From Sphingobium sp. V4 (GTDB taxonomy: Bacteria > Pseudomonadota > Alphaproteobacteria > Sphingomonadales > Sphingomonadaceae): DNA of 64,000 nucleotides. The notes below the pieces were generated by a model that was given only the letters and a program-made list of their open reading frames with translations, searched no databases and was not told the origin of the DNA. Below are positions 1-64,000 of the stretch, piece by piece; the first letter of the stretch is position 1, and every line of letters starts with the position of its first letter. A program made the translations under genes and the position numbers. The stretch spans positions 2,170,001 to 2,234,000 of the forward strand of contig NZ_CP081001.1 in assembly GCF_029590555.1 (NCBI RefSeq). The letters run 5' to 3'.

Positions 1-372
1 CGAAAGCATGGAGCGGTCCACCTGCCCCAGCGCGATATTGTAGACGGGCAGTTCGTCCATCCGTTCGACGCCGCGCACCTCGACCTTCTCGACCTCGAAG
101 CCGGCGCGCGCGGCGATGTCCGCCGCCTGCTGCCGCACCATGCCGGGCAGGCCCATGAAGATGGCGATGGCGATCACCAGACCGCCGACGATGGCGACGA
201 TGACCCAGCTGGCCATGCGCTGGAGCGTGGCTTCGCTGACCGGCAGCAGTTCGATCAGCTGGTCGACCCAGCTGCGGCGCTTGAGCGTGCGGCCACGGCC
301 GCCTTTCGTCGCCCTGCCCCTGGCGTTGCTCAGCCGCGCGGTGCCGCCGCGCCTGATCCGTGCTTCAGCCAT
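1..372 (-). CDS. ftsQ: Cell division protein FtsQ, N-terminal part (runs off the left edge)
   Basis: FtsQ is a bitopic inner-membrane protein of the divisome that links early and late division proteins through its periplasmic POTRA and beta domains. The ATG at 372 overlaps the ddl stop by 8 bases (ATGGCTGA). The visible 124 residues show a basic cytoplasmic tail of about 50 residues rich in Arg and Lys, one hydrophobic membrane segment at about residues 52-74, then the start of a POTRA domain (VEKVEVRGVERM). It is the last visible gene of the dcw operon, in the usual ddl-ftsQ order. The C-terminal half lies outside the window. Confidence 0.9.
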   Translation of the reverse strand, partial: MAEARIRRGGTARLSNARGRATKGGRGRTLKRRSWVDQLIELLPVSEATLQRMASWVIVAIVGGLVIAIAIFMGLPGMVRQQAADIAARAGFEVEKVEVRGVERMDELPVYNIALGQVDRSMLS

Positions 373-1324
373 CTTGCTTACCCCCGGCGCGGTTCAGCGC
401 CTCCTCGACAATAGTCTCTACCAGCGTCGCATAGTCAATGCCCAGTTTCGCCGCCTGTTCGGGAACGAGGCTCAAGGGCGTCATGCCCGGCTGGGTATTG
501 ACCTCCAGCAGATAGAGGCCTTCCACCCCCTGATTATCATCCCAGCGGAAATCGGCCCGCGACGCGCCCTTGCACCCCAGCAGCTGGTGGGCGCGCAGCG
601 CGATCGCCTTGCACGCCTCGCTGATCTCGGCCGGGATGTCGGCGGGGCAGACATGTTCGGTCATGCCATCGGTATATTTGGCGTCGAAATCATAGAAGCC
701 GCTCTTGGGGCGGAGTTCCGTCACCAGCAGCGCCTCGTCGCCCAGCACGGCGGTGGTGAGTTCGCGGCCGCGAATATAGGGTTCGGCGAGCAGTTGCGGG
801 AAATCCTGCCATGGGCCGACGGCATCGCGCGCGATCGGATTGCCGTAATTGCCCTCGGCCGTGACGATGGCGACGCCGACCGAGCTGCCTTCATTGACGG
901 GTTTCAGCACATAGGGACGCGGCATCGGGTCTGCGACGAAGAGGCTTTCGCTCTCCACGATATGGCCGCCGGGCATGGGGATGCCGTGGGGGACGAGCGC
1001 CTGCTTGGTCAATTGCTTGTCGATGGCGATGACCGATGTGGCGAGGCCGCTATGGGTGTAGGTGAGACCCATCAGGTCCATCATGCCCTGCACCGTGCCG
1101 TCTTCGCCGGGGACGCCGTGGAGCGCGTTGAAGATCACATCCGCCTTCGTTTCGGCAAGGCGCGCGGCGACGTTGCGATCCATGTCGATCCGCGTGACCC
1201 GATGCCCGCGCGATTCCAGCGCCTTGGCGACGCCCTCCCCGCTCGACAGCGACACCGGCCGCTCCGCCGACCAGCCGCCCATCAGGACGGCGACATGCCA
1301 GGGACCACGGGTCATGCGTAACAC
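365..1324 (-). CDS. ddl: D-alanine--D-alanine ligase
   Basis: An ATP-grasp enzyme that joins two D-alanines to make the dipeptide added by MurF to the peptidoglycan precursor; cytoplasmic. The 319-residue product has the family landmarks: SAERPVSLSSG near residue 20, HGVPGEDG at 69-76, the ATP-grasp loop KPVNEGSSVGV at 141-151, and the C-terminal metal-binding stretch EVNTQPGMTP. Length is normal for Ddl. Two in-frame ATGs (1324 and 1315) are possible; the second gives the start MTRGPWHVAVLMGG, which fits family starts better. It follows murB after a repeat-containing gap and overlaps ftsQ by 8 bases, so it belongs to the dcw operon. Confidence 0.96.
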   Translation of the reverse strand: MLRMTRGPWHVAVLMGGWSAERPVSLSSGEGVAKALESRGHRVTRIDMDRNVAARLAETKADVIFNALHGVPGEDGTVQGMMDLMGLTYTHSGLATSVIAIDKQLTKQALVPHGIPMPGGHIVESESLFVADPMPRPYVLKPVNEGSSVGVAIVTAEGNYGNPIARDAVGPWQDFPQLLAEPYIRGRELTTAVLGDEALLVTELRPKSGFYDFDAKYTDGMTEHVCPADIPAEISEACKAIALRAHQLLGCKGASRADFRWDDNQGVEGLYLLEVNTQPGMTPLSLVPEQAAKLGIDYATLVETIVEEALNRAGGKQDG

Positions 1325-1337
1325 TCCACACTAAAAC

Positions 1338-1417
1338 CGTTCGGGCTGAGCTTTTCGAAGCCCCGCCCTTCACTTTTTAAAGAAGGAAAGCCCTTCGACA
1401 GGCTCAGGGCGAACGGA
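1338..1417. repeat. Palindromic dispersed repeat (CCGTTCG...CGAACGG type), copy 1
   Basis: Imperfect inverted repeat in the murB-ddl gap. The left arm begins CCGTTCGGGCTGAGC at 1338 and the right arm ends CTCAGGGCGAACGG at 1417, with a central TTTTTAAAGAAG. A second, degenerate copy with the same right arm and centre is at 21433-21504. The arms match a REP-like repeat common in sphingomonad intergenic regions (recalled, not searched). It may form a hairpin in the dcw transcript. Confidence 0.7.
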
Positions 1418-1430
1418 TTGGGAGCATTGT

Positions 1431-2330
1431 TCACTTCGCCAACCCCACCCGCTGGATTTCCCATTCCAGCTCGACGCCGCTCTTTGCCTTGACGCGGCGG
1501 CGGACCTCCTCGCCCAATGCCTCGATGTCGGCGCTGGTGGCGTCGCCTGTGTTGAGCAGGAAATTGGTGTGCTTTTCGCTCACCTGCGCGCCGCCCAGAG
1601 CCAGGCCGCGACAGCCCGCTTCGTCCACCAGCGCCCAGGCCTTGTGGCCATCCGGATTCTTGAAGGTCGAGCCGCCGGTCTTGCTGCGCAGCGGCTGGCT
1701 TTCCTCGCGCGCGGCGGCAATGCGGTCCATTTCGGCCTGGATCGCAGCGGGTTCGCCGGGATGGCCGCGAAAGGTCGCGGACACCACGACCGCGCCATCG
1801 GGCAGGGTCGAATGACGATAGCTATAGCCAAGGTCGGCGTTGGACAGCGTCACCCGCTCGCCCGAACGAAGCACGACGTCGCATTCGGCCAGTATGTCGC
1901 AGGTTTCGCGGCCATAGGCGCCGCCGTTCATCCGCACGAAGCCGCCGACCGTGCCGGGGATGGAGCGGAGAAATTCGAGGCCCGCAATGCCTGCGTCGCG
2001 CGCGGTCGAGGAGACGAGGATGCCCGATGCGCCGCCGCCGCAGAGGAGCGTGGTGGCGTCAAGGCTCTCGACCTTCGCGAAAGCTTTGCCCAGCCGCACG
2101 ACCACGCCCGGCACGCCGCCGTCGCGGACGATGAGGTTGGAACCGAGGCCGAGCGCCATCACCGGCATCGCCGGATCGAGCGCCGCGAGGAAGGCGGAGA
2201 GATCGTCCGCATCCTTCGGCTCGAACAGCCATTGCGCCGCGCCGCCCGCCTTGAACCAGACGAGCGGGGCCAGCGGAGCGTCGGCCTTGAGCGTGCCGCG
2301 AACGGCCGGAAGGGTGGTGGTCGCAGTCAA
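1431..2330 (-). CDS. murB: UDP-N-acetylenolpyruvoylglucosamine reductase (MurB)
   Basis: An FAD enzyme that reduces the enolpyruvyl group on UDP-GlcNAc to make UDP-MurNAc, using NADPH; cytoplasmic. The FAD-binding signatures LGLGSNLIVRDGG and IPGTVGG are present, with GGSTFKNP near the C-terminus containing the catalytic Ser. The frame stays open well upstream, but no ATG or GTG fits. I chose the TTG at 2330 because it overlaps the stop of the preceding small ORF (TTGA) and gives 299 residues, the usual MurB length, starting MTATTTLPAVRG. This TTGA junction implies translational coupling to the upstream small gene. Confidence 0.93.
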   Translation of the reverse strand: MTATTTLPAVRGTLKADAPLAPLVWFKAGGAAQWLFEPKDADDLSAFLAALDPAMPVMALGLGSNLIVRDGGVPGVVVRLGKAFAKVESLDATTLLCGGGASGILVSSTARDAGIAGLEFLRSIPGTVGGFVRMNGGAYGRETCDILAECDVVLRSGERVTLSNADLGYSYRHSTLPDGAVVVSATFRGHPGEPAAIQAEMDRIAAAREESQPLRSKTGGSTFKNPDGHKAWALVDEAGCRGLALGGAQVSEKHTNFLLNTGDATSADIEALGEEVRRRVKAKSGVELEWEIQRVGLAK

Positions 2331-2524
2331 CCGCGAATGCCCCAGAGGTTCATCCAGCTCTTCATCGCCTTCATGCCCGCTTCGTTGGCCTGGGTCGCGG
2401 CAAGGCCGGTTTCGACCTGGCGCTGCGCCGCCTCCACCATGTCGCGCGCGGCTTCGACGCCCTGCATCTGGACGTCGATCATGCGCTTCTGCATTTCGAG
2501 GCCAACGGCGAACAGCTCGAACAT
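2327..2524 (-). CDS. Small conserved-looking helical protein between murC and murB
   Basis: A 65-residue protein starting [17 protein letters not shown], with ATG at 2524 sharing one base with the murC stop (TGATG). Its own stop overlaps the TTG start of murB (TTGA), so it is translated inside the dcw operon. The sequence is rich in Ala, Glu, Gln and Met with no Cys, and a heptad-like pattern from about residue 10 to 50 suggests a single long amphipathic helix. It ends in a Trp-containing tail (KSWMNLWGIRG). The helical pattern recalls phasin-type proteins only in general character. I believe similar ORFs occur at this place in other sphingomonads, but function is unknown. The tight coupling on both sides argues that it is a real gene. 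Confidence 0.75.
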   Translation of the reverse strand: MFELFAVGLEMQKRMIDVQMQGVEAARDMVEAAQRQVETGLAATQANEAGMKAMKSWMNLWGIRG

Positions 2525-3951
2525 CAGGCGGTTTCCTTGACCTTTGCCGAGACGGCCGCCGCAAGGCCCGCGGCCCATTTGGTGATGTCGCCCGCACCCA
2601 GGCAGATAATCATGTCGTCGGGCTGGATATCGGCCGCGACCAGCGCGGCGAGATCGTCGGCGTCGGTGACGGTCGAGGCATGGCGATGCCCGCGTCGCTT
2701 GAGGCCGGCGACCAGCGCCGCGCTGTCCACGCCCTCGATCGGCTGTTCGCCGGCGGTATAGACCGGGGCGGCATAGACGATGTCGGCATCGTTGAACGCC
2801 TGCTGGAACTCATCCATCAGGTCGCGCAGGCGGGTGAAGCGGTGCGGCTGGACCACGGCGATGACGCGGCCTTTCGCGCCTTCGCGGGCGGCGGCGAGGA
2901 CCGCCCTGATCTCGACCGGATGGTGGCCATAATCGTCGATGACGGTCGCAGTACCGCCGCCCACGGCGATTTCGCCCACCTTGGTGAAGCGGCGCTTCAC
3001 GCCGCCGAACTTGGCGAAGCCGGTCTGGATGGTCGCGTCGTCGATGCCCATTTGCAGCGCCACACCGATCGCCGCCATGGCATTGAGCACATTGTGGCGG
3101 CCGGGCATCGGCATTTCGATTCCCTCGATACGGCGGATCGACCCGTCACGCTCGCGTATCTGCACGTCGAAGCGGTTGCCGCCGGGAATCGGCTGGACAT
3201 TCTCGCCCCGAATGTCGGCCTGCGCGGAAAAACCATAGGTGACGATCCGGCGGTCCTGCACCCGCGGCAGGATGGCCTGCACTTCGGGATGGTCGAGGCA
3301 GAGCATCGCAGCACCATAGAAGGGCACATTGCCGACGAACTCGACAAAGGCGTCCTTCACCCGGTCGAACGAGCCATAATGGTCGAGATGCTCCGGATCG
3401 ATATTGGTCACGACCGCGATCGTGCCGTCGAGACGCAGGAAGCTGCCGTCGCTCTCGTCGGCCTCCACCACCATCCAGTCGCTATTGCCCAGCCGCGCGT
3501 TGGAGCCATAGCTGTTGATGATGCCGCCGTTGATGACGGTCGGATCGACCCCGCCCGCGTCCAGCAGCGCCGCGACCATCGAGGTGGTCGTGGTCTTGCC
3601 ATGGGTGCCTGCCACCGCGACGGTGGATTTGAGGCGCATCAGTTCGGCCAGCATTTCGGCGCGGCGGATCACCGGGATGCGGGTTTCCAGCGCCAGTTCG
3701 ACCTCCGGATTGCCGCGCTTGATCGCGGTAGAGGTGACGACCACGGCAGCGTCGCCGAGATTTTCGGCCTTGTGGCCGATCATCACCTTGATGCCCTTCT
3801 TGCGCAGCCCTTCGACGACATAGCCCTCGGCCACGTCGGACCCCTGCACGCTGTAACCCAGATTATGCATGACTTCGGCGATACCGGACATGCCGATGCC
3901 GCCGATGCCGATGAAATGGATCGTGCCGATGTCGGTGCCGACACCCTTCAT
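2524..3951 (-). CDS. murC: UDP-N-acetylmuramate--L-alanine ligase (MurC)
   Basis: The first amino-acid-adding Mur ligase; attaches L-Ala to UDP-MurNAc using ATP, in the cytoplasm. The 475 residues show the N-terminal Rossmann motif GIGGIGMSG (15-23), the ATP loop GTHGKTTTT (115-123) and the Mur ligase central and C-terminal domains, including the [17 protein letters not shown] segment (here [13 protein letters not shown]). Length is normal. It overlaps murG at its start (ATGA) and the small ORF at its end (TGATG). Confidence 0.97.
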
Positions 3952-5114
3952 GCGGGAACTCCCTGGAGATTGAGGCTGGTCGGCGTAGGGCCGACCTTTA
4001 CGGGATCATTCATGATCGGCGCCTTGCCGATGCTTTCGAGCAGGTCGGCCATGTCGCGCGCCGCATTGGGGCGACCGCAATTCCACGCGCGCTTCGCCGC
4101 ATTCTGAAGCGCGCCCGGCTCCATCGCCATCTTCTGCATCTGCTTGGCGAGTTCGACCGCCGTGAAGCGCGCCTGCGGGATGGTGCGTGCGCCGCCCGCC
4201 TCGGTCATTTCCCTGGCATTGGCGGTCTGGTGATCATCCATCGCGCTGGGCAGCGGAATGAGGATCGCCGGGCGGCCCGCGCAGGTCAGCTCGGCGAGCG
4301 TCGATGCGCCAGCGCGCGCGATCACCAGATGCGACCAGCCGAGCTTTTCCGGCACATCGTTGAAATAGGTGGCGAGGTCGGCGGGAATTTCCATCTCCGC
4401 ATAGACCTTGCGCACACGCTCGATATCTTCGGCGCGGCACTGCTGCGTCACCTGAAGGCGGCGACGGAGCGCGACCGGCAGCATCGACAATCCTTCTGGC
4501 ACGACGCTCGACAATACGGTCGCGCCCTGGCTGCCGCCGATCACCAGCACGCGGAAGACGCTTTCGTCGGTCAGCGCGGGAAACTCCTCCTCGCGCAACT
4601 GCTTCACTTCCTCGCGCACGGGGTTGCCGACCAGATGCACCTTGGCGGCATATCTGTGCTTGAGGCGCTGGACGTCGGGATAGGCGGTGGCGATGGCGTC
4701 CACGCGCCCGGCGAGCAGGCGGTTGACCCGGCCCAGCACCGCATTTTGTTCATGAATGGCGGTCGGGATGCCGTCCGCCAGTGCGCCCAGCAACGCGGGC
4801 ATGGCGGGATAACCGCCGAAGCCGACGACGGCGGTGGGGCGGAAGGTTTCATTGAGGCGACGGGCCATGGCGCGGCCGGCGAGGATCGCCTTCAATGCGC
4901 CCGGCCAGCTCGCCGGATTTTTCGTCATGCGCCCGGCCGGCATGACATGGACCTGTGCCTTATCGAAGATACCGGGAATTTTGGCGCCGCGCTCATCGGT
5001 GACGAGGGCGACATGATGACCGCGCGCTATCAGCTCCTCGGCCACGGCATGGGCTGGAATCATATGACCCCCCGTCCCGCCGGCGGCGAGGACGAAGTGA
5101 CGGGAAATGCTCAT
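3948..5114 (-). CDS. murG: Lipid II synthase, UDP-GlcNAc transferase MurG
   Basis: A peripheral inner-membrane GT28 glycosyltransferase that adds GlcNAc to lipid I to give lipid II. The protein has 388 residues from the ATG at 5114, which overlaps the ftsW stop (ATGA) and gives the typical start [17 protein letters not shown] with the GGTGGH donor loop at 12-17. The second family loop is seen in LVIGGSQGA, and the nucleotide-binding [14 protein letters not shown] region is conserved. An upstream in-frame ATG at 5126 is possible but less likely. Confidence 0.96.
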
Positions 5115-6334
5115 CGACCACTCCATTTGACGACCGTGTGCCGACCCATGAAGGGGTTGCGCCGCGTGAATGCGAGCAGCAGGCCGACGCCGATACAAAG
5201 CGCCAGCATAGAGGAGCCACCGTAGCTGATAAAGGGCAGCGTCATGCCCTTCGACGGAAATATCTGCGCATTGACGCCCATGTTGATGATCGCCTGCAAG
5301 CCGAACTGGGTGGTGAGGCCCGCGGCGGCGAGGATGGTGAAATTATCTTCCTCGTCCAACAGGCGCAGCAGCACCCGCACCACGATGGCAAGATAGACGC
5401 AGGCGATGGCGATGCAGGCGAGCAGGCCGAACTCCTCGCCGATGACGGAGAAGATATAGTCGGTATGCGCTTCGGGCAGGCGAAACTTGTTCTGGCCGCC
5501 GCCCGGCCCGACGCCGGTGAAGCCGCCATGGGTGATGGTGCGGAAGGCAAGGTCGGTCTGGTCCGGGCCGGTGTCCATCTGCACGCCGATGCCCAGGAAG
5601 TCGTTGATCCGCTGCCGGCCATTTTCGTAGAACATGTAGACTCCGACCAGCCCCGCAAGGCCCGCGCCGCCGAGCATCGCGATCCAGCGCATTTCCAGGC
5701 CCGACAGCAGCAGCAGGCAGCCCCAGCAGGCCAGGAAGATCACCGTCTGGCCAAAATCGGGCTGCTGCATCAGCACCGCCGCGATCAGCAGCGTCATCGC
5801 GCCGGTCAACTGCATCACCGGCAGATTCTGGTCCTTGGCGCGCAGCGACAGCAGCCAGGCCAGCGTCACCACATAGGCGGGCTTGAGGAATTCCGAAGGC
5901 TGGAAGCGGAAGCCGGGCAGGTCGATCCAGCGCTTGGCGCCGTTCACCGTCGACCCCAGCAGCGGCACGAACAGCAGCATCAGGAAGAAGAAGGCGCACA
6001 TGAAGATAGCCAGCCGCCGCGCCTGCGGCCGGGGCAGCATGGAGATGACCAGCATGATCGGCAGGCCGATGAATACCCACATGAGCTGGCGATAGAAATA
6101 GATGAGCGGGTTGACCGCGACCTGCGCGGTCGAGCGGTCGATCGCGGCGACGGGGGATGCGGCGGCGACGGCGACCAGCCCGATCGCCATCAGCGCGACG
6201 ATCAGCGACAGGAGGACGCGGTCGATTTCCCAGAACCAGATGGCGAGCGCCGTCCGCTCGCGCGGGACGGTGCGGGTGCGAAAGCCCTTCACCAGTTCGC
6301 CAGCCCTGGACATGCCTGTTCCCCTTCTGCTCAT
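5111..6334 (-). CDS. ftsW: Septal peptidoglycan polymerase FtsW (SEDS family)
   Basis: An integral membrane glycosyltransferase that polymerises lipid II at the septum with its partner FtsI. It has about ten hydrophobic segments and SEDS features such as DFGQTVIFL, GVGPGGGQNKFRLPEAHTD and the C-terminal FISYGGSS. It has 407 residues from the ATG at 6334; a second ATG at 6313 (MSRAGELVKGF) is equally plausible. It lies 18 bases after murD and overlaps murG (ATGA). Confidence 0.95.
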   Translation of the reverse strand: MSRRGTGMSRAGELVKGFRTRTVPRERTALAIWFWEIDRVLLSLIVALMAIGLVAVAAASPVAAIDRSTAQVAVNPLIYFYRQLMWVFIGLPIMLVISMLPRPQARRLAIFMCAFFFLMLLFVPLLGSTVNGAKRWIDLPGFRFQPSEFLKPAYVVTLAWLLSLRAKDQNLPVMQLTGAMTLLIAAVLMQQPDFGQTVIFLACWGCLLLLSGLEMRWIAMLGGAGLAGLVGVYMFYENGRQRINDFLGIGVQMDTGPDQTDLAFRTITHGGFTGVGPGGGQNKFRLPEAHTDYIFSVIGEEFGLLACIAIACVYLAIVVRVLLRLLDEEDNFTILAAAGLTTQFGLQAIINMGVNAQIFPSKGMTLPFISYGGSSMLALCIGVGLLLAFTRRNPFMGRHTVVKWSGR

Positions 6335-6352
6335 CGCCGCCCCATGGCCTTC

Positions 6353-7747
6353 CTATTCCAGCGCGTTCACGGCCGCAGCGAACGCATCGCCGCGCGCCTC
6401 GAAATCGCGGAACTGGTCGAAACTGGCGCAGGCCGGCGACAGCAGCACGATGTCGCCCGGCCGGGCCACCCGCGCGGCGCGGCGGACGGCGGCGCTTAGC
6501 ATCTCGCTGTCGTCCACCGCCATATGCGGACGCAGCAGGTCGGCGAACATATGGCCCGCTTCGCCGATGGTGTAGGCGTGGGCGACATTGGCGAAATGCG
6601 GAGCGCACTCGTCCAGATTGTCGGACTTGGCGACGCCGCCCAAGATCCAGTGGATACGGGGCTTGCCGTCGATCGCGGGCCAGGCGGCGAGCGCGGGCGC
6701 GGTCGAGGCGGCATTGGTCGCCTTGCTGTCATTGACGTAGAGGACGCCATTGCGGGTCGCCACGGCCTGCATCCGGTGGGGGAGAGAGGCGTAGCTGGCA
6801 AGGGCGTTGACGATGGTGTCCGTGTCGATGCCCAGCGCCTTTGCGACAGCGATCGCGACAGCCGCGTTCTGGGCGTTGTGCGGGCCTTGCAAAGCGGGCC
6901 AGCCTAGCTGTTCGACGGGGTCGATGTCGGACGAAGCCACCTCCACCACATCCTCCCCGCGGAGGCGAGGAACCATCTCCCCGGCGTGGATACCGGGCGC
7001 CAGGTCGGGAGATGGGTTGCCGCCTTGGCGGGAATGACGGACGATATGGGCGATGGTGCGGCTCGGCTCGTCCTCCGTAGCGATGACCGCGACATGCGCG
7101 GCCGACTGCATTTCAAACAGCCGCGCTTTCGACGCAATATAGCCCTCGAAGCCATTATAGCGATCCAGATGATCCGGCGTGATGTTGAGCAGCACCGCGA
7201 CATCGCAGTCCAGGCTGTGGGTCAGGTCGATCTGGTAGCTGGACAGTTCCAGCACATAGACGCCCACGCCGTGCAGGTTCGGCTCCAGCGGCGGCTGGCT
7301 GAGGATCGGCAGGCCGATATTGCCGCCCATCACGGCGGGATAGCCGGCCTGCTCGATGATGTGATGGATCAGCGCGGTCGTGGTCGACTTGCCGTTGGTG
7401 CCGGTGATGCCCACGACCTTGTGCGGCGGCAGCGTCGGCCGTGCGAGCGCGAACAGTTCGATGTCGCCGATGATCGGGACGCCCGCCAGCTTCGCGCGCA
7501 TGGCGATGGGATGCTTGTTCAACGGCACTCCGGGCGAAACGACCACCCCGTCGAAGCCGGCCAGGTCGATCTCCATCGGATCGCCCAGTTCCGCCTTTCC
7601 CTCCACCAGCGCACGGGCTTCCTCGCGACTGTCCCAGGCAACGACGCGCGCGCCGCTCGCCACCAGCGTGTCGACGGTGGCGAGGCCCGACCGGGCCAGC
7701 CCCAGCACGGCGTAGGTCTTGCCTGCAAAAGCGTCCGAAACGATCAT
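6353..7747 (-). CDS. murD: UDP-N-acetylmuramoyl-L-alanine--D-glutamate ligase (MurD) with a repeat-encoded insertion
   Basis: Adds D-Glu to UDP-MurNAc-L-Ala in the cytoplasm. Mur ligase motifs are intact: GITGTNGKSTTTALIHH (113-129), the central YVLELSSYQID and NITPDHLDRYNGFE. The protein has 464 residues, longer than the roughly 440 I would expect. Residues about 237-266 (starting RHSRQGGNPSPDL) do not look like MurD; they are encoded by a palindromic repeat at 6950-7040 whose relative sits between genes at 30730-30842. The reading frame is kept through it, and the flanking text (ATEDEPSRTIA before, VVEVASSDIDP after) joins naturally if the insert is removed. The insertion lies in the central domain, C-terminal to the ATP loop, probably on a surface loop. 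Confidence 0.96.
   Translation of the reverse strand: MIVSDAFAGKTYAVLGLARSGLATVDTLVASGARVVAWDSREEARALVEGKAELGDPMEIDLAGFDGVVVSPGVPLNKHPIAMRAKLAGVPIIGDIELFALARPTLPPHKVVGITGTNGKSTTTALIHHIIEQAGYPAVMGGNIGLPILSQPPLEPNLHGVGVYVLELSSYQIDLTHSLDCDVAVLLNITPDHLDRYNGFEGYIASKARLFEMQSAAHVAVIATEDEPSRTIAHIVRHSRQGGNPSPDLAPGIHAGEMVPRLRGEDVVEVASSDIDPVEQLGWPALQGPHNAQNAAVAIAVAKALGIDTDTIVNALASYASLPHRMQAVATRNGVLYVNDSKATNAASTAPALAAWPAIDGKPRIHWILGGVAKSDNLDECAPHFANVAHAYTIGEAGHMFADLLRPHMAVDDSEMLSAAVRRAARVARPGDIVLLSPACASFDQFRDFEARGDAFAAAVNALE
6950..7040. repeat. Palindromic repeat inserted in frame inside murD
   Basis: On the coding strand the element opens CCGTCATTCCCGCCAAGG and has 26-base arms at 7032-7007 and 6981-6956 that match in 20 of 26 positions (core CATCTCCC/GGGAGATG). 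It belongs to the family of the intergenic element at 30730-30842, which has the same CGTCATTCCCGC opening and the same CCCATCTCC and GGAGATGG core. This repeat type (CGTCATTCCCGCGAAGGCGG...) is common in alphaproteobacterial intergenic DNA by recollection. Here it adds about 30 codons to an essential gene without a stop or frameshift. Confidence 0.75.
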
Positions 7748-7751
7748 CCGC

Positions 7752-8825
7752 TTACCTCAGCTTCAGGGTGGCGAGCCCGGCGAGCGCCAGGACGAAGGCG
7801 ATGATCCAGAAACGGATCACCACGGTCGGCTCGGCCCAGCCCAGCTGTTCGAAATGATGGTGGATCGGGGCCATCTTGAACACACGGCGGCCGGTCCGCT
7901 TGTAGAAGAAGACCTGGATGATGACGCTCATCGCCTCCACCACGAAGAGGCCGCCGATAATGCCCAGCACGATCTCGTGATGCGCGGTGACGGCAATCAC
8001 GCCGATCGTCCCGCCCAGCGCCAGGCTGCCGGTGTCGCCCATGAACACGGCGGCGGGCGGCGCGTTGAACCAGAGAAAGGCGAGGCCCGAACCGATGATC
8101 GCGCCGCACAGGATCGTCAGGTTGCCCGCGCCAGGCACATGGGGGATACCCAGATATTGGGCGAAGTCGGCGCGGCCGACCAGATAGACGATCGCCATGA
8201 AGGCCATGCAGGCGATGATGACCGGCATGGTGGCGAGACCGTCGAGGCCGTCGGTCAGGTTCACCGCATTGCCGAACGCGACGATGACGAAGGCGGCGAA
8301 GCAGAAATAGAAAGGCCCAAGTTCGATCGCGGGGCCATTGTAGAAGGGCACGTAGAGCGCGGTATTGCCATGCTGGTTGACGATCATCCAGGCGGCGATG
8401 CCGGCAATCAGGAATTCGAAGGCGAGCCGCATCTTGGCCGACAGCCCCTTGTGGCTGGCCTTCGTCACCTTGTCATAGTCGTCGAGGAAGCCGATCGCGC
8501 CGAAACCCAGCGTCACGAACAGGCAGGCCCAGACATAGGTGGAGCTGAGGTCCATCCACAGCAGCACGGAGATCACCATCGAGGTCAGGATCATCAGCCC
8601 CCCCATGGTGGGCGTGCCGCGCTTGGCCAGATGGCTCTGCGGACCGTCGCTGCGGATCGGTTGCCCCTTGCCCTGGCGCACCCGCAGCCAGCCGATGAAC
8701 CGGGGGCCGATCAGCAGGCCGAGGATCAGCGCGGTCGCGATCGCTGCGCCCGCGCGGAAGGACAGATAGCGGATAAGGTTGAAGACCCCAGCGAAATCAA
8801 GGGTTTCGGCCAGCCAGTAGAGCAT
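7752..8825 (-). CDS. mraY: Phospho-N-acetylmuramoyl-pentapeptide-transferase (MraY)
   Basis: A polytopic membrane enzyme that moves phospho-MurNAc-pentapeptide onto undecaprenyl phosphate to give lipid I. The 357-residue product has the catalytic DDYDK at 115-119, [10 protein letters not shown] and [11 protein letters not shown], plus about ten hydrophobic segments. The C-terminal HHHFE motif ([12 protein letters not shown]) is present. It shares one base with murF (TGATG) and ends 4 bases before murD. Confidence 0.97.
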
Positions 8826-10216
8826 CAGTCATGGTCTCCGTCGCGGACGGCCTCGGCCAGGGCGGCGACCAGGCGGGACAGACCGACGCCGTTGGAGCCC
8901 TTGACCAGGATCGCGTCGCCCGCGCGCATTTCGGTTTGGATGAGGGGAATGGCGCTCGCCGTGTCGGGGACATGGGCATAGGGGATGGCGCCGTCGAGCG
9001 CGTCGGCCAGCGGCGCCATTTCCGCGCCGACCAGAATGGCGAAATCGACCTGCCCTGCCCGCATCGGATCGGCAAGGCCCGCATGAAGTTCGGCGCTGCG
9101 GTCGCCCAGTTCGCGCATCCCGCCCAATATGGCGATGCGGCGCTCGGCGCGCTCGCGTCCCAGCTGCCTGAGCGTCGCGACCATCGACAGGGGATTGGCG
9201 TTGTAGCTTTCGTCGATCAGCAGCGCTTCGCCGCCCGTAACCGGCAGGATACGCCGCGCGCCACGTCCAGGCAGGCCCGGCATTTCGGCCAGCGCGAGCC
9301 CGGCCGCCGCCAGATCGCCGCCGACCGCGTCGACCGCCGCCAGCACCGCCAGCGCGTTGGACACCCAATGGTCGCCGGGCGCCGCGACGGTAAAGCAGAG
9401 TTCGGCGTCGGGCAGCCGGGCCGTGACCAGCGTGCCGCCGCCGGGCGCCGCCACCGTCTCCAGCACATGGACATCCGCCTCCGCCCTGGTGCCGAAGGTC
9501 AGGATGCGGCCGGCATGGCGTTCCGCCTTACTGTAGAGGGTGGCGACATGGGGACTGTCATAGGGGATGATCGCCACGCCGCCCGGTTCCAGCCCCTCGA
9601 ATATCTCCGCCTTGGCCTCGGCGATCTTGTCCTCGGTGCCGAAAAATTCGATATGGGCGGGCGCGATGGCGGTGACGATGGCGACATGGGGCCGCACCTG
9701 CCGGGTCAGCGCCGCCAGTTCGCCGGCATGGTTCATGCCCATCTCGAACACGCCATAGGCGCTTGTCCGCGGCATCCGGGCGAGGCTCAGCGGCACGCCT
9801 ACATGGTTGTTGTAGCTTTTGACCGAGCGATGCACCTGCCCCGGCGCGGCGCGATCGAGGGCGAGGAAAAGCGCCTCCTTGGTGCCGGTCTTGCCGACCG
9901 AGCCGGTGACGCCGATCGCCTTGCCTGCCATGCGGCCGCGCGACGCCTTGCCCAGCGCTTCGAGCGCGGCGGCGCTGTCGGGGACCAGCACATGCGGGTG
10001 CGCGACCGGCTCGCTGACGATCGCGCCGGACGCGCCCTGGCCGAACGCCCTGTCGACGAATTTATGGCCGTCGGTGGTTTCACCCTTCATCGCGACGAAC
10101 AGGTCGCCCTGCCCTACTTCACGACTGTCGAAAGCGACGCCCGAAACGGCGAACGGCGCCGACGCGGCGCCGCCTGTGGCCTGGGCGATCTCCTCGGAGG
10201 TCCAGAGCGCGGCCAT
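8825..10216 (-). CDS. murF: UDP-MurNAc-tripeptide--D-alanyl-D-alanine ligase (MurF)
   Basis: Adds the D-Ala-D-Ala dipeptide made by Ddl to complete the pentapeptide precursor. The Mur ligase ATP loop [11 protein letters not shown] (residues 103-113) and the C-terminal DESYNANP motif are visible. The ATG at 10216 ([10 protein letters not shown]) follows a GGAGG ribosome-binding site 9 bases upstream; a TTG directly before it is less likely. It lies 34 bases after murE and overlaps mraY by one base. Confidence 0.96.
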
Positions 10217-10250
10217 CAACGCCAGCCTCCGGATGCAGGTGCGTGCCGCC

Positions 10251-11693
10251 TCACCCCGCGCACTCCCGCGCCACGGTCACGTCGTCGAACGGCAGGACGC
10301 GGTCGCCGATGATCTGGCCCTGCTCATGCCCCTTGCCGGCCAGCAGCACGATGTCGTCGGAACCGGCCCGGCCGATGGCCGCGGCAATGGCGGCGCGGCG
10401 GCCGCCTATTTCCTCGGCGCCCGGCGCGCCCGCCAGAACGGCGGCGCGGATCGCCGAAGGGTCTTCGGAACGCGGATTGTCATCGGTGACGATGACATGG
10501 TCGGCGAGTTCCGCAGCGACCTTGCCCATCAGCGGACGCTTGCCCGCGTCGCGATCCCCGCCCGCGCCGAACAGCGCGATCAGCCGCCCCTTCGTGTGGG
10601 GACGCAGCGCCTCGATCGCGGCCTTGAGGCCGTCGGGCGTATGGGCATAGTCGACATAGACGGGGGCGCCCGCCTTGCTGATGACGGCGCGTTCCAGCCG
10701 GCCACGCACCGGCTGCACCCGGCCGAGCAGTTCCAGCACCTTGGCGGTGTCGCCGCCGCACGCGATGACGAGACCGGCGGCGGTCAGCGCATTGGCGGCC
10801 TGATAGGCGCCGATCAGCGGCAGGTTGACCTTGTAGAGCTTACCGTCCGCCTCGATCTCCAGCGTCTGGCCCAACTGGGTCGGGGTGCGGTTGGCGAGGC
10901 GGAGAGCCTGCCCCTGCACCCCGACGCTCAGCACACGAAGCCCCCGCTTCGTAGCCCGCGCGATAACCTTGTCCGACCATGCGTCGTCCGCCCAGACGAC
11001 CGCCGCGCCGTGGGGCGCGACCACTTCGTCGAACAGCCGCATCTTGGCGTCGAAATAGCTGTCCATGTCGCCATGATAATCCAGATGATCGCGCGACAGG
11101 TTGGTGAAGGCGCCGGCCAGCACCGGCAGACCTTCGGTGCGATACTGGTCCAGGCCATGGCTCGACGCCTCGAACGCGGCATGGGTGATGCCTTCGCGCT
11201 TGAGCCCCGACATGTTGGCCAGGAAGGTGACGATGTCGGGCGTGGTCAGACCCGTCGACACCTGATCGACCGAGGTGGTGACGCCCAGCGTGCCGATCGA
11301 CGCGGACTTGTGACCCAGCATCCGCCAGAGCTGGCGGGCGAGTTCGACCGTGCTGGTCTTGCCGTTGGTGCCGGTGACGGCGACGGTCACGTCCGGGAAG
11401 GGCGCGAAATAGCGCGCGGCGAGCAGCGCGAACAGGCGGCGGGGATTGGCATGGGCGATGTGAATCGTGCCCTCGACCCTTGCGTCGGGCCGGGCGACCA
11501 CGGCGACGGCCCCGGCCTTCACCGCGTCAGCGATGAAATCCTCGCCATTCACGCGCAGCCCCTGGAAAGCGCCGAAAATCGTCCCTGGCGCCACCTTGCG
11601 GTTGTCGATAGCAAAGCCCGTAACGGACGTGTCGAGGCCGGTGGTTTCACCGACCTCGACATCCAGCCCCTCGATAAGCGACCCGAGGCGCAT
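10251..11693 (-). CDS. murE: UDP-MurNAc-L-Ala-D-Glu--2,6-diaminopimelate ligase (MurE)
   Basis: Adds meso-diaminopimelate to the peptidoglycan precursor. The ATP loop TGTNGKTST is at 107-115. The DNPRSEDP motif near residue 405 carries the Arg typical of enzymes that take diaminopimelate rather than lysine, consistent with a Gram-negative wall. It has 480 residues. The start shares a base with the ftsI stop (TAATG). Confidence 0.97.
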   Translation of the reverse strand: MRLGSLIEGLDVEVGETTGLDTSVTGFAIDNRKVAPGTIFGAFQGLRVNGEDFIADAVKAGAVAVVARPDARVEGTIHIAHANPRRLFALLAARYFAPFPDVTVAVTGTNGKTSTVELARQLWRMLGHKSASIGTLGVTTSVDQVSTGLTTPDIVTFLANMSGLKREGITHAAFEASSHGLDQYRTEGLPVLAGAFTNLSRDHLDYHGDMDSYFDAKMRLFDEVVAPHGAAVVWADDAWSDKVIARATKRGLRVLSVGVQGQALRLANRTPTQLGQTLEIEADGKLYKVNLPLIGAYQAANALTAAGLVIACGGDTAKVLELLGRVQPVRGRLERAVISKAGAPVYVDYAHTPDGLKAAIEALRPHTKGRLIALFGAGGDRDAGKRPLMGKVAAELADHVIVTDDNPRSEDPSAIRAAVLAGAPGAEEIGGRRAAIAAAIGRAGSDDIVLLAGKGHEQGQIIGDRVLPFDDVTVARECAG

Positions 11694-13396
11694 TATTCTT
11701 TCTCCTTGTCGCCGTGCAGCAGCGGCATCAAATCCGAAATATCGACGTCCCGCCGCTCGTCCGGCATCACCCCCAGCATCGGGCCGGTGCGCTCCACCAC
11801 GCGCTTGACCACCGGGGCGGCGGTCCAGGCGGCGGTGCGCAGACCGAAGGCGCCGGTTGCCTCGTCCATGATCGCGACCACGACATAGCGGGGATTGTCC
11901 ATCGGGAAGGCAGAAGCGAAAGTCGTCACCAGCGAAGTCTTGTTGTAGCGCCCTTCCTGGGGCTTTTCGGCCGAACCCGTTTTGCCGCCCACCCGGAATC
12001 CCTTGGCGTCGGCGCTACGCCCTGTACCCGCCGACACGATCATCCGCAACAGTTGCCGCATCCGCGCGCTGGTCGCGGCGGAAAAGACCCGCCGTCCCTC
12101 CGGCACCTCGTCCGCGTCCAGCTTGCGGATCGTCGCCGGGCGCCACATGCCGCCATTGACCAGCGCGGCATAGGCGGTCGCCAGATGTAGCGGCGTCACC
12201 GCGATGCCATGGCCATAGGATACGGTCATAGTGGTGATGCGGCCCCAGCTGGACGGCCAGATGCCCTTCGCGCGCTCATTGAACTCGATCGGCGCGCGCT
12301 GGTCGAAATCGAGGCTGCGGAACAGCCGCTGCAACGGCGCGGCGCCCACTTCGTCGGCGATGCGCGCGGTGCCGATGTTGGAGCTGTGCACAAGGATTTC
12401 CGGCACGTTGATCCAGCGACCGAGCGAATGGTCGTCCTTGATGCGGAAACCCGCGACGGCGAGCGGCGCGGTCGCGTCATAGCGCTTCGCCATCGACGTC
12501 ACCACGCCGCTGTCCATGGCGGCGGCGATCGACAGCGGCTTGAACGAGGAACCCAGTTCGTAGCGCGCCTGCACCATATGGTTGCAGAGCGGCGAGTCGC
12601 TGCACCGGGTACCCGCGTATTTCTGCACCTTGTTGGGATCGAACACCGGGATGGAGGCCATGGCGATCACTTCGCCCGTATTGGCGTCCAGGATGATCCC
12701 GCCCGCGCCCTTGGCGCGCTGCGTCACCATCTGGTTGTAGAGTTCGCTTTCCAGCGCGCCCTGCACCCGGCTGTCGATCGAGATGGCGAAGGGCTTGCCG
12801 CGCAGCGCGGGGTCGATCAGCCGGTCGTTGAAGGCCGCCTCCACGCCCATGCCGCCCGCGCCCTCGCTGTTGGGGGCAAAGCCCAGCACATGGGCCGCGA
12901 GCGTCCGCTGCGGATAGAGCCGCTCCTTTTCGCGCGGGAATTCGATGCCGATCTCGCCCAGGGCGTTCACCGCCGCCACCTGTTCGGGCAGGGCGCGCCG
13001 GCGCAGATAGGCCCAGCCCCGGCCGGTCAGCTTCCTGCGGAAGGCCGATTCGGATTCGTCGGGGAAGATGTCGTGCAGCTTGCGCGCCAGTTCATCCGGA
13101 TCGCCGATCAGCTTCGAGGGGCGCACCGCGATCGAATAGGCGTCCATGGTCCGCGCCAGCGGCACGCCGTTGCGGTCGACAATATCCGCGCGCGCCGGCA
13201 CGAACGGTCCCAGCACGCCGTCGCCGCCCGCCCCATGCGCAAAAATGCCGACCCACAGGAGCCGGCCGATCAACACCGTCGTGATTGCCATGAACAGGAT
13301 GAGCAGCAACATCAGCCGGTTATGGGCGGTGGCGGTCAGGTTGACCCGTTGCTTGCCCGCCCGCGGCCCGCCCGGCTGGACGATGATCGTGGCCAT
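11693..13396 (-). CDS. ftsI: Septal peptidoglycan transpeptidase FtsI (PBP3)
   Basis: A class B penicillin-binding protein that crosslinks septal peptidoglycan with FtsW. It has a short cytoplasmic tail, one membrane anchor at about 28-50, a PBP dimer domain, and the transpeptidase domain with SSFK (283-286, Ser283 nucleophile), HSSN and KTGS. At 567 residues it is the usual length. It overlaps ftsL (TGATG) and murE (TAATG), the conserved dcw order. Confidence 0.96.
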   Translation of the reverse strand: MATIIVQPGGPRAGKQRVNLTATAHNRLMLLLILFMAITTVLIGRLLWVGIFAHGAGGDGVLGPFVPARADIVDRNGVPLARTMDAYSIAVRPSKLIGDPDELARKLHDIFPDESESAFRRKLTGRGWAYLRRRALPEQVAAVNALGEIGIEFPREKERLYPQRTLAAHVLGFAPNSEGAGGMGVEAAFNDRLIDPALRGKPFAISIDSRVQGALESELYNQMVTQRAKGAGGIILDANTGEVIAMASIPVFDPNKVQKYAGTRCSDSPLCNHMVQARYELGSSFKPLSIAAAMDSGVVTSMAKRYDATAPLAVAGFRIKDDHSLGRWINVPEILVHSSNIGTARIADEVGAAPLQRLFRSLDFDQRAPIEFNERAKGIWPSSWGRITTMTVSYGHGIAVTPLHLATAYAALVNGGMWRPATIRKLDADEVPEGRRVFSAATSARMRQLLRMIVSAGTGRSADAKGFRVGGKTGSAEKPQEGRYNKTSLVTTFASAFPMDNPRYVVVAIMDEATGAFGLRTAAWTAAPVVKRVVERTGPMLGVMPDERRDVDISDLMPLLHGDKEKE

Positions 13397-14046
13397 CAGC
13401 GCGCCCCCTTCCGCCGCTCGCGCGCCGCTTTCGCGGTCAGATCGCCCAGGGTGCTGTCATCCAGGAGCTTGGCGTCGAGCATCGCCATACGTTCCGCCTT
13501 GCGCGCGATCGGATTGGGCTTCGACACATCGGCATCGGCCTTTGCCTGCTGCACCGGACTGGGCCTCGCGGGCTTGGGCAGCTTGTCGACATTGTCGGCG
13601 GCGTGCGCCTCCCGGATGACCGCGATCTCGCTGCGGATCTGGGTCGCAGCCGGGCTTTCCGGCGCCTTTTGCGGAGCGGACGGCAGATCGGCGGGGCTTT
13701 CGACCATCGCCACCATCACCGGCGGCGCGACATAGTCGGGGCCGTTCGGCTGCACCCCGTCCAGCTGCGCCAAGGCGCGCTCGCCCGCCAGATATTGCTG
13801 GGAGGTCGGCGTCGCATAGAGAAAGTCATGCTGGTTCCAGCTTTCCAGCTGACGCATCGAGGCGCGCGCGCTGAATTCTGTTTCCAGATAGCGGATCTCC
13901 GCCTTCGTCGCGGCGATCTGCGCGCGCACGCGCATCAGGTCGTTGCGCTCGGTCGCGACCTTCAGCGACACCATATAGGCCCCCAGCGCGCCCAGCGCGA
14001 CCAGGATCACCCAGATCAGGCTCTGCAACCTCTTGACGGCGATCAT
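13396..14046 (-). CDS. ftsL: Cell division protein FtsL, with a long C-terminal tail
   Basis: A bitopic divisome protein that forms a complex with FtsQ and the FtsB role. Assignment rests on position between rsmH and ftsI and on architecture: a short cytoplasmic N-terminus, a membrane segment at about 9-28, and a coiled-coil-like periplasmic stretch ([17 protein letters not shown]). At 216 residues it is much longer than the roughly 120 of E. coli. The extra C-terminal half is rich in Ala, Pro and charged residues, without a recognisable domain. The start overlaps rsmH (ATGA). Confidence 0.82.
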
Positions 14047-15005
14047 GCGCGGGGACTCCGGCGGGAGGAATTCTGGGCAGGGGCAGACGTACGGACGGCG
14101 CTGCGCAGCGTGGCGGATCGGGCGCGGGGGTTACGCGCCAGCTCCGCCTCGCCGGGGCGCACCGGCTTGGCAGGCTTGGCGAAGGTCGGCTGCGGCCCGG
14201 CGGCGCGTTCGGGCAAATGGCGCGAGCCGGCCCCTTCGCCGCCGCTATGCTTGCGGAAGAACTGCTTGACGATGCGGTCTTCCAGGCTGTGGAAGGTGAC
14301 GATCGCCAGGCGACCGCCCTCCTCCAGCAGCGCCTCGGCCGCCTCCAGCCCACGCTCCAGCTCCTCCAGTTCGCGATTCACATGGATGCGGATCGCCTGG
14401 AAAGTGCGGGTCGCCGGGTCCTTCTTGTCATGCGGCTTGTGGCCCAGCGCCTTGCGGACCACGGCAGCGAGCTGCCCGGTGCGTTCCAGCGGGCGCGCCT
14501 CCACGATCGCGCGAGCAACGCGGCGCGAGCGCGGTTCCTCGCCATAGCGGTAGATGACGTCGGCGATTTCCTCTTCCGGGGCGGTGTTGAGGAAATCGGC
14601 GGCGCTCATGCCGTCCTGGCTCATCGTCATGGCGAGCGGCCCGTCCGACTGGAAGGAAAAGCCCCGCTCGGCCCGGTCGAGCTGCATCGAGGAGACGCCG
14701 ATGTCGAGCGTGACGCCTGCCACCCGATCAATCCCGCGTTCCGCCAGCAATTCGGCCATGCGCGAAAATTCGCCCGCGATCAGCGTGATGCCATGCGCGT
14801 CGGCAACGGCCTGCCCCTCACGGATAGCATCGGGATCGCGATCGAAGGCAAAGACGCGCGCCCCCGCGCGGGCCATGGCGCTGGAATAGCCGCCCGCGCC
14901 GAAGGTGCCGTCGACATGAATCTCGCCAGGGGCAATGGCGAGGGCGTCGAGCACTTCGTCGATCAGGACCGGTATGTGGGGGGCGGTCGCGGAGACGGCG
15001 CTCAC
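14043..15005 (-). CDS. rsmH: 16S rRNA (cytosine-1402-N4)-methyltransferase RsmH
   Basis: A SAM-dependent enzyme that methylates C1402 in the decoding centre of 16S rRNA. Family motifs seen are [11 protein letters not shown] at the N-terminus, the SAM loop [10 protein letters not shown] (32-41), [22 protein letters not shown] and [14 protein letters not shown]. The length of 320 is usual. It overlaps mraZ and ftsL by four bases each (ATGA). Confidence 0.97.
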
Positions 15006-15499
15006 TTGCCGCCCTCCGCCGCGCGGGCTTCGAGCCAGCGTTTAACCTTGTTGCGGATCAGCGCCGGGCGATCGGGGCTTTCGACCAGCGATTGCGGATT
15101 CCAGAGCTGGAAGTAACGGCCGACGCCGTAGAAGAAGACCGCATCGGTGATGCCGGCTTCTTCCTTGATATCGGGGTGGAGGAAGAAACGGCCGCCATCG
15201 TCGAAATTCACATCCTCGATCGTGCCGAGGCGATTCTCGCGCTCCAGATCGGCATTGAAGTCGCGACCCGACTCATAGGCCTGGCGCTCCAGCTTTTCGA
15301 CTTCGTCGAACAGGAACTGCTTGTGCGACAGGCCGAAGCCGGTGGCGCAACCATTGTCGAAATGGACGGACAGGCACAGGCGATTCTCGCCGCCGCTGGC
15401 CTGCTTGACCAGCTTGCGCATCTCCAGGGGCAGCACGAAACGGCCCTTGCCGTCCGCGACGCTGAACGCGTTGCCCGAATAGAGAATGACGTCCGACAC
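15002..15499 (-). CDS. mraZ: Transcriptional regulator MraZ
   Basis: A ring-forming AbrB-like DNA-binding protein that controls the dcw operon it heads. The GTG at 15499 gives 165 residues starting (V)[19 protein letters not shown], which matches the family's first SpoVT/AbrB-like repeat; the second is around [21 protein letters not shown] (here [14 protein letters not shown]). The open frame extends upstream, but those codons do not resemble MraZ. The candidate operator with 10-bp GGGA spacing lies at 15640-15683, about 140 bases upstream. Confidence 0.94.
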
Positions 15500-15639
15500 G
15501 CTGGAAACAGGCCCCTTTGATCCGGGACGCAGGCCGTCCTTCGCCGGAATCGCGAAGAAACCATCCGGCGCACAGGACTGCACAAAGCCTGACGAACCCC
15601 AATGCCGGTTTTTCTACCAAGCATGGAGCCGACTGAAAA

Positions 15640-15683
15640 GGGAAAAGTCGGGAGAGGATGGGAAAAGCCGGTCAAAAATGGGT
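15640..15683. promoter_or_regulatory. MraZ operator: GGGA boxes with exact 10-bp period
   Basis: On the plus strand GGGA occurs at 15640, 15650 and 15660, a degenerate GGTC at 15670, and GGGT at 15680, all in exact 10-bp register, one helical turn. This matches the known MraZ site (TGGGN repeats with 5-bp spacers, 10-bp period). It lies upstream of mraZ and overlaps the stop codon of the preceding gene. No clear -35/-10 pair was found between here and mraZ. Confidence 0.8.
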
Positions 15684-16898
15684 TAGACTGTTTTCCTGTA
15701 TCCTTTCCAGGCGATTTTCGCTTTTTGTTCCCGGCCTTTTCGTCGCAAATGGCCGGTCGAACAACATCGCACCCAAAATTGCCCAGCCTGTCCCAGCCAG
15801 AATCGCCCAGCGCAGGCCCGCAATCACGTCCGCCGGCGTCCGCATCCAGCGCCGTTCGCCGGGAATCGGTGCGCCGAGCCATTCGCCGAGCAAGGCGGGC
15901 GTGTCAGCCGTCCAGGCCCGCGGATCGAGCGGGCGGACGGGATCGGCCAGCCACAGCCGGTCGTCGATCAGGTCGGCGTCGCCCAGCAGCAGGACTTGGC
16001 CACGGCCGATCTTCCCAGATTGCGGGAGGACTTTCCCCATGGCAGCGCCGGACAGGGTGAGCAGGCGGCCATCCGGCAGGAAGTGGCGCACCTCCGCCGA
16101 CGCCAGCGTGCCGGGATCGAAGCGCCAGTGGGTGAGCAAGGGCGCCAGCAGGCTGGCCGCAGGCGCCCGGCGGCGGTCGCCCAGCGGCAGGTCGGAGGGC
16201 CAGCGGAGCAATGGATCGGCAAGGACAAGGGCGGTGCCACCTGCCCTCACCCAATTGTCGATCGCGACCAGCTGCTCCGGCGCAAGCGCACGGGGCTGGG
16301 CGACGAGCAGCCTGCGCGCGCCCGAGCCGGCGAGAAGGCTCGGATCGTCCAGCGGCTCCACGGTGAAGCGGGTGCGCAGCACGGCGATGATGGGGACATC
16401 GCGCGGCGCCGCCCCAGCCTGTCCCGGCTCCGCCCAGAAGAGCGGCAGCGCGGTGAGGACGGCGAGCTTCGGCCGATCGGGGACGGGCGCGATGGGCCGT
16501 GCGGGACCAAGCCAGAGGAGCAGGCCCGCGAGCGCCAGCAGAGCAACCGCCGCCAGGCGCCCCTGCGCCAACGGAAGGGGAAAGCGGAGCCAGGCGCCGC
16601 CGAATGTTCCCATGACGGCCAGCGCCAGCAAACCCGGCAACGCCCCCATGTCGGGCATCCGGCCCGCTGCCAGGGCACAGAAGAGCAGCGCCGGCCCAAC
16701 TACGCCCATCGCCACCCAGGCCAGGACGGCCGAGCCACGGCGCGCGAGCAACAGGCCGACCACCACCGCGACCGCCAGCACCGGAACGCCCCAATCCCAG
16801 GGATCGGCCTGCCCGGTTTCCCAGGCGCGCGCCAGACCCGCGGGCAAAACAGCCAGCATCGGCAGCCAGAGCCAGAGGAATCGCGTCAGCGCCGCCAT
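15672..16898 (-). CDS. Membrane protein with a GldG/DUF4350-like domain
   Basis: 408 residues. The N-terminal 160 residues hold about five hydrophobic helices, followed by a soluble region with LLVAQPRALAPEQLVAIDNW and GGTALVLADPLLRWPSDL, typical of GldG or DUF4350-type domains that resemble an ABC-associated substrate domain. A final hydrophobic segment lies near residue 375. These families often pair with an ABC transporter, but none is adjacent here. It follows a small membrane protein by 32 bases and probably shares its transcript. Its last codons and stop coincide with the MraZ operator. Function unknown. Confidence 0.6.
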   Translation of the reverse strand: MAALTRFLWLWLPMLAVLPAGLARAWETGQADPWDWGVPVLAVAVVVGLLLARRGSAVLAWVAMGVVGPALLFCALAAGRMPDMGALPGLLALAVMGTFGGAWLRFPLPLAQGRLAAVALLALAGLLLWLGPARPIAPVPDRPKLAVLTALPLFWAEPGQAGAAPRDVPIIAVLRTRFTVEPLDDPSLLAGSGARRLLVAQPRALAPEQLVAIDNWVRAGGTALVLADPLLRWPSDLPLGDRRRAPAASLLAPLLTHWRFDPGTLASAEVRHFLPDGRLLTLSGAAMGKVLPQSGKIGRGQVLLLGDADLIDDRLWLADPVRPLDPRAWTADTPALLGEWLGAPIPGERRWMRTPADVIAGLRWAILAGTGWAILGAMLFDRPFATKRPGTKSENRLERIQENSLTHF

Positions 16899-16930
16899 CT
16901 TGGCGTCCCACGCCGGCCCTGCATCATGGA

Positions 16931-17284
16931 TCAGCGCGGCTGCTGCTGCGCCGGGTCGCGGTCCATGGGCTTGTTGAGATTGGGATCGGGCTGAAGATCG
17001 GGAACGATCGGCGCCTGTTCGGGCGCGGGCTGTACGCCCAGTTCGGCCAGCGGCTCCTTGGGCGAGACGGCATTGGCGCTCAACGTCGGGACGGTCGGCG
17101 GCGGGAGGGCGGCGTCGTCGATCCGCGCCTTTTCGATCACGATATTCGCCAGCCCCACGAGCAGCACGACGCCGGCCAGGCCGGTCAGGCCGATCTGGAC
17201 GCGCTGCAACCCTTCCTGACGGCGGGGTGTTTCAACCATATTCGCGCTCATTTTTTCTTCGCCGCGACCCATGTCGGCGTTCAT
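16931..17284 (-). CDS. Small single-span membrane protein, unknown function
   Basis: 117 residues from the ATG at 17284, which overlaps the cysK stop (ATGA); an internal ATG at 17251 (MSANMVETPRRQ) after an AAGAAAAA run is an alternative. One membrane segment (IGLTGLAGVVLLVGLANIVI) is followed by a Pro-rich periplasmic-looking tail with several Asp-Pro pairs. No family recognised. The coupling to cysK and to the GldG-like gene suggests a common operon rather than a functional link. Confidence 0.7.
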   Translation of the reverse strand: MNADMGRGEEKMSANMVETPRRQEGLQRVQIGLTGLAGVVLLVGLANIVIEKARIDDAALPPPTVPTLSANAVSPKEPLAELGVQPAPEQAPIVPDLQPDPNLNKPMDRDPAQQQPR

Positions 17285-18288
17285 GCAGTGTGCGCGAGCC
17301 AGGGGAACACCGTCAAGCCCTTCGATTCGAGCCATTGCCGGTTGTAGAGGGTCGAAAGATAGCGGAAGCCGGTGTCGCACAAGATGGTCGCGACCCGCTT
17401 GCCCGGCCCCAGCTGCCTGGCCAGCGCCACCGCGCCCGCGACATTGATGCCCGACGACAGGCCGAGGCACAGCCCCTCTTCGGCCAGCAGGCGGCGGACC
17501 CAGTGCAGCCCCTCCTCGTCCGAAATGCGGAATTGCGTGTCGATCGGCGCGCCTTCGAGATTTGCGGTGATGCGCCCCTGACCTATGCCTTCGGCGACCG
17601 AGGAGCCTTCGGCCTTGAGTTCGCCATGGGCATAATAATTATAGAGCGCCGCGCCATGCGGGTCGCTGAGCGCGATGGTGACATTCTCATCCTTCGCCTT
17701 GAGGCCAAGGCCGACGCCCGCGATCGTGCCGCCCGTGCCCGCCGCGCAGGTAAAGCCGTCGACGCGCCCTTCCATCTGGGTCCAGATTTCCTCGGCGGTG
17801 CCGACGATATGCGCCTTGCGATTGGCGATATTGTCGAACTGGTTGGCCCAGATCGCATTTTCCGTCTCTTCCGCGATCCGGCGGGAAGTGTGGACGAAAT
17901 GACCGGGGTTGGAATAGGGCGCCGCCGGCACCGTCACCAGTTCCGCGCCCAATGCGCGCAGCGTGTCCATCTTTTCCCGGCTCTGCGTTTCGGGCATGAC
18001 GATGATCGTCTTGTATCCCTTCGCATTGGCGACCAGCGCCAGGCCGATGCCGGTGTTGCCTGCCGTCCCCTCGACGATGGTGCCGCCGGGCTTGAGCAGC
18101 CCCTTTTCCTCGGCATCATTGACGATGAACAGCGCGGCCCGGTCCTTCACCGAGGCGCCGGGATTGGCGAATTCGCATTTGGCGAAAATGTCGCAGCCCG
18201 TTTCTTCTGAGGGGCCGGCAAGGCGGACGAGCGGCGTATTGCCGATCAGCGCGAGACTGTTGGAATGGAGCAGCATGGCGTCACGCAT
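17281..18288 (-). CDS. cysK: Cysteine synthase (O-acetylserine sulfhydrylase), PLP-dependent
   Basis: Makes cysteine from O-acetylserine and sulfide, in the cytoplasm. The PLP lysine lies in NPGASVKDR (Lys48), the phosphate loop is GTAGNTGIG (around 74-82), and the substrate loop region is near the start (IGNTPLVRLAG). 335 residues, usual length. ATG at 18288 or 18276. Members of this family can also be cystathionine beta-synthase-like, but the length and motifs favour a plain cysteine synthase. Confidence 0.9.
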   Translation of the reverse strand: MRDAMLLHSNSLALIGNTPLVRLAGPSEETGCDIFAKCEFANPGASVKDRAALFIVNDAEEKGLLKPGGTIVEGTAGNTGIGLALVANAKGYKTIIVMPETQSREKMDTLRALGAELVTVPAAPYSNPGHFVHTSRRIAEETENAIWANQFDNIANRKAHIVGTAEEIWTQMEGRVDGFTCAAGTGGTIAGVGLGLKAKDENVTIALSDPHGAALYNYYAHGELKAEGSSVAEGIGQGRITANLEGAPIDTQFRISDEEGLHWVRRLLAEEGLCLGLSSGINVAGAVALARQLGPGKRVATILCDTGFRYLSTLYNRQWLESKGLTVFPWLAHTA

Positions 18289-18499
18289 AGCGGAGGGCGC
18301 GTTGCTTTGCCAAGCAAGGGATTGCTGAACGGGGCCAAGGGACTGTTTCCGCCAGCGTTAACGCCTGGCCTGGCCGGCGTGCCATCGCGGCACAGCCGCG
18401 AAATGGGCAGCGAAGTGGAAAGCAATTTGGGGTAAGGGCGATGCTGCGCGGCGGCAGGTCGCGGAATTGTCAGGGTTTTGCAATGCGGCAGTGCCGGGG

Positions 18500-19447
18500 A
18501 TGAAAGGGTGGAAGGCACAGGCCGGCATTGTCGCGCTGGCGCTGGCCGCGCTCGTCGCTCCGCGCCTGATCACCGCCGCCCCGCTCGACCTGCTGGACAG
18601 CGCGCCGGCGCCGATCGATCCCGCCGAACAGCCTGGCGACAATTTCCCCGGCTCCGCCTTCTTCTATGCCGAGGGCGCGTTCGATCCGGCGCCGGGCGTC
18701 GAGACGGTGCAAAGCCGGCATGTGCTGGGGCTGGACGCGGTCAAGGCCGCGCCCGCGGCGATCTTTCGCGGCATCACCGCGCTCGACGGCTACCGCGCGC
18801 TCAACTGCCTGACCAACGCGGTCTATTATGAAGCGGGCAACGAGCCGGAGGACGGGCAGCGCGCGGTGGCGCAGGTGGTACTCAACCGGGTGCGCAGCCG
18901 ACTCTGGCCCGACACGGTCTGCGGCGTCGTCTATGAAGGGTCGGAGCGGCTGGACTATAAATGCCAGTTCACCTTCAGCTGCGACGGGTCGATGGCGCGG
19001 ATGCCCGACGCCGCCGCCTGGGCGCGGTCCCGGCGGATCGCGCAGGATGCGCTGGCCGGGCAGGTCTATGCCCCTGTCGGCCTCGCCACCCATTATCATA
19101 CGCTGGCCGTGCGACCGGACTGGGCGTCGGCCCTTCAGCCTGTCGCGGTGGTGGGAGCGCATATCTTCTACCGCAATCCCGGTTTCAACGGGACGCCGGC
19201 CGCCTTCACCGCTCTTTATCGCGGGCATGAAGCGATTTCCGGCCCGGCTCGGCGCGTCTGGCCGGAGAGGCCCGCGACGCCGCCCGGCTATTGGTCCCCA
19301 ACGGGCGGCCCCGGCGCGCCCCCAGCGGCGGTCGCCCCGCTCCCGGCGCGGGTGGCGCCCTCGTCCCCCGCTATGGGCGAGGAGGACGGCCTGCCGGAAT
19401 CCACCATCCGCCCCGAATATCGCAACAGCGGCCGTCCTCTGACCTGA
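18500..19447 (+). CDS. SleB-family cell wall hydrolase, exported
   Basis: A predicted peptidoglycan hydrolase of the hydrolase_2 (SleB) family. The ATG at 18500 gives a signal-like N-terminus (MKGWKAQAGIVALALAALVA); an upstream TTG at 18467 is less likely. The SleB core is visible as NCLTNAVYYEAGNEPEDGQ, with the conserved Glu, then VAQVVLNRVR and the disulfide-prone CQFTFSC. The C-terminal 60 residues are Pro-rich. It is divergent from cysK. Role in wall remodelling is inferred from the family. Confidence 0.85.
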   Translation: MKGWKAQAGIVALALAALVAPRLITAAPLDLLDSAPAPIDPAEQPGDNFPGSAFFYAEGAFDPAPGVETVQSRHVLGLDAVKAAPAAIFRGITALDGYRALNCLTNAVYYEAGNEPEDGQRAVAQVVLNRVRSRLWPDTVCGVVYEGSERLDYKCQFTFSCDGSMARMPDAAAWARSRRIAQDALAGQVYAPVGLATHYHTLAVRPDWASALQPVAVVGAHIFYRNPGFNGTPAAFTALYRGHEAISGPARRVWPERPATPPGYWSPTGGPGAPPAAVAPLPARVAPSSPAMGEEDGLPESTIRPEYRNSGRPLT

Positions 19448-19643
19448 GCTTGCGCGCATGACAGAGGGTCGGATCGCGGAACTTTTTTCCGGTTAACGCC
19501 TCGTAGGCCATTCAAATCGCTGAAATGTCTGAGAAATTAAAATCGAAGATTTTTCCCTCGGTCGGGAACCGATCTGCGATTTCGTGGGTTCTGCACACCG
19601 GATAGCAAATCTTTTGCCCCCCGCTCTTGCTATCCACAAAATA

Positions 19644-19695
19644 TGAGCCCGGAACGTTTCTCCCCCCCCCGACGCGTTCCGGGCTCAGACTTTTT
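19644..19695 (+). terminator. Strong hairpin with T-run, possible terminator of a short transcript
   Basis: TGAGCCCGGAACG at 19644-19656 pairs perfectly with CGTTCCGGGCTCA at 19675-19687 (13 bp, C-rich 18-base loop), followed by GACTTTTT. It is about 200 bases after the SleB-type gene and before the entericidin gene, so it could end the hydrolase transcript or a small RNA starting upstream. Confidence 0.55.
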
Positions 19696-19728
19696 CAAAT
19701 CCCTGAAATCTTTATTATTTCTGGCTTC

Positions 19729-19753
19729 GGAACGGAATGTTCCGGGACGGGTT
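19729..19753 (+). promoter_or_regulatory. Candidate EcfG-type stress promoter before the entericidin gene
   Basis: GGAAC at 19729-19733, a 16-base spacer and GGTT at 19750-19753. The alphaproteobacterial general stress sigma factor EcfG recognises GGAAC-N16/17-CGTT, so only one base of the -10 differs. A start site near 19760 would give a leader of about 50 bases before the ATG at 19813. The site overlaps a short dyad. Confidence 0.4.
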
Positions 19754-19812
19754 CTCCTCTCGTAGCCGCCATGGCGTCGTCCTGTGCGGCTGGACCTTTG
19801 AGGAGATTTTCG

Positions 19813-19941
19813 ATGACGAAGAAGATCCTGGCAGCGCTGCTGCTTACCGGTTCGCTGATGGTTGCCGCCTGCAACACGGTGGAAGGCGCGGGCCGCGACG
19901 TGCAGAGCGCCGGCAAGGCCGTGGAGGATGTCGCGGATTAA
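19813..19941 (+). CDS. Entericidin A/B family small lipoprotein
   Basis: A 42-residue lipoprotein precursor. The signal is MTKKILAALLLTGSLMVAAC with lipobox VAAC, leaving a mature peptide of about 23 residues (CNTVEGAGRDVQSAGKA...) typical of entericidins. AGGAG at 19801-19805 lies 7 bases before the ATG. Entericidins are small cell-envelope lipoproteins linked to stress in enterobacteria; in alphaproteobacteria they are often stress-induced. A strong terminator follows at 19981. Confidence 0.9.
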   Translation: MTKKILAALLLTGSLMVAACNTVEGAGRDVQSAGKAVEDVAD

Positions 19942-19980
19942 CATTACGCGTCAGCATTGGAACGACCCCCTCCCTAGCAT

Positions 19981-20010
19981 GGCCCGCCTCCCCGAGGCGG
20001 GCCTTTTTTT
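19981..20010 (+). terminator. Rho-independent terminator of the entericidin gene
   Basis: GGCCCGCC pairs with GGCGGGCC across a short loop, followed immediately by seven T. It lies 40 bases after the entericidin stop. Confidence 0.9.
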
Positions 20011-20052
20011 GCTGCCATGCGCGCTGCACCGTCGCCAGCAACGGGTGACGGA

Positions 20053-20571
20053 TCAGGCGGAAAAGGCAGGCGCGGCGAGCGCGCGGGCGTGGTCGCGGAT
20101 GCCCGCGGGCCAGCTGTCCGACAGCGATATATACAGTTGTTCGTCCCTGGCGTAGAGCGCCCGGATCGCCGCCTCATAGCCCGGCCGATCGCCCGCCATG
20201 GCGGTGAGGAAATGATAGGCGGCATCCATCGCGAAACGGGGGTCGGGCGCATCGGCGCTGGCCTTGCGTGCGGCATCCACCAGGCGCCGGAGCGCGGCCG
20301 AGGCGCCGCCCGGCTGGGCCGCCAGCCAGTCCCAATGGCGCGGCAGCAATGTCACCTCGCGCGGCTGGACGCCCAGTTTCGGGCGTCCCCGGCCCCGTGG
20401 TGCCTCCACCGGGCCGCGCAGATCGATGTCGACCTGGCGGCCGGTGCTGTCGTCGAACAGCAGGATGGTGGGCGCATCGTCGCCGACGGCGCGCAAGGCC
20501 TCCCGCATTTCCGCCTCGTCGCCGGTCGCGATCCAATAGTCGCCCGCAAAGGCGGTGAAAGTCCGTTCCAT
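20053..20571 (-). CDS. DUF2239 family protein
   Basis: 172 residues from the ATG at 20571, chosen because AAGGAG lies 6 bases upstream; an ATG at 20589 is also in frame. The sequence starts MERTFTAFAGDYWIATGD and contains PRGRGRPKLGVQPREVTLLPRHWDWL, an Arg-rich stretch followed by a helix like that in DUF2239 proteins. The basic RGRPKLG element and the PRHWDWL helix suggest nucleic acid binding, but this is inference. A dyad operator lies just upstream (20597-20632). No membrane segment. Function unknown. Confidence 0.75.
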   Translation of the reverse strand: MERTFTAFAGDYWIATGDEAEMREALRAVGDDAPTILLFDDSTGRQVDIDLRGPVEAPRGRGRPKLGVQPREVTLLPRHWDWLAAQPGGASAALRRLVDAARKASADAPDPRFAMDAAYHFLTAMAGDRPGYEAAIRALYARDEQLYISLSDSWPAGIRDHARALAAPAFSA

Positions 20572-20596
20572 GCCGATCTCCTTCGGCATGGTTATT

Positions 20597-20632
20597 ATTA
20601 CCCGGATTTTATTGAGTCAATATTGCCCGGAT
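20597..20632. promoter_or_regulatory. Dyad operator upstream of the DUF2239 gene
   Basis: Two direct 11-bp copies, ATTACCCGGAT at 20597 and ATTGCCCGGAT at 20622, are 25 bp apart and flank a perfect odd palindrome TATTGAGTCAATA (20610-20622). Each copy is part of an imperfect TTACCCGGATAA palindrome. The sequence is markedly AT-rich and sits directly before the gene start. Confidence 0.6.
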
Positions 20633-20637
20633 AATAA

Positions 20638-21414
20638 TTAGCGGGGGCGCAGTTCCACCCAGGTCGGCGCATGATCGCTGGCCTTTTCCCGGCCGCGAAA
20701 TTCCTTGTCGACCTGCGCGTCGATCAGACGGTCGGCAGCGGCGGGGCTGAGCAGCAGATGGTCGATACGGAAGCCCGCATCGCGCGGCCAGGCGTTCATC
20801 TGATAGTCCCAGAAGGTCCAGACGCCGCCGGCGGGATGGCGGCTGAGGATCGCGTCGGTCCACCCGTCCCCGAGCAGGCGGCGGTAGGCGGCTCGGCTTT
20901 CGGGCTGCATCAGCGCGTCGTCCTGCATCGCCTTGACCGAATAGACGTCCACGTCGCGCGGAATGACATTATAGTCGCCGGCCAGGATGGCAGGCACTTC
21001 CTCCGCCCATATTTCGGCGGCGCGCGTCCGCAGCCGCTGCATCCAGCGCAGCTTATAGTCGAATTTCGGGCCGGGCTGCGGATTGCCGTTGGGCAGGTAG
21101 ATGCTGGCGACCCGCACGCCCTTCACATCGGCTTCCAGATAGCGGCTATGCTCGTCCTCCGGCTCGCCCTCCAGACCCCGCCGCACCTCGACCGGCGTTT
21201 CCCCGCGCGCGAGGATGGCGACGCCATTGAACCCCTTTTGCCCGTGCCAGATGACGCCATAGCCGGCCGCCTCTATGTCCTTGACCGGGAAGGTGTCGTC
21301 GCTGGTCTTGATTTCCTGGAGGCAGGCGATGTCGGGTCGCGTTTCGTCCAGCCATTCCAGCAGGCGCGGCAGGCGCGCCTTGATGCCGTTGATGTTGAAG
21401 GTGGCGATCCGCAT
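20638..21414 (-). CDS. xthA: Exodeoxyribonuclease III (AP endonuclease, XthA family)
   Basis: Repairs abasic sites and trims 3' ends in base excision repair. The endonuclease/exonuclease/phosphatase fold is seen from MRIATFNINGIKARL, through the metal-binding CLQEIK, YLPNG, GDYNVIP, to SDHAPTWVEL with the catalytic Asp-His. 258 residues, normal length. The DUF2239 gene follows after the operator-bearing gap; the two are probably separate transcripts. Confidence 0.95.
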   Translation of the reverse strand: MRIATFNINGIKARLPRLLEWLDETRPDIACLQEIKTSDDTFPVKDIEAAGYGVIWHGQKGFNGVAILARGETPVEVRRGLEGEPEDEHSRYLEADVKGVRVASIYLPNGNPQPGPKFDYKLRWMQRLRTRAAEIWAEEVPAILAGDYNVIPRDVDVYSVKAMQDDALMQPESRAAYRRLLGDGWTDAILSRHPAGGVWTFWDYQMNAWPRDAGFRIDHLLLSPAAADRLIDAQVDKEFRGREKASDHAPTWVELRPR

Positions 21415-21432
21415 CCGACTTCCTTATCCAAA

Positions 21433-21504
21433 CCGTTCAGGCTGCCAGCGCCCTGCCCTGCTCTTTAAAGAAGTAATGCCCTTCGACAAGCTCAGCGCGA
21501 ACGG
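21433..21504. repeat. Palindromic dispersed repeat, copy 2 (degenerate left arm)
   Basis: CCGTTCAGGCTGCC at 21433 opens the element; the centre is CTCTTTAAAGAAGTAATG and the right arm is CCCTTCGACAAGCTCAGCG plus CGAACGG, ending at 21504. The right arm and centre match the copy at 1338-1417 closely; the left arm has decayed after 10 bases. Confidence 0.65.
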
Positions 21505-21529
21505 CGGCTGGAAAAACGGAAGACGGAAA

Positions 21530-21856
21530 TCAGACCGAGAAGCTGGTCCCGCAGCCGCAGCCGGCGGTGGCGTTGGGGTTCGTCACCTTGAACGCCTGTC
21601 CGCCCAGGTCGGACACGAAATCGACCGCGGAGCCACGCACCAGGTCGATGCTGACATCGTCCACCACCAGGGTCACGCCATCCCGCTCGATCGACAGGTC
21701 GTCCGCCTCGACCGCGTCGGCCAGGCCGAAGCGATATTGGAAGCCCGAGCAGCCACCGCCTTCCACCGACAGGCGGAGAATGGCGGGCTTGCCCTGTTTT
21801 GCGGCGATCGCGGCGACGCGCGCGGCGGCGGAGGGGGTAAGGTCGATGTCGGCCAT
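21530..21856 (-). CDS. erpA: Iron-sulfur cluster carrier ErpA (A-type, HesB family)
   Basis: An A-type carrier that passes Fe-S clusters to apoproteins. The 108-residue protein carries the three ligating cysteines in their usual places: Cys36 in GGGCSGFQ, and Cys100 and Cys102 in AGCGCG. It starts MADIDLTPSAAARV. A-type carriers ErpA, IscA and SufA are hard to separate by sequence alone; no isc or suf genes are nearby. The terminator at 21878 separates it from the M23 gene upstream. Confidence 0.88.
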   Translation of the reverse strand: MADIDLTPSAAARVAAIAAKQGKPAILRLSVEGGGCSGFQYRFGLADAVEADDLSIERDGVTLVVDDVSIDLVRGSAVDFVSDLGGQAFKVTNPNATAGCGCGTSFSV

Positions 21857-21877
21857 GCTGCCTAGATAGGATCAGGC

Positions 21878-21913
21878 AAAAGGCCCGGCAACCCATCGGG
21901 CGCCGGGCCTTTT
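21878..21913. terminator. Bidirectional-type terminator between the M23 and erpA genes
   Basis: AAAAGGCCCGGC at 21878-21889 pairs perfectly with GCCGGGCCTTTT at 21902-21913 (12 bp, 12-base loop), with T-runs in either direction. On the minus strand it ends the M23 peptidase transcript. Confidence 0.85.
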
Positions 21914-21935
21914 GCGAATTTCAAGGATGAGGCGA

Positions 21936-22667
21936 TCAGTCGGCGGCCTTTTCCTGCGCCTTGGTCGGGCCGCCCATGGCGACCGGCGGCTTGGTGTTCA
22001 TCGCCACCAGATAGTCGGGACCGGCGACGAACGGGATCGGGTTGATCGCGGCGCCGTCGACGCGCACCTCATAATGGAGGTGGCTGCCGGTGGAACGGCC
22101 GGTCGACCCCATCAGGCCGATGATCTGACCGCGCTTCACATAGCTGTTGGCGGCGACGAGCAGCTTCGACATATGGCCGTAGCGCGTTTCCATGCCGCTG
22201 CCATGGGTGATCTGCACCAGATTGCCATAGCCGCTGGCCCATCCGGCGCGGCTGATGACGCCGTCGGCCGTCGCGTAGATGGGTGTGCCGATCGGGCCGG
22301 GAATGTCGATGCCCTTGTGCATCCGTGCGCCGCCGTTGAAGGGATCGGAACGGACGCCATAGTTGGAGGTCAGCGACAGCTTGGCCACCGGACGACCGGA
22401 CGGGATATAGGCCGATGCCTTGGGCGTGCCATCGAGCCGCTGGAGGCTGGCGAACAGATTGGAGAAGGCAGGATCGGCCTTGCTGTCCTGCCCGGCGGCG
22501 GCGGCAGGCACCTCGCCATAGGGATCATCGTCGTCGGTGGATGCCTGGGCCGGGGCTGCGGCGCACAGGACGCCGGCAATGCCGATGGCTCCAAAAAATT
22601 TCACCAGCTTCGACGCGGACTGGAACATTTGCGATCCGCGCGCATTGACCGTGTTAAGAACCGACAT
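21936..22667 (-). CDS. M23 family peptidase (LytM-type), exported
   Basis: A predicted zinc endopeptidase or LytM-domain protein acting on peptidoglycan in the periplasm. There is a hydrophobic signal at about 20-42 ending AAPAQAS. The LytM domain is visible: MHKGIDIPGP with the metal His and Asp, GWASGYGNLVQI, and the catalytic HLHYE. All zinc ligands appear present, so it may be active rather than a divisome-activator pseudoenzyme. 243 residues. It has a terminator directly downstream. Confidence 0.9.
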   Translation of the reverse strand: MSVLNTVNARGSQMFQSASKLVKFFGAIGIAGVLCAAAPAQASTDDDDPYGEVPAAAAGQDSKADPAFSNLFASLQRLDGTPKASAYIPSGRPVAKLSLTSNYGVRSDPFNGGARMHKGIDIPGPIGTPIYATADGVISRAGWASGYGNLVQITHGSGMETRYGHMSKLLVAANSYVKRGQIIGLMGSTGRSTGSHLHYEVRVDGAAINPIPFVAGPDYLVAMNTKPPVAMGGPTKAQEKAAD

Positions 22668-22773
22668 GCAGACCCCGACTATGAGACCGGAGACTTGTGC
22701 CTCTCGGTGCTTCCCGTGTTATCTCTTTGGCGACCTGGATCGCCCCCGCTGTCTGCACAGTGCCGATCACGGA

Positions 22774-23598
22774 TCAGGTTGCAAGCGGAGTGTAAAATTC
22801 TTCGGTTAAACCGGCCTGTCGACGCGCCGAGTCGTTGAACGGCGGCTTAACGACGCCGCGAAAATACTGTTTCACAAGGATTTGGTAATGATTGGGGGCG
22901 TCCAGCCCCAGTCTGTTCGTCGCCCAGGCGAACCATTTGGTCCCCGCCGAGACATGGCGAATCTCGTCGTTCATGATGCGCCGCAGCATCCGGGCCGACG
23001 CCATGTCCCCCGCCCCCTCGAACCGCTCGACCGTCGCCGGGGTGATGTCGAGCGCGCGCGCCTCCAGCACCATCGGCACGATGGCGAGCCGGGCGAGCGC
23101 GTCCCCCGCCGTCTCCTCCGCCGCCTGCCACAGGCCGTCATGCGCGGGCAGCGCGCCATAATGGCTGCCGACCTGCCGCAGCCGACGGTCGAGCAGCGCG
23201 AAGTGCATCGCTTCCTCCGCGCCGACCTGCATCCACTGATCGGTGAAGGCGCGCGGAAATGCGCCGCCGAACCGACCGATCAGGTCGAAGGCGAGGTCGA
23301 TCGCGACAAATTCGATATGGGCGAGCGCATGGAGCATGGCGATGCGCGACCGTTCCGATCCGATCCTGCCGCGCCGGGGCATCCGGTTGGGGGGCAGCAA
23401 TTCGGGCGCGTCCGGGCGTGCGGGCCGGTCGGGCATCGCGCCGTCGAAGCGATGCGCGAGCCGGCCCAGCCGCCAGGCCCGCGCCGTCGCGCGCGCCGCC
23501 ATCAGCTTTTCATAGGGATCAGCGGTCAGCATGACATGGGCGCAGGCCGCGCCCACGCTGTCGATGGGCATAGGCTCGATCGAAACCGGCAGGGTCAA
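22774..23598 (-). CDS. DUF455 ferritin-like protein
   Basis: A diiron-type four-helix protein family of unknown function. Metal-ligand patterns are AHIEFVAIDLAFD, GAEEAMHFALLDRRL and NDEIRHVSAG. I chose the TTG at 23598 because it overlaps the bcp stop (TTGA) and gives 274 residues starting (M)TLPVSIEPMPID; an ATG at 23571 is the alternative. It is the third gene of a coupled set glnE-bcp-DUF455. The pairing with a peroxiredoxin hints at oxidative or iron homeostasis, which is inference. Confidence 0.85.
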   Translation of the reverse strand: MTLPVSIEPMPIDSVGAACAHVMLTADPYEKLMAARATARAWRLGRLAHRFDGAMPDRPARPDAPELLPPNRMPRRGRIGSERSRIAMLHALAHIEFVAIDLAFDLIGRFGGAFPRAFTDQWMQVGAEEAMHFALLDRRLRQVGSHYGALPAHDGLWQAAEETAGDALARLAIVPMVLEARALDITPATVERFEGAGDMASARMLRRIMNDEIRHVSAGTKWFAWATNRLGLDAPNHYQILVKQYFRGVVKPPFNDSARRQAGLTEEFYTPLAT

Positions 23599-24059
23599 AG
23601 CGCTTGCACCGCCTCCAGCACGTCGGCGGCATGCCCCTTGACCTTCACCTTGGGCCAGACGCGCAGGATCGTGCCGTCGGCGCCGACCAGGAAGGTCGCG
23701 CGTTCGATCCCCATATATTTGCGGCCGTAGAGCGATTTTTCGACCCAGGTGCCGAAGGCTTCGCACGCATCGCCCGGCTCGTCGGACGCAAGGATCACGG
23801 TCAGGCCGTATTTTTCCGCGAACTTCTTGAGTTTCGCGGGCTTGTCCCTGGAAATGCCGATAACCGGCACCCCGGCGGCGGCATAGTCATCGGCCAGCGC
23901 GGTGAAATCCTTGGCCTCGTTGGTGCAGCCGGGCGTATCCGCCTTGGGATAGAAATAGACGACCAGCGGCTTGCCCCGATAGGCGTCCAGCGCGAAGTCT
24001 ACGCCATCCGCGTCCTTGAGCGCCACGGTGGGGATGGCGTCTCCCTGTTCCAGCATCAT
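23595..24059 (-). CDS. bcp: Thioredoxin-dependent peroxiredoxin, Bcp/PrxQ type
   Basis: Reduces hydroperoxides with thioredoxin. The peroxidatic Cys45 sits in DTPGCTNEA; a second Cys at 99 (SDEPGDACEAFG) could act as the resolving residue. 154 residues. The ATG at 24059 overlaps the glnE stop (ATGA), with a second ATG at 24056. Its stop is overlapped by the TTG of the DUF455 gene. Confidence 0.92.
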   Translation of the reverse strand: MMLEQGDAIPTVALKDADGVDFALDAYRGKPLVVYFYPKADTPGCTNEAKDFTALADDYAAAGVPVIGISRDKPAKLKKFAEKYGLTVILASDEPGDACEAFGTWVEKSLYGRKYMGIERATFLVGADGTILRVWPKVKVKGHAADVLEAVQAL

Positions 24060-26749
24060 CGGTCCTCCTGATAGGGCGCGGCGAGCGCAGCCCAGGCTTC
24101 GCCCACGCATATCCGCGCTCTGGCGTAGCTGGCAAGCAGCGCGTCCCAATCGGACGCCCCGCAGGCGCGGGCGACGAGCGGTCGGGTCGCCTCCGGCGGC
24201 TCGGTCGACTTTGGCGAGACGAGCCGGGATACCACCAGATAGCGGGTGATGAGGTCATGCGCGGCGATCAGGCCGGACGGCAGATGCCCGGCCGCGACCA
24301 GTTGCGCCAGCGCCTTGCCCAGATCGGGATCGAAGGCCATGCCATGGCGGAACTGAGTGATGTGGATGAGAAACTCCAGGTCCACCAGCCCGCCGGGCAC
24401 CAGCTTGACGTCGAGATCGCTGGCCGGCGGCTTGTGCCTGGCGATGTCGCCACGCATCTTCACCGCCTGCCGCGCCAGTTCGTCGAAATCGCGCGGGCGC
24501 CGGAGCGTCTCGGCAAGGATGGCGTCGATCGCGGCGCGGGCCTGCGGCGAACCGAACACGGGCCGGGCGCGGGTGAGCGCCAGATGCTCCCAGGTCCAGG
24601 CCTCCTCGCGCTGGTAGCGGGCGAAGCTGTCGAGGCTGACCGCGAGCAGCCCCTGCGCGCCGGACGGGCGCAGCCTGGTATCGACCTCATAGAGCGGGCC
24701 GGACGCGGTGTGGACCGACAGGGCGTTGGTGATACGCTGGCCCAGGCGGTTGAAATATTGCGTCGCGCCCAAAGGCTTTGGCCCATCCGATTCGGTCGAG
24801 AAATCGCCGGTGAAGAGATAGACGAGATCGAGGTCGGAGGCATGGGTCAGCACGCCGCCGCCCATGCGGCCCAGCGCCAGGATCAGCATCTCGCCGCCGG
24901 GCACCCGACCATGCGCCGCCTCGAACTGCGCGACAGTGGCGCTGGCCAGCGCCTCGATCGCGGCTTCGGCGACCCGGCCATAGCCCTTGCCCGCCTCCAG
25001 CGGATCGCCGCCCCGGATGATCTGGGCGCCCAATGCGAAGCGACGGTCGCCCACGCGCTGGCGCACCCGGTCGAGCAGCGCCTGATAATCCTCGCCTGGC
25101 TCCAGCGCGCCAAGCTGTCGCGCCAGCTGGTCCACCGGCGGCGGCGGATCGAAGGCGGAGGCGTCGATCAGCCCGTCGAGCAGTTCGGCGCGGCGGCCGA
25201 GCGCATCGGCGAGCGTCGGCGCATGGCTCAATATCTCCGCCAGCAATTCGACCAGCGCGGGCCGCGCGGCCAGCAGCTTGAAGAAATTGATCGCGCTGGG
25301 CAGCCGGGCGATCATGTCGTCGAGCCGGTTGAGCGCGCGGCTGGGATCGGGCGCCCTGGCCAGCGAGCGCATCAGGCCAGGCAGCAATGCCTCCAGCGCA
25401 TCGCGCGAGGGCGCGCTGCGCAGCGCGCGGATCGTGCCGCCGCGCCAGCGGGCGATGCGGGCCAGCGGCGTGTCGGGATCGGCGAAACCGATGTCGGCCA
25501 GCTGCGCCTTGAGCCGGTCCTCGTCCTGCGAGAGGGAGGCGTCCTCCTGTTCGGGGCCAAGGCGGTCATAGTTGCGGCCGACCCACTCGACATGCGGGCG
25601 CAGCAGGTCGAGCAGCGCCGCGCCATCGGACAGGCCGTGGAGCCGTGCGACATTGTCGAGGCTGTCGGCCGATTTCGACAGTTCGTGGGTCTGGCGGTCT
25701 TCCACCATCTGGAGCCGATGCTCGATCGTGCGGAACAGGATATAGGCCGCGTCGAGCCGGGCGGCGGCATCGGCGTCGATCACCCCCGCGCCGGCGAGCG
25801 CCGCCAGCGCCTGCCGCGTGTTGCCCGATCGCAGCGCGGGGTTGCGGCCGCCGTGGATGAGCTGGTGGACCTGCGCGAAGAATTCCACCTCGCGGATGCC
25901 GCCCCGCCCGCGCTTGAGATCATATCCCGGCCCGAACGCCTGCCCCTGCGCATAATGGTCGCGGATACGGCGGGATATGTCGACGATGGCGTCGATCGCG
26001 CCGAAATCAAGGCTGCGCCGCCAGACGAAGGGGCGGATCTGGCGCAGGAAATAGTCGCCCAGTTCCATGTCCCCCGCCGCCGGACGGGCGCGGATGAAGG
26101 CGGCCTGCTCCCAGCCGAGCGCGGTCGATTCATAATAGCCGATCGCCGCCTCCACCGGCAGCGCGATCGGCGTCGCCTCCGGCGAGGGCCGCAGCCGCAG
26201 GTCGACGCGAAAGACATAGCCGTCGCCGTCGCGATTGGTCAGCAGTTCGCTCATCCGCCGGCCGATGCGGACGGCGGCGTCAGCGACATCCTCCCGCTCG
26301 CCATGCGGCAGGGTGGCGGGATTGTAGAGGAGGATCGGGTCGATGTCGGACGAATAGTTGAGTTCCCGGCTGCCATGCTTGCCCAGCGCCAGCACGACGA
26401 AGCCGCGATGCTCGGCATCGGGATAGCGTTCCTGCATGGCGGCGGCGAGCGCTTCCTCCAGCGCCTGGTCGGCGAAATCGGACAAGGTGCGCGTAACCCG
26501 GTCCATGTCCCAGGCGCCCGCCAGATCGGCCGCCGCCACCGCCAGCGCGATGGCGCCGCGCCGACGCCGCAGCGAGCGGGCGATGCCGTCCTCAGGGCCG
26601 GCGACGGCCTGCGCCGCGCGGAGCGCCGCATCGAAATCGCCCGCCGCCAACTGCTCGGTCACGGTGGGAAAACGGTCCAGCGCGCGCGCCAGAAAGGGCG
26701 AATGGGCCCGGATGCGGGCCTGCGTTTCTGGCCAGTTCGTCACCATCAT
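24056..26749 (-). CDS. glnE: Bifunctional glutamine synthetase adenylyltransferase/adenylyl-removing enzyme GlnE
   Basis: Adenylylates and deadenylylates glutamine synthetase in response to PII proteins, setting nitrogen assimilation. Two nucleotidyltransferase domains are visible: the N-terminal one with GKHGSRELNYSSDIDPI and the C-terminal one with GRMGGGVLTHASDLDLV, each followed by a helical region. The 897-residue length fits alphaproteobacterial GlnE. It starts MMVTNWPETQARI and is coupled to bcp (ATGA). Confidence 0.96.
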   Translation of the reverse strand: MMVTNWPETQARIRAHSPFLARALDRFPTVTEQLAAGDFDAALRAAQAVAGPEDGIARSLRRRRGAIALAVAAADLAGAWDMDRVTRTLSDFADQALEEALAAAMQERYPDAEHRGFVVLALGKHGSRELNYSSDIDPILLYNPATLPHGEREDVADAAVRIGRRMSELLTNRDGDGYVFRVDLRLRPSPEATPIALPVEAAIGYYESTALGWEQAAFIRARPAAGDMELGDYFLRQIRPFVWRRSLDFGAIDAIVDISRRIRDHYAQGQAFGPGYDLKRGRGGIREVEFFAQVHQLIHGGRNPALRSGNTRQALAALAGAGVIDADAAARLDAAYILFRTIEHRLQMVEDRQTHELSKSADSLDNVARLHGLSDGAALLDLLRPHVEWVGRNYDRLGPEQEDASLSQDEDRLKAQLADIGFADPDTPLARIARWRGGTIRALRSAPSRDALEALLPGLMRSLARAPDPSRALNRLDDMIARLPSAINFFKLLAARPALVELLAEILSHAPTLADALGRRAELLDGLIDASAFDPPPPVDQLARQLGALEPGEDYQALLDRVRQRVGDRRFALGAQIIRGGDPLEAGKGYGRVAEAAIEALASATVAQFEAAHGRVPGGEMLILALGRMGGGVLTHASDLDLVYLFTGDFSTESDGPKPLGATQYFNRLGQRITNALSVHTASGPLYEVDTRLRPSGAQGLLAVSLDSFARYQREEAWTWEHLALTRARPVFGSPQARAAIDAILAETLRRPRDFDELARQAVKMRGDIARHKPPASDLDVKLVPGGLVDLEFLIHITQFRHGMAFDPDLGKALAQLVAAGHLPSGLIAAHDLITRYLVVSRLVSPKSTEPPEATRPLVARACGASDWDALLASYARARICVGEAWAALAAPYQEDR

Positions 26750-26856
26750 CTCTCCTTTCCAACGGCCTATCGCGCGCAGCCGCGACGAACGCCAGACACT
26801 TTTGGCCGGAAACGCATGACCAGAAACTTTTGGGCTGCCCGGCCGTTGGTGGGATC

Positions 26857-27048
26857 ATGGACATGCAGCGCAAATCTCTCGGCCGATCGGCACCGGGGCG
26901 GAACGGGGACCGCGACCGCCTGGTCACGGTCGGCCTGCCCACGCCCTATGAGGGCGTCGGCAATGCGCTGCGGTCCACCTACGCGCCGCCGCGCGAGGCA
27001 ATCCCGGACGACATGATGGCGCTGCTGATGAAGCTGGACCGGCACTAG
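26857..27048 (+). CDS. NepR-like anti-sigma factor, stand-alone
   Basis: 63 residues from the ATG at 26857 (a second ATG at 26863). The N-terminal half is basic and probably disordered; the C-terminal half reads GVGNALRSTY, then EAIPDDMMALLMKLDR. This matches the two-helix NepR pattern (IGxxLRxxY ... EPVPDxFLxLLxxLD). NepR holds the general-stress sigma factor EcfG until phosphorylated PhyR releases it. No phyR or ecfG gene is next to it, so this would be an orphan or second copy. GAAAC-N16-CGTT at 26823-26847 resembles an EcfG promoter but sits very close to the start codon. Confidence 0.65.
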   Translation: MDMQRKSLGRSAPGRNGDRDRLVTVGLPTPYEGVGNALRSTYAPPREAIPDDMMALLMKLDRH

Positions 27049-27141
27049 CCGGGCAGTTGCTGGCGGCTCGCCAGCAAGGCTTTCTTTACCGCTTCGTGCG
27101 AGACTTTGCGGCAAAATCGTCGCAGGAAAGTCTTTCGTCCG

Positions 27142-27471
27142 ATGCTGTATCGCAACTTTGCCATCGCCACGCTGATCGCCGCGCCGCTGATCGTGCTGGC
27201 CGTGCAGAATTTCCTGCCGACCCCTGCGCCCGCGCCGCAGGCGGAACAGGTTGCGCCGCCGCCCCCGCCCGTCCCCGTGCCGGTCGCTCCGCCCGTCGCA
27301 GCCCCCAGCGCGCCGGCGGTGGCCAGCGACCCTGCGGTCTTCGGCCAGCCGATTGCGGGCGCGGGCCAGCCCATGCTGGCCGGAGAGGGGCTTCAGGAAG
27401 CCCCGCCGGTGCCGCCGGGCGGCATTACCGAACCGGACCCTGACATGGCGGGAACGCCCAACGGGGAATGA
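27142..27471 (+). CDS. Small Pro/Ala-rich protein with an N-terminal membrane anchor
   Basis: 109 residues from the ATG at 27142. One hydrophobic segment at about 5-24 (NFAIATLIAAPLIVLAVQNF) is followed by a long Pro, Ala and Val-rich tail (APPPPPVPVPVAPPVAAP). No domain recognised. The tail could span part of the periplasm. It lies downstream of the NepR-like gene with a 93-base gap; possibly a shared transcript. Confidence 0.55.
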   Translation: MLYRNFAIATLIAAPLIVLAVQNFLPTPAPAPQAEQVAPPPPPVPVPVAPPVAAPSAPAVASDPAVFGQPIAGAGQPMLAGEGLQEAPPVPPGGITEPDPDMAGTPNGE

Positions 27472-27525
27472 CCGCGGCCGGACCGCGCCCTTGCCGGAGC
27501 GTAAGATCGCACCCTTGCCTGATCG

Positions 27526-28404
27526 TCAGATCGCGCCCTTGAACGTGTCGCACTGGGCCGGATCGCCGGTCGACAGACCCTTGCGCAGCCAGGCCATCCG
27601 ATCGGCGCTGGTGCCATGGGTGAAGCTTTCGGGCACCGGACGGCGGCCGGCCGCCTTCTGCAGCGTGTCGTCGCCGATCGCCTCGGCCGCGCGCATCCCT
27701 TCCTCCAGGTCGCCCGCCTCCATCAGATTGGTGTCGCGCGCCGCCCATACACCGGCATAGCAGTCGGCCTGCAACTCCATCTTCACCTGGAGGGCGTTGC
27801 CCTCGGCCTCCGACACGCGCTGCTGCGCCTTGCGGATGCGATCGGCCTCGCCAGTGACGGTCTGGATATGATGGCCGACCTCATGCGCGATGATATAGCC
27901 GATCGGGAAGTCGCCGGGCGCGTTGAAGCGGCTTTCCATCTCGTTGAAGAAATCGGTGTCGAGATAGATGCGCTGGTCGGCCGGGCAGTAGAAAGGCCCC
28001 ATCGCCGATTGCGCCGCGCCGCAACCCGACTGGCCGTTCTGGCTGTAGAAGACGAGGGTCGGCGGCGGATATTGCTGTCCCTCCGCCCGGAAGATGTCGG
28101 CCCAGCGCCGCTCGGTCGATCCCAGCACCTTGAGCGAGGTGCGCTGCACGTCGCTCAGTTCGCCGGTTGCCGGGCGCTCCGTCTGCACCGGCTGCCCGCC
28201 GCCCCCGCCGCCGATCAGGCTGAGCGGGTTCACCCCCATCACCACCATGATGACCAGCACGATGACGATCCCGCCGCAGCCGAAGCGGCTGCCGATCAGG
28301 GGCAGCAACATGCCCAGGCCACCGCCCAGACCACCACCCAGGCCGCCGCCGCGCCCCTCCTGCACCTCGAAATGGCTGCTTTCCTGTTCGTCGTCGAGCC
28401 GCAT
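27526..28404 (-). CDS. Neutral zinc metallopeptidase, YpfJ family
   Basis: A membrane-anchored predicted zinc metalloprotease of the YpfJ (KPN_00809) family. 292 residues from the ATG at 28404 (MRLDDEQESSHFEVQEGRGG). A Gly-rich linker, one membrane segment at about 43-58, then the catalytic HEVGHH at 174-179 with the downstream MELQADCYAGVW helix. Substrate unknown in this family. It converges on the Pro-rich small gene and diverges from the patatin gene. Confidence 0.92.
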   Translation of the reverse strand: MRLDDEQESSHFEVQEGRGGGLGGGLGGGLGMLLPLIGSRFGCGGIVIVLVIMVVMGVNPLSLIGGGGGGQPVQTERPATGELSDVQRTSLKVLGSTERRWADIFRAEGQQYPPPTLVFYSQNGQSGCGAAQSAMGPFYCPADQRIYLDTDFFNEMESRFNAPGDFPIGYIIAHEVGHHIQTVTGEADRIRKAQQRVSEAEGNALQVKMELQADCYAGVWAARDTNLMEAGDLEEGMRAAEAIGDDTLQKAAGRRPVPESFTHGTSADRMAWLRKGLSTGDPAQCDTFKGAI

Positions 28405-28548
28405 CGCGCCCTCCCTTTCCGGCCTTGTGCCTACGCCATTCCATCGGAACGGGAAACCGTCCGAAGGCGACGAGGTTGCGACGGATCGTGATTTCTTGCG
28501 CGACATTAAGTTGGATTGGCGCGATCAAAGCTTATATTGCAGTGCGAC

Positions 28549-29742
28549 ATGGCAGATATCGAACCCCAACACGCCGAAGCCAAGCCCCTGCGCCGCGCCA
28601 GGACGCCGCTCCCCCTCCCCCGCGAAATCGCGCTGCTGCTCCAGGGCGGCGGCGCGCTCGGCTCCTTCCAGTCGGGCGTCTATGAGCGGCTGGACGAGCT
28701 GGGGGTGGACGTCAGCTGGGTCGCGGGCATCTCGATCGGCGCGGTCAACGCCGCGATCATCGCCGGCAACCCGCCGCACCGCCGGATCAGCCGGCTCAAG
28801 AAATTCTGGTACACCGTATCGGGCGGGATGCCCAACGTCATCCTGCCGGAAATCGACCATATCCGAGAGGCGGCGCACCTGACGGCGGCGGGCACGGTCG
28901 CGACCTTCGGCGTGCCGGGCATGTTCCGCCCCCGGCTCTGGCCCGCGCCGCTGATGCCCGCAGGGACGCCCGGCGCGATCAGCTTCTACGACAGCAGCCC
29001 GCTCAAGGAGACGCTCGACGCCTGCATCGACTGGGATCTGCTGAACGAAGGGCCGGTGCGCCTCTCGGTCGGCGCGGTCGACGTGGAATCGGGCAATTTC
29101 GCCTATTGGGACACGCGCGGCCCCGGCGGCAACACGCGGATCGACGCGCGCCACATCATGGCGTCGGGCGCCCTGCCCCCCGGCCTGCCGCCGGTCGAGA
29201 TCGACGGGCGCTGGTATTGGGATGGCGGCATCGTGTCCAACACCCCGCTCGCCCATGTGCTGAACCACCAGACCGAGGACATGCTGGTGTTCCAGGTCGA
29301 CCTCTTCCCCGCCGAAGGGCCGATGCCGCAGCAGATGACCGATGTCTATTCGCGCATGAAGGACATCCAGTATAGCAGCCGCACCCGCCAGGTGACGGAC
29401 CAGTATCTGCGCCTACGCCGCGAGCATGGCGCGATCAAGGCGCTGCTCGACAAGCTGCCGCCCGAATTGCAGGACAGCGCGCAGGCGCAGGCGCTGCGCC
29501 AGTGCCTGGACCAGGGATCGGTCAACATCGTCCACCTCATCTACCGGTCGCGCAACTGGGAAAGCGGCGCCAAGGATTTCGAATTCTCCCGCTCGACCAT
29601 GCTCGACCATTGGAGCCAGGGTCGCGAGGCAGTGGAGGAAGTCATGCACAAGGGCGACCTGATCGCCCGCAACATCCTGAACGGCAAGAGTTCCAGCTTC
29701 GATCTGGACGCCCCCGATCACCTCAAGGAGAAACAGGCATGA
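28549..29742 (+). CDS. Patatin-like phospholipase (DUF3734 type)
   Basis: A predicted Ser-Asp dyad lipid acyl hydrolase. The ATG at 28549 gives 397 residues with the oxyanion loop QGGGALG (32-38), nucleophile elbow GISIG (60-64, Ser62) and the DGG catalytic Asp motif in WYWDGGIVSN. The C-terminal part fits the DUF3734 extension. It overlaps the 3-hydroxybutyrate dehydrogenase gene (ATGA), an arrangement I know from other alphaproteobacteria. That linkage suggests a role in polyhydroxybutyrate or short-chain hydroxyacid metabolism, but this is inferred. Confidence 0.88.
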   Translation: MADIEPQHAEAKPLRRARTPLPLPREIALLLQGGGALGSFQSGVYERLDELGVDVSWVAGISIGAVNAAIIAGNPPHRRISRLKKFWYTVSGGMPNVILPEIDHIREAAHLTAAGTVATFGVPGMFRPRLWPAPLMPAGTPGAISFYDSSPLKETLDACIDWDLLNEGPVRLSVGAVDVESGNFAYWDTRGPGGNTRIDARHIMASGALPPGLPPVEIDGRWYWDGGIVSNTPLAHVLNHQTEDMLVFQVDLFPAEGPMPQQMTDVYSRMKDIQYSSRTRQVTDQYLRLRREHGAIKALLDKLPPELQDSAQAQALRQCLDQGSVNIVHLIYRSRNWESGAKDFEFSRSTMLDHWSQGREAVEEVMHKGDLIARNILNGKSSSFDLDAPDHLKEKQA

Positions 29743-30530
29743 GCAAATCCCTGGCCGGCAAGACCGCCCTCATCACCGGGTCCACATCGGGCATCGGGCT
29801 GGCCTATGCCAAGGCGTTAGCCGGGGAAGGCGCCAATGTCGTCATCAACGGCTTCGGCGATGCCGCCGCGATCGAGCAGGAACGCGTCGGCCTTGAGGCG
29901 CTGTCGGGCGCCAAGGCGCTCTATTCGGGGCACGACCTGACGAAAGTCGACCAGATCGAGGCGATGATGAAGGAAGCGGCCAATGCGTTCGGCGGCGTCG
30001 ACATCCTCATCAACAATGCCGGGATGCAGCATGTCGCCCCGGTCGAGGATTTCCCGCTCAACAAATGGGATCTCATCATCGCGCTGAACCTGAACGCCGC
30101 CTTCCACACCACCCGGCTGGCCATCCCGCACATGAAGGCGCAAAAGTGGGGGCGGATCATCCAGACCGCATCAGCCCACTCGCTGACCGCCTCCCCCTTC
30201 AAGAGTGCCTATGTGACCGCCAAACATGGCCTGGCCGGTTTCACCAAGACGGTGGCGCTGGAAGTCGCGACCTTCGGCATTACCGCCAACTGCATCTCGC
30301 CCGGCTATGTCTGGACCCCGCTGGTGGAAAACCAGATCCCCGACACGATGAAGGCGCGCGGGCTGACGCGCGAGCAGGTAATCAATGACGTGCTGCTGGC
30401 GGGCCAGCCGACCAAGCAGTTCGTGACGGCGGAGCAGGTGGCAGCGACGGCGCTCTATCTGTGCAGCGACGCGGCGGCGCAGGTCACGGGCGCGAACCTT
30501 TCGATCGACGGCGGCTGGACGGCGCAGTAG
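29739..30530 (+). CDS. bdhA: 3-hydroxybutyrate dehydrogenase (SDR family)
   Basis: Interconverts 3-hydroxybutyrate and acetoacetate with NAD, in the cytoplasm. 263 residues. The SDR cofactor loop TGSTSGIG is at 13-20, NNAGMQHVAPVEDF is the NNAG motif with the BDH-typical Gln-His, and the catalytic Ser and Tyr-Lys appear in TASAHSL and YVTAKHG. AAGGAG is 8 bases before the ATG at 29739, which overlaps the patatin stop. Confidence 0.93.
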   Translation: MSKSLAGKTALITGSTSGIGLAYAKALAGEGANVVINGFGDAAAIEQERVGLEALSGAKALYSGHDLTKVDQIEAMMKEAANAFGGVDILINNAGMQHVAPVEDFPLNKWDLIIALNLNAAFHTTRLAIPHMKAQKWGRIIQTASAHSLTASPFKSAYVTAKHGLAGFTKTVALEVATFGITANCISPGYVWTPLVENQIPDTMKARGLTREQVINDVLLAGQPTKQFVTAEQVAATALYLCSDAAAQVTGANLSIDGGWTAQ

Positions 30531-30548
30531 GAACCTGCTTCGACGCTT

Positions 30549-30637
30549 GCGTCACCCTGGACCCGATCCGGGGTAGCGCTTTTCTTCGCGCATGTTCCGA
30601 ACGGAAGCGGGATGCGGGGCCAAGCCCGGCATGACGG
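30549..30637. repeat. Palindromic repeat, CGTCACCCTGGACC...CATGACGG type
   Basis: Opens GCGTCACCCTGGACCCGATCC at 30549 region and closes GGCATGACGG at 30637, with the arms forming an imperfect dyad (CACCCTGG.CCCGATCCGGGGT against GGGGCCAAGCCCGGCATG). It resembles the dispersed family recalled in many alphaproteobacteria that starts CGTCACCCTGAAC. A different family from the neighbour at 30730. Confidence 0.6.
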
Positions 30638-30729
30638 ATGAGAAATGGCTGCGAGCGGCCAGAAGCAGACTGTTAAGCGCGGCGCGACGTCGCTCGAAAG
30701 CGGTCATCCCGCATTACCGTTACCCATTT

Positions 30730-30842
30730 CGTCATTCCCGCGACCCGAAGGGCGGCCGCAGGCCAAAGCGGGAACCCATCTCCTGGCCGTGCGTCCAGCA
30801 CGGCACTGCGGAGATGGATCCCCCCCTTCGCGGGCATGACGA
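30730..30842. repeat. Palindromic repeat of the family inserted in murD
   Basis: Opens CGTCATTCCCGCGACC at 30730 and ends CGCGGGCATGACG at 30842. Core arms CCCATCTCC and GGAGATGG match the element inside murD (6950-7040). This copy carries an extra stretch (CCGAAGGGCGGCCGCAGG) in its left arm. Confidence 0.7.
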
Positions 30843-31182
30843 TGGAGAGCGGCCGTTACGCTACCCACCCTGCCCGGCCGCACCGCATCCACAACTATTT
30901 TTCCTGGTGGGATTATCCCCGATCCATCCTGCGGGATGGAGCCGATCCGTCGTTCACAGCCTTGCACCGACCGTTTTCCTTTGCGCCAAAAGTAACGCGG
31001 TGCAGGCGCGCACCGGTTGCAGCGAAAGCACTTTGGGCGCGCGTCGCGGAGGCTTCGGGGGTGCTTGGGCCGGAAACGCCGACAACGGCGTGAAATCGCC
31101 CCTGTCGCTTCAGTGGCGCGCGCCCTCTTTCCACCGCTCCCTCCGTCCGCTAGTCCGACAAATGTAAAACAAGGGGACTGCC

Positions 31183-32691
31183 ATGCGTTTCACCACCAGC
31201 CTCGCCGTCCTGGCGCTGGCCCTTTCCGCCACCACCGCCCAGGCCCAGGACGAGGCCGGGAAGAAGGACGAAGCTGCTGAGAGCACCGTCCCTGCGCCCA
31301 ATGTTTCCGTCACGAAGCACAAGGGTGTGTTCGGCGGCAAGGCGATCAGCTACACCGCGACGACCGGCGAAACCTACCTCAAGGACAAGGACGGCAAGCC
31401 GCTCGCGGCGATCTACGCCACCTCTTATGTCAAGGATGGCGGCGACAAGACGCGCCCGATCACCTTCCTTTACAATGGCGGTCCGGGATCAGGATCGCTG
31501 TGGCTGCACATGGGCGCCTTCGGCCCCAAGCGGGTCGTGCTGCCCGACGCGCAGGATGACGGCGCGCCGCCCTATCCGCTGGTCGACAATGCCGAATCGC
31601 TGCTGGACGTCACCGATCTCGTCTTCATCGACCCGGTCGGCACCGGCTTTTCCCACGCCATCGGCAAGAAAGACCCCAAGGATTACTGGGGCGTGTCGGC
31701 CGACGCCAAGTCGATCGCGGAGTTTATCCGGCTGTGGCTGAACGACAATGGCCGCTGGTCGTCGCCCAAATATATCGGCGGCGAAAGCTATGGCACGACC
31801 CGGTCGGTGGCGCTGATCAATGAACTGGAGGGCAGCTACAACGACGTCACGGTGAACGGCATCATCCTGATCTCGACCATCCTCGACTTCGGCGCCACGG
31901 CCGAGGTGCAGGGCAACGAGATGCCCTATATCATCAACCTGCCCTCGATGGCGACGACCGCCTGGTATCACAGGAAGATGGGCAATCCGCCCGCGACGGT
32001 GGCCGAAGCCGCGCAGCAGGCGCGCGCCTTCGCGATCGGCCCCTATGCCGCGGCGCTGCTCAAGGGCAACCAGCTGCCCGCCGGGGAACGCGCCAGCGTC
32101 CGCGCGGAACTGGCTCGGCTGACCGGCCTGTCCGAACCGTTCGTCGACAATGCCGACCTGCGCGTGTCGCCGGGCCGCTTCTACAAGGAGCTGTTGCGCG
32201 ACCGGGGGGTGAGCATAGGCCGGCTCGACACCCGCTATACCGGCAAGGATTATGACCGCGCCGGCGAGGAGCCGGACAATGACCCCAGCTTCACCGCAAT
32301 CGACGGCGCCTATACCGCGGCGATGAACAGCTATGCCCGCGACACGCTGAAATATCGCACCGACCGGTCCTATGTGACGATCGGCGGGGTCAGCGGCTGG
32401 GACTGGAAATTGCAGGGCCAGCGCGGGCGCGACGGCGAAGTCTATGCCAGTGTCGCGCCCTATCTGGGCAAGGCGCTGCGGGAAAATAGCGGCCTCAAGG
32501 TCTTTGTCGGCCAGGGCTGGTATGATTTCGCCACGCCCTTCTTCGGCGCGGAATATGCGATGAGCCGCACCGGCTTCGACGCGTCGCGCATCCAGTATCA
32601 TTATTATGACGCCGGCCACATGATGTATGTCCGCCCCGACGACCTGCGCAAGCTGAGCGCGGACATCCGGGCGTTCATCACCGCGCGCTAG
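31183..32691 (+). CDS. Exported serine carboxypeptidase (peptidase S10)
   Basis: 502 residues with a clear signal peptide (MRFTTSLAVLALALSATTAQA). S10 features: GGPGSGSLWLHMGAFGP oxyanion region, nucleophile GESYG at 201-205 (Ser202), the Asp in GQGWYDFATP and the His in DAGHMMYV. These enzymes remove C-terminal residues from peptides, here probably in the periplasm or outside. AGGGGA is a ribosome-binding site. No operon partner. Confidence 0.92.
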   Translation: MRFTTSLAVLALALSATTAQAQDEAGKKDEAAESTVPAPNVSVTKHKGVFGGKAISYTATTGETYLKDKDGKPLAAIYATSYVKDGGDKTRPITFLYNGGPGSGSLWLHMGAFGPKRVVLPDAQDDGAPPYPLVDNAESLLDVTDLVFIDPVGTGFSHAIGKKDPKDYWGVSADAKSIAEFIRLWLNDNGRWSSPKYIGGESYGTTRSVALINELEGSYNDVTVNGIILISTILDFGATAEVQGNEMPYIINLPSMATTAWYHRKMGNPPATVAEAAQQARAFAIGPYAAALLKGNQLPAGERASVRAELARLTGLSEPFVDNADLRVSPGRFYKELLRDRGVSIGRLDTRYTGKDYDRAGEEPDNDPSFTAIDGAYTAAMNSYARDTLKYRTDRSYVTIGGVSGWDWKLQGQRGRDGEVYASVAPYLGKALRENSGLKVFVGQGWYDFATPFFGAEYAMSRTGFDASRIQYHYYDAGHMMYVRPDDLRKLSADIRAFITAR

Positions 32692-32850
32692 GCCCGGTTC
32701 GGCCCGTCCTTGCCGGGCGGGCCGGCACCCCATGCGCGCGCCGCGCGCCGAAGCGAGGCGCAGCGGTCGACAGGGCGCAGTTTCATCGAATTGTAATATA
32801 AGGAATTTGGGTTATCATCGCCCCATAACAGAAGGTCGCTCCGTCGTTGA

Positions 32851-33924
32851 ATGGGGGACAAGATTGTGGGAATGGAGACTAGCCTTGGGCGCATCGGGCG
32901 ATGTGCGTCAGGCATGGCGCTGATCGCCGCCATGTCCGTGGCAGCGCGGGCCAATGAGGGCGCGGGCCCGACGACGGAGACGCTCGACGCGATTTCCGTC
33001 ATGGCCAACGCGGACAGCGGCGATGCGCCGATCCGGTTAGCGGCCGCGTCGGCCGGCTCCTTCGACCTTGCGGAACTCACACCGGCGCAGGACGCTGCAT
33101 CCGCCGTGGCGCCGATCGCGGGACCGCCGGTCGATACGGACGAACCGGCGACGGACCCGGACCGCTATCGCTCGCTCGGCGGCCGCATCGGCGCCGCCAA
33201 ATGGGAAACGCTGGGCCTGTTCGCCTATATCACCGCGACCCAGGCCTATTGGACCGACGACACCGAGTCCTTCCATTTCAAGGACGAAGGCTGGTTCGGG
33301 CGGAACACCAACAATCTGGGCATCGACAAGCTGACCCACGCCTTCAACGCCTATCTGTTCGCCGAATTCCTGGGCGCGCGCATCGCCCGCAAGACCGGCG
33401 ACCGGGCGGCCGCGGCCCTGCCCGCCGCGATCCTGTCCACCGGCCTGCAACTTTATGGCGAGATATGGGACGGGCATAAGAGCGACAGCGGCTTTTCCTA
33501 TCAGGACATCGTGTTCAACACCGCGGGCGCCGCTTTCTCGGTTTTGCGCCACAGCGTGCCGGGGCTGGAGGAAAAGCTCGACTTCCGGCTGTTGGTGAGG
33601 CCCAATTCGGAGGTCTACAGCTTCAAGGGCAAGCGCCATTATGAGCAGCAGCATTTCCTGTTGTCGCTGGAACTGGCCGGCTTCCGGAAGCTGAAGACCA
33701 GCCCATTGCGCTTCGTGGAGTTGCAGGCCGGCTATCGCGGCAAAAACTTCTTCGCGGCCGACCGCGCCGCCGGGATCAGGCCCAAGCGCGACATTTTCTT
33801 CGGCGTGGCGCTCAACATCAAGGAACTGTTCTTCAAGAACAGCCGGTCGCGGCTGGGCCGGGTGATCGGAAGCGGACTCAACTATTTCCAGCTGCCCTAT
33901 ACCGGCATCTACGATTATTACTGA
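32851..33924 (+). CDS. DUF2279 (YfiM-like) membrane-associated protein
   Basis: 357 residues from the ATG at 32851; an ATG at 32872 is an alternative. The N-terminus has a signal-like segment (GMALIAAMSVAARA). The core shows DKLTHAFNAYLFAEFLGARI and ATQAYWTDDTESFHFKDEGWFGRN split by shorter stretches, typical of DUF2279. Two hydrophobic stretches near the middle suggest membrane association. The C-terminal half ends with aromatic-rich strands (NYFQLPYTGIYDYY). Function unknown. Confidence 0.72.
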   Translation: MGDKIVGMETSLGRIGRCASGMALIAAMSVAARANEGAGPTTETLDAISVMANADSGDAPIRLAAASAGSFDLAELTPAQDAASAVAPIAGPPVDTDEPATDPDRYRSLGGRIGAAKWETLGLFAYITATQAYWTDDTESFHFKDEGWFGRNTNNLGIDKLTHAFNAYLFAEFLGARIARKTGDRAAAALPAAILSTGLQLYGEIWDGHKSDSGFSYQDIVFNTAGAAFSVLRHSVPGLEEKLDFRLLVRPNSEVYSFKGKRHYEQQHFLLSLELAGFRKLKTSPLRFVELQAGYRGKNFFAADRAAGIRPKRDIFFGVALNIKELFFKNSRSRLGRVIGSGLNYFQLPYTGIYDYY

Positions 33925-33925
33925 A

Positions 33926-33951
33926 CCGGGCCGGTGACGGCCGGCCCGGCC
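33926..33951 (+). terminator. Hairpin after the DUF2279 gene
   Basis: CCGGGCCGG and CCGGCCCGG flank a short loop just after the stop. No good T-run follows, only CCCCCTTTT 10 bases later. Confidence 0.45.
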
Positions 33952-34016
33952 ACAATCCCCCTTTTACCGGCGCAAAATCACCCTATGCTTCTGGACAGCA
34001 AGGGAGATTCACGCAC

Positions 34017-35372
34017 ATGCGCCACGCGCTCACGGCCATTCTGGCCGCCGTCAGCTTCACGTCCATCGCCGCCGCCCAGACCCCTCCGACCGAGGCGCCC
34101 GCCACCCCGACCACGCAGAGCGAGATCGGCGCGGCGATCGCCAAGGACATGGACGGGCTGATGACCCTCTATCGCGACCTGCACGCCAGTCCCGAACTGT
34201 CGTTGCAGGAAGTGAATACCGCGGCGAAGCTCGCCAAGCGGCTCAAGGCGCTGAAATATGACGTGACCGAGAAGGTCGGCGGCACCGGCGTGGTCGCGAT
34301 GATGAAGAACGGCACTGGCCCGGTGCTGCTGATCCGCGCCGACATGGACGGGCTGCCGGTGGTCGAGCAGACTGGCCTTTCATTCGCGTCCAAGGTCCGC
34401 ACCAAGACGCCCGAGGGCGTGGAGACCGGCGTGATGCACGCCTGCGGCCATGACACTCATATGACTGCCTTCATGGCGACGGCGAAACTGCTCGCGGCGC
34501 GCAAGGACCAGTGGAAGGGGACGCTGGTCATGATCCTCCAGCCTGCCGAGGAAGTGGGCAAGGGCGCACGCGACATGCTGGAGGATGGGCTCTACACCCG
34601 CTTCCCGCGCCCGACCCACGCCATCGCCTTCCACGACGCCGCCAATCTGGAGGCAGGCGTTGTCGGCTATACCCCCGGCTATGCGCTGGCCAATGTCGAC
34701 AGCGTCGACATCGTGGTGAAGGGGCTGGGCGGCCATGGCGCCTATCCGCAGACCACCCGCGACCCGATCGTGCTAGGCGCGCGGATCGTGACCTCGCTCC
34801 AGACGCTGGTCAGCCGCGAGCAGGAACCGCAAGACCCCGCCGTCGTCACGGTCGGCAGCTTCCAGGGCGGCGCCAAGCATAATATCATCCCGGACGAGGC
34901 TAAGCTGCTGCTGACCATACGCAGCTATTCCGACGAGACGCGCGCGAAGCTCATCAAGGGGATCGAGCGGATATCGCGCGGGGAGGCGATCGCGGCGGGC
35001 GTGCCGGACGACCGGATGCCGGTCGTCACGGTGAAGGACGAGTTCACCCCCTCCACCTACAATCCGCCCGAATTCGCCGAACAGATGGCGGGCCTGCTCA
35101 AGACGCATTTCCCCGAAGGCCGCGTGGTCAAGACCCCGGCGGTGATGGGCGGCGAGGATTTCGGCCGCTTCTATCGCGCGGACAAGTCGATCAAGAGCTT
35201 CATCTTCTGGGTCGGCGGCGTGCCGGCGGACAAGATGGCGGCGGCGCAGGCCGGGCAGATCTCGCTCCCCTCGCTGCACAGCCCCTTCTGGGCGCCCGAG
35301 GCGGACAAGGTGATCGCCACGGCGAGCGAGGCGATGACGGTGCTGGCGCTGGATATCTTGAAGAAGGACTGA
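34017..35372 (+). CDS. Exported M20D family amidohydrolase
   Basis: A predicted zinc-dependent amidohydrolase of the hippurate/IAA-amino acid hydrolase type. 451 residues with a signal peptide (MRHALTAILAAVSFTSIAAAQ). Metal-binding motifs: RADMDGLPV and HACGHDTHM (141-149), the Glu pair in LQPAEEVGKGA, and GGHGAYPQ in the dimerisation domain. Substrate not predictable. AGGGAG lies upstream. The next gene starts 5 bases after its stop, so they are probably co-transcribed. Confidence 0.9.
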   Translation: MRHALTAILAAVSFTSIAAAQTPPTEAPATPTTQSEIGAAIAKDMDGLMTLYRDLHASPELSLQEVNTAAKLAKRLKALKYDVTEKVGGTGVVAMMKNGTGPVLLIRADMDGLPVVEQTGLSFASKVRTKTPEGVETGVMHACGHDTHMTAFMATAKLLAARKDQWKGTLVMILQPAEEVGKGARDMLEDGLYTRFPRPTHAIAFHDAANLEAGVVGYTPGYALANVDSVDIVVKGLGGHGAYPQTTRDPIVLGARIVTSLQTLVSREQEPQDPAVVTVGSFQGGAKHNIIPDEAKLLLTIRSYSDETRAKLIKGIERISRGEAIAAGVPDDRMPVVTVKDEFTPSTYNPPEFAEQMAGLLKTHFPEGRVVKTPAVMGGEDFGRFYRADKSIKSFIFWVGGVPADKMAAAQAGQISLPSLHSPFWAPEADKVIATASEAMTVLALDILKKD

Positions 35373-35377
35373 CCGAC

Positions 35378-36256
35378 ATGGCGGAGCGGCACGGCCTATC
35401 GATAGCCATTCTCCTTGCGGGTCTGGCTGTCACCGCTCTACCGTCGCATGCACAGAGCCTGTCGAACGGCGAGCAATTTGCCCCCACCCGCCCGCCTGTA
35501 TCGGTTCGTTACGGCTCAGCCCATTCGCAGATCATGAACTTTTGGCGCGCGTCAGGCCGCACCCCAGCACCATTGGTGCTCATTATCGAGGATGGTGGGT
35601 GGCCCACCCGCCAAACCGTCTCAGCCTATAAACTCGCCGCAACACTCGCAGACAGCGGAATTGCGGTGGCGGCGATGGGAACCAGGCCGCGTCGTCCGGT
35701 CGGCGTCCGCACTATCGTGGCCGACGTCAATAACATATTGCAATTCTTGGCCAGCCAGGCGGAACGGAGAGGCATCCGAACAGACCAGTTCGCGATCATC
35801 GGCGTCGGCAGCGGCGGCGCTCCGGCCGCTTTGATGGCTACCGAGCCGGGTTGGACTGACGGAACAGCGCTGGCATTTGAAAATTTGCGGGCATTGATAC
35901 TGATTGACGCGGCCGGCTTGGACCCGGAATTGACCTTGCGGACCGCACGGCCAGATCGGCGCTTGAAAATTTTGGAAGCGCTCGGTGAGACGGAAGAAAA
36001 AAGAACGGCCAACTCCGCAATCGGCCATCTCGCGACACCCAATGTTCCTGACGCATTGCTTCTGCTGTCTGAAGAGAGACGAAATCGGCGCGGCGGCACC
36101 GACTTTTCTGCCTTGCTCAATGAGCATGGCGTCATCACTGAAGTTCGCGAAATGCCCCGAACAGATACCAGCAACAATCGAGGGATCTTCGGCAATCCGC
36201 TCAATCCGGCGACGCGGGGGCTTATCGAGTATCTGGCGCAGCGACTCGGTAAATAG
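35378..36256 (+). CDS. Exported alpha/beta-hydrolase-like protein of unusual composition
   Basis: 292 residues with a signal peptide (LSIAILLAGLAVTALPSHAQ). A nucleophile-elbow-like IIGVGSGGAPAALMA occurs near residue 143, but the residue two before Ser is Val rather than Gly, so the elbow is not canonical. The Asp and His of a triad are not clear. Codon use differs from the neighbours: TTG for Leu, GCA for Ala and AT-rich stretches such as TTGAAAATTTTGG are frequent. It may be transferred. It lies 5 bases after the M20 gene. Confidence 0.65.
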   Translation: MAERHGLSIAILLAGLAVTALPSHAQSLSNGEQFAPTRPPVSVRYGSAHSQIMNFWRASGRTPAPLVLIIEDGGWPTRQTVSAYKLAATLADSGIAVAAMGTRPRRPVGVRTIVADVNNILQFLASQAERRGIRTDQFAIIGVGSGGAPAALMATEPGWTDGTALAFENLRALILIDAAGLDPELTLRTARPDRRLKILEALGETEEKRTANSAIGHLATPNVPDALLLLSEERRNRRGGTDFSALLNEHGVITEVREMPRTDTSNNRGIFGNPLNPATRGLIEYLAQRLGK

Positions 36257-36284
36257 CGTGGGAAGGGTCTGCCGTTTCCCACGC
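36256..36284. terminator. Hairpin between convergent genes
   Basis: GCGTGGGAA (36256-36264) pairs with TTCCCACGC (36276-36284). It starts at the last base of the hydrolase stop codon and faces the SDR gene from the other side. No T-run; could serve both directions weakly. Confidence 0.45.
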
Positions 36285-36301
36285 CCATAGCGCCTTGCAA
36301 A

Positions 36302-37015
36302 TCAGGCCCCGAAGCCGCCGTCGATCGTGTGCAGCGCGCCGGTGATGATGCCCGCTTCCGGGCCGGCGAGATAGGCGGCGAGACCGGCAATCTCCTCGCC
36401 CGTGGCATGGCGCTTGATCGCCATGAAGCCGTGCATCATGTCCGCCATCGGGCCGTCGGCCGGGTTCATGTCGGTATTGGTCGGGCCGGGCTGGATGATG
36501 TTGACGGTGATGCCGCGCGCGCCGAAATCCCGTGCGAGGCCGCGGGCCATGCCCTGCAACGCCGATTTGGTGAGGGCGTAGGCCGCGCCGCCCTCGAACG
36601 GCATGCGGTCGCCATTGACCGAGCCGATCACGATGATGCGCCCGCCTTCGCGCATCCGCCGCGCGGCTTCGACGGCGGCGTGATAGGGCGCGCGGACATT
36701 GATGTCGATCATCCGGTCGACCGCGTCGGCGTCGAGCGTGAGCGGATCGCCCATCACCAGAGCGCCTGCATTCACCACCAATATGTCGAGCGGCCCCTGC
36801 CCCGCCACCACGTCGATCACCTGCTGGCGGTCGGCCGCATCCGACTGGATGGCGGTTGCGCCCGTTTCGCTCGCGAGGGTCTGCGCCGCGTCATGCGATC
36901 CGGCATAGGTAAAGGCGACCTGCGCGCCGTCGCCGGCGAAGCGGCGGACGATGGCGGCGCCGATGCCGCGGCTGCCGCCCAGAACAAGGGCTTTCCTGGA
37001 AGTGAAGTCGGTCAT
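36302..37015 (-). CDS. SDR family oxidoreductase, BdcA-like
   Basis: 237 residues from the ATG at 37015 with AAGGA seven bases upstream. Cofactor loop GGSRGIG at 13-19, VVNAG, and the YALTKSALQGMARGLARDF active-site segment with Tyr-x3-Lys. The sequence and the divergent TetR neighbour recall E. coli BdcA/BdcR, where BdcA binds cyclic-di-GMP and affects biofilm dispersal. That link is by analogy; a generic SDR reductase is equally possible. Confidence 0.8.
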   Translation of the reverse strand: MTDFTSRKALVLGGSRGIGAAIVRRFAGDGAQVAFTYAGSHDAAQTLASETGATAIQSDAADRQQVIDVVAGQGPLDILVVNAGALVMGDPLTLDADAVDRMIDINVRAPYHAAVEAARRMREGGRIIVIGSVNGDRMPFEGGAAYALTKSALQGMARGLARDFGARGITVNIIQPGPTNTDMNPADGPMADMMHGFMAIKRHATGEEIAGLAAYLAGPEAGIITGALHTIDGGFGA

Positions 37016-37039
37016 GTCGGTGTCCTTGAGATATTTGTA

Positions 37040-37059
37040 ATGATCGCTATATAAATCAT
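37040..37059. promoter_or_regulatory. Dyad in the divergent SDR/TetR promoter region
   Basis: ATGAT at 37040-37044 and ATCAT at 37055-37059 with a 10-base AT-rich centre, in the 71-base gap between the divergent genes. This position is expected for a TetR-type autoregulatory operator covering both promoters. Confidence 0.5.
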
Positions 37060-37086
37060 CGACAGGTAGGTTCAAGGATTTTTGTA

Positions 37087-37680
37087 GTGGTCGATAAAGA
37101 AAAATCGAAAGCCCGTGGCCGCCCCCGCGCGTTCGACCGGGATGCGGCGCTCGATCGGGCGCAGGCGCTGTTCCATGCGCAGGGTTATGAGGGCGTCGGC
37201 GTCGCCGCGCTGGCCGAAGCGATGGGGATCAATCCGCCCAGCCTCTATGCGGCGTTCGGCAGCAAGGCGGAGCTGTTCGACGAAGTGCTGGGCCGCTATG
37301 CCCGCAAGGCGTTGCCGGTCGACGATCTGCTCGCGCCCGGCAGCGATCCGGCGCAGGCATTGACGCGCCTGCTGGGCGTGGCCGCGAACGTCTACGCGGC
37401 CGATCCGCAGGCGCCGGGATGTCTGGTGCTGGAAGGCGCGCGGGGCGCCGATCGGCAGGCGGCGGCGCTGGCCTGCGCCTGGAAACAGGCGAGCCGCGAG
37501 CGGGTGCGCGACTATCTGCGCCCGATCCATCCGGGACAGGCCGATGTCGTCGCGGACTATATGATCGCGATCATGTCCGGCCTGTCGTCCGATGCGCGCG
37601 GCGGGATCGCGGCGGCGCGGCTGCTGGCGGTCGCGGACATGGCGGGGCTGGCGGTCGCGGCGATGTTGGCCAAAGACTGA
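37087..37680 (+). CDS. TetR family transcriptional regulator, BdcR-like
   Basis: 197 residues with a GTG start at 37087. The TetR DNA-binding helices are visible: GRPRAFDRDAALDRAQALFH and the HTH GVAALAEAMGINPPSLYAAFGSK. The C-terminal domain starts near residue 60 and resembles the TetR_C_16-type. It is divergent from the SDR gene, its probable target, and is likely a repressor that responds to an unknown ligand. Confidence 0.88.
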   Translation: MVDKEKSKARGRPRAFDRDAALDRAQALFHAQGYEGVGVAALAEAMGINPPSLYAAFGSKAELFDEVLGRYARKALPVDDLLAPGSDPAQALTRLLGVAANVYAADPQAPGCLVLEGARGADRQAAALACAWKQASRERVRDYLRPIHPGQADVVADYMIAIMSGLSSDARGGIAAARLLAVADMAGLAVAAMLAKD

Positions 37681-37686
37681 CGCACA

Positions 37687-38676
37687 TTATTGCGGGCGAT
37701 GCCCCTTGCGCCACTTGGTCCAGAGGTGCCGCGCCAGCATCAGCGGCGGCATCCGCAGCCAGTGGGAGCGGAGATAGAAAGCGAAGACCAGCGGCTTGGC
37801 GGTTTCCTGCCCCCAGCCGTTGCGGGCGAGCAGGCGCGCACGGACCAGCCGGTCCCGGAGGGTGAGCCGCGCGCCGTCGCCATAGAGGGCGGCGGCGAGG
37901 CGCCGGGCCTGACGGACATGGGACAGCAGGCCGTGCCGGACGGCGCGCGCTTCCAGCGCCGCCGGATCGGCATCGGACAGCAGGCAATATATGTCCCACA
38001 GGTTGCGCAGGCCGCCCTGCAAGTCGCCGTCGGCCAGCATGTGCGCCGCCGCGTGGATGATCCGGTCCTCGGGCGAGAGGATATATAATCCATCGGTTAT
38101 CGCAACGGCGTCCGCGATCATCGCGGCGGCATCGGGCGTCTGGCGCGCGGTCAGCGGCAGCACGGTATGATGCACGTCGATCATCCGGTCCCGCTCCCGA
38201 TGGATCATCGGCGGCAGTTCGTGCATCCACTGGCGATAATAGGCGTCGTCATAGGGATCGGGCTTCACCCATTCCCAGCCGGCCGCCATCATCGCCCTTT
38301 CCGCCACCGGCATGGCGTCGCGCGGCACGAGAATGTCGAGATCGCCGATGAAACGCCCCTGCCCGGCGCGCAGCCCGGCGGCGGCATAGGCCGTGCCCTT
38401 GAGCAGGATGGTCGGCACGCCGGTTCCGCGCAACGCATCGACGCAGCGATCCGCTTCCCACAGCGCCTGTCGCGCTTCCCGGTCGGTGTCGCGCCGGGCG
38501 TCGGCCAGGATCGGCGCGACCGCGCGTGGCACGGCGACTGGCTCCAACCGGTGCGCCAGGGTGCCGATCAGCCGCTCGGCGCGGGCGGCGGCGATCAGGC
38601 CGTTCCAGCCCGTGGCGTCCAGGCCCGCGACGGCGGCGGGATCGCGCAGCGCACGGACCAGCAGCACCGCGCTCAT
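37687..38676 (-). CDS. Nucleotidyltransferase family protein (PF14907 type) of the HPr-rel-A cluster
   Basis: 329 residues from the ATG at 38676, which overlaps the HprK-like gene stop (ATGA). It has the nucleotidyltransferase motif GRFIGDLDILVP with the metal Asp pair and an adjacent VPTILLKGTAYAAAG, typical of this family. The C-terminus is helical and basic (WTKWRKGHRPQ). In other genomes this family occurs with PqqD-like and HprK-like genes in surface-polysaccharide or modified-peptide regions. Substrate unknown. Confidence 0.82.
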   Translation of the reverse strand: MSAVLLVRALRDPAAVAGLDATGWNGLIAAARAERLIGTLAHRLEPVAVPRAVAPILADARRDTDREARQALWEADRCVDALRGTGVPTILLKGTAYAAAGLRAGQGRFIGDLDILVPRDAMPVAERAMMAAGWEWVKPDPYDDAYYRQWMHELPPMIHRERDRMIDVHHTVLPLTARQTPDAAAMIADAVAITDGLYILSPEDRIIHAAAHMLADGDLQGGLRNLWDIYCLLSDADPAALEARAVRHGLLSHVRQARRLAAALYGDGARLTLRDRLVRARLLARNGWGQETAKPLVFAFYLRSHWLRMPPLMLARHLWTKWRKGHRPQ

Positions 38677-39536
38677 GCCATCTCTTCCCACAGGCGATCG
38701 ACCATGGCGAACGCGGCATCGCCCGAAGGGAAGTCGATCGCGCGCGCGGGCACGGCCTGGACGAAACGGGTCAGCGCTGCGAAACCCGGTTCGCCGAGCG
38801 CCACATAATTGGTCGACGCCTGGGTCAGCCGCATGAAGATTTCCCCCTGCCCCACGGCGCGCACATCGGCGGCATGACCGAAACGGGGAAAGAGCAGAAG
38901 GCGCGGCATCCCGCCTTCGTCCATCCGGGCGACGGCGTCGCCCCGCGGCATCATATGGCGGATGTCGCCCTTCGCGGTCGCGCGCAGCAGCGGCCCCATC
39001 CGCGCGTCGCCGACCGCATCCGCGACGACGTCGATCGCACGATTCTTGAGCGATACTAGGCGCGGGAAGGGCAGGATCGCGCCACTGTCGAGATCGAGCA
39101 GGGCGAACTCGTCGCCCATGAAGCGCCAGCCGCGTTCCCCCAGCAGCGCCGCCAGCGTCGACTTGCCCGATCCGGATTCGCCGGTCATCACCAGCACGCG
39201 CCCGTCCTTCTCGACGCTCGACGCATGGAGCAAAAGGTGCCGCCGCCAGCCCAGCGCCATTTGCAGGTTCATCCCCATTTCGGCGGCGAGCAGGCCGTGC
39301 GCGAGGCTCATCGGCGCGGCATCGGCCAGGCCATGGTCGCCGGTGATGAAGATGGAGGGCCGTATCCAGCGGCGCGCGAGGCTGGTCGGCTGGAGCCGGA
39401 CAGTGAAATCGGCGATGGCGTCCCCGGCCTGCGGATAGGCGGCGTAGAGGCGCGCCAACTGGTCGATCGGCGCGCGCCACGCCGATCCGATGCGGAAGCT
39501 GGCGGGGCCGATACGAAGCGTCAGCCTATGCCTCAT
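38673..39536 (-). CDS. HprK-related kinase A
   Basis: 287 residues. The kinase P-loop GESGSGKST is at 119-127, followed by GDEFALLDL (139-147), the arrangement in HPr kinase/phosphorylase C-terminal domains. No phosphotransferase system genes are present here, so this is the HPr-rel-A kinase family (TIGR04352 by recollection). It overlaps the PqqD-like gene before it and the nucleotidyltransferase after it (ATGA each), so the three act together. Target unknown. Confidence 0.85.
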   Translation of the reverse strand: MRHRLTLRIGPASFRIGSAWRAPIDQLARLYAAYPQAGDAIADFTVRLQPTSLARRWIRPSIFITGDHGLADAAPMSLAHGLLAAEMGMNLQMALGWRRHLLLHASSVEKDGRVLVMTGESGSGKSTLAALLGERGWRFMGDEFALLDLDSGAILPFPRLVSLKNRAIDVVADAVGDARMGPLLRATAKGDIRHMMPRGDAVARMDEGGMPRLLLFPRFGHAADVRAVGQGEIFMRLTQASTNYVALGEPGFAALTRFVQAVPARAIDFPSGDAAFAMVDRLWEEMA

Positions 39537-39820
39537 GCCGGGCGCACCAGTCCGAGCGCGACCAGCGCGTCGAGATGCGCCGCGATCTGAGGCAGCGCGG
39601 TTTCGCGTGGGCCAAGGTCGAAGCTGTGGGCCAGCCGGTCATGCACCTCCGCCGCGCTGACGCACTCGCCGACCCGCATCTGGTCGAGAATCTCGGGCAC
39701 CGGGCTGATGACCATATGGGTCTGGCCCGAACGGGGATGATAGAGGAGGACAAGATCGTCGAGCACGCAGGCGCGGGTCGCATCCCGCGCCTCCAGCCGA
39801 TAATGTTCCGTCGCTTCCAC
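39533..39820 (-). CDS. PqqD-like protein of the HPr-rel-A system
   Basis: 95 residues with a GTG start at 39820 (V/MEATEHYRLEARD). The DDLVLLYHPRSGQTHMVISPVPEIL segment and the winged helix that follows resemble PqqD, a peptide chaperone that binds RiPP precursors. It starts the coupled block PqqD-HprK-nucleotidyltransferase. In this family the protein may bind a small peptide or protein substrate; the Tat-exported protein at 41164-41604 is a candidate. Confidence 0.82.
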   Translation of the reverse strand: MEATEHYRLEARDATRACVLDDLVLLYHPRSGQTHMVISPVPEILDQMRVGECVSAAEVHDRLAHSFDLGPRETALPQIAAHLDALVALGLVRPA

Positions 39821-39882
39821 TTGCCGGCGCTCCTGCTGCTCACCCCCTCCTAGCGCGGGAGAGTAGCCAAGTGCCTAACGTA

Positions 39883-41043
39883 TCAGGGAAAGGCAGGCGA
39901 TGGGATCGGTTGGCGTTCCGGCTGGCGCGCGATGGAGGCGAAGGCGCGGAGATAGGCGTCGAGTGCGGGCGCCAGACCATGGGCGCGCACCGCGCAGGAC
40001 AATTGCGCGGGGGCGGCCGGCCGGGCCAGCGCCCGTTCGATGGCGCGGGCGAAGGCGGCGGCATCGCCGACCGGCACGGGAGGATGCTGGCCTGCCGCCG
40101 CCAACAGAGATCGGATATTGGGGGTGCTGTCGGTGGCGACGACTCCCGCGCCGCAGGCCATCGCCTCGATCAAGGTGGCGCACAGCCCCTCCCAGCGCGA
40201 CGGCTGGAGGAGCAGGTCCGCCTCCCCCATCAGTGCGGCGATCCGATCGGGATCGCCGACATAGCCCAGGAAATCGATCCGGTCGGCAATGCCGAGATCG
40301 CGCGCCTGCCGCTCCAGCGCCGCCCGCAGCGGCCCGCGCCCCGCGATCGCCAGCCGCCAGTCGAGATGGGGCAGCCGCGCCAGGGCGGCGAGCGCCGTCG
40401 CCTGGTCCTTCTGCGGCGCGAGGCGGCCGACCATCAGCAGGCGGAAGGGCTGGTGCGGTTCGCGCGGCAGGCGCCGGTCGCGCGCCCGCTCCATCGCCGG
40501 CGTCACCGTCGGGCGCGGCAGCAGGCGCACGTCCCCGCTGTCCGTCAGCAGCGCACGGTCATGTTCGCCCATTACGATCGTCAGCGCCGACAGGCGGGTG
40601 ATCGCCCGGAAGCGCCGGACCCGCGCCCAGGCGCCGAGCGCGGGCTGGGCCGGGCGGACGATCGGGTTGGAAATGCGCGCCACCGATCGGGTTGCCGTGC
40701 CGAGGCAGGCCAGCGCCGCCAGCATGTTGCTCTGGTTGCCCGCCGAATAGAGAATGTCGGGCCGGTGGCGGCGGACCATCGCGTGCAGCGCCGGGAACTG
40801 ACCGATCATCGCGAGCCGACGCGTTCCGCGCGGCGCCGGCACGCGCCGGACGACCAGACCCGGATCGATCAGGTGCGCGTTCAGGCCATCCGTGCGCGTC
40901 ATCCAGAGCTCGACCGCGACGCCGCGGGCGAGCAGATGGTTGGCGAGCAGGATGGCCACGCGATCCAGCCCGCCGTCGCCCGGTTGATAGAGATAGACCG
41001 CAACGGAAAGTGCGGGCGCCGATGGCGCGAGAGAAGGATGCAT
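39883..41043 (-). CDS. Glycosyltransferase family 4
   Basis: 386 residues. GT4 landmarks: an N-terminal GGLDRVAILLANHLLARG, LLMVGRLAPQKDQATALAAL linking the two domains, and the acidic donor motif with EGLCATLIEAMACG near the C-terminus. It precedes the PqqD-like gene by 62 bases on the same strand and follows the Tat protein gene by 120 bases. It would transfer a sugar from a nucleotide donor to an unknown acceptor, perhaps the product of this cluster. Confidence 0.88.
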   Translation of the reverse strand: MHPSLAPSAPALSVAVYLYQPGDGGLDRVAILLANHLLARGVAVELWMTRTDGLNAHLIDPGLVVRRVPAPRGTRRLAMIGQFPALHAMVRRHRPDILYSAGNQSNMLAALACLGTATRSVARISNPIVRPAQPALGAWARVRRFRAITRLSALTIVMGEHDRALLTDSGDVRLLPRPTVTPAMERARDRRLPREPHQPFRLLMVGRLAPQKDQATALAALARLPHLDWRLAIAGRGPLRAALERQARDLGIADRIDFLGYVGDPDRIAALMGEADLLLQPSRWEGLCATLIEAMACGAGVVATDSTPNIRSLLAAAGQHPPVPVGDAAAFARAIERALARPAAPAQLSCAVRAHGLAPALDAYLRAFASIARQPERQPIPSPAFP

Positions 41044-41163
41044 GTGCCGCGTCTGCCGTTGAACCGAACCGTTGCAGGTTCGACGGTGTCAACGCTCCCA
41101 AGCCGTACCGGTTCTGGTCGTTGCGCTGGCGAGCGGGCGCTGTCGTCGCGGAAAAAGGTCGGA

Positions 41164-41604
41164 TCAGCGCGGCATTTGCAGGGAGGCGTAGCAGGTGAAG
41201 CCGCTCGTCCCCTGTTGCAGGCGGCGAATATAGTTGAGATAGGCCTGGTTCTGGTCGTAGCTGGTGCCAGGCAGCGGGCGACCGCGCAGCGCCTGTTTCA
41301 CCTGTTCGCCGGTGAAGCTGCGCCCGGTGCCGGGAAAGGCGCCCGGCGTGCCGGCGGGCACGACCTGACCATTGGGGGCGATATAATTGCCCGCCCGGCC
41401 ACCGTCGGGCACGGGGATGGTGCAGTTGAGCACCGAGGCGGCGGTGTTGGCGAGCGCAGGACGGATCGACACGATCGCGGAAGCCGCGACCGCGCCGCCC
41501 ATCAGCAACTGGCGGCGCGAGGCAAGCGCCCCGTCGGCCGGATTTTCCGGCGCCGGCGCGGCCTGCGGCAGAATGCCGTCCTGATCGGGCGTCGTTTCGC
41601 TCAT
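41164..41604 (-). CDS. Small Tat-exported protein with two cysteines, unknown function
   Basis: 146 residues. A twin-arginine signal SRRQLLMGGAVAASAIV (RR at 30-31) ends near residue 52 (RPALA-NT). The mature part has two cysteines, Cys61 and Cys138, that could form a disulfide, and a Gly- and Pro-rich middle. No family recognised. It opens the five-gene minus-strand group and may be the substrate of the HPr-rel-A enzymes; this is inference from neighbourhood only. Confidence 0.68.
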   Translation of the reverse strand: MSETTPDQDGILPQAAPAPENPADGALASRRQLLMGGAVAASAIVSIRPALANTAASVLNCTIPVPDGGRAGNYIAPNGQVVPAGTPGAFPGTGRSFTGEQVKQALRGRPLPGTSYDQNQAYLNYIRRLQQGTSGFTCYASLQMPR

Positions 41605-41704
41605 CTGATCCTGTTTCGCATCCCGCGCTTGCCAAAGCGTAAAGATTGCACGCTATTGCGGCGAGACATTGCAGCAAATGCGCGACAAATCCAGTGCGGT
41701 AACC

Positions 41705-42991
41705 ATGAATCGACTCAGTATTTCCCAAATCACCGCTTCGCTCGCGATGCTGATGCTGGGCACCGGCGGCGCCTTGATGCTGGGCGCGCACCCGATCAGC
41801 ATCGCCCTGCCGGTGCTGGCGGGTGTCATTGTGCTGATTATCACATCGGGAGATGCCGGCCTGCGCCCGGCGGCGCCCAGTGTGGTGCCGGACCAGCCCG
41901 ACCTGATCGCCCATCCCGACTTCGCCAGCCTGCTGGAGGGTATTTCCGATCCGCTGATGCTGGTGGAAAAGGGGCGGATCGTGCGCGCCAATCGCGCGGC
42001 GCAACGCCTGCTGGGCGCGCATATCGAGGGCGAGGACGCCCGCATCGCCATCCGCCATCCCGCCGCCGCCGAACGGCTGGCGAGCCTGGCGCCGCTGGCC
42101 GAACCGATCATGATCGAGCTGGTCGGCTTGGGCACGCGCGACCAGCGCTGGCAGATGCGGGTGGCGCCGGTGGGCGCGGTCGCGGACATGCGCCGCCTGG
42201 TCCATCTCGTCGACCATAGCGGCACCCATGCGGCCGAGCGGATGCGCGTCGATTTCGTCGCCAATGCCAGCCATGAACTGCGCACGCCGCTGGCGGGCAT
42301 ATTGGGCTTCATCGAGACATTGGCCGACCCGGAACTGGGCAAGGATGTCGAGACGCGCAAGCGTTTCCTCCAGATCATGGACCGGGAGGCGCGCCGGATG
42401 CAGCGGCTGATCGACGACCTCATTTCGCTCAGCCGGATCGAATCGGAGAAATATCGCCTGCCCGACGCGCGGGTGGACCTGTCCGAACTGGCCGCCGAAG
42501 TGGTCAGCGTGTTCCGCTCCAGCCATGGCGAGCGGGGCCGCGAGGTGGAAATGGAGATCGCGCCGCATGTCCCTGTCGTGCAGGGCGACCGGGCGCAGCT
42601 GTCGCAGCTGCTCCACAATCTGATCGGCAATTCGGTCAAATATGGCCGCCCCGGCACGCCGATCCGGGTGATGCTGAACGAAGGGCCGAGCGGCATGGCG
42701 CGGCTGGTGGTCGCCGACGAGGGCGAAGGCATCGGTCCCGACCATCTGCCGCGCCTGACCGAGCGCTTCTACCGCGTCGATTCGGGACGCAGCCGGGCGA
42801 TGGGCGGCACGGGCCTGGGCCTGGCCATCGTCAAGCATATCGTGGAGCGGCATCGCGGCCGCTTCGACATAGCCAGCACCCTGGGCAAGGGCACGACCAT
42901 CACCGTGCTGCTGCCCCCGCCGGTCGAGGAAAGCCAAGGCAAGATCGACGAAAAAAAGCGCCCATCGGCGCTTTCCGACACGGTGTCATGA
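41705..42991 (+). CDS. phoR: Phosphate regulon sensor histidine kinase PhoR
   Basis: Senses phosphate limitation through the Pst system and phosphorylates PhoB. 428 residues from the ATG at 41705 (MNRLSISQITASL); a start at 41678 is possible. Two N-terminal hydrophobic segments, a PAS-like region at 70-130, the H-box NASHELRTPLAGI with His190, then the HATPase N and G boxes (HNLIGNSVKYG, GTGLGLAIV). It is divergent from the Tat gene and heads the pst operon; its final codons overlap the Pho box. Confidence 0.93.
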   Translation: MNRLSISQITASLAMLMLGTGGALMLGAHPISIALPVLAGVIVLIITSGDAGLRPAAPSVVPDQPDLIAHPDFASLLEGISDPLMLVEKGRIVRANRAAQRLLGAHIEGEDARIAIRHPAAAERLASLAPLAEPIMIELVGLGTRDQRWQMRVAPVGAVADMRRLVHLVDHSGTHAAERMRVDFVANASHELRTPLAGILGFIETLADPELGKDVETRKRFLQIMDREARRMQRLIDDLISLSRIESEKYRLPDARVDLSELAAEVVSVFRSSHGERGREVEMEIAPHVPVVQGDRAQLSQLLHNLIGNSVKYGRPGTPIRVMLNEGPSGMARLVVADEGEGIGPDHLPRLTERFYRVDSGRSRAMGGTGLGLAIVKHIVERHRGRFDIASTLGKGTTITVLLPPPVEESQGKIDEKKRPSALSDTVS

Positions 42992-43016
42992 AAATGAAAC
43001 CTGACTGTCACAAAGG
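42984..43016 (+). promoter_or_regulatory. Pho box: three 11-bp units before pstS
   Basis: TGTCAT (42984), TGAAAC (42995) and TGTCAC (43006) are in exact 11-bp register. PhoB boxes are direct repeats of CTGTCAT with 4-bp spacers, 11-bp period. The first unit overlaps the phoR stop codon. This places pstSCAB-phoU-phoB under PhoB control from within the phoR end. Confidence 0.75.
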
Positions 43017-43094
43017 CGCGATGGTCCGCGACTAGGGCGCTTCCTCAAGGGGGGCGGCGACATGCGACTCGCGGCCTTGATGATGGAGGTTTCC

Positions 43095-44147
43095 GTGACG
43101 AAGTTCGCCCTGCTCGCTGCTACGACCGCGAGCATTTTCAGCCTTGCCGCCTGCGGCGACCAGACCGGCGGCGCCGGCGCCACCCGCGACCAGATCCGCG
43201 CGGTCGGCTCCTCCACCGTCTATCCCTTCGCTACGGCAGTCGCCGAACTGTTCGTGCAGGGCAATGCCGGCATGAAGTCGCCGATCATCGAATCGACCGG
43301 CACCGGCGGCGGCATGAAGCTGTTCTGCGCGGGCGTGGGCGCCCAGCATCCCGACATCGCCGACGCATCGCGCCGGATGAAGAAGGCCGAATTCGAACAG
43401 TGCCAGGCCAATGGCGTCAAGGACATCGTCGAGATCCAGATCGGCGTCGACGGCCTTGCCTTCGCAGAAGCCAAGAACGGCCCCGGCCTGAAGCTGACCC
43501 CCAAGATCGTCTATGAGGCACTGGCCGCCAATCCCTATGGCAAGGGTCCGAACAAGGCGCAGACCTGGAAGGATGTCGACCCCAGCCTGCCGGCCATCGC
43601 CATCTCCGTATTCGGCCCGCCTTCCACCAGCGGCACCCGCGACTCGCTCGCCGAACTGATCCTGGAAAAGGGCTGCCAGAGCGACGAAGCGATGAAGGCG
43701 CTCAAGGAAAAGAATGAGGACGAGTATAAAGCGACCTGCACCCGCGTCCGCGAGGACGGCAAATATGTCGATTCGGGCGAGAACGACAATCTGATCGTGC
43801 AGAAGCTGGGCGCGAACCCCAATGCGGTCGGCGTATTCGGATACAGCTTCCTGGAGGAAAACAAGGATTCGCTGAAGGACGTGCCGGTCAACGGCGTCGA
43901 GGCGACCTATGAAACCGTGTCGACCGGCCAGTATCCGGGCGCCCGTCCGCTCTACATCTATGTGAAGAAGGCGCACATGACGGCCATCCCCGGCCTCCAG
44001 GGCTTCCTCAACAGCTTTGCCGCCAACTGGAACCCCGGCGGCGCGCTGACCAAGCGCGGCATGGTCGCGGCGCCGGAAGATGTGCGCAAGAAGAGCGCCG
44101 AAACCGTCAAGTCGCTGACTGTCCTCGACGGTTCGCAGCTGAAGTAA
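43095..44147 (+). CDS. pstS: Phosphate-binding lipoprotein PstS
   Basis: The periplasmic phosphate receptor of the Pst ABC transporter. I chose the GTG at 43095 because GGAGG lies 5 bases upstream; ATGs at 43062-43083 are also in frame. The lipobox SLAAC places the lipid on Cys20. The binding motif RAVGSSTVYPF is near the start of the mature protein and STSGTRDSL near the middle. 350 residues. Confidence 0.93.
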   Translation: MTKFALLAATTASIFSLAACGDQTGGAGATRDQIRAVGSSTVYPFATAVAELFVQGNAGMKSPIIESTGTGGGMKLFCAGVGAQHPDIADASRRMKKAEFEQCQANGVKDIVEIQIGVDGLAFAEAKNGPGLKLTPKIVYEALAANPYGKGPNKAQTWKDVDPSLPAIAISVFGPPSTSGTRDSLAELILEKGCQSDEAMKALKEKNEDEYKATCTRVREDGKYVDSGENDNLIVQKLGANPNAVGVFGYSFLEENKDSLKDVPVNGVEATYETVSTGQYPGARPLYIYVKKAHMTAIPGLQGFLNSFAANWNPGGALTKRGMVAAPEDVRKKSAETVKSLTVLDGSQLK

Positions 44148-44154
44148 GGGCGAC

Positions 44155-45549
44155 ATGACCGGACCTGCAATCCTGCTGCTCCTGGCGGGCCTGGGCGCGA
44201 TCGCCTGGGTCAGCGCCCGCGCCCGCGCGCTGCGGTTACAGACCGCCGCGCGCGCCACCGGGCGGCGCGACGCCGTGCATAGCCTGCCGGGCTATCATGG
44301 CTGGTATGTCGCGCTGTGGACGCTGCTGCCCGCCGGCATCTTCCTGGCCGTATGGGCCAATGTGTCGCCGGGACTGGTGACCCAGGCCGTGCTGGCCGAC
44401 CCGGCGGCGCAGAGCCTGCCCCTCGACGCCTTCTCCCGCTCCGCCATCCTGGGCGAGGCGCGAGCGATCGCGACGGGGATGCAGGCCGGCGCCTTCAACC
44501 CGGCGTCGCAGGCGCTGGTCGAACCCTATCGCGCGGCGACCAGCAGCTATGGCGTCGGCGGCGCGGTGCTGGCGCTGATCCTGGCCTTTGCCGGGGGCGC
44601 CTATGCCTTCACCCGCGTCCGTCCCGACTTCCGGGCGCGCACGCGGGTCGAGCGACTGGTGATGGCGCTGCTGCTGCTCGCGTCGCTGCTGGCAATCGTC
44701 ACCACGCTGGGCATCGTCGCCTCGCTGCTGTGGGAAAGTTTCCGCTTCTTCTCGATGGTGAACCCGCTCGACTTCCTCTTCGGCCTGAAATGGAGCCCGC
44801 AGTCGGCCGCCATGGGCTATGGCAATGAGGATGCGTTCGGCGCCGTGCCGCTCTTTTGGGGCACGATCTTCATCGGCGCGATCATCGCGATGATCGTGGC
44901 CATCCCGCTGGGCCTGATGAGCGCGGTCTATCTGACGCAATATGCCAGCCCCACCGTGCGCCAGTGGATGAAGCCGATCCTGGAGGTGCTGGCCGGCGTA
45001 CCCACCGTCGTCTACGGCTATTTCGCCGCGCTGACCGTGGCCCCCGCGCTCCGCGACCTTGCCGTCTCGGTCGGCATCCATGGGGCCAGTTCCGAAAGCG
45101 CGCTGGCCGCTGGTCTGGTGATGGGCGTGATGATCATTCCCTTCGTTTCCTCCATGGCCGACGACAGCATCGCCGCCGTGCCGCAGTCGATGCGCGACGG
45201 CAGCCTGGCGATGGGCGCAACCACCAGCGAGACGATCACCCGCGTCCTCATCCCCGCCGCTCTCCCCGGCGTGGTGGGCGGCGTGCTGCTGGCCGTCAGC
45301 CGCGCCATCGGCGAGACGATGATCGTGGTGATGGCCGCGGGCCTGGCCGCCAACATGACGCTCAACCCCTTCGCAAGCGTGACTACGGTGACGACCCAGA
45401 TCGTCCAGCTGCTGACCGGCGACCAGGAATTCGACAGCGCCAAGACGCTGGCGGCCTTCGCGCTGGGGCTGGTGCTGTTCATCGTGACGCTGCTGCTCAA
45501 CATCGTGGCCCTGCGGGTCGTGAAGAAATATCGCGAGGCTTACGACTGA
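44155..45549 (+). CDS. pstC: Phosphate ABC transporter permease PstC
   Basis: One of the two membrane permeases of the Pst transporter. 464 residues, longer than E. coli PstC, with extra membrane segments at the N-terminus. The ABC transporter coupling region EAA loop is at SMRDGSLAMGATTSETI, followed by the permease core. It lies 7 bases after pstS and shares a base with pstA (TGATG). Confidence 0.93.
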   Translation: MTGPAILLLLAGLGAIAWVSARARALRLQTAARATGRRDAVHSLPGYHGWYVALWTLLPAGIFLAVWANVSPGLVTQAVLADPAAQSLPLDAFSRSAILGEARAIATGMQAGAFNPASQALVEPYRAATSSYGVGGAVLALILAFAGGAYAFTRVRPDFRARTRVERLVMALLLLASLLAIVTTLGIVASLLWESFRFFSMVNPLDFLFGLKWSPQSAAMGYGNEDAFGAVPLFWGTIFIGAIIAMIVAIPLGLMSAVYLTQYASPTVRQWMKPILEVLAGVPTVVYGYFAALTVAPALRDLAVSVGIHGASSESALAAGLVMGVMIIPFVSSMADDSIAAVPQSMRDGSLAMGATTSETITRVLIPAALPGVVGGVLLAVSRAIGETMIVVMAAGLAANMTLNPFASVTTVTTQIVQLLTGDQEFDSAKTLAAFALGLVLFIVTLLLNIVALRVVKKYREAYD

Positions 45550-46793
45550 TGACGGCCGAACGTCTCCCCACCGACTGGAAGTCGGACGTGATGCGCCGGC
45601 GGATCGCGCGGCGCTATGCCGCCGAGCGCCGCTTCCGCCTGCTGGGCCTGGGCGCGGTGGCGCTCAGCGCCGCCTTCCTCGCCTTCCTGCTCTTCACCAT
45701 GATGGGCAATGGCCTGCGCGGCTTCACCCGGACCGAGATCGCGCTCACGGTCGATTTCCCGGCCTCCCCGCTGCTGCTCGATCCCGCCGCCATCACCGAC
45801 GAGGCGCTCAACCAGGCCAACCTGCCGATGGTGACGGGCGAAGTCGCGAAAAAGGCGCTGGGCGCCGACGCCGACGCATGGCTGTCGCCCACCGCCTGGA
45901 TCAGCATCCGCGACGCAATCAAGGCCGATCCGAAAATTCTCGGCCGCACCGAAACGATCAGCGTCCCCGCCTCGACCGCGGTCGACCTGGCCGCCAAGAG
46001 CGATGGTTCGCCCGAGGCGGAAGCAGCGGTCGAGCGGCTGAACAAGGCGGGCGTCCTGTCGACCGGCTTCAACTGGAGCTTCCTGTCGGCGAGCGACGGC
46101 ACCGATCCGACGCAGGTCGGCATCTGGGGCGCGTTCAAGGGGTCGCTGCTGACGATGCTCGTCACCCTGGTGCTGAGCTTCCCCATCGGCGTCGCGACCG
46201 CCCTCTATCTGGAGGAATATGCGCCCAAGGCCTGGTGGACCGACATCATCGAGGTGTCGATCAACAACCTCGCCGCCGTGCCCTCGATCATCTTCGGCCT
46301 GCTTGGCCTGTCGATCTTCCTCAATTTCCTGCATCTGCCGCGTTCGGCCGCGCTGGTAGGGGGCATGACGCTGGCGCTGATGACCATGCCCGTCATCGTC
46401 ATCGCCGGGCGCAACGCGATCAAGTCCGTGCCGCCCAGCATCCGCGACGCGGCGCTCGGCATCGGCGCAAGCCCGGTGCAGGTGGTGTTCCAGCATGTGC
46501 TACCGCTCGCCCTGCCCGGCATCCTGACCGGCACGATCATCGGCATGGCGCGCGCGCTGGGCGAAACGGCGCCGCTGCTGATGATCGGGATGCGCGCCTT
46601 CATCGCCACGCCGCCGGGCGGGATCACCGATCCGGCCACGGTGCTGCCGGTGCAGATCTTCCTCTGGTCGGACGAAGTCTCCAAGGGCTTCGTCGAAAAG
46701 ACCTCGGCGGCGATCATCGTGCTGCTCGCCTTCCTGCTCGCGATGAACGGCCTCGCCATCTACCTGCGCAACAAGTTTGAAAAACGGTGGTAA
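45549..46793 (+). CDS. pstA: Phosphate ABC transporter permease PstA
   Basis: The second Pst permease. 414 residues with an N-terminal DUF3333-like region (about residues 20-200) before the permease core, an extension I know from alphaproteobacterial PstA. The coupling loop [18 protein letters not shown] and [14 protein letters not shown] are visible. It starts on the last base of the pstC stop. Confidence 0.93.
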
Positions 46794-46801
46794 AGACCCC
46801 C

Positions 46802-47590
46802 ATGACAGAAGAACAGCAAAGCCTGGCCATCGCCAACCCGAAGATGACCGCGCGCGACATCAAGGTCTTTTACGGCCCCAAGCAGGCGATCAAGGGCGTG
46901 TCGATCGATGTTGGCATGGACCATGTCACCGCCTTCATCGGCCCGTCGGGCTGCGGCAAGTCGACCTTCCTGCGGACGCTGAACCGCATGAACGACACCG
47001 TCGCATCGGCGCGTGTCGAAGGCACGATCACGCTGGACGGCGAGGATATCTACGCTCCGTCGATGGACGTGGTGCAGTTGCGCGCGCGGGTGGGCATGGT
47101 GTTCCAGAAACCCAACCCCTTCCCCAAGTCGATCTACGAGAATATCGCCTATGGGCCGCGCATCCACGGCCTGGCCGCGGGCAAGGCGGACATGGACGTG
47201 ATCGTCGAAAAGTCGCTGCGTCGCGCGGGCCTGTGGGAGGAAGTGAAGGACCGGCTGCACGACAGCGGCACCGCCCTGTCGGGTGGCCAGCAGCAGCGGC
47301 TGTGTATCGGCCGCGCCATCGCGGTCGAACCGGAAGTCATCCTGATGGACGAACCCTGCTCGGCGCTCGACCCGATCGCGACGGCGAAGATCGAAGAGCT
47401 GATCCACGAGCTGCGCGGCCGCTACGCGATCGTCATCGTGACGCACAACATGCAACAGGCCGCGCGCGTGTCGCAACGGACCGCCTTCTTCCACCTGGGC
47501 GAACTGGTCGAATATGGCGTGACATCCGACATCTTCACCAATCCGCGCCAGGAGCGGACCAAGGATTACATCACCGGCCGCTACGGCTGA
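46802..47590 (+). CDS. pstB: Phosphate ABC transporter ATPase PstB
   Basis: Drives phosphate uptake. 262 residues from the ATG at 46802; a GTG at 46787 overlapping the pstA end is possible. Walker [10 protein letters not shown] (47-55), signature [14 protein letters not shown], Walker B VILMDEP. Normal length. Confidence 0.96.
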
Positions 47591-47612
47591 TCCGGCGCGA
47601 GAGAGACGAGAC

Positions 47613-48308
47613 ATGGCAGAACATACGATCAAGGCGTTCGATCAGGAAATGGACAAGCTGCGCGGCCTGATCGCCGAAATGGGCGGTCGCGCGGAGGCGG
47701 CGATCGAGAATGCGATGCTGGCGCTGCAACGCCAGGACAAGGTGCTGGCGGCCGACGTCGTTGCCGCAGACAAGCGCATCGATGCGATCGAAGCGGAGGT
47801 CGAAAAGCTGGCTATCGAAATCATCGCGCTCCGCGCGCCGATGGCCAACGACCTGCGGGACGTGATCGCCGCGCTCAAGATCGTGAGCGTGGTCGAGCGG
47901 ATCGGCGATTATGCCAAGAATATCGCCAAGCGCGTGCCGCTGATCGCGACCAACACCCGCACGCTGGAGCCGATCTCGCTGCTGCCGTCCATGGGCCAGG
48001 TCGCTGGCGAGATGGTGCATGACGCGCTCAACGCCTTCGCCGCGCGCGACGCCGATCTGGCGCTGGCGGTGGTCGAGCGCGACACGGTGGTCGACGATTT
48101 CTACAACAGCATGTTCCGCACGCTCGTCACCTTCATGGTCGAAAATCCCAAGACGATCAGCGAATGTGCCCATCTGCTGTTCATCGCCAAGAATATCGAG
48201 CGGATCGGCGACCATGCGACCAATGTCGCGGAAATGGTCTATTATGCCGCGACCGGCCAGACCCTGCCCGAGCGCGAGCGCGGCGCCGACATTCAGCCGG
48301 AGGATTGA
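47613..48308 (+). CDS. phoU: Phosphate transport regulator PhoU
   Basis: A cytoplasmic helical protein that links Pst to PhoR and keeps the regulon off when phosphate is plentiful. 231 residues with two PhoU repeats, each with the metal-binding pattern (RIGDYAKNIAKR and RIGDHATNVAEM). It lies 22 bases after pstB and 3 before phoB. Confidence 0.96.
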   Translation: MAEHTIKAFDQEMDKLRGLIAEMGGRAEAAIENAMLALQRQDKVLAADVVAADKRIDAIEAEVEKLAIEIIALRAPMANDLRDVIAALKIVSVVERIGDYAKNIAKRVPLIATNTRTLEPISLLPSMGQVAGEMVHDALNAFAARDADLALAVVERDTVVDDFYNSMFRTLVTFMVENPKTISECAHLLFIAKNIERIGDHATNVAEMVYYAATGQTLPERERGADIQPED

Positions 48309-48311
48309 TCC

Positions 48312-49013
48312 ATGGCGCGAGCAAAAATGCTGCTGGTCGAGGATGACGCGGCGCTCGCCGAACTGCTCATCTGGCATTTCAAGCGCGAGGATTTCGACGT
48401 CGCCCACACGGTCGACGGCGAGGAGGCGCTGCTGATGGCGCAGGAAAACACGCCGGACATCGTGCTGCTCGACTGGATGGTCGAAAGCCTGTCCGGGATC
48501 GAAGTGTGCCGCCGCCTGCGCCGCATGAACGGCACCGCCAATATCCCGATCATCATGCTCACCGCGCGCGGCGAAGAAGAGGATCGGGTGCGTGGCCTCG
48601 AAACCGGCGCCGACGATTATGTGACCAAGCCCTTCAGCCCCCGCGAACTGGTGGCGCGCGTCGGCGCGGTGCTGCGCCGCGTGCGGCCGGCACTGGCCGG
48701 CGAGACGCTGACCTTCGCCGATGTCGAGATGGACACGGTGGGCCACAAGGTGCGCCGGGGCGGCCAGGTGATCCCGCTCGGCCCCACCGAATTCCGCCTG
48801 CTCAAGCATTTTCTGGAGCATCCCGGCTGGGTCTTCTCGCGCGAGCGGCTGCTCGACAGCGTGTGGGGCCAGGACAGCGACATCGAGCTGCGCACCGTGG
48901 ACGTCCATATCCGGCGCCTGCGCAAGGCGATCAACGGCGACGGGCAGTTCCAGGACATCATCCGCACCGTCCGGTCGGCGGGCTATGCGCTGGATACCGA
49001 GGGGATGAACTGA
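48312..49013 (+). CDS. phoB: Phosphate regulon response regulator PhoB
   Basis: An OmpR-type activator that binds Pho boxes when phosphorylated by PhoR. 233 residues: receiver domain with Asp54 (LLDWMVES), the switch Thr-Lys (LTARGE, KPFSPREL), and a winged-helix C-terminus with DSVWGQDSDIELRTVDVHIRRLR. In this genome phoB ends the pst operon rather than lying next to phoR. Confidence 0.95.
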   Translation: MARAKMLLVEDDAALAELLIWHFKREDFDVAHTVDGEEALLMAQENTPDIVLLDWMVESLSGIEVCRRLRRMNGTANIPIIMLTARGEEEDRVRGLETGADDYVTKPFSPRELVARVGAVLRRVRPALAGETLTFADVEMDTVGHKVRRGGQVIPLGPTEFRLLKHFLEHPGWVFSRERLLDSVWGQDSDIELRTVDVHIRRLRKAINGDGQFQDIIRTVRSAGYALDTEGMN

Positions 49014-49034
49014 GGCGGCGGCGCTAAACGCCTC
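49012..49034 (+). terminator. Weak hairpin after phoB
   Basis: GAGGCG and CGCCTC pair across an 11-base loop directly after the phoB stop, followed by TTAAGCTT. A plausible but weak end of the pst-phoB transcript. Confidence 0.4.
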
Positions 49035-49452
49035 TTAAGCTTCATGGAAGACATCGGAGCCTTGACCATCGGGCCAATGCCGTCCCATCTTTTCCAGTAT
49101 CTGCCAACGCTGGCGTTGATCGCGATGATAGGTTTGCCGGCGACGCCCGATAACTGCGGGTCGGCAGATTCGCCATGATCTTCGTCAATTGGGCGATTCC
49201 CTGGCTGACCTTCCCGACGTGGCAGGAAAACCGCCAGCGCCAAGGTCTGCCAATTCCCACCCTTGGCAGACCTTGGCGCTGGCGCTTCTGAAGGGCGAAT
49301 ATCCGCTGTTCTGGTCGTGGAAGACAGGTCAACCCGCTCCGGTCCGCTGGGCTTTGCGGGCGACCGAAGTCATCGCGCTTCATCCAATCCTGTTTTGCTG
49401 TTCGTGTCGCTGATGTTCGGCGCGGGGATGCGGGGTTGAATCAGAAGCAGCT
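49014..49452. other. Gene-free stretch with a large inverted repeat
   Basis: 439 bases between phoB and the convergent L,D-transpeptidase gene. No open frame has a convincing start and family. One plus-strand frame near the end reads LLFVSLMFGAGMRG, which could be a remnant of a membrane protein gene, but this is weak. It contains the 21-bp inverted repeat at 49232-49284. Confidence 0.5.
49232..49284. repeat. Perfect 21-bp inverted repeat
   Basis: CGCCAGCGCCAAGGTCTGCC plus A (49232-49252) is perfectly complementary to TGGCAGACCTTGGCGCTGGC plus G (49264-49284), with an 11-base loop (ATTCCCACCCT). No T-run follows. Such a long perfect stem in a gene-free region may be a transcript end, a small RNA or a mobile-element trace. 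Confidence 0.9.
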
Positions 49453-50205
49453 TCAACCGACCGCCGCGACCGTCATGGGATAGGCGTGGAGCTGCGGGAA
49501 CACATCCTCCATCGGCTTCGCGTCGGGCAGGATGTAGACATAGCCGCCCTTCCTGCGAAAGAGCGGTCCGACCTGCGCGTAGAAGCGTTTGGGCACGTTG
49601 ATGCAGCCGAAGGTGATGCGGTTGTCGGCGATGTCGGGGGAGAGCATCCGGTTGACGCGCTTTTCCTTGGGGTTGCCGGGCGGGATGGTGTGGAGCGCGA
49701 CCGAGGTCGTATAGTCGACCCAGAGCACGCGCGTCTTGCCCGCTGCGACGCCAAAACGGGCGAGGAATCGGCCGGCAGGAGTGGTCTTTTCCGCTGGACC
49801 GATTTCCGCCAGCGACTTGGCGCCGACGCCGGGCGTGGCGTCGTCGCCGGCCATGATCCCGATCAGGACGGGCGCGTCGGCGATGCGGCTGCCCTTGGCA
49901 TCGAACAACCAGATGCGCGCGGCCTGCTTGTCGATGATGACATAGGGCAGCTTGCCATTGTCATGCGCCGAACCGACCCAGCCCAGTACGCGCTGCGCGG
50001 CGGGTGTCGGATCAAACGTAATTTCGGTGGCATCGGGCTGCCTTTCCGGTTCGGCGGCCGGGGCACTCCCGGTCGCGTCCGCTGGCGCCGTCGCGACCTG
50101 ATCCGGCGCCTTGCGTGGCTTCTTCGCTGCGAGCGCAGGCGGAGCGACGACAAGAGCGACAGCCGAGAGCATGGTTGCGATCGGCGCCCGCGATAGTCTG
50201 ATCAT
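49453..50205 (-). CDS. L,D-transpeptidase family protein (YkuD domain), exported
   Basis: A predicted periplasmic L,D-transpeptidase that attaches or crosslinks peptidoglycan stems. 250 residues, signal peptide near the start ending ALAAKK. The YkuD domain has YVIIDKQAARIWLFDAKG, ALHTIPPGN with the catalytic His, and NRITFGCINVP with Cys201. Most family members have SHGC before the catalytic Cys; this group has TFGC. Confidence 0.87.
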   Translation of the reverse strand: MIRLSRAPIATMLSAVALVVAPPALAAKKPRKAPDQVATAPADATGSAPAAEPERQPDATEITFDPTPAAQRVLGWVGSAHDNGKLPYVIIDKQAARIWLFDAKGSRIADAPVLIGIMAGDDATPGVGAKSLAEIGPAEKTTPAGRFLARFGVAAGKTRVLWVDYTTSVALHTIPPGNPKEKRVNRMLSPDIADNRITFGCINVPKRFYAQVGPLFRRKGGYVYILPDAKPMEDVFPQLHAYPMTVAAVG

Positions 50206-50228
50206 CTTGGGAAAATACTCGCGTTAAA

Positions 50229-50260
50229 GGACCGGAGCGGGACCTGCAGGCTCCGGCCCT
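50229..50260 (-). terminator. Hairpin upstream of the L,D-transpeptidase gene
   Basis: On the minus strand GGGCCGGAGC pairs with GCTCCGGTCC across an 11-base loop, followed by TTTAA. It may end the small lipoprotein transcript coming from 50380. Confidence 0.5.
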
Positions 50261-50278
50261 TCTGTCTGTCGTGCCTTC

Positions 50279-50378
50279 AGAGCGCGCTGCGTTAAATCGG
50301 ACGCAGGACGCGCGCTCTAGTTGTCTGTGGTCGCATCGTTTCTTGTGCAAAACCGGTGCCCACTTTTGCGCACGATGC
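50279..50378. repeat. Two-dyad dispersed repeat (AAAACCGGTGCCCACTTTTG type)
   Basis: Two dyads in tandem: AGAGCGCGC (50279-50287) with GCGCGCTCT (50310-50318), and GCATCGT (50333-50339) with ACGATGC (50372-50378) around AAAACCGGTGCCCACTTTTG. This composite matches a dispersed repeat I know from many Rhizobiales and sphingomonads. The neighbouring lipoprotein gene takes its TAA stop from the bases at the repeat edge. Confidence 0.75.
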
Positions 50379-50379
50379 T

Positions 50380-50682
50380 TTAGTTGCGCGGGCGCTTGCG
50401 CTGCGCTTCGACCATGCGCTGCTCGACACTGTCGACGCGCGCACCCAGTTGGTCGATACGCTGGCCGTTCTGCTGCGCCAGTCCCGAAGCCGAGCGCGCT
50501 TCGCCCAGCGCCTGCTGCGCCGTGCCATCAGTCTGTTGCAGCTTCGCGTCCAGCGCATCGACGCGCTGATTCACGACGGCGACCTGTTCACGCACGAAAC
50601 CCTTGGTGGCGCAGCCACTCAAGGCGACAGAACCGATCAAAATCAATGCCATCGGGGCAATTTTCGTCAAGGACGGCGACAT
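50380..50682 (-). CDS. Small Lpp-like lipoprotein with a coiled coil
   Basis: 100 residues from the ATG at 50682 with AGGAG upstream. Lipobox LSGC after a hydrophobic signal (MSPSLTKIAPMALILIGSVA). The mature part is a predicted alpha-helical coiled coil (VNQRVDALDAKLQQTDG..., RIDQLGARVDSVEQRMVEA) with a basic C-terminus ending KRPRN. It resembles Lpp-type or coiled-coil envelope lipoproteins, but no C-terminal lysine typical of Lpp crosslinking is present. Confidence 0.82.
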   Translation of the reverse strand: MSPSLTKIAPMALILIGSVALSGCATKGFVREQVAVVNQRVDALDAKLQQTDGTAQQALGEARSASGLAQQNGQRIDQLGARVDSVEQRMVEAQRKRPRN

Positions 50683-50896
50683 CTTATTCTCCTGTAGGTC
50701 AAAATGACCGCCCATTGCCAAGCCGAGCGCGGTCGAAGCGACAACGCGATTTTGTCGGATTGTGCATCCCTTCGGGTGAATGGAGGGGCAGATTTCCGCC
50801 GATTTTTCGCAGTTGAACGGCCGGTTAACCAAGTAGGCAAGGCCAGTCCATTGGACGCCGCCTGCACTCGCCCCGCCGCAGAGGTTCCGAAATGCA

Positions 50897-50930
50897 AAAC
50901 GCCCCGGCCGAAGGGGCCGAGGCGTGTTTT
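50897..50930 (-). terminator. Terminator after def
   Basis: On the minus strand CGCCTCGGCC...GGCCGGGGCG, loop TTC, followed by TTTTGC, 25 bases after the def stop. The mirrored A and T runs could also stop transcription in the other direction. Confidence 0.75.
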
Positions 50931-50954
50931 CGCTTCGATCGCGAGCCGTTTGCG

Positions 50955-51485
50955 TCAGGCGGCGCGACGCGCCTTGTTCAGCTTCTTGAGCAGCATGTCG
51001 CGCTTCAGGCGCGAGAGATGATCGATGAACAATATGCCTTCCAGATGATCCATTTCATGCTGGAGGCAGGTCGCGAGCAGACCGTCGAGCTGTTCCTCAT
51101 GAATGCGCCCTTCCCGGTCCATCCAGCTGGCGCGGATCGTCGCGGGGCGCTCCACCTCCGCATACTGGTCGGGGACCGACAGGCAGCCCTCATTATAGAC
51201 CGACAGTTCGTCGGACCCCTTGAGGATTTCCGGATTGATGAACACCATCGGCTTGCGGACCGGCGGCGCGCCCTCCTCGTCCGATTCGGGTTCCTGCAGG
51301 TCCATGACCAGCACCCTCTTGGGCACGCCGACCTGAATTGCGGCGAGGCCGATACCGGGCGCGTCGTACATGGTTTCGAACATGTCGTCGATCAGCCGCT
51401 GGAGATCGTCGTCGATCGCCTCGACCGGGGTCGAAATGGTGCGCAGGCGCGGATCGGGCGCCTCAAGGATCGGAAGGATTGCCAT
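50955..51485 (-). CDS. def: Peptide deformylase
   Basis: Removes the formyl group from nascent proteins. 176 residues with the three motifs [17 protein letters not shown] and QHEMDHLEG (His143-Glu-x2-His147). The first motif has Ile where Pro is usual, a common alphaproteobacterial variant. fmt, its pathway partner, is 1.2 kb away on the other strand rather than adjacent. Confidence 0.96.
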
Positions 51486-51539
51486 TGTCCGAACATAGAT
51501 GGAACAGGGCGAAATATCAAGCGAGCGACCGCGCGACGA

Positions 51540-51941
51540 CTACTCCCCCAGCCATGCGTCGATGGCGGGCTTGAGCGCGGTGGAGCTGAGTTCCACCAAC
51601 AAAGCGCCGTCCGGCGAGCCGCAATAGGCGATCATGCCATAGCCCGCTTCGGGCCGCATATTGGCTGCGCGCAGGGCCCCGCCCAGGCCCGAGAGGCGCG
51701 CTGGCCGGCCTGGCGGGATCATAGAAATGGCTATCGCCCTGCACCCGTTCGAGATGGATCGGCCCACCCAGCGAGTAGGTCGCGCGCACCCGAAACCCGC
51801 GCGCGCCGTCCAGAAGGGCAAGGCATCGAAATCGCGCACCGGCGCGAAGGCCAGGCCCAGCGCCGCGCCATAGTCCGCCACCGCCCGTTCGATGTCGGCG
51901 ACGGCGATGCCCTTGCGGTGCGTGCGGCTGAGGTCGATCAT
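51540..51941 (-). pseudogene. VOC/glyoxalase-superfamily gene with two frameshifts
   Basis: The open frame (133 residues) starts like a VOC protein, MIDLSRTHRKGIAVADIERAV, and ends like one, GSPDGALLVELSSTALKP, but the middle (residues about 50-95) is not VOC-like. In another frame at about 51690-51800 the DNA reads FRVRATYSLGGPIHLERVQG and DSHFYDPARP, normal VOC core sequence. So one indel near 51795 leaves the frame and a second near 51690 restores it. A few residues also seem lost before EAGYGMIAY. Decay or two sequencing errors could explain this. Confidence 0.6.
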
Positions 51942-52024
51942 CGGGCTGTCCTTTCCGGCCGGTTGCCAGGCCCGGTGTAGCCGAGCGCGGCGGCGTGGAA
52001 AGCTGGCAGCTTTGGCAGGTCGTC

Positions 52025-52621
52025 CTATCCCACCGGCCGCCGCGCGCGCAGCGCCTGCGCCAGCGTGCCTTCATCCAGATAGTCGAGTTCGCCGCCGACC
52101 GGCACGCCATGGGCGAGCTGGGTCAGGCGGATGGGGAAGCGCTCCAGCCGCTCGGCGAGATAATGGGCGGTGGTCTGCCCCTCCAGCGTGGCGTTCATCG
52201 CCAGCACCACTTCGTCGATGCCGCCCTGCTCCAGCCGGGCGACCAGCGCGTCGATGGTCAAATCCTCCGGCCGCACCCCTTCCAGCGCGGACAGCCGCCC
52301 GCCCAGCACATGGAAACGGCCGGGAAAGAGGCGCGACTTGTCGAGCGCCCAGAGGTCGGGCACATCCTCCACGACGCAGAGCGCGCGCGCGTCGCGGCGC
52401 GGATCGGCGCAGATGCCGCAAGGGTCCACCGTGTCGACATTGCCGCAGACATGGCAGGTGACGAGCCGGTCGTTCACCGCCTCCAGCGCGCGCAGCAGCG
52501 GCTCCATCGCGCCCTCGCGCTTCTTGAGCAGGTGCAGCACCGCGCGCCGCGCCGAGCGGGGGCCAAGGCCGGGCAAGCGGGACAGCGCTTGCGTGAGCGC
52601 CTCGATTTCAGGTGAAGCCAT
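52025..52621 (-). CDS. recR: Recombination protein RecR
   Basis: Acts with RecF and RecO to load RecA at gaps. 198 residues from the ATG at 52621 ([20 protein letters not shown]). Helix-hairpin-helix start, a four-Cys zinc finger ([16 protein letters not shown]), and a Toprim domain with [12 protein letters not shown]. It is divergent from fmt by 53 bases; dnaX and the YbaB gene are not adjacent. Confidence 0.96.
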
Positions 52622-52674
52622 ATCGTGAGATAAGGGGTTGCAACTGGGAGAGACAAGGGGTTTGAGCATCCATC

Positions 52675-53583
52675 ATGCGTATCATCTACATGGGCACCCC
52701 CGATTTCGCCGTTCCCGCGCTCGACGCGCTGGTGCAGGCGGGTCATGACGTCGTCGCGGTCTACAGCCAGCCCCCCCGCCCGGCCGGCCGCGGCAAGGGA
52801 CTGCGCCCCTCCCCGGTCCAGACACGGGCCGAGCAACTGGGGATCGCGGTGCACACGCCGGTGTCGCTCAAGGAGGCGGCGGTGCAGGGCGCCTTCGCTG
52901 CGCTCGACGCCGATGTCGCGGTGGTCGCCGCCTATGGCCTGATCCTGCCGCGCGCGGTTCTGGATGCGCCACGCCATGGCTGCATGAACATCCACGCCTC
53001 GCTGCTGCCGCGCTGGCGCGGAGCGGCGCCGATCCAGCGGGCGATCCTGTCGGGCGACAATGTCACCGGCGTCACCATCATGGACATGGAGGCAGGGCTG
53101 GACACAGGACCGATGCGGGCCAAGCATGTCACCCCGATCGAGGACAAGACTGCGGGCACCCTGACCGCCGAACTGGCTCTTGCCGGGGCGGAACTGATGG
53201 TCGAGGTGCTCGACGACATCGCGCTCCACCCGCCGATGGCCCAGCCGGAGGAGGGCGTCACCTATGCCTCCAAGATCGACAAGGCGGAATCGCGGATCGA
53301 CTTCGCGCGCGGCGCGCATCAGGTCGAACGACAGGTCCGGGCCTTCAACCCCTTCCCCGGCGCCTTCTTCGAATATCGTGGCGAGCGCTTCCGCATCCTT
53401 GCGGCCCATGTCGAGCATCATGCCGGGACGCCGGGCGAGATGCTGGACGACAGCCTGCTGATCGGTTGCGGCCATGACGCGATCCGCCCGACCCTGATCC
53501 AGCGCGCGGGCAAGGGCGCGATGACGCCGGGCGAATTGCTGCGCGGATATGAGATGCCGGCGGGCAGCCGGATCGACGCCTGA
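52675..53583 (+). CDS. fmt: Methionyl-tRNA formyltransferase
   Basis: Formylates initiator Met-tRNA. 302 residues with the start [39 protein letters not shown] containing the catalytic Asn-His, and the C-terminal tRNA-binding domain. It is followed by truA 4 bases after its stop, a probable two-gene operon. Confidence 0.97.
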
Positions 53584-53587
53584 AACC

Positions 53588-54343
53588 ATGACCCGCTTCG
53601 CCTTCACCGTCGAGTTTGACGGCCGCCCCTTCATGGGCTGGCAACGCCAGGCCCATGGGCCCAGCGTGCAGCAGGCCATCGAAGATGCGATCCTCGCCGT
53701 CACCGGCGAGCGCGCGGTGATCCATGCCGCCGGGCGGACCGATGCGGGCGTCCATGGCCTGGCGATGCGCGCCCATGCGGAGATCGCGAAGGAGATCGCC
53801 CCCTTCCGCATCATGGAGGCGATCAATGCGCGGCTGCGGCCGGCCCCGGTGGCGATCCTGGCGTGCGACGCCGTGCCCGACGACTGGCACGCCCGTTTTT
53901 CCTGCATCGGCCGGTCCTATGTCTATCGCATCGCCAACCGGCGGGCGCCGCTGACCTTCGAGCAGGGGCTGGCGTGGCGGGTGATCCAGCCGCTCGATGC
54001 GGATGCAATGCACGAGGCCGCGCAGATATTGGTCGGGCGGCATGACTTCACCACCTTCCGGTCGGCCCATTGCCAGGCGGAAAGCCCGGTCAAGTCGCTC
54101 GACCGGCTGGACGTGGCGCGCGACGGCGACCGCATCGCCATCCATGCGGCGGCCCGATCCTTCCTTCACCATCAGGTGCGGTCGATGGTCGGGTGCCTGA
54201 CGATGGTCGGGATGAGGCGGTGGAGCGCGGACGACCTGCGCGCGGCGCTGGAGGCGAAGGATCGCGCGGCGCTGGGCCTGAACGCGCCGCCCGATGGCCT
54301 CTATTTCGTCCGCGCCGCCTATCCGGGCGAGGCGGTCCTATGA
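53588..54343 (+). CDS. truA: tRNA pseudouridine38-40 synthase TruA
   Basis: Makes pseudouridine at positions 38-40 of the tRNA anticodon stem. 251 residues from the ATG at 53588. Catalytic Asp52 in [18 protein letters not shown] and the C-terminal [11 protein letters not shown] motif are present. Co-transcribed with fmt. Confidence 0.96.
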
Positions 54344-54374
54344 AGGCGCGCGTTGGCGCGCGCATCGACATTTT

Positions 54375-55094
54375 TCACAGGCTGGCCCTGAAGGGCGTGA
54401 AATTGGTGCCGGCATCGTAGACGTCCAGCCCTTCGCGCCGCTTGACGAAGCCCACCACGGCGTAGGTGACGGGGGTCAGGATCGCTTCCCAGCCGACCTT
54501 CATCGCCCAGTTGGTGACCATCACCGTCAACACCTGCGCGTCGCTCCAGTCGCCATAGAAGGCCAGCGGGTAGAAGATCAGGCTGTCCACCCCTTGCCCC
54601 ACCACCGTCGATCCGATCGTGCGCGTCCACAGATGCCGCCCCTGGGTCAGCAGCTTCATCTTGGCGAGGACGAAGCTGTTGGCGAACTCGCCCGCCCAGA
54701 AGGCGCAGAGCGAGGCGAAGACGATGCGCCAGGTGCTGCCGAACACCGCTTCATAGGCCTTCTGGTCGGGCCAGCCCTCGGCAGGCGGCAGGGCGACCAC
54801 CACCCAGCTCATCAGCGCCATGAACAGCATCGCGGCGAAACCCGCCCAGACGCAGCGGCGCGCGCGAGCATAGCCATAGACTTCGGTCAGCACGTCACCC
54901 AGCACATAGCCGAGCGGGAAGAAGAGGATGCCAGCGCCGAAGGTGAAGCCGCCCAGCGTCGATAGCTTGGCCGCGCCGATCAGGTTCGACAGCAGCAATA
55001 TGGCGACGAATGCCGCCATGAAGAAATCGAAATAGCGCAGCGGGCGCGTACCCAACGCCCCGGCATCGACCTTGTGAACAGCCCCCTCGTTCAT
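54375..55094 (-). CDS. Queuosine precursor transporter (YhhQ/VUT family)
   Basis: A membrane transporter of the VUT (DUF165) family, which imports queuosine precursors preQ0 or preQ1. 239 residues, about six hydrophobic segments; family motifs LGYVLGDVLTEVYGYARAR and FWAGEFANSFVLAKMK, plus DSLIFYPLAFYG. Convergent with truA. Confidence 0.88.
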   Translation of the reverse strand: MNEGAVHKVDAGALGTRPLRYFDFFMAAFVAILLLSNLIGAAKLSTLGGFTFGAGILFFPLGYVLGDVLTEVYGYARARRCVWAGFAAMLFMALMSWVVVALPPAEGWPDQKAYEAVFGSTWRIVFASLCAFWAGEFANSFVLAKMKLLTQGRHLWTRTIGSTVVGQGVDSLIFYPLAFYGDWSDAQVLTVMVTNWAMKVGWEAILTPVTYAVVGFVKRREGLDVYDAGTNFTPFRASL

Positions 55095-55178
55095 GCGGAC
55101 ATGCTTATCGCCTGGTCGGATGATTGCAAGCCGTGCTGTTGCAAGCCGTTCCCTCGCCCGCTATCGCGGCAGGCGCAC

Positions 55179-55255
55179 GGCCCCGTAGCTCAGTTGGATA
55201 GAGCATTCGCCTTCTAAGCGAATGGTCGCAGGTTCGAATCCTGCCGGGGTCGCCA
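55179..55255 (+). tRNA. tRNA-Arg (anticodon TCT)
   Basis: A 77-base cloverleaf: acceptor GGCCCCG pairs with CGGGGTC, D arm GCTCAGTTGGATAGAGC, anticodon stem CATTCGC/GCGAATG with loop CTTCTAA (anticodon TCT), T arm GCAGGTTCGAATCCTGC, and CCA encoded at 55253-55255. It reads AGA codons, rare in such a G+C-rich genome. Confidence 0.97.
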
Positions 55256-55719
55256 ATAGAGAATGCGGCAATCGGACCAGTCGCACCGCCTTCGAATGGC
55301 TCACCATCTTGACCCGATGGACAGGGGTCCAGGCGGTCCTCTGGTTGAACGGTCATCATCCGTAAGATGCGTTCGGCCACGGCCGTGACCGGCTTATGAT
55401 TACCGATATGAAGTGAGTCGTCCCTGCCGAACCGAACGGGAGCGGCCTTGGGCGAGGAACAGATGGGATTGAGGTATGTCTTGACGGCAATTGCCCCCGC
55501 ATTGCCGCCAGCGTCCTGCGCCCGCGTTTCCCGCGCCTCGGCTATCGACCGGAATGACCTTGCTTCCGTGCCCTGAAGCCACCCCCTTTCGGGCCGAAGG
55601 GAGGGTCAGGCGCGAGCCTGGCCCTTTCCTTTTGTGGCGTTCATGCCGCGTCGGAGATTATCCCGGTCCCCATTATCGTCGCTCGACACCGGCTTCCCTG
55701 GCCGTCTAAGAAGACGGAC
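55256..55719. other. Gene-free stretch after the tRNA gene
   Basis: 464 bases without a supported gene. No duplicate of the tRNA 3' end, integrase trace or clear repeat is visible. The only structure is CCGTCT/AGACGG (55702-55717), a short hairpin just before the GST start. Confidence 0.5.
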
Positions 55720-56394
55720 ATGATGAAGCTGTTCATTGGCAACAAGGCCTATTCGAGCTGGTCGCTGCGCGGCTGGCTGGCGTGCAAGCTGTCCGGCCTG
55801 CCCTTCGAGGAGGTGGTCGTCCCCCTCTATGACGAAGCCTGGGAAAAGAGGCGCGAGGGCGACGAGTTCGCGCCGTCGTCGGGCAAGGTGCCGATCCTGT
55901 GGGACGGCGACGACATCGTCGTTTGGGACAGCCTGGCGATCGTCGAATATCTGAACGAGAAGACCGGCGGCGACAAATTCTGGCCCGCCGATCCCGCCGC
56001 GCGCGCCATGGCCCGGTCCATGGCAGCGGAAATGCACAGCAGCTTCGCCGCGCTGCGCCGCGAGCACAGCATGAATATCCGCCAGATCTATCCCGCCGTT
56101 CCGCCGTCGGAAGCCGTGGCACAGGATATCGCCCGGATCATGCAGCTCTGGGCTGAGGCCCGCGCCCGCCATGGCGGCGACGGCGAATATCTGTTCGGGG
56201 CGTTCGGCGCCGCCGACCTGATGTTCGCGCCGGTCGTGACCCGCTTCATCACCTATCAGCTGCCGGTCGCCCGCTTCGCCGAAGCCTATATGCGCGCGGT
56301 CATCGCCCATCCGTGGATGCAGGAATGGATCGGCGGCGCGCAGGCGGAGGAATGGGTGATCGACAAGTTCGAAGTCCCGCCCCAGACGGCCTGA
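55720..56394 (+). CDS. Glutathione S-transferase family protein
   Basis: 224 residues. Thioredoxin-like N-terminal domain (MKLFIGNKAYSSWSLRGWLAC) with GKVPILWDGD containing the cis-Pro, and DSLAIVEYLNE for glutathione binding; then a helical C-terminal domain. Substrates cannot be predicted. ATGs at 55720 and 55723 are both possible. The next gene begins 4 bases after its stop, probably one operon. Confidence 0.9.
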   Translation: MMKLFIGNKAYSSWSLRGWLACKLSGLPFEEVVVPLYDEAWEKRREGDEFAPSSGKVPILWDGDDIVVWDSLAIVEYLNEKTGGDKFWPADPAARAMARSMAAEMHSSFAALRREHSMNIRQIYPAVPPSEAVAQDIARIMQLWAEARARHGGDGEYLFGAFGAADLMFAPVVTRFITYQLPVARFAEAYMRAVIAHPWMQEWIGGAQAEEWVIDKFEVPPQTA

Positions 56395-56398
56395 GCCG

Positions 56399-57025
56399 AT
56401 GAGCGACAGCCCGGAGACTCGCAAGGAGGAAGCCGCCAGAATCCGCCGGCGCTGGATCACGCTGGGCGAATTGCTGGCGGTGGCCGCGGTACTCATCTCC
56501 GCCCTCACCCTTTATCTCAACTGGGCGGACAAGAAGGACGAGCGCGCCGACAAAGCGGCGCAGAGCCTCCGGGATTCCGCCCGTGCCGCCCGACTGGTAC
56601 TGAATGGGCAGGCCGATGGCGACAGCCGGCTGACGCTCAAGCCGACCGATCCCGGTCAACTGGTGCAGAGCCAGACGATCCATTTCCCCACGGCGCTGGG
56701 CATCGCGCCGGTCGATACCACCGGCGAACCGCGGATCGAGGCCCGCTGGTTCGAGGACGCGCTGAAAAAAGCGCGCAATGCGGCCAAGCTGCCCGATGAC
56801 AGCATCGGCGACGAGACATTGCCGGTGACAATCGTCACCCAGTTCGTCGTCAATGGCGACACGCGCAGCGACTCCGCCATCTATGCCATCGGCTATGGCA
56901 TTGCCGGGAAATGGCTGTCGGGCCATCGGCTGACGCTGCGTGGCCTGTCGCTCGTCGGCCCCGCGCAAGGAGCAGGCGCCCAGGCCCAGATCGACGCCCG
57001 CTGGGCGCGCCAGACGAAGCGCTGA
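56399..57025 (+). CDS. Single-span membrane protein, unknown function
   Basis: 208 residues. A charged N-terminus, one membrane helix at about 23-40 (ELLAVAAVLISALTLYLN), a short basic and acidic linker, then a soluble C-terminal domain (LNGQADGDSRLTLKP..., TLRGLSLVGPAQG). No family recognised. It follows the GST gene and precedes the ndk terminator region. Confidence 0.75.
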   Translation: MSDSPETRKEEAARIRRRWITLGELLAVAAVLISALTLYLNWADKKDERADKAAQSLRDSARAARLVLNGQADGDSRLTLKPTDPGQLVQSQTIHFPTALGIAPVDTTGEPRIEARWFEDALKKARNAAKLPDDSIGDETLPVTIVTQFVVNGDTRSDSAIYAIGYGIAGKWLSGHRLTLRGLSLVGPAQGAGAQAQIDARWARQTKR

Positions 57026-57045
57026 GCCAAGCCAGCCAACAAAAA

Positions 57046-57078
57046 CCCGGCAGCCCCTGTGGGAGCGCCGGGCCTTCT
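57046..57078. terminator. Terminator between convergent genes before ndk
   Basis: CCCGGC and GCCGGG enclose a secondary CCC/GGG stem, followed by CCTTCTTG on the plus strand. It ends the GST operon and, from the other side, may end ndk. Confidence 0.7.
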
Positions 57079-57103
57079 TGCTCGTCCGGAGACGATATCG
57101 GTT

Positions 57104-57526
57104 TTAGCCGACGATTTCTTCGGGCTTGAAGAAATAGGCGATCTCGATCGCGGCATTTTCTTCACTGTCAGACCCGTGGACCGAATTGGCTTCGATCGAT
57201 TCGGCCAGCTCCTTGCGGATCGTGCCTGCGTCGGCATTGGCCGGGTTGGTTGCGCCCATGATGTCGCGGTTGCGCTGCACGGCATTCTCGCCTTCCAGCA
57301 CCTGCACGACCACCGGGCCGGAGATCATGAAGGCGACCAGATCGGCGAAGAAGGGGCGTTCCTTGTGAACGGCATAGAAGCCTTCGGCCTGTTCGCGGCT
57401 CATGCGGATGCGCTTGGAGGCGACGACGCGCAGGCCAGCTTCCTCCAGCATCTTGGTGACCGCGCCGGTCAGGTTGCGACGGGTCGCATCGGGCTTGATG
57501 ATCGAAAAGGTGCGCGTGACGGCCAT
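57104..57526 (-). CDS. ndk: Nucleoside diphosphate kinase
   Basis: Balances NTP pools by transferring phosphate between nucleotides. 140 residues with [28 protein letters not shown] and the catalytic His in [10 protein letters not shown]. Normal length. Confidence 0.97.
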
Positions 57527-57608
57527 GGCCCTCGGTACTCCAATGGTGGGGGAATAAAGTTGCGCGCCCTTTAGACGCGCCGGTCCCGCGCCGCAAGAGG
57601 CTTCACCG

Positions 57609-58046
57609 CTACGGGCCTTGCACCCATTTGCGGCCTTCCTGCCGCCAGAAACGCGGTTCGACGCCGTCGGCCCTGCTCAGCGCGCGCCAACTCGCGCGCG
57701 CGCTCTCGATCGTGTCGGCGTCGAAAAAATAGAAGGCGCGCTCGAACCCAAGCACTTCCTCGCGCCAGATGCCGTCCGCCAGAGCGACATGCGCCGCGCC
57801 GTTCAGCGGGTTGCAGTCCCCGCTCAGCAGGATCGGCTGGTGCGCCTCGCCCCCATCGCCCGCCCGGCCATGCGCCAGGAAAGTTTCGGGCGGGCCGGCC
57901 CACAGACCCGCCGAAATCCGCTCCAGCCGGTCCGGCTCCTGCGCGACCACCAGCAGCCGCGCGCCCAGGCCAAGGATACGCGCCGCGATGGCGGGCATCA
58001 CCTGGTCCACGGGATCGCGGCCGAGCTGGTAGAAATCGACCTGCAT
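57609..58046 (-). CDS. holC: DNA polymerase III chi subunit
   Basis: A clamp-loader accessory subunit that connects to single-strand binding protein. 145 residues from the ATG at 58046, which shares a base with the pepA stop (TGATG). The start [18 protein letters not shown] and [19 protein letters not shown] are HolC-like. The pepA-holC order is conserved in many proteobacteria. Confidence 0.88.
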
Positions 58047-59491
58047 CAGGCTTCGAACTTGTCCGCCACCAGCCGGTCGATCAGGCGCACGCCATAGCCG
58101 GTCGCTCCCTTGTCCCAGGTGCCTCCGGGCTTGTCGGCCCAGACCATCCCGGCAATGTCGAGATGCGCCCATTTGACGCCATCCTCGATGAAGCGCTTGA
58201 GGAACTGCGCCGCGGTGATCGACCCGGCATAGCGCGGGCCGATATTCTTCATGTCGGCGATCGGGCTGTCGATCAGCTTGTCATAGGCAGCAGACAGCGG
58301 AAAGCGCCACAGCGGGTCGCCCACCGCCTGTCCCGCCGCGATCAGATCGTTGGCCAGGCCATCGTCGTTGGAAAAAATGCCCGCATATTCGCTGCCCAGC
58401 GACACGATCATCGCGCCGGTCAGGGTGGCCAGGTCCACGATCACGTCCGGCTTGTAGGTGCGCTGCGCCCAGGTCAGCGCGTCGCACAGAACCAGCCGCC
58501 CTTCGGCGTCGGTGTTCAATACCTCGATCGTCTGGCCCGACATGGATGTGACGATGTCGCCCGGACGCTGGGCATTGCCGTCAGGCATGTTTTCGACCAG
58601 CCCGCAGATGCCCACGACATGCGCCTTGGCCTTGCGCCCGGCCAGCGCCTTCATCGCGCCCGCGACCGCGCCCGCGCCGCCCATGTCCCACTTCATGTCC
58701 TCCATGCCCGCCGCCGGCTTGATCGAGATGCCGCCAGTGTCGAAGGTCACGCCCTTGCCGACGAACACCACCGGCTTTTCGACCGCGCCGTTGGTGCCGT
58801 CCCATTCCATCGCCAGCAACCGCGCCTCGCGCACCGAACCCTGCGCCACGCCCAGCAGCGATCCCATGCCCAGGCCTTCCATCGCCGCCTTGTCGAGAAC
58901 GGTAATCTTCACGCCCAGCTCTTCCAGATGCCGGCAGCGTTCGACGAAGCTTTCGGGGTAGAGAATGTTCGCCGGCTCCGACACCAATTCGCGGGTGAAG
59001 GCGACCCCCGCCGCCACCGCCGACAGTTGCTCCCACGCGGCGTCCGCGCCGGCCGCGACCAGGGTCAGCGTCTTCAGCGTCGGCTTCGCCTTTTCCGGCT
59101 GACGCGTGCGATAAGTGTCGATGCGCCATCCGCGCAGCAGCGCGCCGAAGGCCAACTGCGCCGCCAGTTCGCCACTGGCGCCGCCGAAGAATTCGACCGC
59201 GGCATGGATTGCGCCGCTTGTCGCCAGCTTGCCCGTCAGCGCCGCGCCGGCCTTCTCGACATCCTGCGCACTGCCGGCGCCGATCCCCAGCAACAGCACG
59301 CGCAGCGTCTTGCCGCCTTCGGCGACAAAGCTTTCGAAGACCGACGCGGTTTCCCCGGTGAAGCGCGAAGACGCCGCGCCAGCCGCCAGCGTCGGCGCGG
59401 CGGCCAGTGGCAATGTGTCGAAGCCACCCTTGGGCACGGCAAAGACCAGGGTGTCCGCATCGGGACGGGTCGGGCTGAAGTGGATATCCAT
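58046..59491 (-). CDS. pepA: Leucyl aminopeptidase (M17)
   Basis: A cytoplasmic zinc-dependent aminopeptidase, 481 residues. The M17 active site is visible: VGKGVTFDTGGISIKPA, and NTDAEGRLVL, with DLATLTGAM. It is divergent from lptD and overlaps holC by one base. Confidence 0.96.
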   Translation of the reverse strand: MDIHFSPTRPDADTLVFAVPKGGFDTLPLAAAPTLAAGAASSRFTGETASVFESFVAEGGKTLRVLLLGIGAGSAQDVEKAGAALTGKLATSGAIHAAVEFFGGASGELAAQLAFGALLRGWRIDTYRTRQPEKAKPTLKTLTLVAAGADAAWEQLSAVAAGVAFTRELVSEPANILYPESFVERCRHLEELGVKITVLDKAAMEGLGMGSLLGVAQGSVREARLLAMEWDGTNGAVEKPVVFVGKGVTFDTGGISIKPAAGMEDMKWDMGGAGAVAGAMKALAGRKAKAHVVGICGLVENMPDGNAQRPGDIVTSMSGQTIEVLNTDAEGRLVLCDALTWAQRTYKPDVIVDLATLTGAMIVSLGSEYAGIFSNDDGLANDLIAAGQAVGDPLWRFPLSAAYDKLIDSPIADMKNIGPRYAGSITAAQFLKRFIEDGVKWAHLDIAGMVWADKPGGTWDKGATGYGVRLIDRLVADKFEA

Positions 59492-59654
59492 CTGGGCTCT
59501 TTTCCTCTTTTGTCGGCGGGCGGCGGGAACCGCGCTCTTGTCTGCCAGATAGTGCGCTTTCCCCGTCTGGCAAAGCGCTTCGACCGATTTTGCGGCCCGT
59601 CATGGATCGCGGGCGATTGCGGACAGCCAATCAGTGCGATAGGCGGGACGCCAG

Positions 59655-61940
59655 ATGCGCCCGTCGATAAGGCCCCCCTGCTTGCAAAACGCCCTGTTCC
59701 CCATTTCCTTCCGCGCCGCATTGCTGGGCGGTGTCGCGTTCGCCGCCGGCCCGCAGGCGCTGGCGCAACAGCTCAACGAACCGCAGACGCCGATCAGCGC
59801 GCCTGACGCGCCGGTGCCGGACAGCGAGAACCAGCTCGGCTTTGCGGCCGACACGCTGCAATATGACAGCGACAGCGACGTGGTGACCGCAAGCGGCAAT
59901 GTGCAGCTGCTGCGCGACGGCAACCGCCTGCGCGCCGACAAGGTCGTATGGGACCGCAACTCGGGCAAGGTGGAGGCGCAGGGCAATGTCTCCGTCACCG
60001 ACCCCGAAGGCAATATCGCCTATGGCGACCGCTTCGACGTGACCGACACGCTCAAGGACGGCGCGGTCGACAATATGCTTCTGGTGCTCCAGTCCGGCGG
60101 CCGCCTGGCGGCAGTCAAGGGCGAGCGCGTCAACGGCGTCTACACGCTCCACCGCGCCGCCTATACCGGCTGCGCGGTGGAGGACAGCGATGGCTGCCCC
60201 AAGGAGCCGACCTGGCAGATCAATGCCGTCCGCGTGATCTACGATCCCACGCGCGAACGCGTGACGTACAAGAACGCCAATATCGAGCTGTTCGGCCTGC
60301 CGCTCATCCCCCTGCCCGGCCTGTCCCATCCGGTCGGCGACAATGGCGGCAGCGGCCTGCTGATGCCCAACCTGCGCTACGACCGCACCAACGGCTTCGA
60401 AATCGCGCTGCCCTATTATTACAAGCTGGCGCCCAATCGCGACCTGACCATCACGCCGCACGTCTACACCGACACGCTGCCGATGCTGGAGACGAACTTC
60501 CGCCACCTGACCGATCGCGGCGCCTACCAGATCACCGGCTACATCACCCATGGCAGCCGCGTCGCGACCAGCGACAGCGCTGCGGGCACCACACCGGCAG
60601 ATTCGGAAAGGGATATTCGCGGCTATCTCGATGCCAGCGGCGCGATGCAGCTCAGCCCGGAATGGAGTGTCGACGGGTCGATCCGCGTGGCCACCGACCG
60701 CACCTTCCTGCGCCGTTACGACATCAGCCGCGACGACCGACTGCGATCGACCATCGGCGCGCAGCGCATTGGCGAGGACAGCTATTTCTCGATTCGCGGC
60801 TGGGCGGTGCAGACGCTGCGCCAAGGCGATTCGCAGGGACAGACCCCGATCGCGCTGCCGGTGATCGACTATCGGCTGCGGATGAAGGATCCGTGGCTGG
60901 GCGGCGTGCTGCAATTGCAGGCGAACACGCTGGCGATCACCCGGACCAGCGGCCAGGACACGCAACGCGCCTTCGCAGCCGCAGAATGGAATTTGCGCAC
61001 GCTGACCGGGCTTGGCCAGGAAGTGACGTTCACCGGTTATCTGCGCGGCGACGTCTATCACAGCAGCGACAATCTGCTGACCTCGGTCGCCAGCTACGCC
61101 GGCGATCCGGGCTGGCAGGCGCGCGGCATCGCTGCGGCCGCCGTCGACATGCGCTGGCCCTTCGTCGGCGAGGCATTTGGCGGTGTCCAGCGAATCGCGC
61201 CGCGCGTGCAGATCGTGGCCGCCCCCCACCTTGCCAACCTGTCGCTGCCCAATGAAGATGCCCGCGCCGTCGACCTGGAGGACAGCAACCTCTTCGCGCT
61301 CAACCGCTTCGCCGGCTATGACCGGTTCGAGGACAGCTCGCGCGTCACCTATGGCCTGGAATATAGCCTGGAGCTGGCCAATTTCTCGCTCCAGAGCATC
61401 GTCGGGCAAAGCTATCGCCTCGACCGCCGCGAAAGCATCCTGCCCGACGGCACCGGCCTTTCCGACCGCACCTCCGACATCGTCGGGCGCACCACGCTCC
61501 GCTACAAGAATCTGGTGGCCTTCACCCACCGTTTCCGGTTGGACAAGGATAGTCTGTCGGTCCGCCGCAACGAGATCGACGCCACCGTGGGCAGCAAGAA
61601 GACCTATGCCATGGTCGGCTATCTGCGCCTCAACCGCAACGCCATTTCCGGGCTTGAGGACCTTCAGGATCGCGAGGAGCTGCGCCTGGGCGGTCGGGTG
61701 CAGTTCGCGCGCTTCTGGTCCGTCTTCGGATCGACCGTCGTCGACCTGACCGACGCGCAGGAAGATCCGGTCAGCGCCGCCGACGGATATGAACCCGTCC
61801 GCCATCGGCTGGGCTTCGCCTATGAGGATGATTGCCTGACGCTCGGCCTCACCTGGCGACGCGACTACCAGGCCAATGGCGACGCGCGAAAGGGCAATGG
61901 TTTCCAGCTACGGCTAGCTTTCCGCAATATTGGCATATAA
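59655..61940 (+). CDS. lptD: LPS assembly protein LptD
   Basis: The outer-membrane beta barrel that, with LptE, inserts lipopolysaccharide into the outer leaflet. 761 residues. A signal peptide ends near ALAQQLNEPQ, then an OstA N-terminal domain (DSDSDVVTASGNVQLL, LRADKVVWDRNSGKVEAQGN) and a long barrel region rich in aromatic strands. Two Cys pairs of the kind used for the LptD disulfides are partly present (C in TGCAVEDSDGCPK). It heads lptD-surA-pdxA, the enterobacterial order. Confidence 0.94.
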   Translation: MRPSIRPPCLQNALFPISFRAALLGGVAFAAGPQALAQQLNEPQTPISAPDAPVPDSENQLGFAADTLQYDSDSDVVTASGNVQLLRDGNRLRADKVVWDRNSGKVEAQGNVSVTDPEGNIAYGDRFDVTDTLKDGAVDNMLLVLQSGGRLAAVKGERVNGVYTLHRAAYTGCAVEDSDGCPKEPTWQINAVRVIYDPTRERVTYKNANIELFGLPLIPLPGLSHPVGDNGGSGLLMPNLRYDRTNGFEIALPYYYKLAPNRDLTITPHVYTDTLPMLETNFRHLTDRGAYQITGYITHGSRVATSDSAAGTTPADSERDIRGYLDASGAMQLSPEWSVDGSIRVATDRTFLRRYDISRDDRLRSTIGAQRIGEDSYFSIRGWAVQTLRQGDSQGQTPIALPVIDYRLRMKDPWLGGVLQLQANTLAITRTSGQDTQRAFAAAEWNLRTLTGLGQEVTFTGYLRGDVYHSSDNLLTSVASYAGDPGWQARGIAAAAVDMRWPFVGEAFGGVQRIAPRVQIVAAPHLANLSLPNEDARAVDLEDSNLFALNRFAGYDRFEDSSRVTYGLEYSLELANFSLQSIVGQSYRLDRRESILPDGTGLSDRTSDIVGRTTLRYKNLVAFTHRFRLDKDSLSVRRNEIDATVGSKKTYAMVGYLRLNRNAISGLEDLQDREELRLGGRVQFARFWSVFGSTVVDLTDAQEDPVSAADGYEPVRHRLGFAYEDDCLTLGLTWRRDYQANGDARKGNGFQLRLAFRNIGI

Positions 61941-62027
61941 GGATCACGCTTCCCGCGTCCCCGTCAGGGCTGGTTAAGGCGGATCGATACATCATGTATC
62001 GGACCGTATTGGAGATTATTGCCGACG

Positions 62028-63413
62028 ATGCTGCCTGTCGTTTCCACGCCCAACCGCATGATCCGCGGCGTTCGTACCGGTTTGCGCGCCCTGCTGCTGT
62101 CGTCCGCGCTGATCGGCACCGGCATCCAGTCGGTCGCCGCCCAGACCGTCGATGATAGCGGCGATATCGCCGCGCAGCAGCTCAACCTGCCCAAGGACGT
62201 CACCGTCTTCGGCAAGAGCGATCCGAATGTCCGCAAGGCGACCGCGATCGTGAACGGCCGCATCATCACCGGCACCGACGTCGATCAGCGCCTCGCCCTC
62301 ATCATCACCGCCAATGGCGGCAAGGTGGAGGCCGAAGAAAAGGAACGGCTGCGCGTGCAGGTTCTGCGCAACCTGATCGACGAGACGCTCCAGATCCAGG
62401 AAGCCGCCGCCAACGACATCAAGGTCGATCCGGCGGAGGTCAACCAGAGCTATGAGCGGGTTGCCGCCAATTTCCGCCAGTCGCCCACCCAGTTCGACGG
62501 CTATCTGCGCGAAAAGGGCAGCTCGTCCGCCAGCATCAAGCGGCAGATCGAGGGCGAACTCGCCTGGAGCCGCCTGCTCCGCCGCAATATCCAGCCCTTC
62601 GTCAACGTGTCGGAGGAAGAAGTGAAGTCGGTCATCGACCGCCTCAACGCCGCGAAGGGCAGCGACGAATATCGGATCGGCGAAATCTATCTTTCGGCGA
62701 CGCCGGAAAATCGCGAGCAGATCGTCGCCAACGCCCGCAACATCATCCAGCAAATCCAGCAAGGCGGCAGCTTCCAGGCCTATGCCCGTCAGTTTTCCGA
62801 AGCGTCGACGGCCGCGGTCGGCGGCGACCTTGGCTGGATTCGCCCCGCGCAGCTCCCGGCCGAACTGGCGCAGGCCGCCGCGGAAATGCAGGTCGGCCAG
62901 ATCGCCGGACCGATCGAGACGGTGGGTGGCGTGTCGCTCATCTACGTCATGGACAAGCGCAAGGTGCTGACCGCCGATCCCCGCGATTCGCTGCTCAGCC
63001 TGAAGCAGTTGTCGGTCCTCTTCCCGCAGGGCACGACCAAGGAACAGGCAAGCGCCAAGGCCGCGAGCTTCGCGGCCGCGATCAAGGAGATCAAGGGGTG
63101 CGGCCAGGCCAATGAGGTCGGCGCGAAGATCGGCGCCGACGTGGTCGACAATGACAATGTGAAGGTCCGCGACCTGCCGCCGCAGTTGCAGGACATATTG
63201 CTCAACCTGCAGGTGGGTGAATCGACACCGCCCTTCGGCTCGATCACTGACGGCGTGCGCGTCCTGGTGGTCTGCGGCCGGGATGATCCGGCCTCCGCGA
63301 ACGCCCCCAATGCCGACCAGATCATGGCGCAGCTGGAGGAAGAACGGGTCAACAAGCGCGCGCGCATCTATTTGCGGGATCTTCGCCGCGATGCCGTCAT
63401 CGAATATAACTGA
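62028..63413 (+). CDS. surA: Periplasmic chaperone/peptidyl-prolyl isomerase SurA
   Basis: Escorts outer-membrane proteins, LptD among them, to the Bam complex. 461 residues from the ATG at 62028; TTG at 62019 and ATG at 62067 (MIRGVRTGLRALLLSSAL) are alternatives, the last directly before a signal peptide. N-terminal SurA domain (NGRIITGTDVDQRL), a parvulin domain (GGSFQAYARQFSEASTAAVGG... split) and the C-terminal VLVVCGRDD segment. It overlaps pdxA by 23 bases. Confidence 0.9.
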   Translation: MLPVVSTPNRMIRGVRTGLRALLLSSALIGTGIQSVAAQTVDDSGDIAAQQLNLPKDVTVFGKSDPNVRKATAIVNGRIITGTDVDQRLALIITANGGKVEAEEKERLRVQVLRNLIDETLQIQEAAANDIKVDPAEVNQSYERVAANFRQSPTQFDGYLREKGSSSASIKRQIEGELAWSRLLRRNIQPFVNVSEEEVKSVIDRLNAAKGSDEYRIGEIYLSATPENREQIVANARNIIQQIQQGGSFQAYARQFSEASTAAVGGDLGWIRPAQLPAELAQAAAEMQVGQIAGPIETVGGVSLIYVMDKRKVLTADPRDSLLSLKQLSVLFPQGTTKEQASAKAASFAAAIKEIKGCGQANEVGAKIGADVVDNDNVKVRDLPPQLQDILLNLQVGESTPPFGSITDGVRVLVVCGRDDPASANAPNADQIMAQLEEERVNKRARIYLRDLRRDAVIEYN

Positions 63414-64000
63414 CGCGCCCCCCCTCGCTCCGTTCGCCGTTTCGCTCGGCGATCCGGCGGGGATCGGGCCGGAGATCGTCGCCAAGAGCTGGGTGATGCG
63501 GGAGGCGCGCGGCCTGCCGCCCTTCTTCGCGGTCGGCGACATCGCCTCGCTGCGCGCCGTGTGGCTCGGGCCGGTCGTCCAGATCGACAGTCCGGAGGAA
63601 GCCGCCGACGCCTTCGGATCGTCCCTTCCCTGCCTCCAGGTCGCGCAGGCGGGCGACATCGTTCCGGGCAGCCCCTGTGTCGATGGCGCCCGTACCGCTT
63701 TCCAGGCGCTGGAAGTCGCGGTCGGCCTGGCGCGATCGGGATCGGCAGGCGGCGTCGTCACGGCCCCGGTGGGGAAGGAACAGCTGTACGGGGTCGGCTT
63801 CACCCATCCCGGCCAGACCGAATTCATCGCGGAACGCTGCGGAGTTGCGCCGCACAATGCCGTCATGATGCTGGCCGGCCCGTCACTGAAAGTCGTGCCC
63901 ATCACGATCCACATCCCGATCGCGGAAGTGCCCGCCGCCCTGACCATCGACCTGATCCGCAGCCGCGCGCTGACCACCGCCAAGGGATTGCAACGCAATT
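63391..64000 (+). CDS. pdxA: 4-hydroxythreonine-4-phosphate dehydrogenase PdxA, N-terminal part
   Basis: A step of vitamin B6 synthesis. The ATG at 63391 lies inside surA, 23 bases before its stop, and reads MPSSNITDAPPLAPFAVSLGDPAGIGPEI, written here in two pieces as MPSSNITDAPPLAPFAVSLG then DPAGIGPEI. The GDPAGIGPEI and GFTHPGQTEFIAERC motifs are typical PdxA. About 203 codons are visible; the gene runs off the right edge. Confidence 0.94.
   Translation, partial: MPSSNITDAPPLAPFAVSLGDPAGIGPEIVAKSWVMREARGLPPFFAVGDIASLRAVWLGPVVQIDSPEEAADAFGSSLPCLQVAQAGDIVPGSPCVDGARTAFQALEVAVGLARSGSAGGVVTAPVGKEQLYGVGFTHPGQTEFIAERCGVAPHNAVMMLAGPSLKVVPITIHIPIAEVPAALTIDLIRSRALTTAKGLQRN

Follow-up and report, generated by a model that had tools for sequence, protein, structure and literature searches.

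What does a bacterial cassette that joins a PqqD-like protein, an HprK-like kinase and a nucleotidyltransferase modify, and which process in the cell does it serve? Such a cassette lies within the 64,000-nucleotide stretch of the Sphingobium sp. V4 genome that was analysed here (contig NZ_CP081001.1; hereafter the window), together with a gene for a small protein with a twin-arginine signal. We compared its genes with curated models and followed their inheritance and genomic company in other bacteria.

Identity of the cassette genes

A sequence-only reading had described the locus as an HPr-rel-A cluster of five minus-strand genes, three of them coupled by ATGA overlaps. All five were confirmed at the coordinates claimed, and the PqqD/kinase and kinase/nucleotidyltransferase gene pairs each overlap by ATGA. 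The PqqD-like protein (95 aa; 39533..39820, minus strand), which carries the motif S31-G32-x-T34-H35 and whose gene adjoins that of the kinase with a 4-base overlap, scored 63.7 bits with TIGR04353 (PqqD_rel_X; cut-off 35), and the kinase (287 aa; 38673..39536, minus strand) scored 228.5 bits with TIGR04352 (HprK_rel_A; cut-off 200). The nucleotidyltransferase (329 aa; 37687..38676, minus strand) reached 172.6 bits with PF14907 (NTP_transf_5; threshold 31.2). PqqD_rel_X, HprK_rel_A and NTP_transf_5 together are the curated "HPr-rel-A" cassette, and the window cassette agrees with this NCBIfam system by exceeding the curated cut-offs of both TIGR04352 and TIGR04353. The names of these models state no substrate; a substrate family and a link to exosortase A (XrtA) are proposed here. 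No mention of "HPr-rel-A" or "HprK-related kinase" was found in the open-licence PMC literature. The PqqD-like protein remained below the gathering score of PF05402, the PqqD of PQQ synthesis (13.1 vs 23.4 bits), and the kinase fell far under the HPr kinase/phosphorylase model TIGR00679 (17 vs 240 bits).

The kinase contains H104, a P-loop GESGSGKS with K125, D142, E143 and K164. Its histidine, P-loop lysine, aspartate and second lysine are kept in 98/98 sequences, H104, K125 and D142 among them. Of the His-Lys-Asp-Asp catalytic residues of lasso- and LPP-type kinases, the fourth is replaced by Glu in 95% of the sequences, and the 5 paralogues have Asp there. The KG, DxD and third Asp of the nucleotidyltransferase (K93 G94, D112-x-D114 and D167) are found in at least 97% of 93 sequences. 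The keeping of these catalytic motifs speaks for the pathway proposed below; the kinase and nucleotidyltransferase sequences gave no match in the PDB at E <= 0.01 and 0.1. For the PqqD-like protein a confident model was obtained (pLDDT 93.8), whose first PDB matches in Foldseek were lasso B1 proteins (5v1v, 5v1u and 6jx3; leader-bound) and sactipeptide enzymes, at probability 1.00 with a best E of only 2.1e-3 and none <= 0.001. An RRE fold is predicted for this protein on the strength of that model.

The predicted exported protein and its invariant residues

The proposed substrate is a 146 aa protein of no known family (41164..41604, minus strand); Pfam gave no match at E <= 5, nor did any NCBIfam family exceed its cut-off. 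A search for homologous proteins gave 2283 relatives at E <= 0.01 from 7992 scored candidates, with no Pfam domain among the 120 matches listed, and its AlphaFold model (pLDDT 63) was too weak for use. Its earlier description as a small twin-arginine protein with two cysteines was borne out. R30 and R31, followed by a mildly hydrophobic stretch and an AxA ending at A52, conform to the Tat substrate pattern and leave a mature region of residues 53-146, and TatC is present. The protein has exactly two cysteines, C61 and C138, for which a disulfide is possible, and its C-terminal stretch is GFTCYASLQMPR. The RR pattern was found in 46/48 Tat ORFs of the same bacterial family; of the other two, one is ended by a contig edge (G080) and one has none in frame (G045).

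The sequence-only reading had also suggested looking for conserved residues in this protein, and these were readily found: S57, C61, C138 and S141 are invariant in 33/33 aligned relatives, and R30, R31 and S57 in 50/50. Two serines are thus candidates for modification, S57, five residues past the signal AxA (codon 41434..41436, minus strand), and S141 in the C-x-x-S tail (codon 41182..41184, minus strand). A serine lies within 8 residues of the AxA in 45/46 family, 37/40 outside and 4/4 paralogous proteins. In this count 46 of the 48 family ORFs were usable, the cleavage sites were guessed by regex, and only roughly so in several of the outside rows, and for one locus (L100) the RR taken was a wrong one upstream. 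The C-terminal [ST]CxxS occurs in 48/48 proteins of the family sample and in 78/78 proteins from named loci (best 80 of 228); the codon of its serine is TCN in 46 and AGC in 2 of the former and TCN only in the latter (again the best 80 of 228 loci). The CxxS tail is absent from 16/40 RR ORFs outside the family, and the 24 outside rows counted as having it include three with the motif well before the end (L199-L201) and one with a longer tail (L198). We slightly favour S57 over S141 as the residue that would be modified.

Co-inheritance of the predicted exported protein with the cassette

The sample comprised 149 genomes of the family, 48 with the kinase and 101 without. Kinase, PqqD-like protein and Tat protein were found in exactly the same 48/149 genomes when the sets were compared. 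The Tat profile recovered its protein in 48/48 kinase-positive genomes, including four (G005, G080, G094 and G143) that a single-sequence search had missed; its top match in the other 101 genomes was at E = 7e-5, and 5 genomes fell between this value and 0.01. The Tat gene adjoins the cassette on the same strand in 45/48 family kinase loci, and two genomes (G102 and G130) show an empty site between phoR and gph where the cassette would sit. Among the named loci of close relatives (best 80 of 228), L140 and L192 lack the Tat gene, since these loci begin only at the pqqD or kinase gene.

Outside the family, an RR ORF was present within 1.5 kb upstream in 40/45 kinase loci against 180/871 control windows, and none was found by this automatic test in the remaining 5/45. 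One of the 40 automatic picks is a wrong-frame ORF at a locus where a proper RR ORF exists (L202). The nucleotidyltransferase profile matched 40/45 of these loci and the PqqD profile 32/45, leaving 13/45 with none. The gene calls behind the recurrent clusters in family and outside loci are heuristic and include wrong-frame ORFs. As a side observation, L208 contains a gene cluster, c6, that hints at a substrate which the RR-ORF test failed to pick up.

The Tat protein is therefore well supported as a partner of the cassette, and the earlier suggestion that it is the natural substrate stands in this part, by co-occurrence, placement, empty sites and RR ORFs in other orders; that it is what the cassette modifies is probable. 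It is rather unlikely that the protein is instead an extracytoplasmic co-worker, with RRE, kinase and nucleotidyltransferase acting on another, unlinked peptide or protein. Co-inheritance alone fits substrate and co-worker equally, but in different classes an RR ORF, variable in its body, precedes the genes for RRE and kinase, and a paralogous fused RRE-kinase with a nucleotidyltransferase in the same genome likewise has a small ORF with an RR signal upstream.

Association with exosortase A

A tie between the cassette and XrtA emerged that is new in this analysis. XrtA occurs in 45/48 cassette genomes and in 53/101 others (Fisher p = 2.5e-7); these 53 family genomes have XrtA without the cassette, and three cassette genomes (G010, G027 and G109) have no XrtA above cut-off. 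Among the 59 same-genus pairs in the 149 genomes, 4/4 pairs discordant for the cassette also differ in XrtA, compared with 1/55 of the other pairs; as only 4 of the 59 pairs are discordant, this represents few independent events. In the genome of the window, xrtA lies on the same contig, about 556 kb from the cassette.

The two are also joined by position. Outside the family, 25/45 loci carry an XrtA-system gene above its curated cut-off; BLAST clusters gave 26/45, and the scan of one gene per locus lowered this to 25, with L228 below cut-off. A cluster resembling asparagine synthetase recurs in 12/45 outside loci, and of five members scanned four pass TIGR03108, the model for the XrtA amidotransferase, and one fails, while the lasso cyclase model was below cut-off in all five. 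Thus the cassette is tied to XrtA both statistically and by position, and it may have its function there. With the XrtA/PEP-CTERM exopolysaccharide system it shares its genome profile and, in those 25/45 outside loci, its locus; the Tat protein differs from the proteins of that system in its Tat-type signal and, by eye, has no membrane-spanning C-terminal tail.

A proposed phospho-tailoring pathway

On balance we favour a pathway in which RRE protein, kinase and nucleotidyltransferase modify the Tat-exported protein in the cytoplasm for the service of the XrtA exopolysaccharide system, with its chemistry drawn from related enzymes. By analogy it reads best as a tailoring pathway like those of LPP and lasso peptides, with the Tat signal as the probable leader. 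The PqqD-like RRE would bind the precursor, probably at the signal region, and present it to the kinase, which would phosphorylate one of the two invariant serines, either S57 past the signal-peptide cleavage site or S141 in the C-x-x-S tail. The NTP_transf_5 enzyme could then add a sugar or nucleotide to the serine phosphate. The modified protein would leave through Tat, signal peptidase I would cut off the leader, the two cysteines may pair, and outside the cytoplasm the product would serve the XrtA system.

The closest parallels are known from peptides. Excerpts of PMC13381572 describe LPP clusters of Bacillota (LppA/K/B/S/D/N) that combine a precursor, a discrete RRE, an HprK-like kinase and an NTP transferase, as here, and in which LppK phosphorylates S3 of the core. 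The likeness extends to precursors of 35-200 aa, a modified serine near a signal-peptidase-type cleavage site and a frequent location within capsular polysaccharide loci (PMC13381572, excerpts). LPP clusters, as described there, encode a dedicated peptidase of the SpI-like kind and an exporter that is MsbA-like, and the leader has a [Y/W]xxP motif, whereas the window protein has a twin-arginine leader; its residues 1-52 contain no Tyr or Trp and therefore no such motif as the RREs of lasso peptides and LPPs use. Neither an SpI-like leader peptidase nor an MsbA-like transporter was found among the model-named window genes within about 6-8 kb, a set that covers the pst permease genes except the second, at 46 kb; in other family loci, recurrent clusters were named by their representatives. 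The hosts also differ, Bacillota for LPPs and Proteobacteria for the HPr-rel-A cassette.

Phosphorylated lasso peptides (paeninodin, pseudomycoidin) likewise have an HprK-like Ser kinase, an NTase-type protein and the RRE protein B1, as excerpts of PMC9266682 report. There, PadeK phosphorylates the C-terminal Ser and PsmN is required for hexoses on that Ser, although the activity of PsmN itself is left unsettled, the data being compatible with a host glycosyltransferase (PMC9266682, excerpts). In contrast to these peptides the substrate proposed here is an exported protein of ~94 residues when mature, and lasso kinases are reported to carry Asp-Asp where the cassette kinase has Asp-Glu. In the window neighbourhood neither a B2 protease nor an asparagine-synthetase-like lasso cyclase was found.

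As RRE, kinase and nucleotidyltransferase are RiPP-type genes, the product could instead be a classical secreted RiPP, a short piece of the precursor such as its conserved C-terminal tail acting as a signal or antimicrobial peptide. The highly uniform GFTCYASL stretch at the C-terminus and a cluster in 9/45 outside loci whose sequence, judged by eye, is that of a trypsin-like protease would suit this, but no dedicated exporter recurs (the family-locus clusters are pst, phoR, glm, gph and small toxin-like genes), the window neighbours include no exporter apart from the pst set, and a Tat signal implies export of the whole protein; we regard it as improbable.

If tailoring of the exported protein is correct, a curated but unexplained cassette of many Proteobacteria gains a probable substrate, candidate residues and an exosortase-linked polysaccharide context, a protein modified by a kinase would reach the cell surface through Tat export, and tailoring of the RiPP type would no longer be confined to small peptides but include exported proteins about 100 residues long. 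More tentatively, and with some doubt, such proteins may form a widespread proteobacterial class whose Tat signal also acts as the RiPP leader. Kinase and nucleotidyltransferase, recruited by the RRE, would here attach a (poly)phosphate or phospho-sugar to the Ser beside the cleavage site of signal peptidase, and the exported product would belong specifically to the XrtA machinery, for example as anchor or primer of the polymer. This class would be a counterpart of the LPPs found in Bacillota, and the surface-polysaccharide neighbourhood of both would be accounted for.

Neighbouring genes and the glycosyltransferase

A PhoR-like histidine kinase gene (41669..42991, plus strand) is the divergent neighbour and in relatives delimits the cassette on one side; its top model was TIGR02966, at 294 bits below the cut-off of 334. 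Representatives of the recurrent neighbour clusters passed the models for PstA, PstC, GlmU and GlmS, those resembling PstS and phosphoglycolate phosphatase were below cut-off, and two small ones, judged toxin-antitoxin-like by eye, had no NCBIfam model at E <= 1e-40. Since phoR and pstS persist without the cassette, we took phoR, pst, glmU and glmS for housekeeping synteny rather than functional partners. The same persistence, the low HPr kinase score noted above and the XrtA content of more than half of the outside loci make it very improbable that the cassette kinase is a regulator of phosphate sensing in the adjacent PhoR/Pst system, even with a phoR-like gene, mostly adjoining the Tat gene, in 40/48 family kinase loci.

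The sequence-only reading had expected both the Tat gene and the glycosyltransferase gene to travel with the PqqD/HprK/nucleotidyltransferase set; the former always does and the latter sometimes. The GT4 enzyme (386 aa; 39883..41043, minus strand) scored 80.2 bits with the XrtA-system glycosyltransferase model TIGR03088, far below the cut-off of 409. Its gene was found in 1/48 family kinase loci and in 23/80 loci of close relatives (best 80 of 228), and on account of these counts we rejected it as a core part and a general member of the set. That the locus is a protein glycosylation system in which GT4 acts on the Tat protein is hardly credible with the gene not found in 47/48 family loci and 57/80 of those best 80 of 228 relatives' loci, for all that its place is constant. 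It is a local insertion, seen in close relatives only, and wherever it is present it separates the Tat gene from pqqD (23/23 in the best 80 of 228 loci); glycosylation by it is possible as an accessory step in some Sphingobium.

Gene content and co-inheritance of the Tat protein with the HPr-rel-A cassette

The five minus-strand genes described in the sequence-only reading are all present in the window (G000:C1:2170001-2234000), and the ATGA coupling claimed there was confirmed as overlaps of pqqD with the kinase gene and of the kinase with the nucleotidyltransferase gene. The kinase (TIGR04352, 228.5 bits, cut-off 200) and the PqqD-like protein (TIGR04353, 63.7 bits, cut-off 35) both match curated HPr-rel-A models and the third cassette enzyme is an NTP_transf_5 protein (PF14907), while the 146-residue twin-arginine (Tat) protein (41164-41604, minus strand) gave no family over cut-off. 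A pho/pst set of phoR-like, PstS-like, permease, ABC ATPase, PhoU and response regulator genes (41669-49013, plus strand; all but the second permease scanned against models) diverges from the cassette. Close relatives are Sphingobium.

Among the 149 genomes sampled from the family, HprK_rel_A and PqqD_rel_X over cut-off and Tat profile A1 (E <= 1e-16) were each found in 48, and the three genome sets are identical. Weak matches to the Tat profile (E 7e-5 to 0.01) occurred in 5 more genomes, and a search with a single Tat sequence recovered 44 genomes against 48 with the profile. Of the 48 kinase loci, 45 have the Tat gene on the same strand, adjoining the cassette; in genomes G038 and G116 it still adjoins phoR with the cassette elsewhere, and in G036 it sits with pqqD away from the rest. 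It was also present in 78 of the best 80 of 228 close-relative loci, the other two starting at pqqD or the kinase gene. From the identical genome sets and this adjacency, the Tat protein, earlier proposed as the natural candidate substrate, is the cognate partner of the cassette, and we infer that it is most likely its substrate.

The neighbours recurring in the 48 family loci, named by model from representatives, were phoR-like (40), pstC/pstA (35), glmU (34), pstS-like (30), glmS (30) and gph-like (26) genes. In G102 and G130, which belong to the same genus as carriers, the phoR and gph alignments are separated by 64 and ~153 bases, and the 11 kb fetched revealed no copy of any of the four cassette genes, Tat included; as the four are missing together between phoR and gph, they act as a single unit. 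The differing flanks of G112, G121 and G046 make these genomes less informative.

The GT4 glycosyltransferase gene (39883-41043, minus strand), also placed in the set by the sequence-only reading, travels with the cassette in 23 of the best 80 of 228 close-relative loci, always between the Tat gene and pqqD, but occurs in only 1 of the 48 family loci. Of these 23 loci, 20 are from Sphingobium and 3 from MAGs with less precise names. The gene is an accessory of some Sphingobium. In the draft genome of Sphingobium sp. Ant17 (L128, 5912-7651), the Tat and glycosyltransferase genes are each split between frames, through either genuine decay or an error in sequencing.

Candidate serines and conserved enzyme residues

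Residues R31, L34, P49, A52, S57, C61, A121, G135, C138 and S141 of the Tat protein are invariant in 33 diverse relatives; the remainder of the mature protein is variable, sometimes with glycine-rich inserts, and AlphaFold models the Tat protein only weakly (mean pLDDT 63). The C-terminal [ST]CxxS was found in all 48 family-sample and all 78 named-locus proteins, and the S141 codon in the family sample is TCN in 46 and AGC in 2, signifying that S141 is kept as serine. The RR pattern is present in 46 of the 48 family ORFs; the G080 ORF is cut by a contig edge and that of G045 (L098, 5355-5714) has the conserved mature part with no RR in frame, owing either to a frameshift or to a different start. 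A serine within 8 residues of the guessed AxA was found in 45/46 family, 37/40 outside and 4/4 paralogous proteins, where composition predicts 20.7, 22.8 and 0.8, and the position of this serine suggests a common rule. This enrichment favours S57 a little over S141, both staying candidates; the modified serine and the chemistry are inferences.

H104, P-loop K125, D142 and K164 are kept in 98/98 kinases and E143 in 95% of them; K93-G94 is kept in all 93 nucleotidyltransferases, D112-x-D114 in 99% and D167 in 97%. The first structural matches of the PqqD model (pLDDT 93.8) were lasso-peptide B1 proteins whose structures include the leader peptide (probability 1.00, E only 2e-3). According to PMC9266682, a C-terminal serine is the target of the lasso kinases PadeK, ThcoK and the Sphingobium yanoikuyae enzyme SyanK, and PsmN, a glycosyltransferase or host-helped nucleotidyltransferase, is needed for hexoses on that serine. 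The linear polyphosphorylated peptides (LPPs) of Bacillota combine a precursor, a leader-binding (RRE) fold, an HprK-like kinase and an NTP transferase, with core S3 as the LppK phosphorylation site, and are frequently located within capsule loci (PMC13381572).

A paralogous pair outside the window (G000:C1, ~2311000-2313500; L111:4920-7450) comprises a 369 aa kinase, with an extra N-terminal part that is PqqD-like by eye, and a nucleotidyltransferase. It is preceded by a small RR-signal ORF, SEAIAKSGGGG...GNNGVGNGLDPQPPGNPPINDGPGTGPGNPG, as are the paralogous kinases in L112, L114 (without the GNNGVGNG part) and L115, making 4/5 loci; no RR-signal ORF was seen before that of L113. All four ORFs have Ser at +2 after AxA.

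Cassettes outside the family and the XrtA link

HprK_rel_A exceeded its cut-off in 8/241 class and 51/397 phylum genomes, and all 45 non-family kinase loci from these searches were fetched. An automatic test found a twin-arginine ORF <=1.5 kb upstream in 40/45 loci, against 180/871 control windows in the same loci. C-x-x-S, typically SCW[ST]S[FL], lies near the C-terminus in 24 of these 40 ORFs; many of the other 16 are a second type with SPG[YFW]. Thus signal and gene position are retained around a varying body, a pattern like that of leader/core systems. The nucleotidyltransferase profile matched 40/45 loci and the family's PqqD profile 32/45. The second type (L204, L205, L223, L231, L232, L234, L235, L237, L238 and others) has an RR signal, often followed by CSISGxxS and SPG[YFW] with aromatics, and no CxxS tail. 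A trypsin-like serine protease was recognised by eye in 9/45 loci (L202, L204, L205, L214, L223, L231, L233, L237, L238), one member giving no NCBIfam match at E <= 1e-20.

Counting one gene per locus, 25/45 outside loci hold a gene over the cut-off of a curated XrtA/PEP-CTERM model (TIGR03087, 03088, 03108, 02915, 02917, 03027), a 26th falling below. Within the family xrtA mostly lies at a distance from the cassette, ~556 kb away in the window's genome but ~13 kb in G048 and G052; even so, xrtA was over cut-off in 45/48 cassette genomes versus 53/101 others (Fisher p = 2.5e-7, a value inflated by shared ancestry). Same-genus pairs are the better test, with n=4 only: xrtA differed in the same direction as the cassette in 4/4 pairs discordant for the cassette, against 1/55 pairs concordant for it. 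The cassette may serve a surface polysaccharide; as 53 genomes have XrtA without it, it is dispensable for XrtA.

An Asn-synthetase-like cluster lies near the RRE/kinase/nucleotidyltransferase set in 12/45 outside loci (L203, L206-L208, L210-L213, L215, L221, L225, L228), a gene list oddly similar to a lasso peptide cluster; 4/5 scanned were XrtA amidotransferases and the lasso cyclase model matched below cut-off. Elsewhere in the window, ARAGORN marked a tmRNA with an asterisk (11458-12161, tag ARWRQGRFSALSRGCA).
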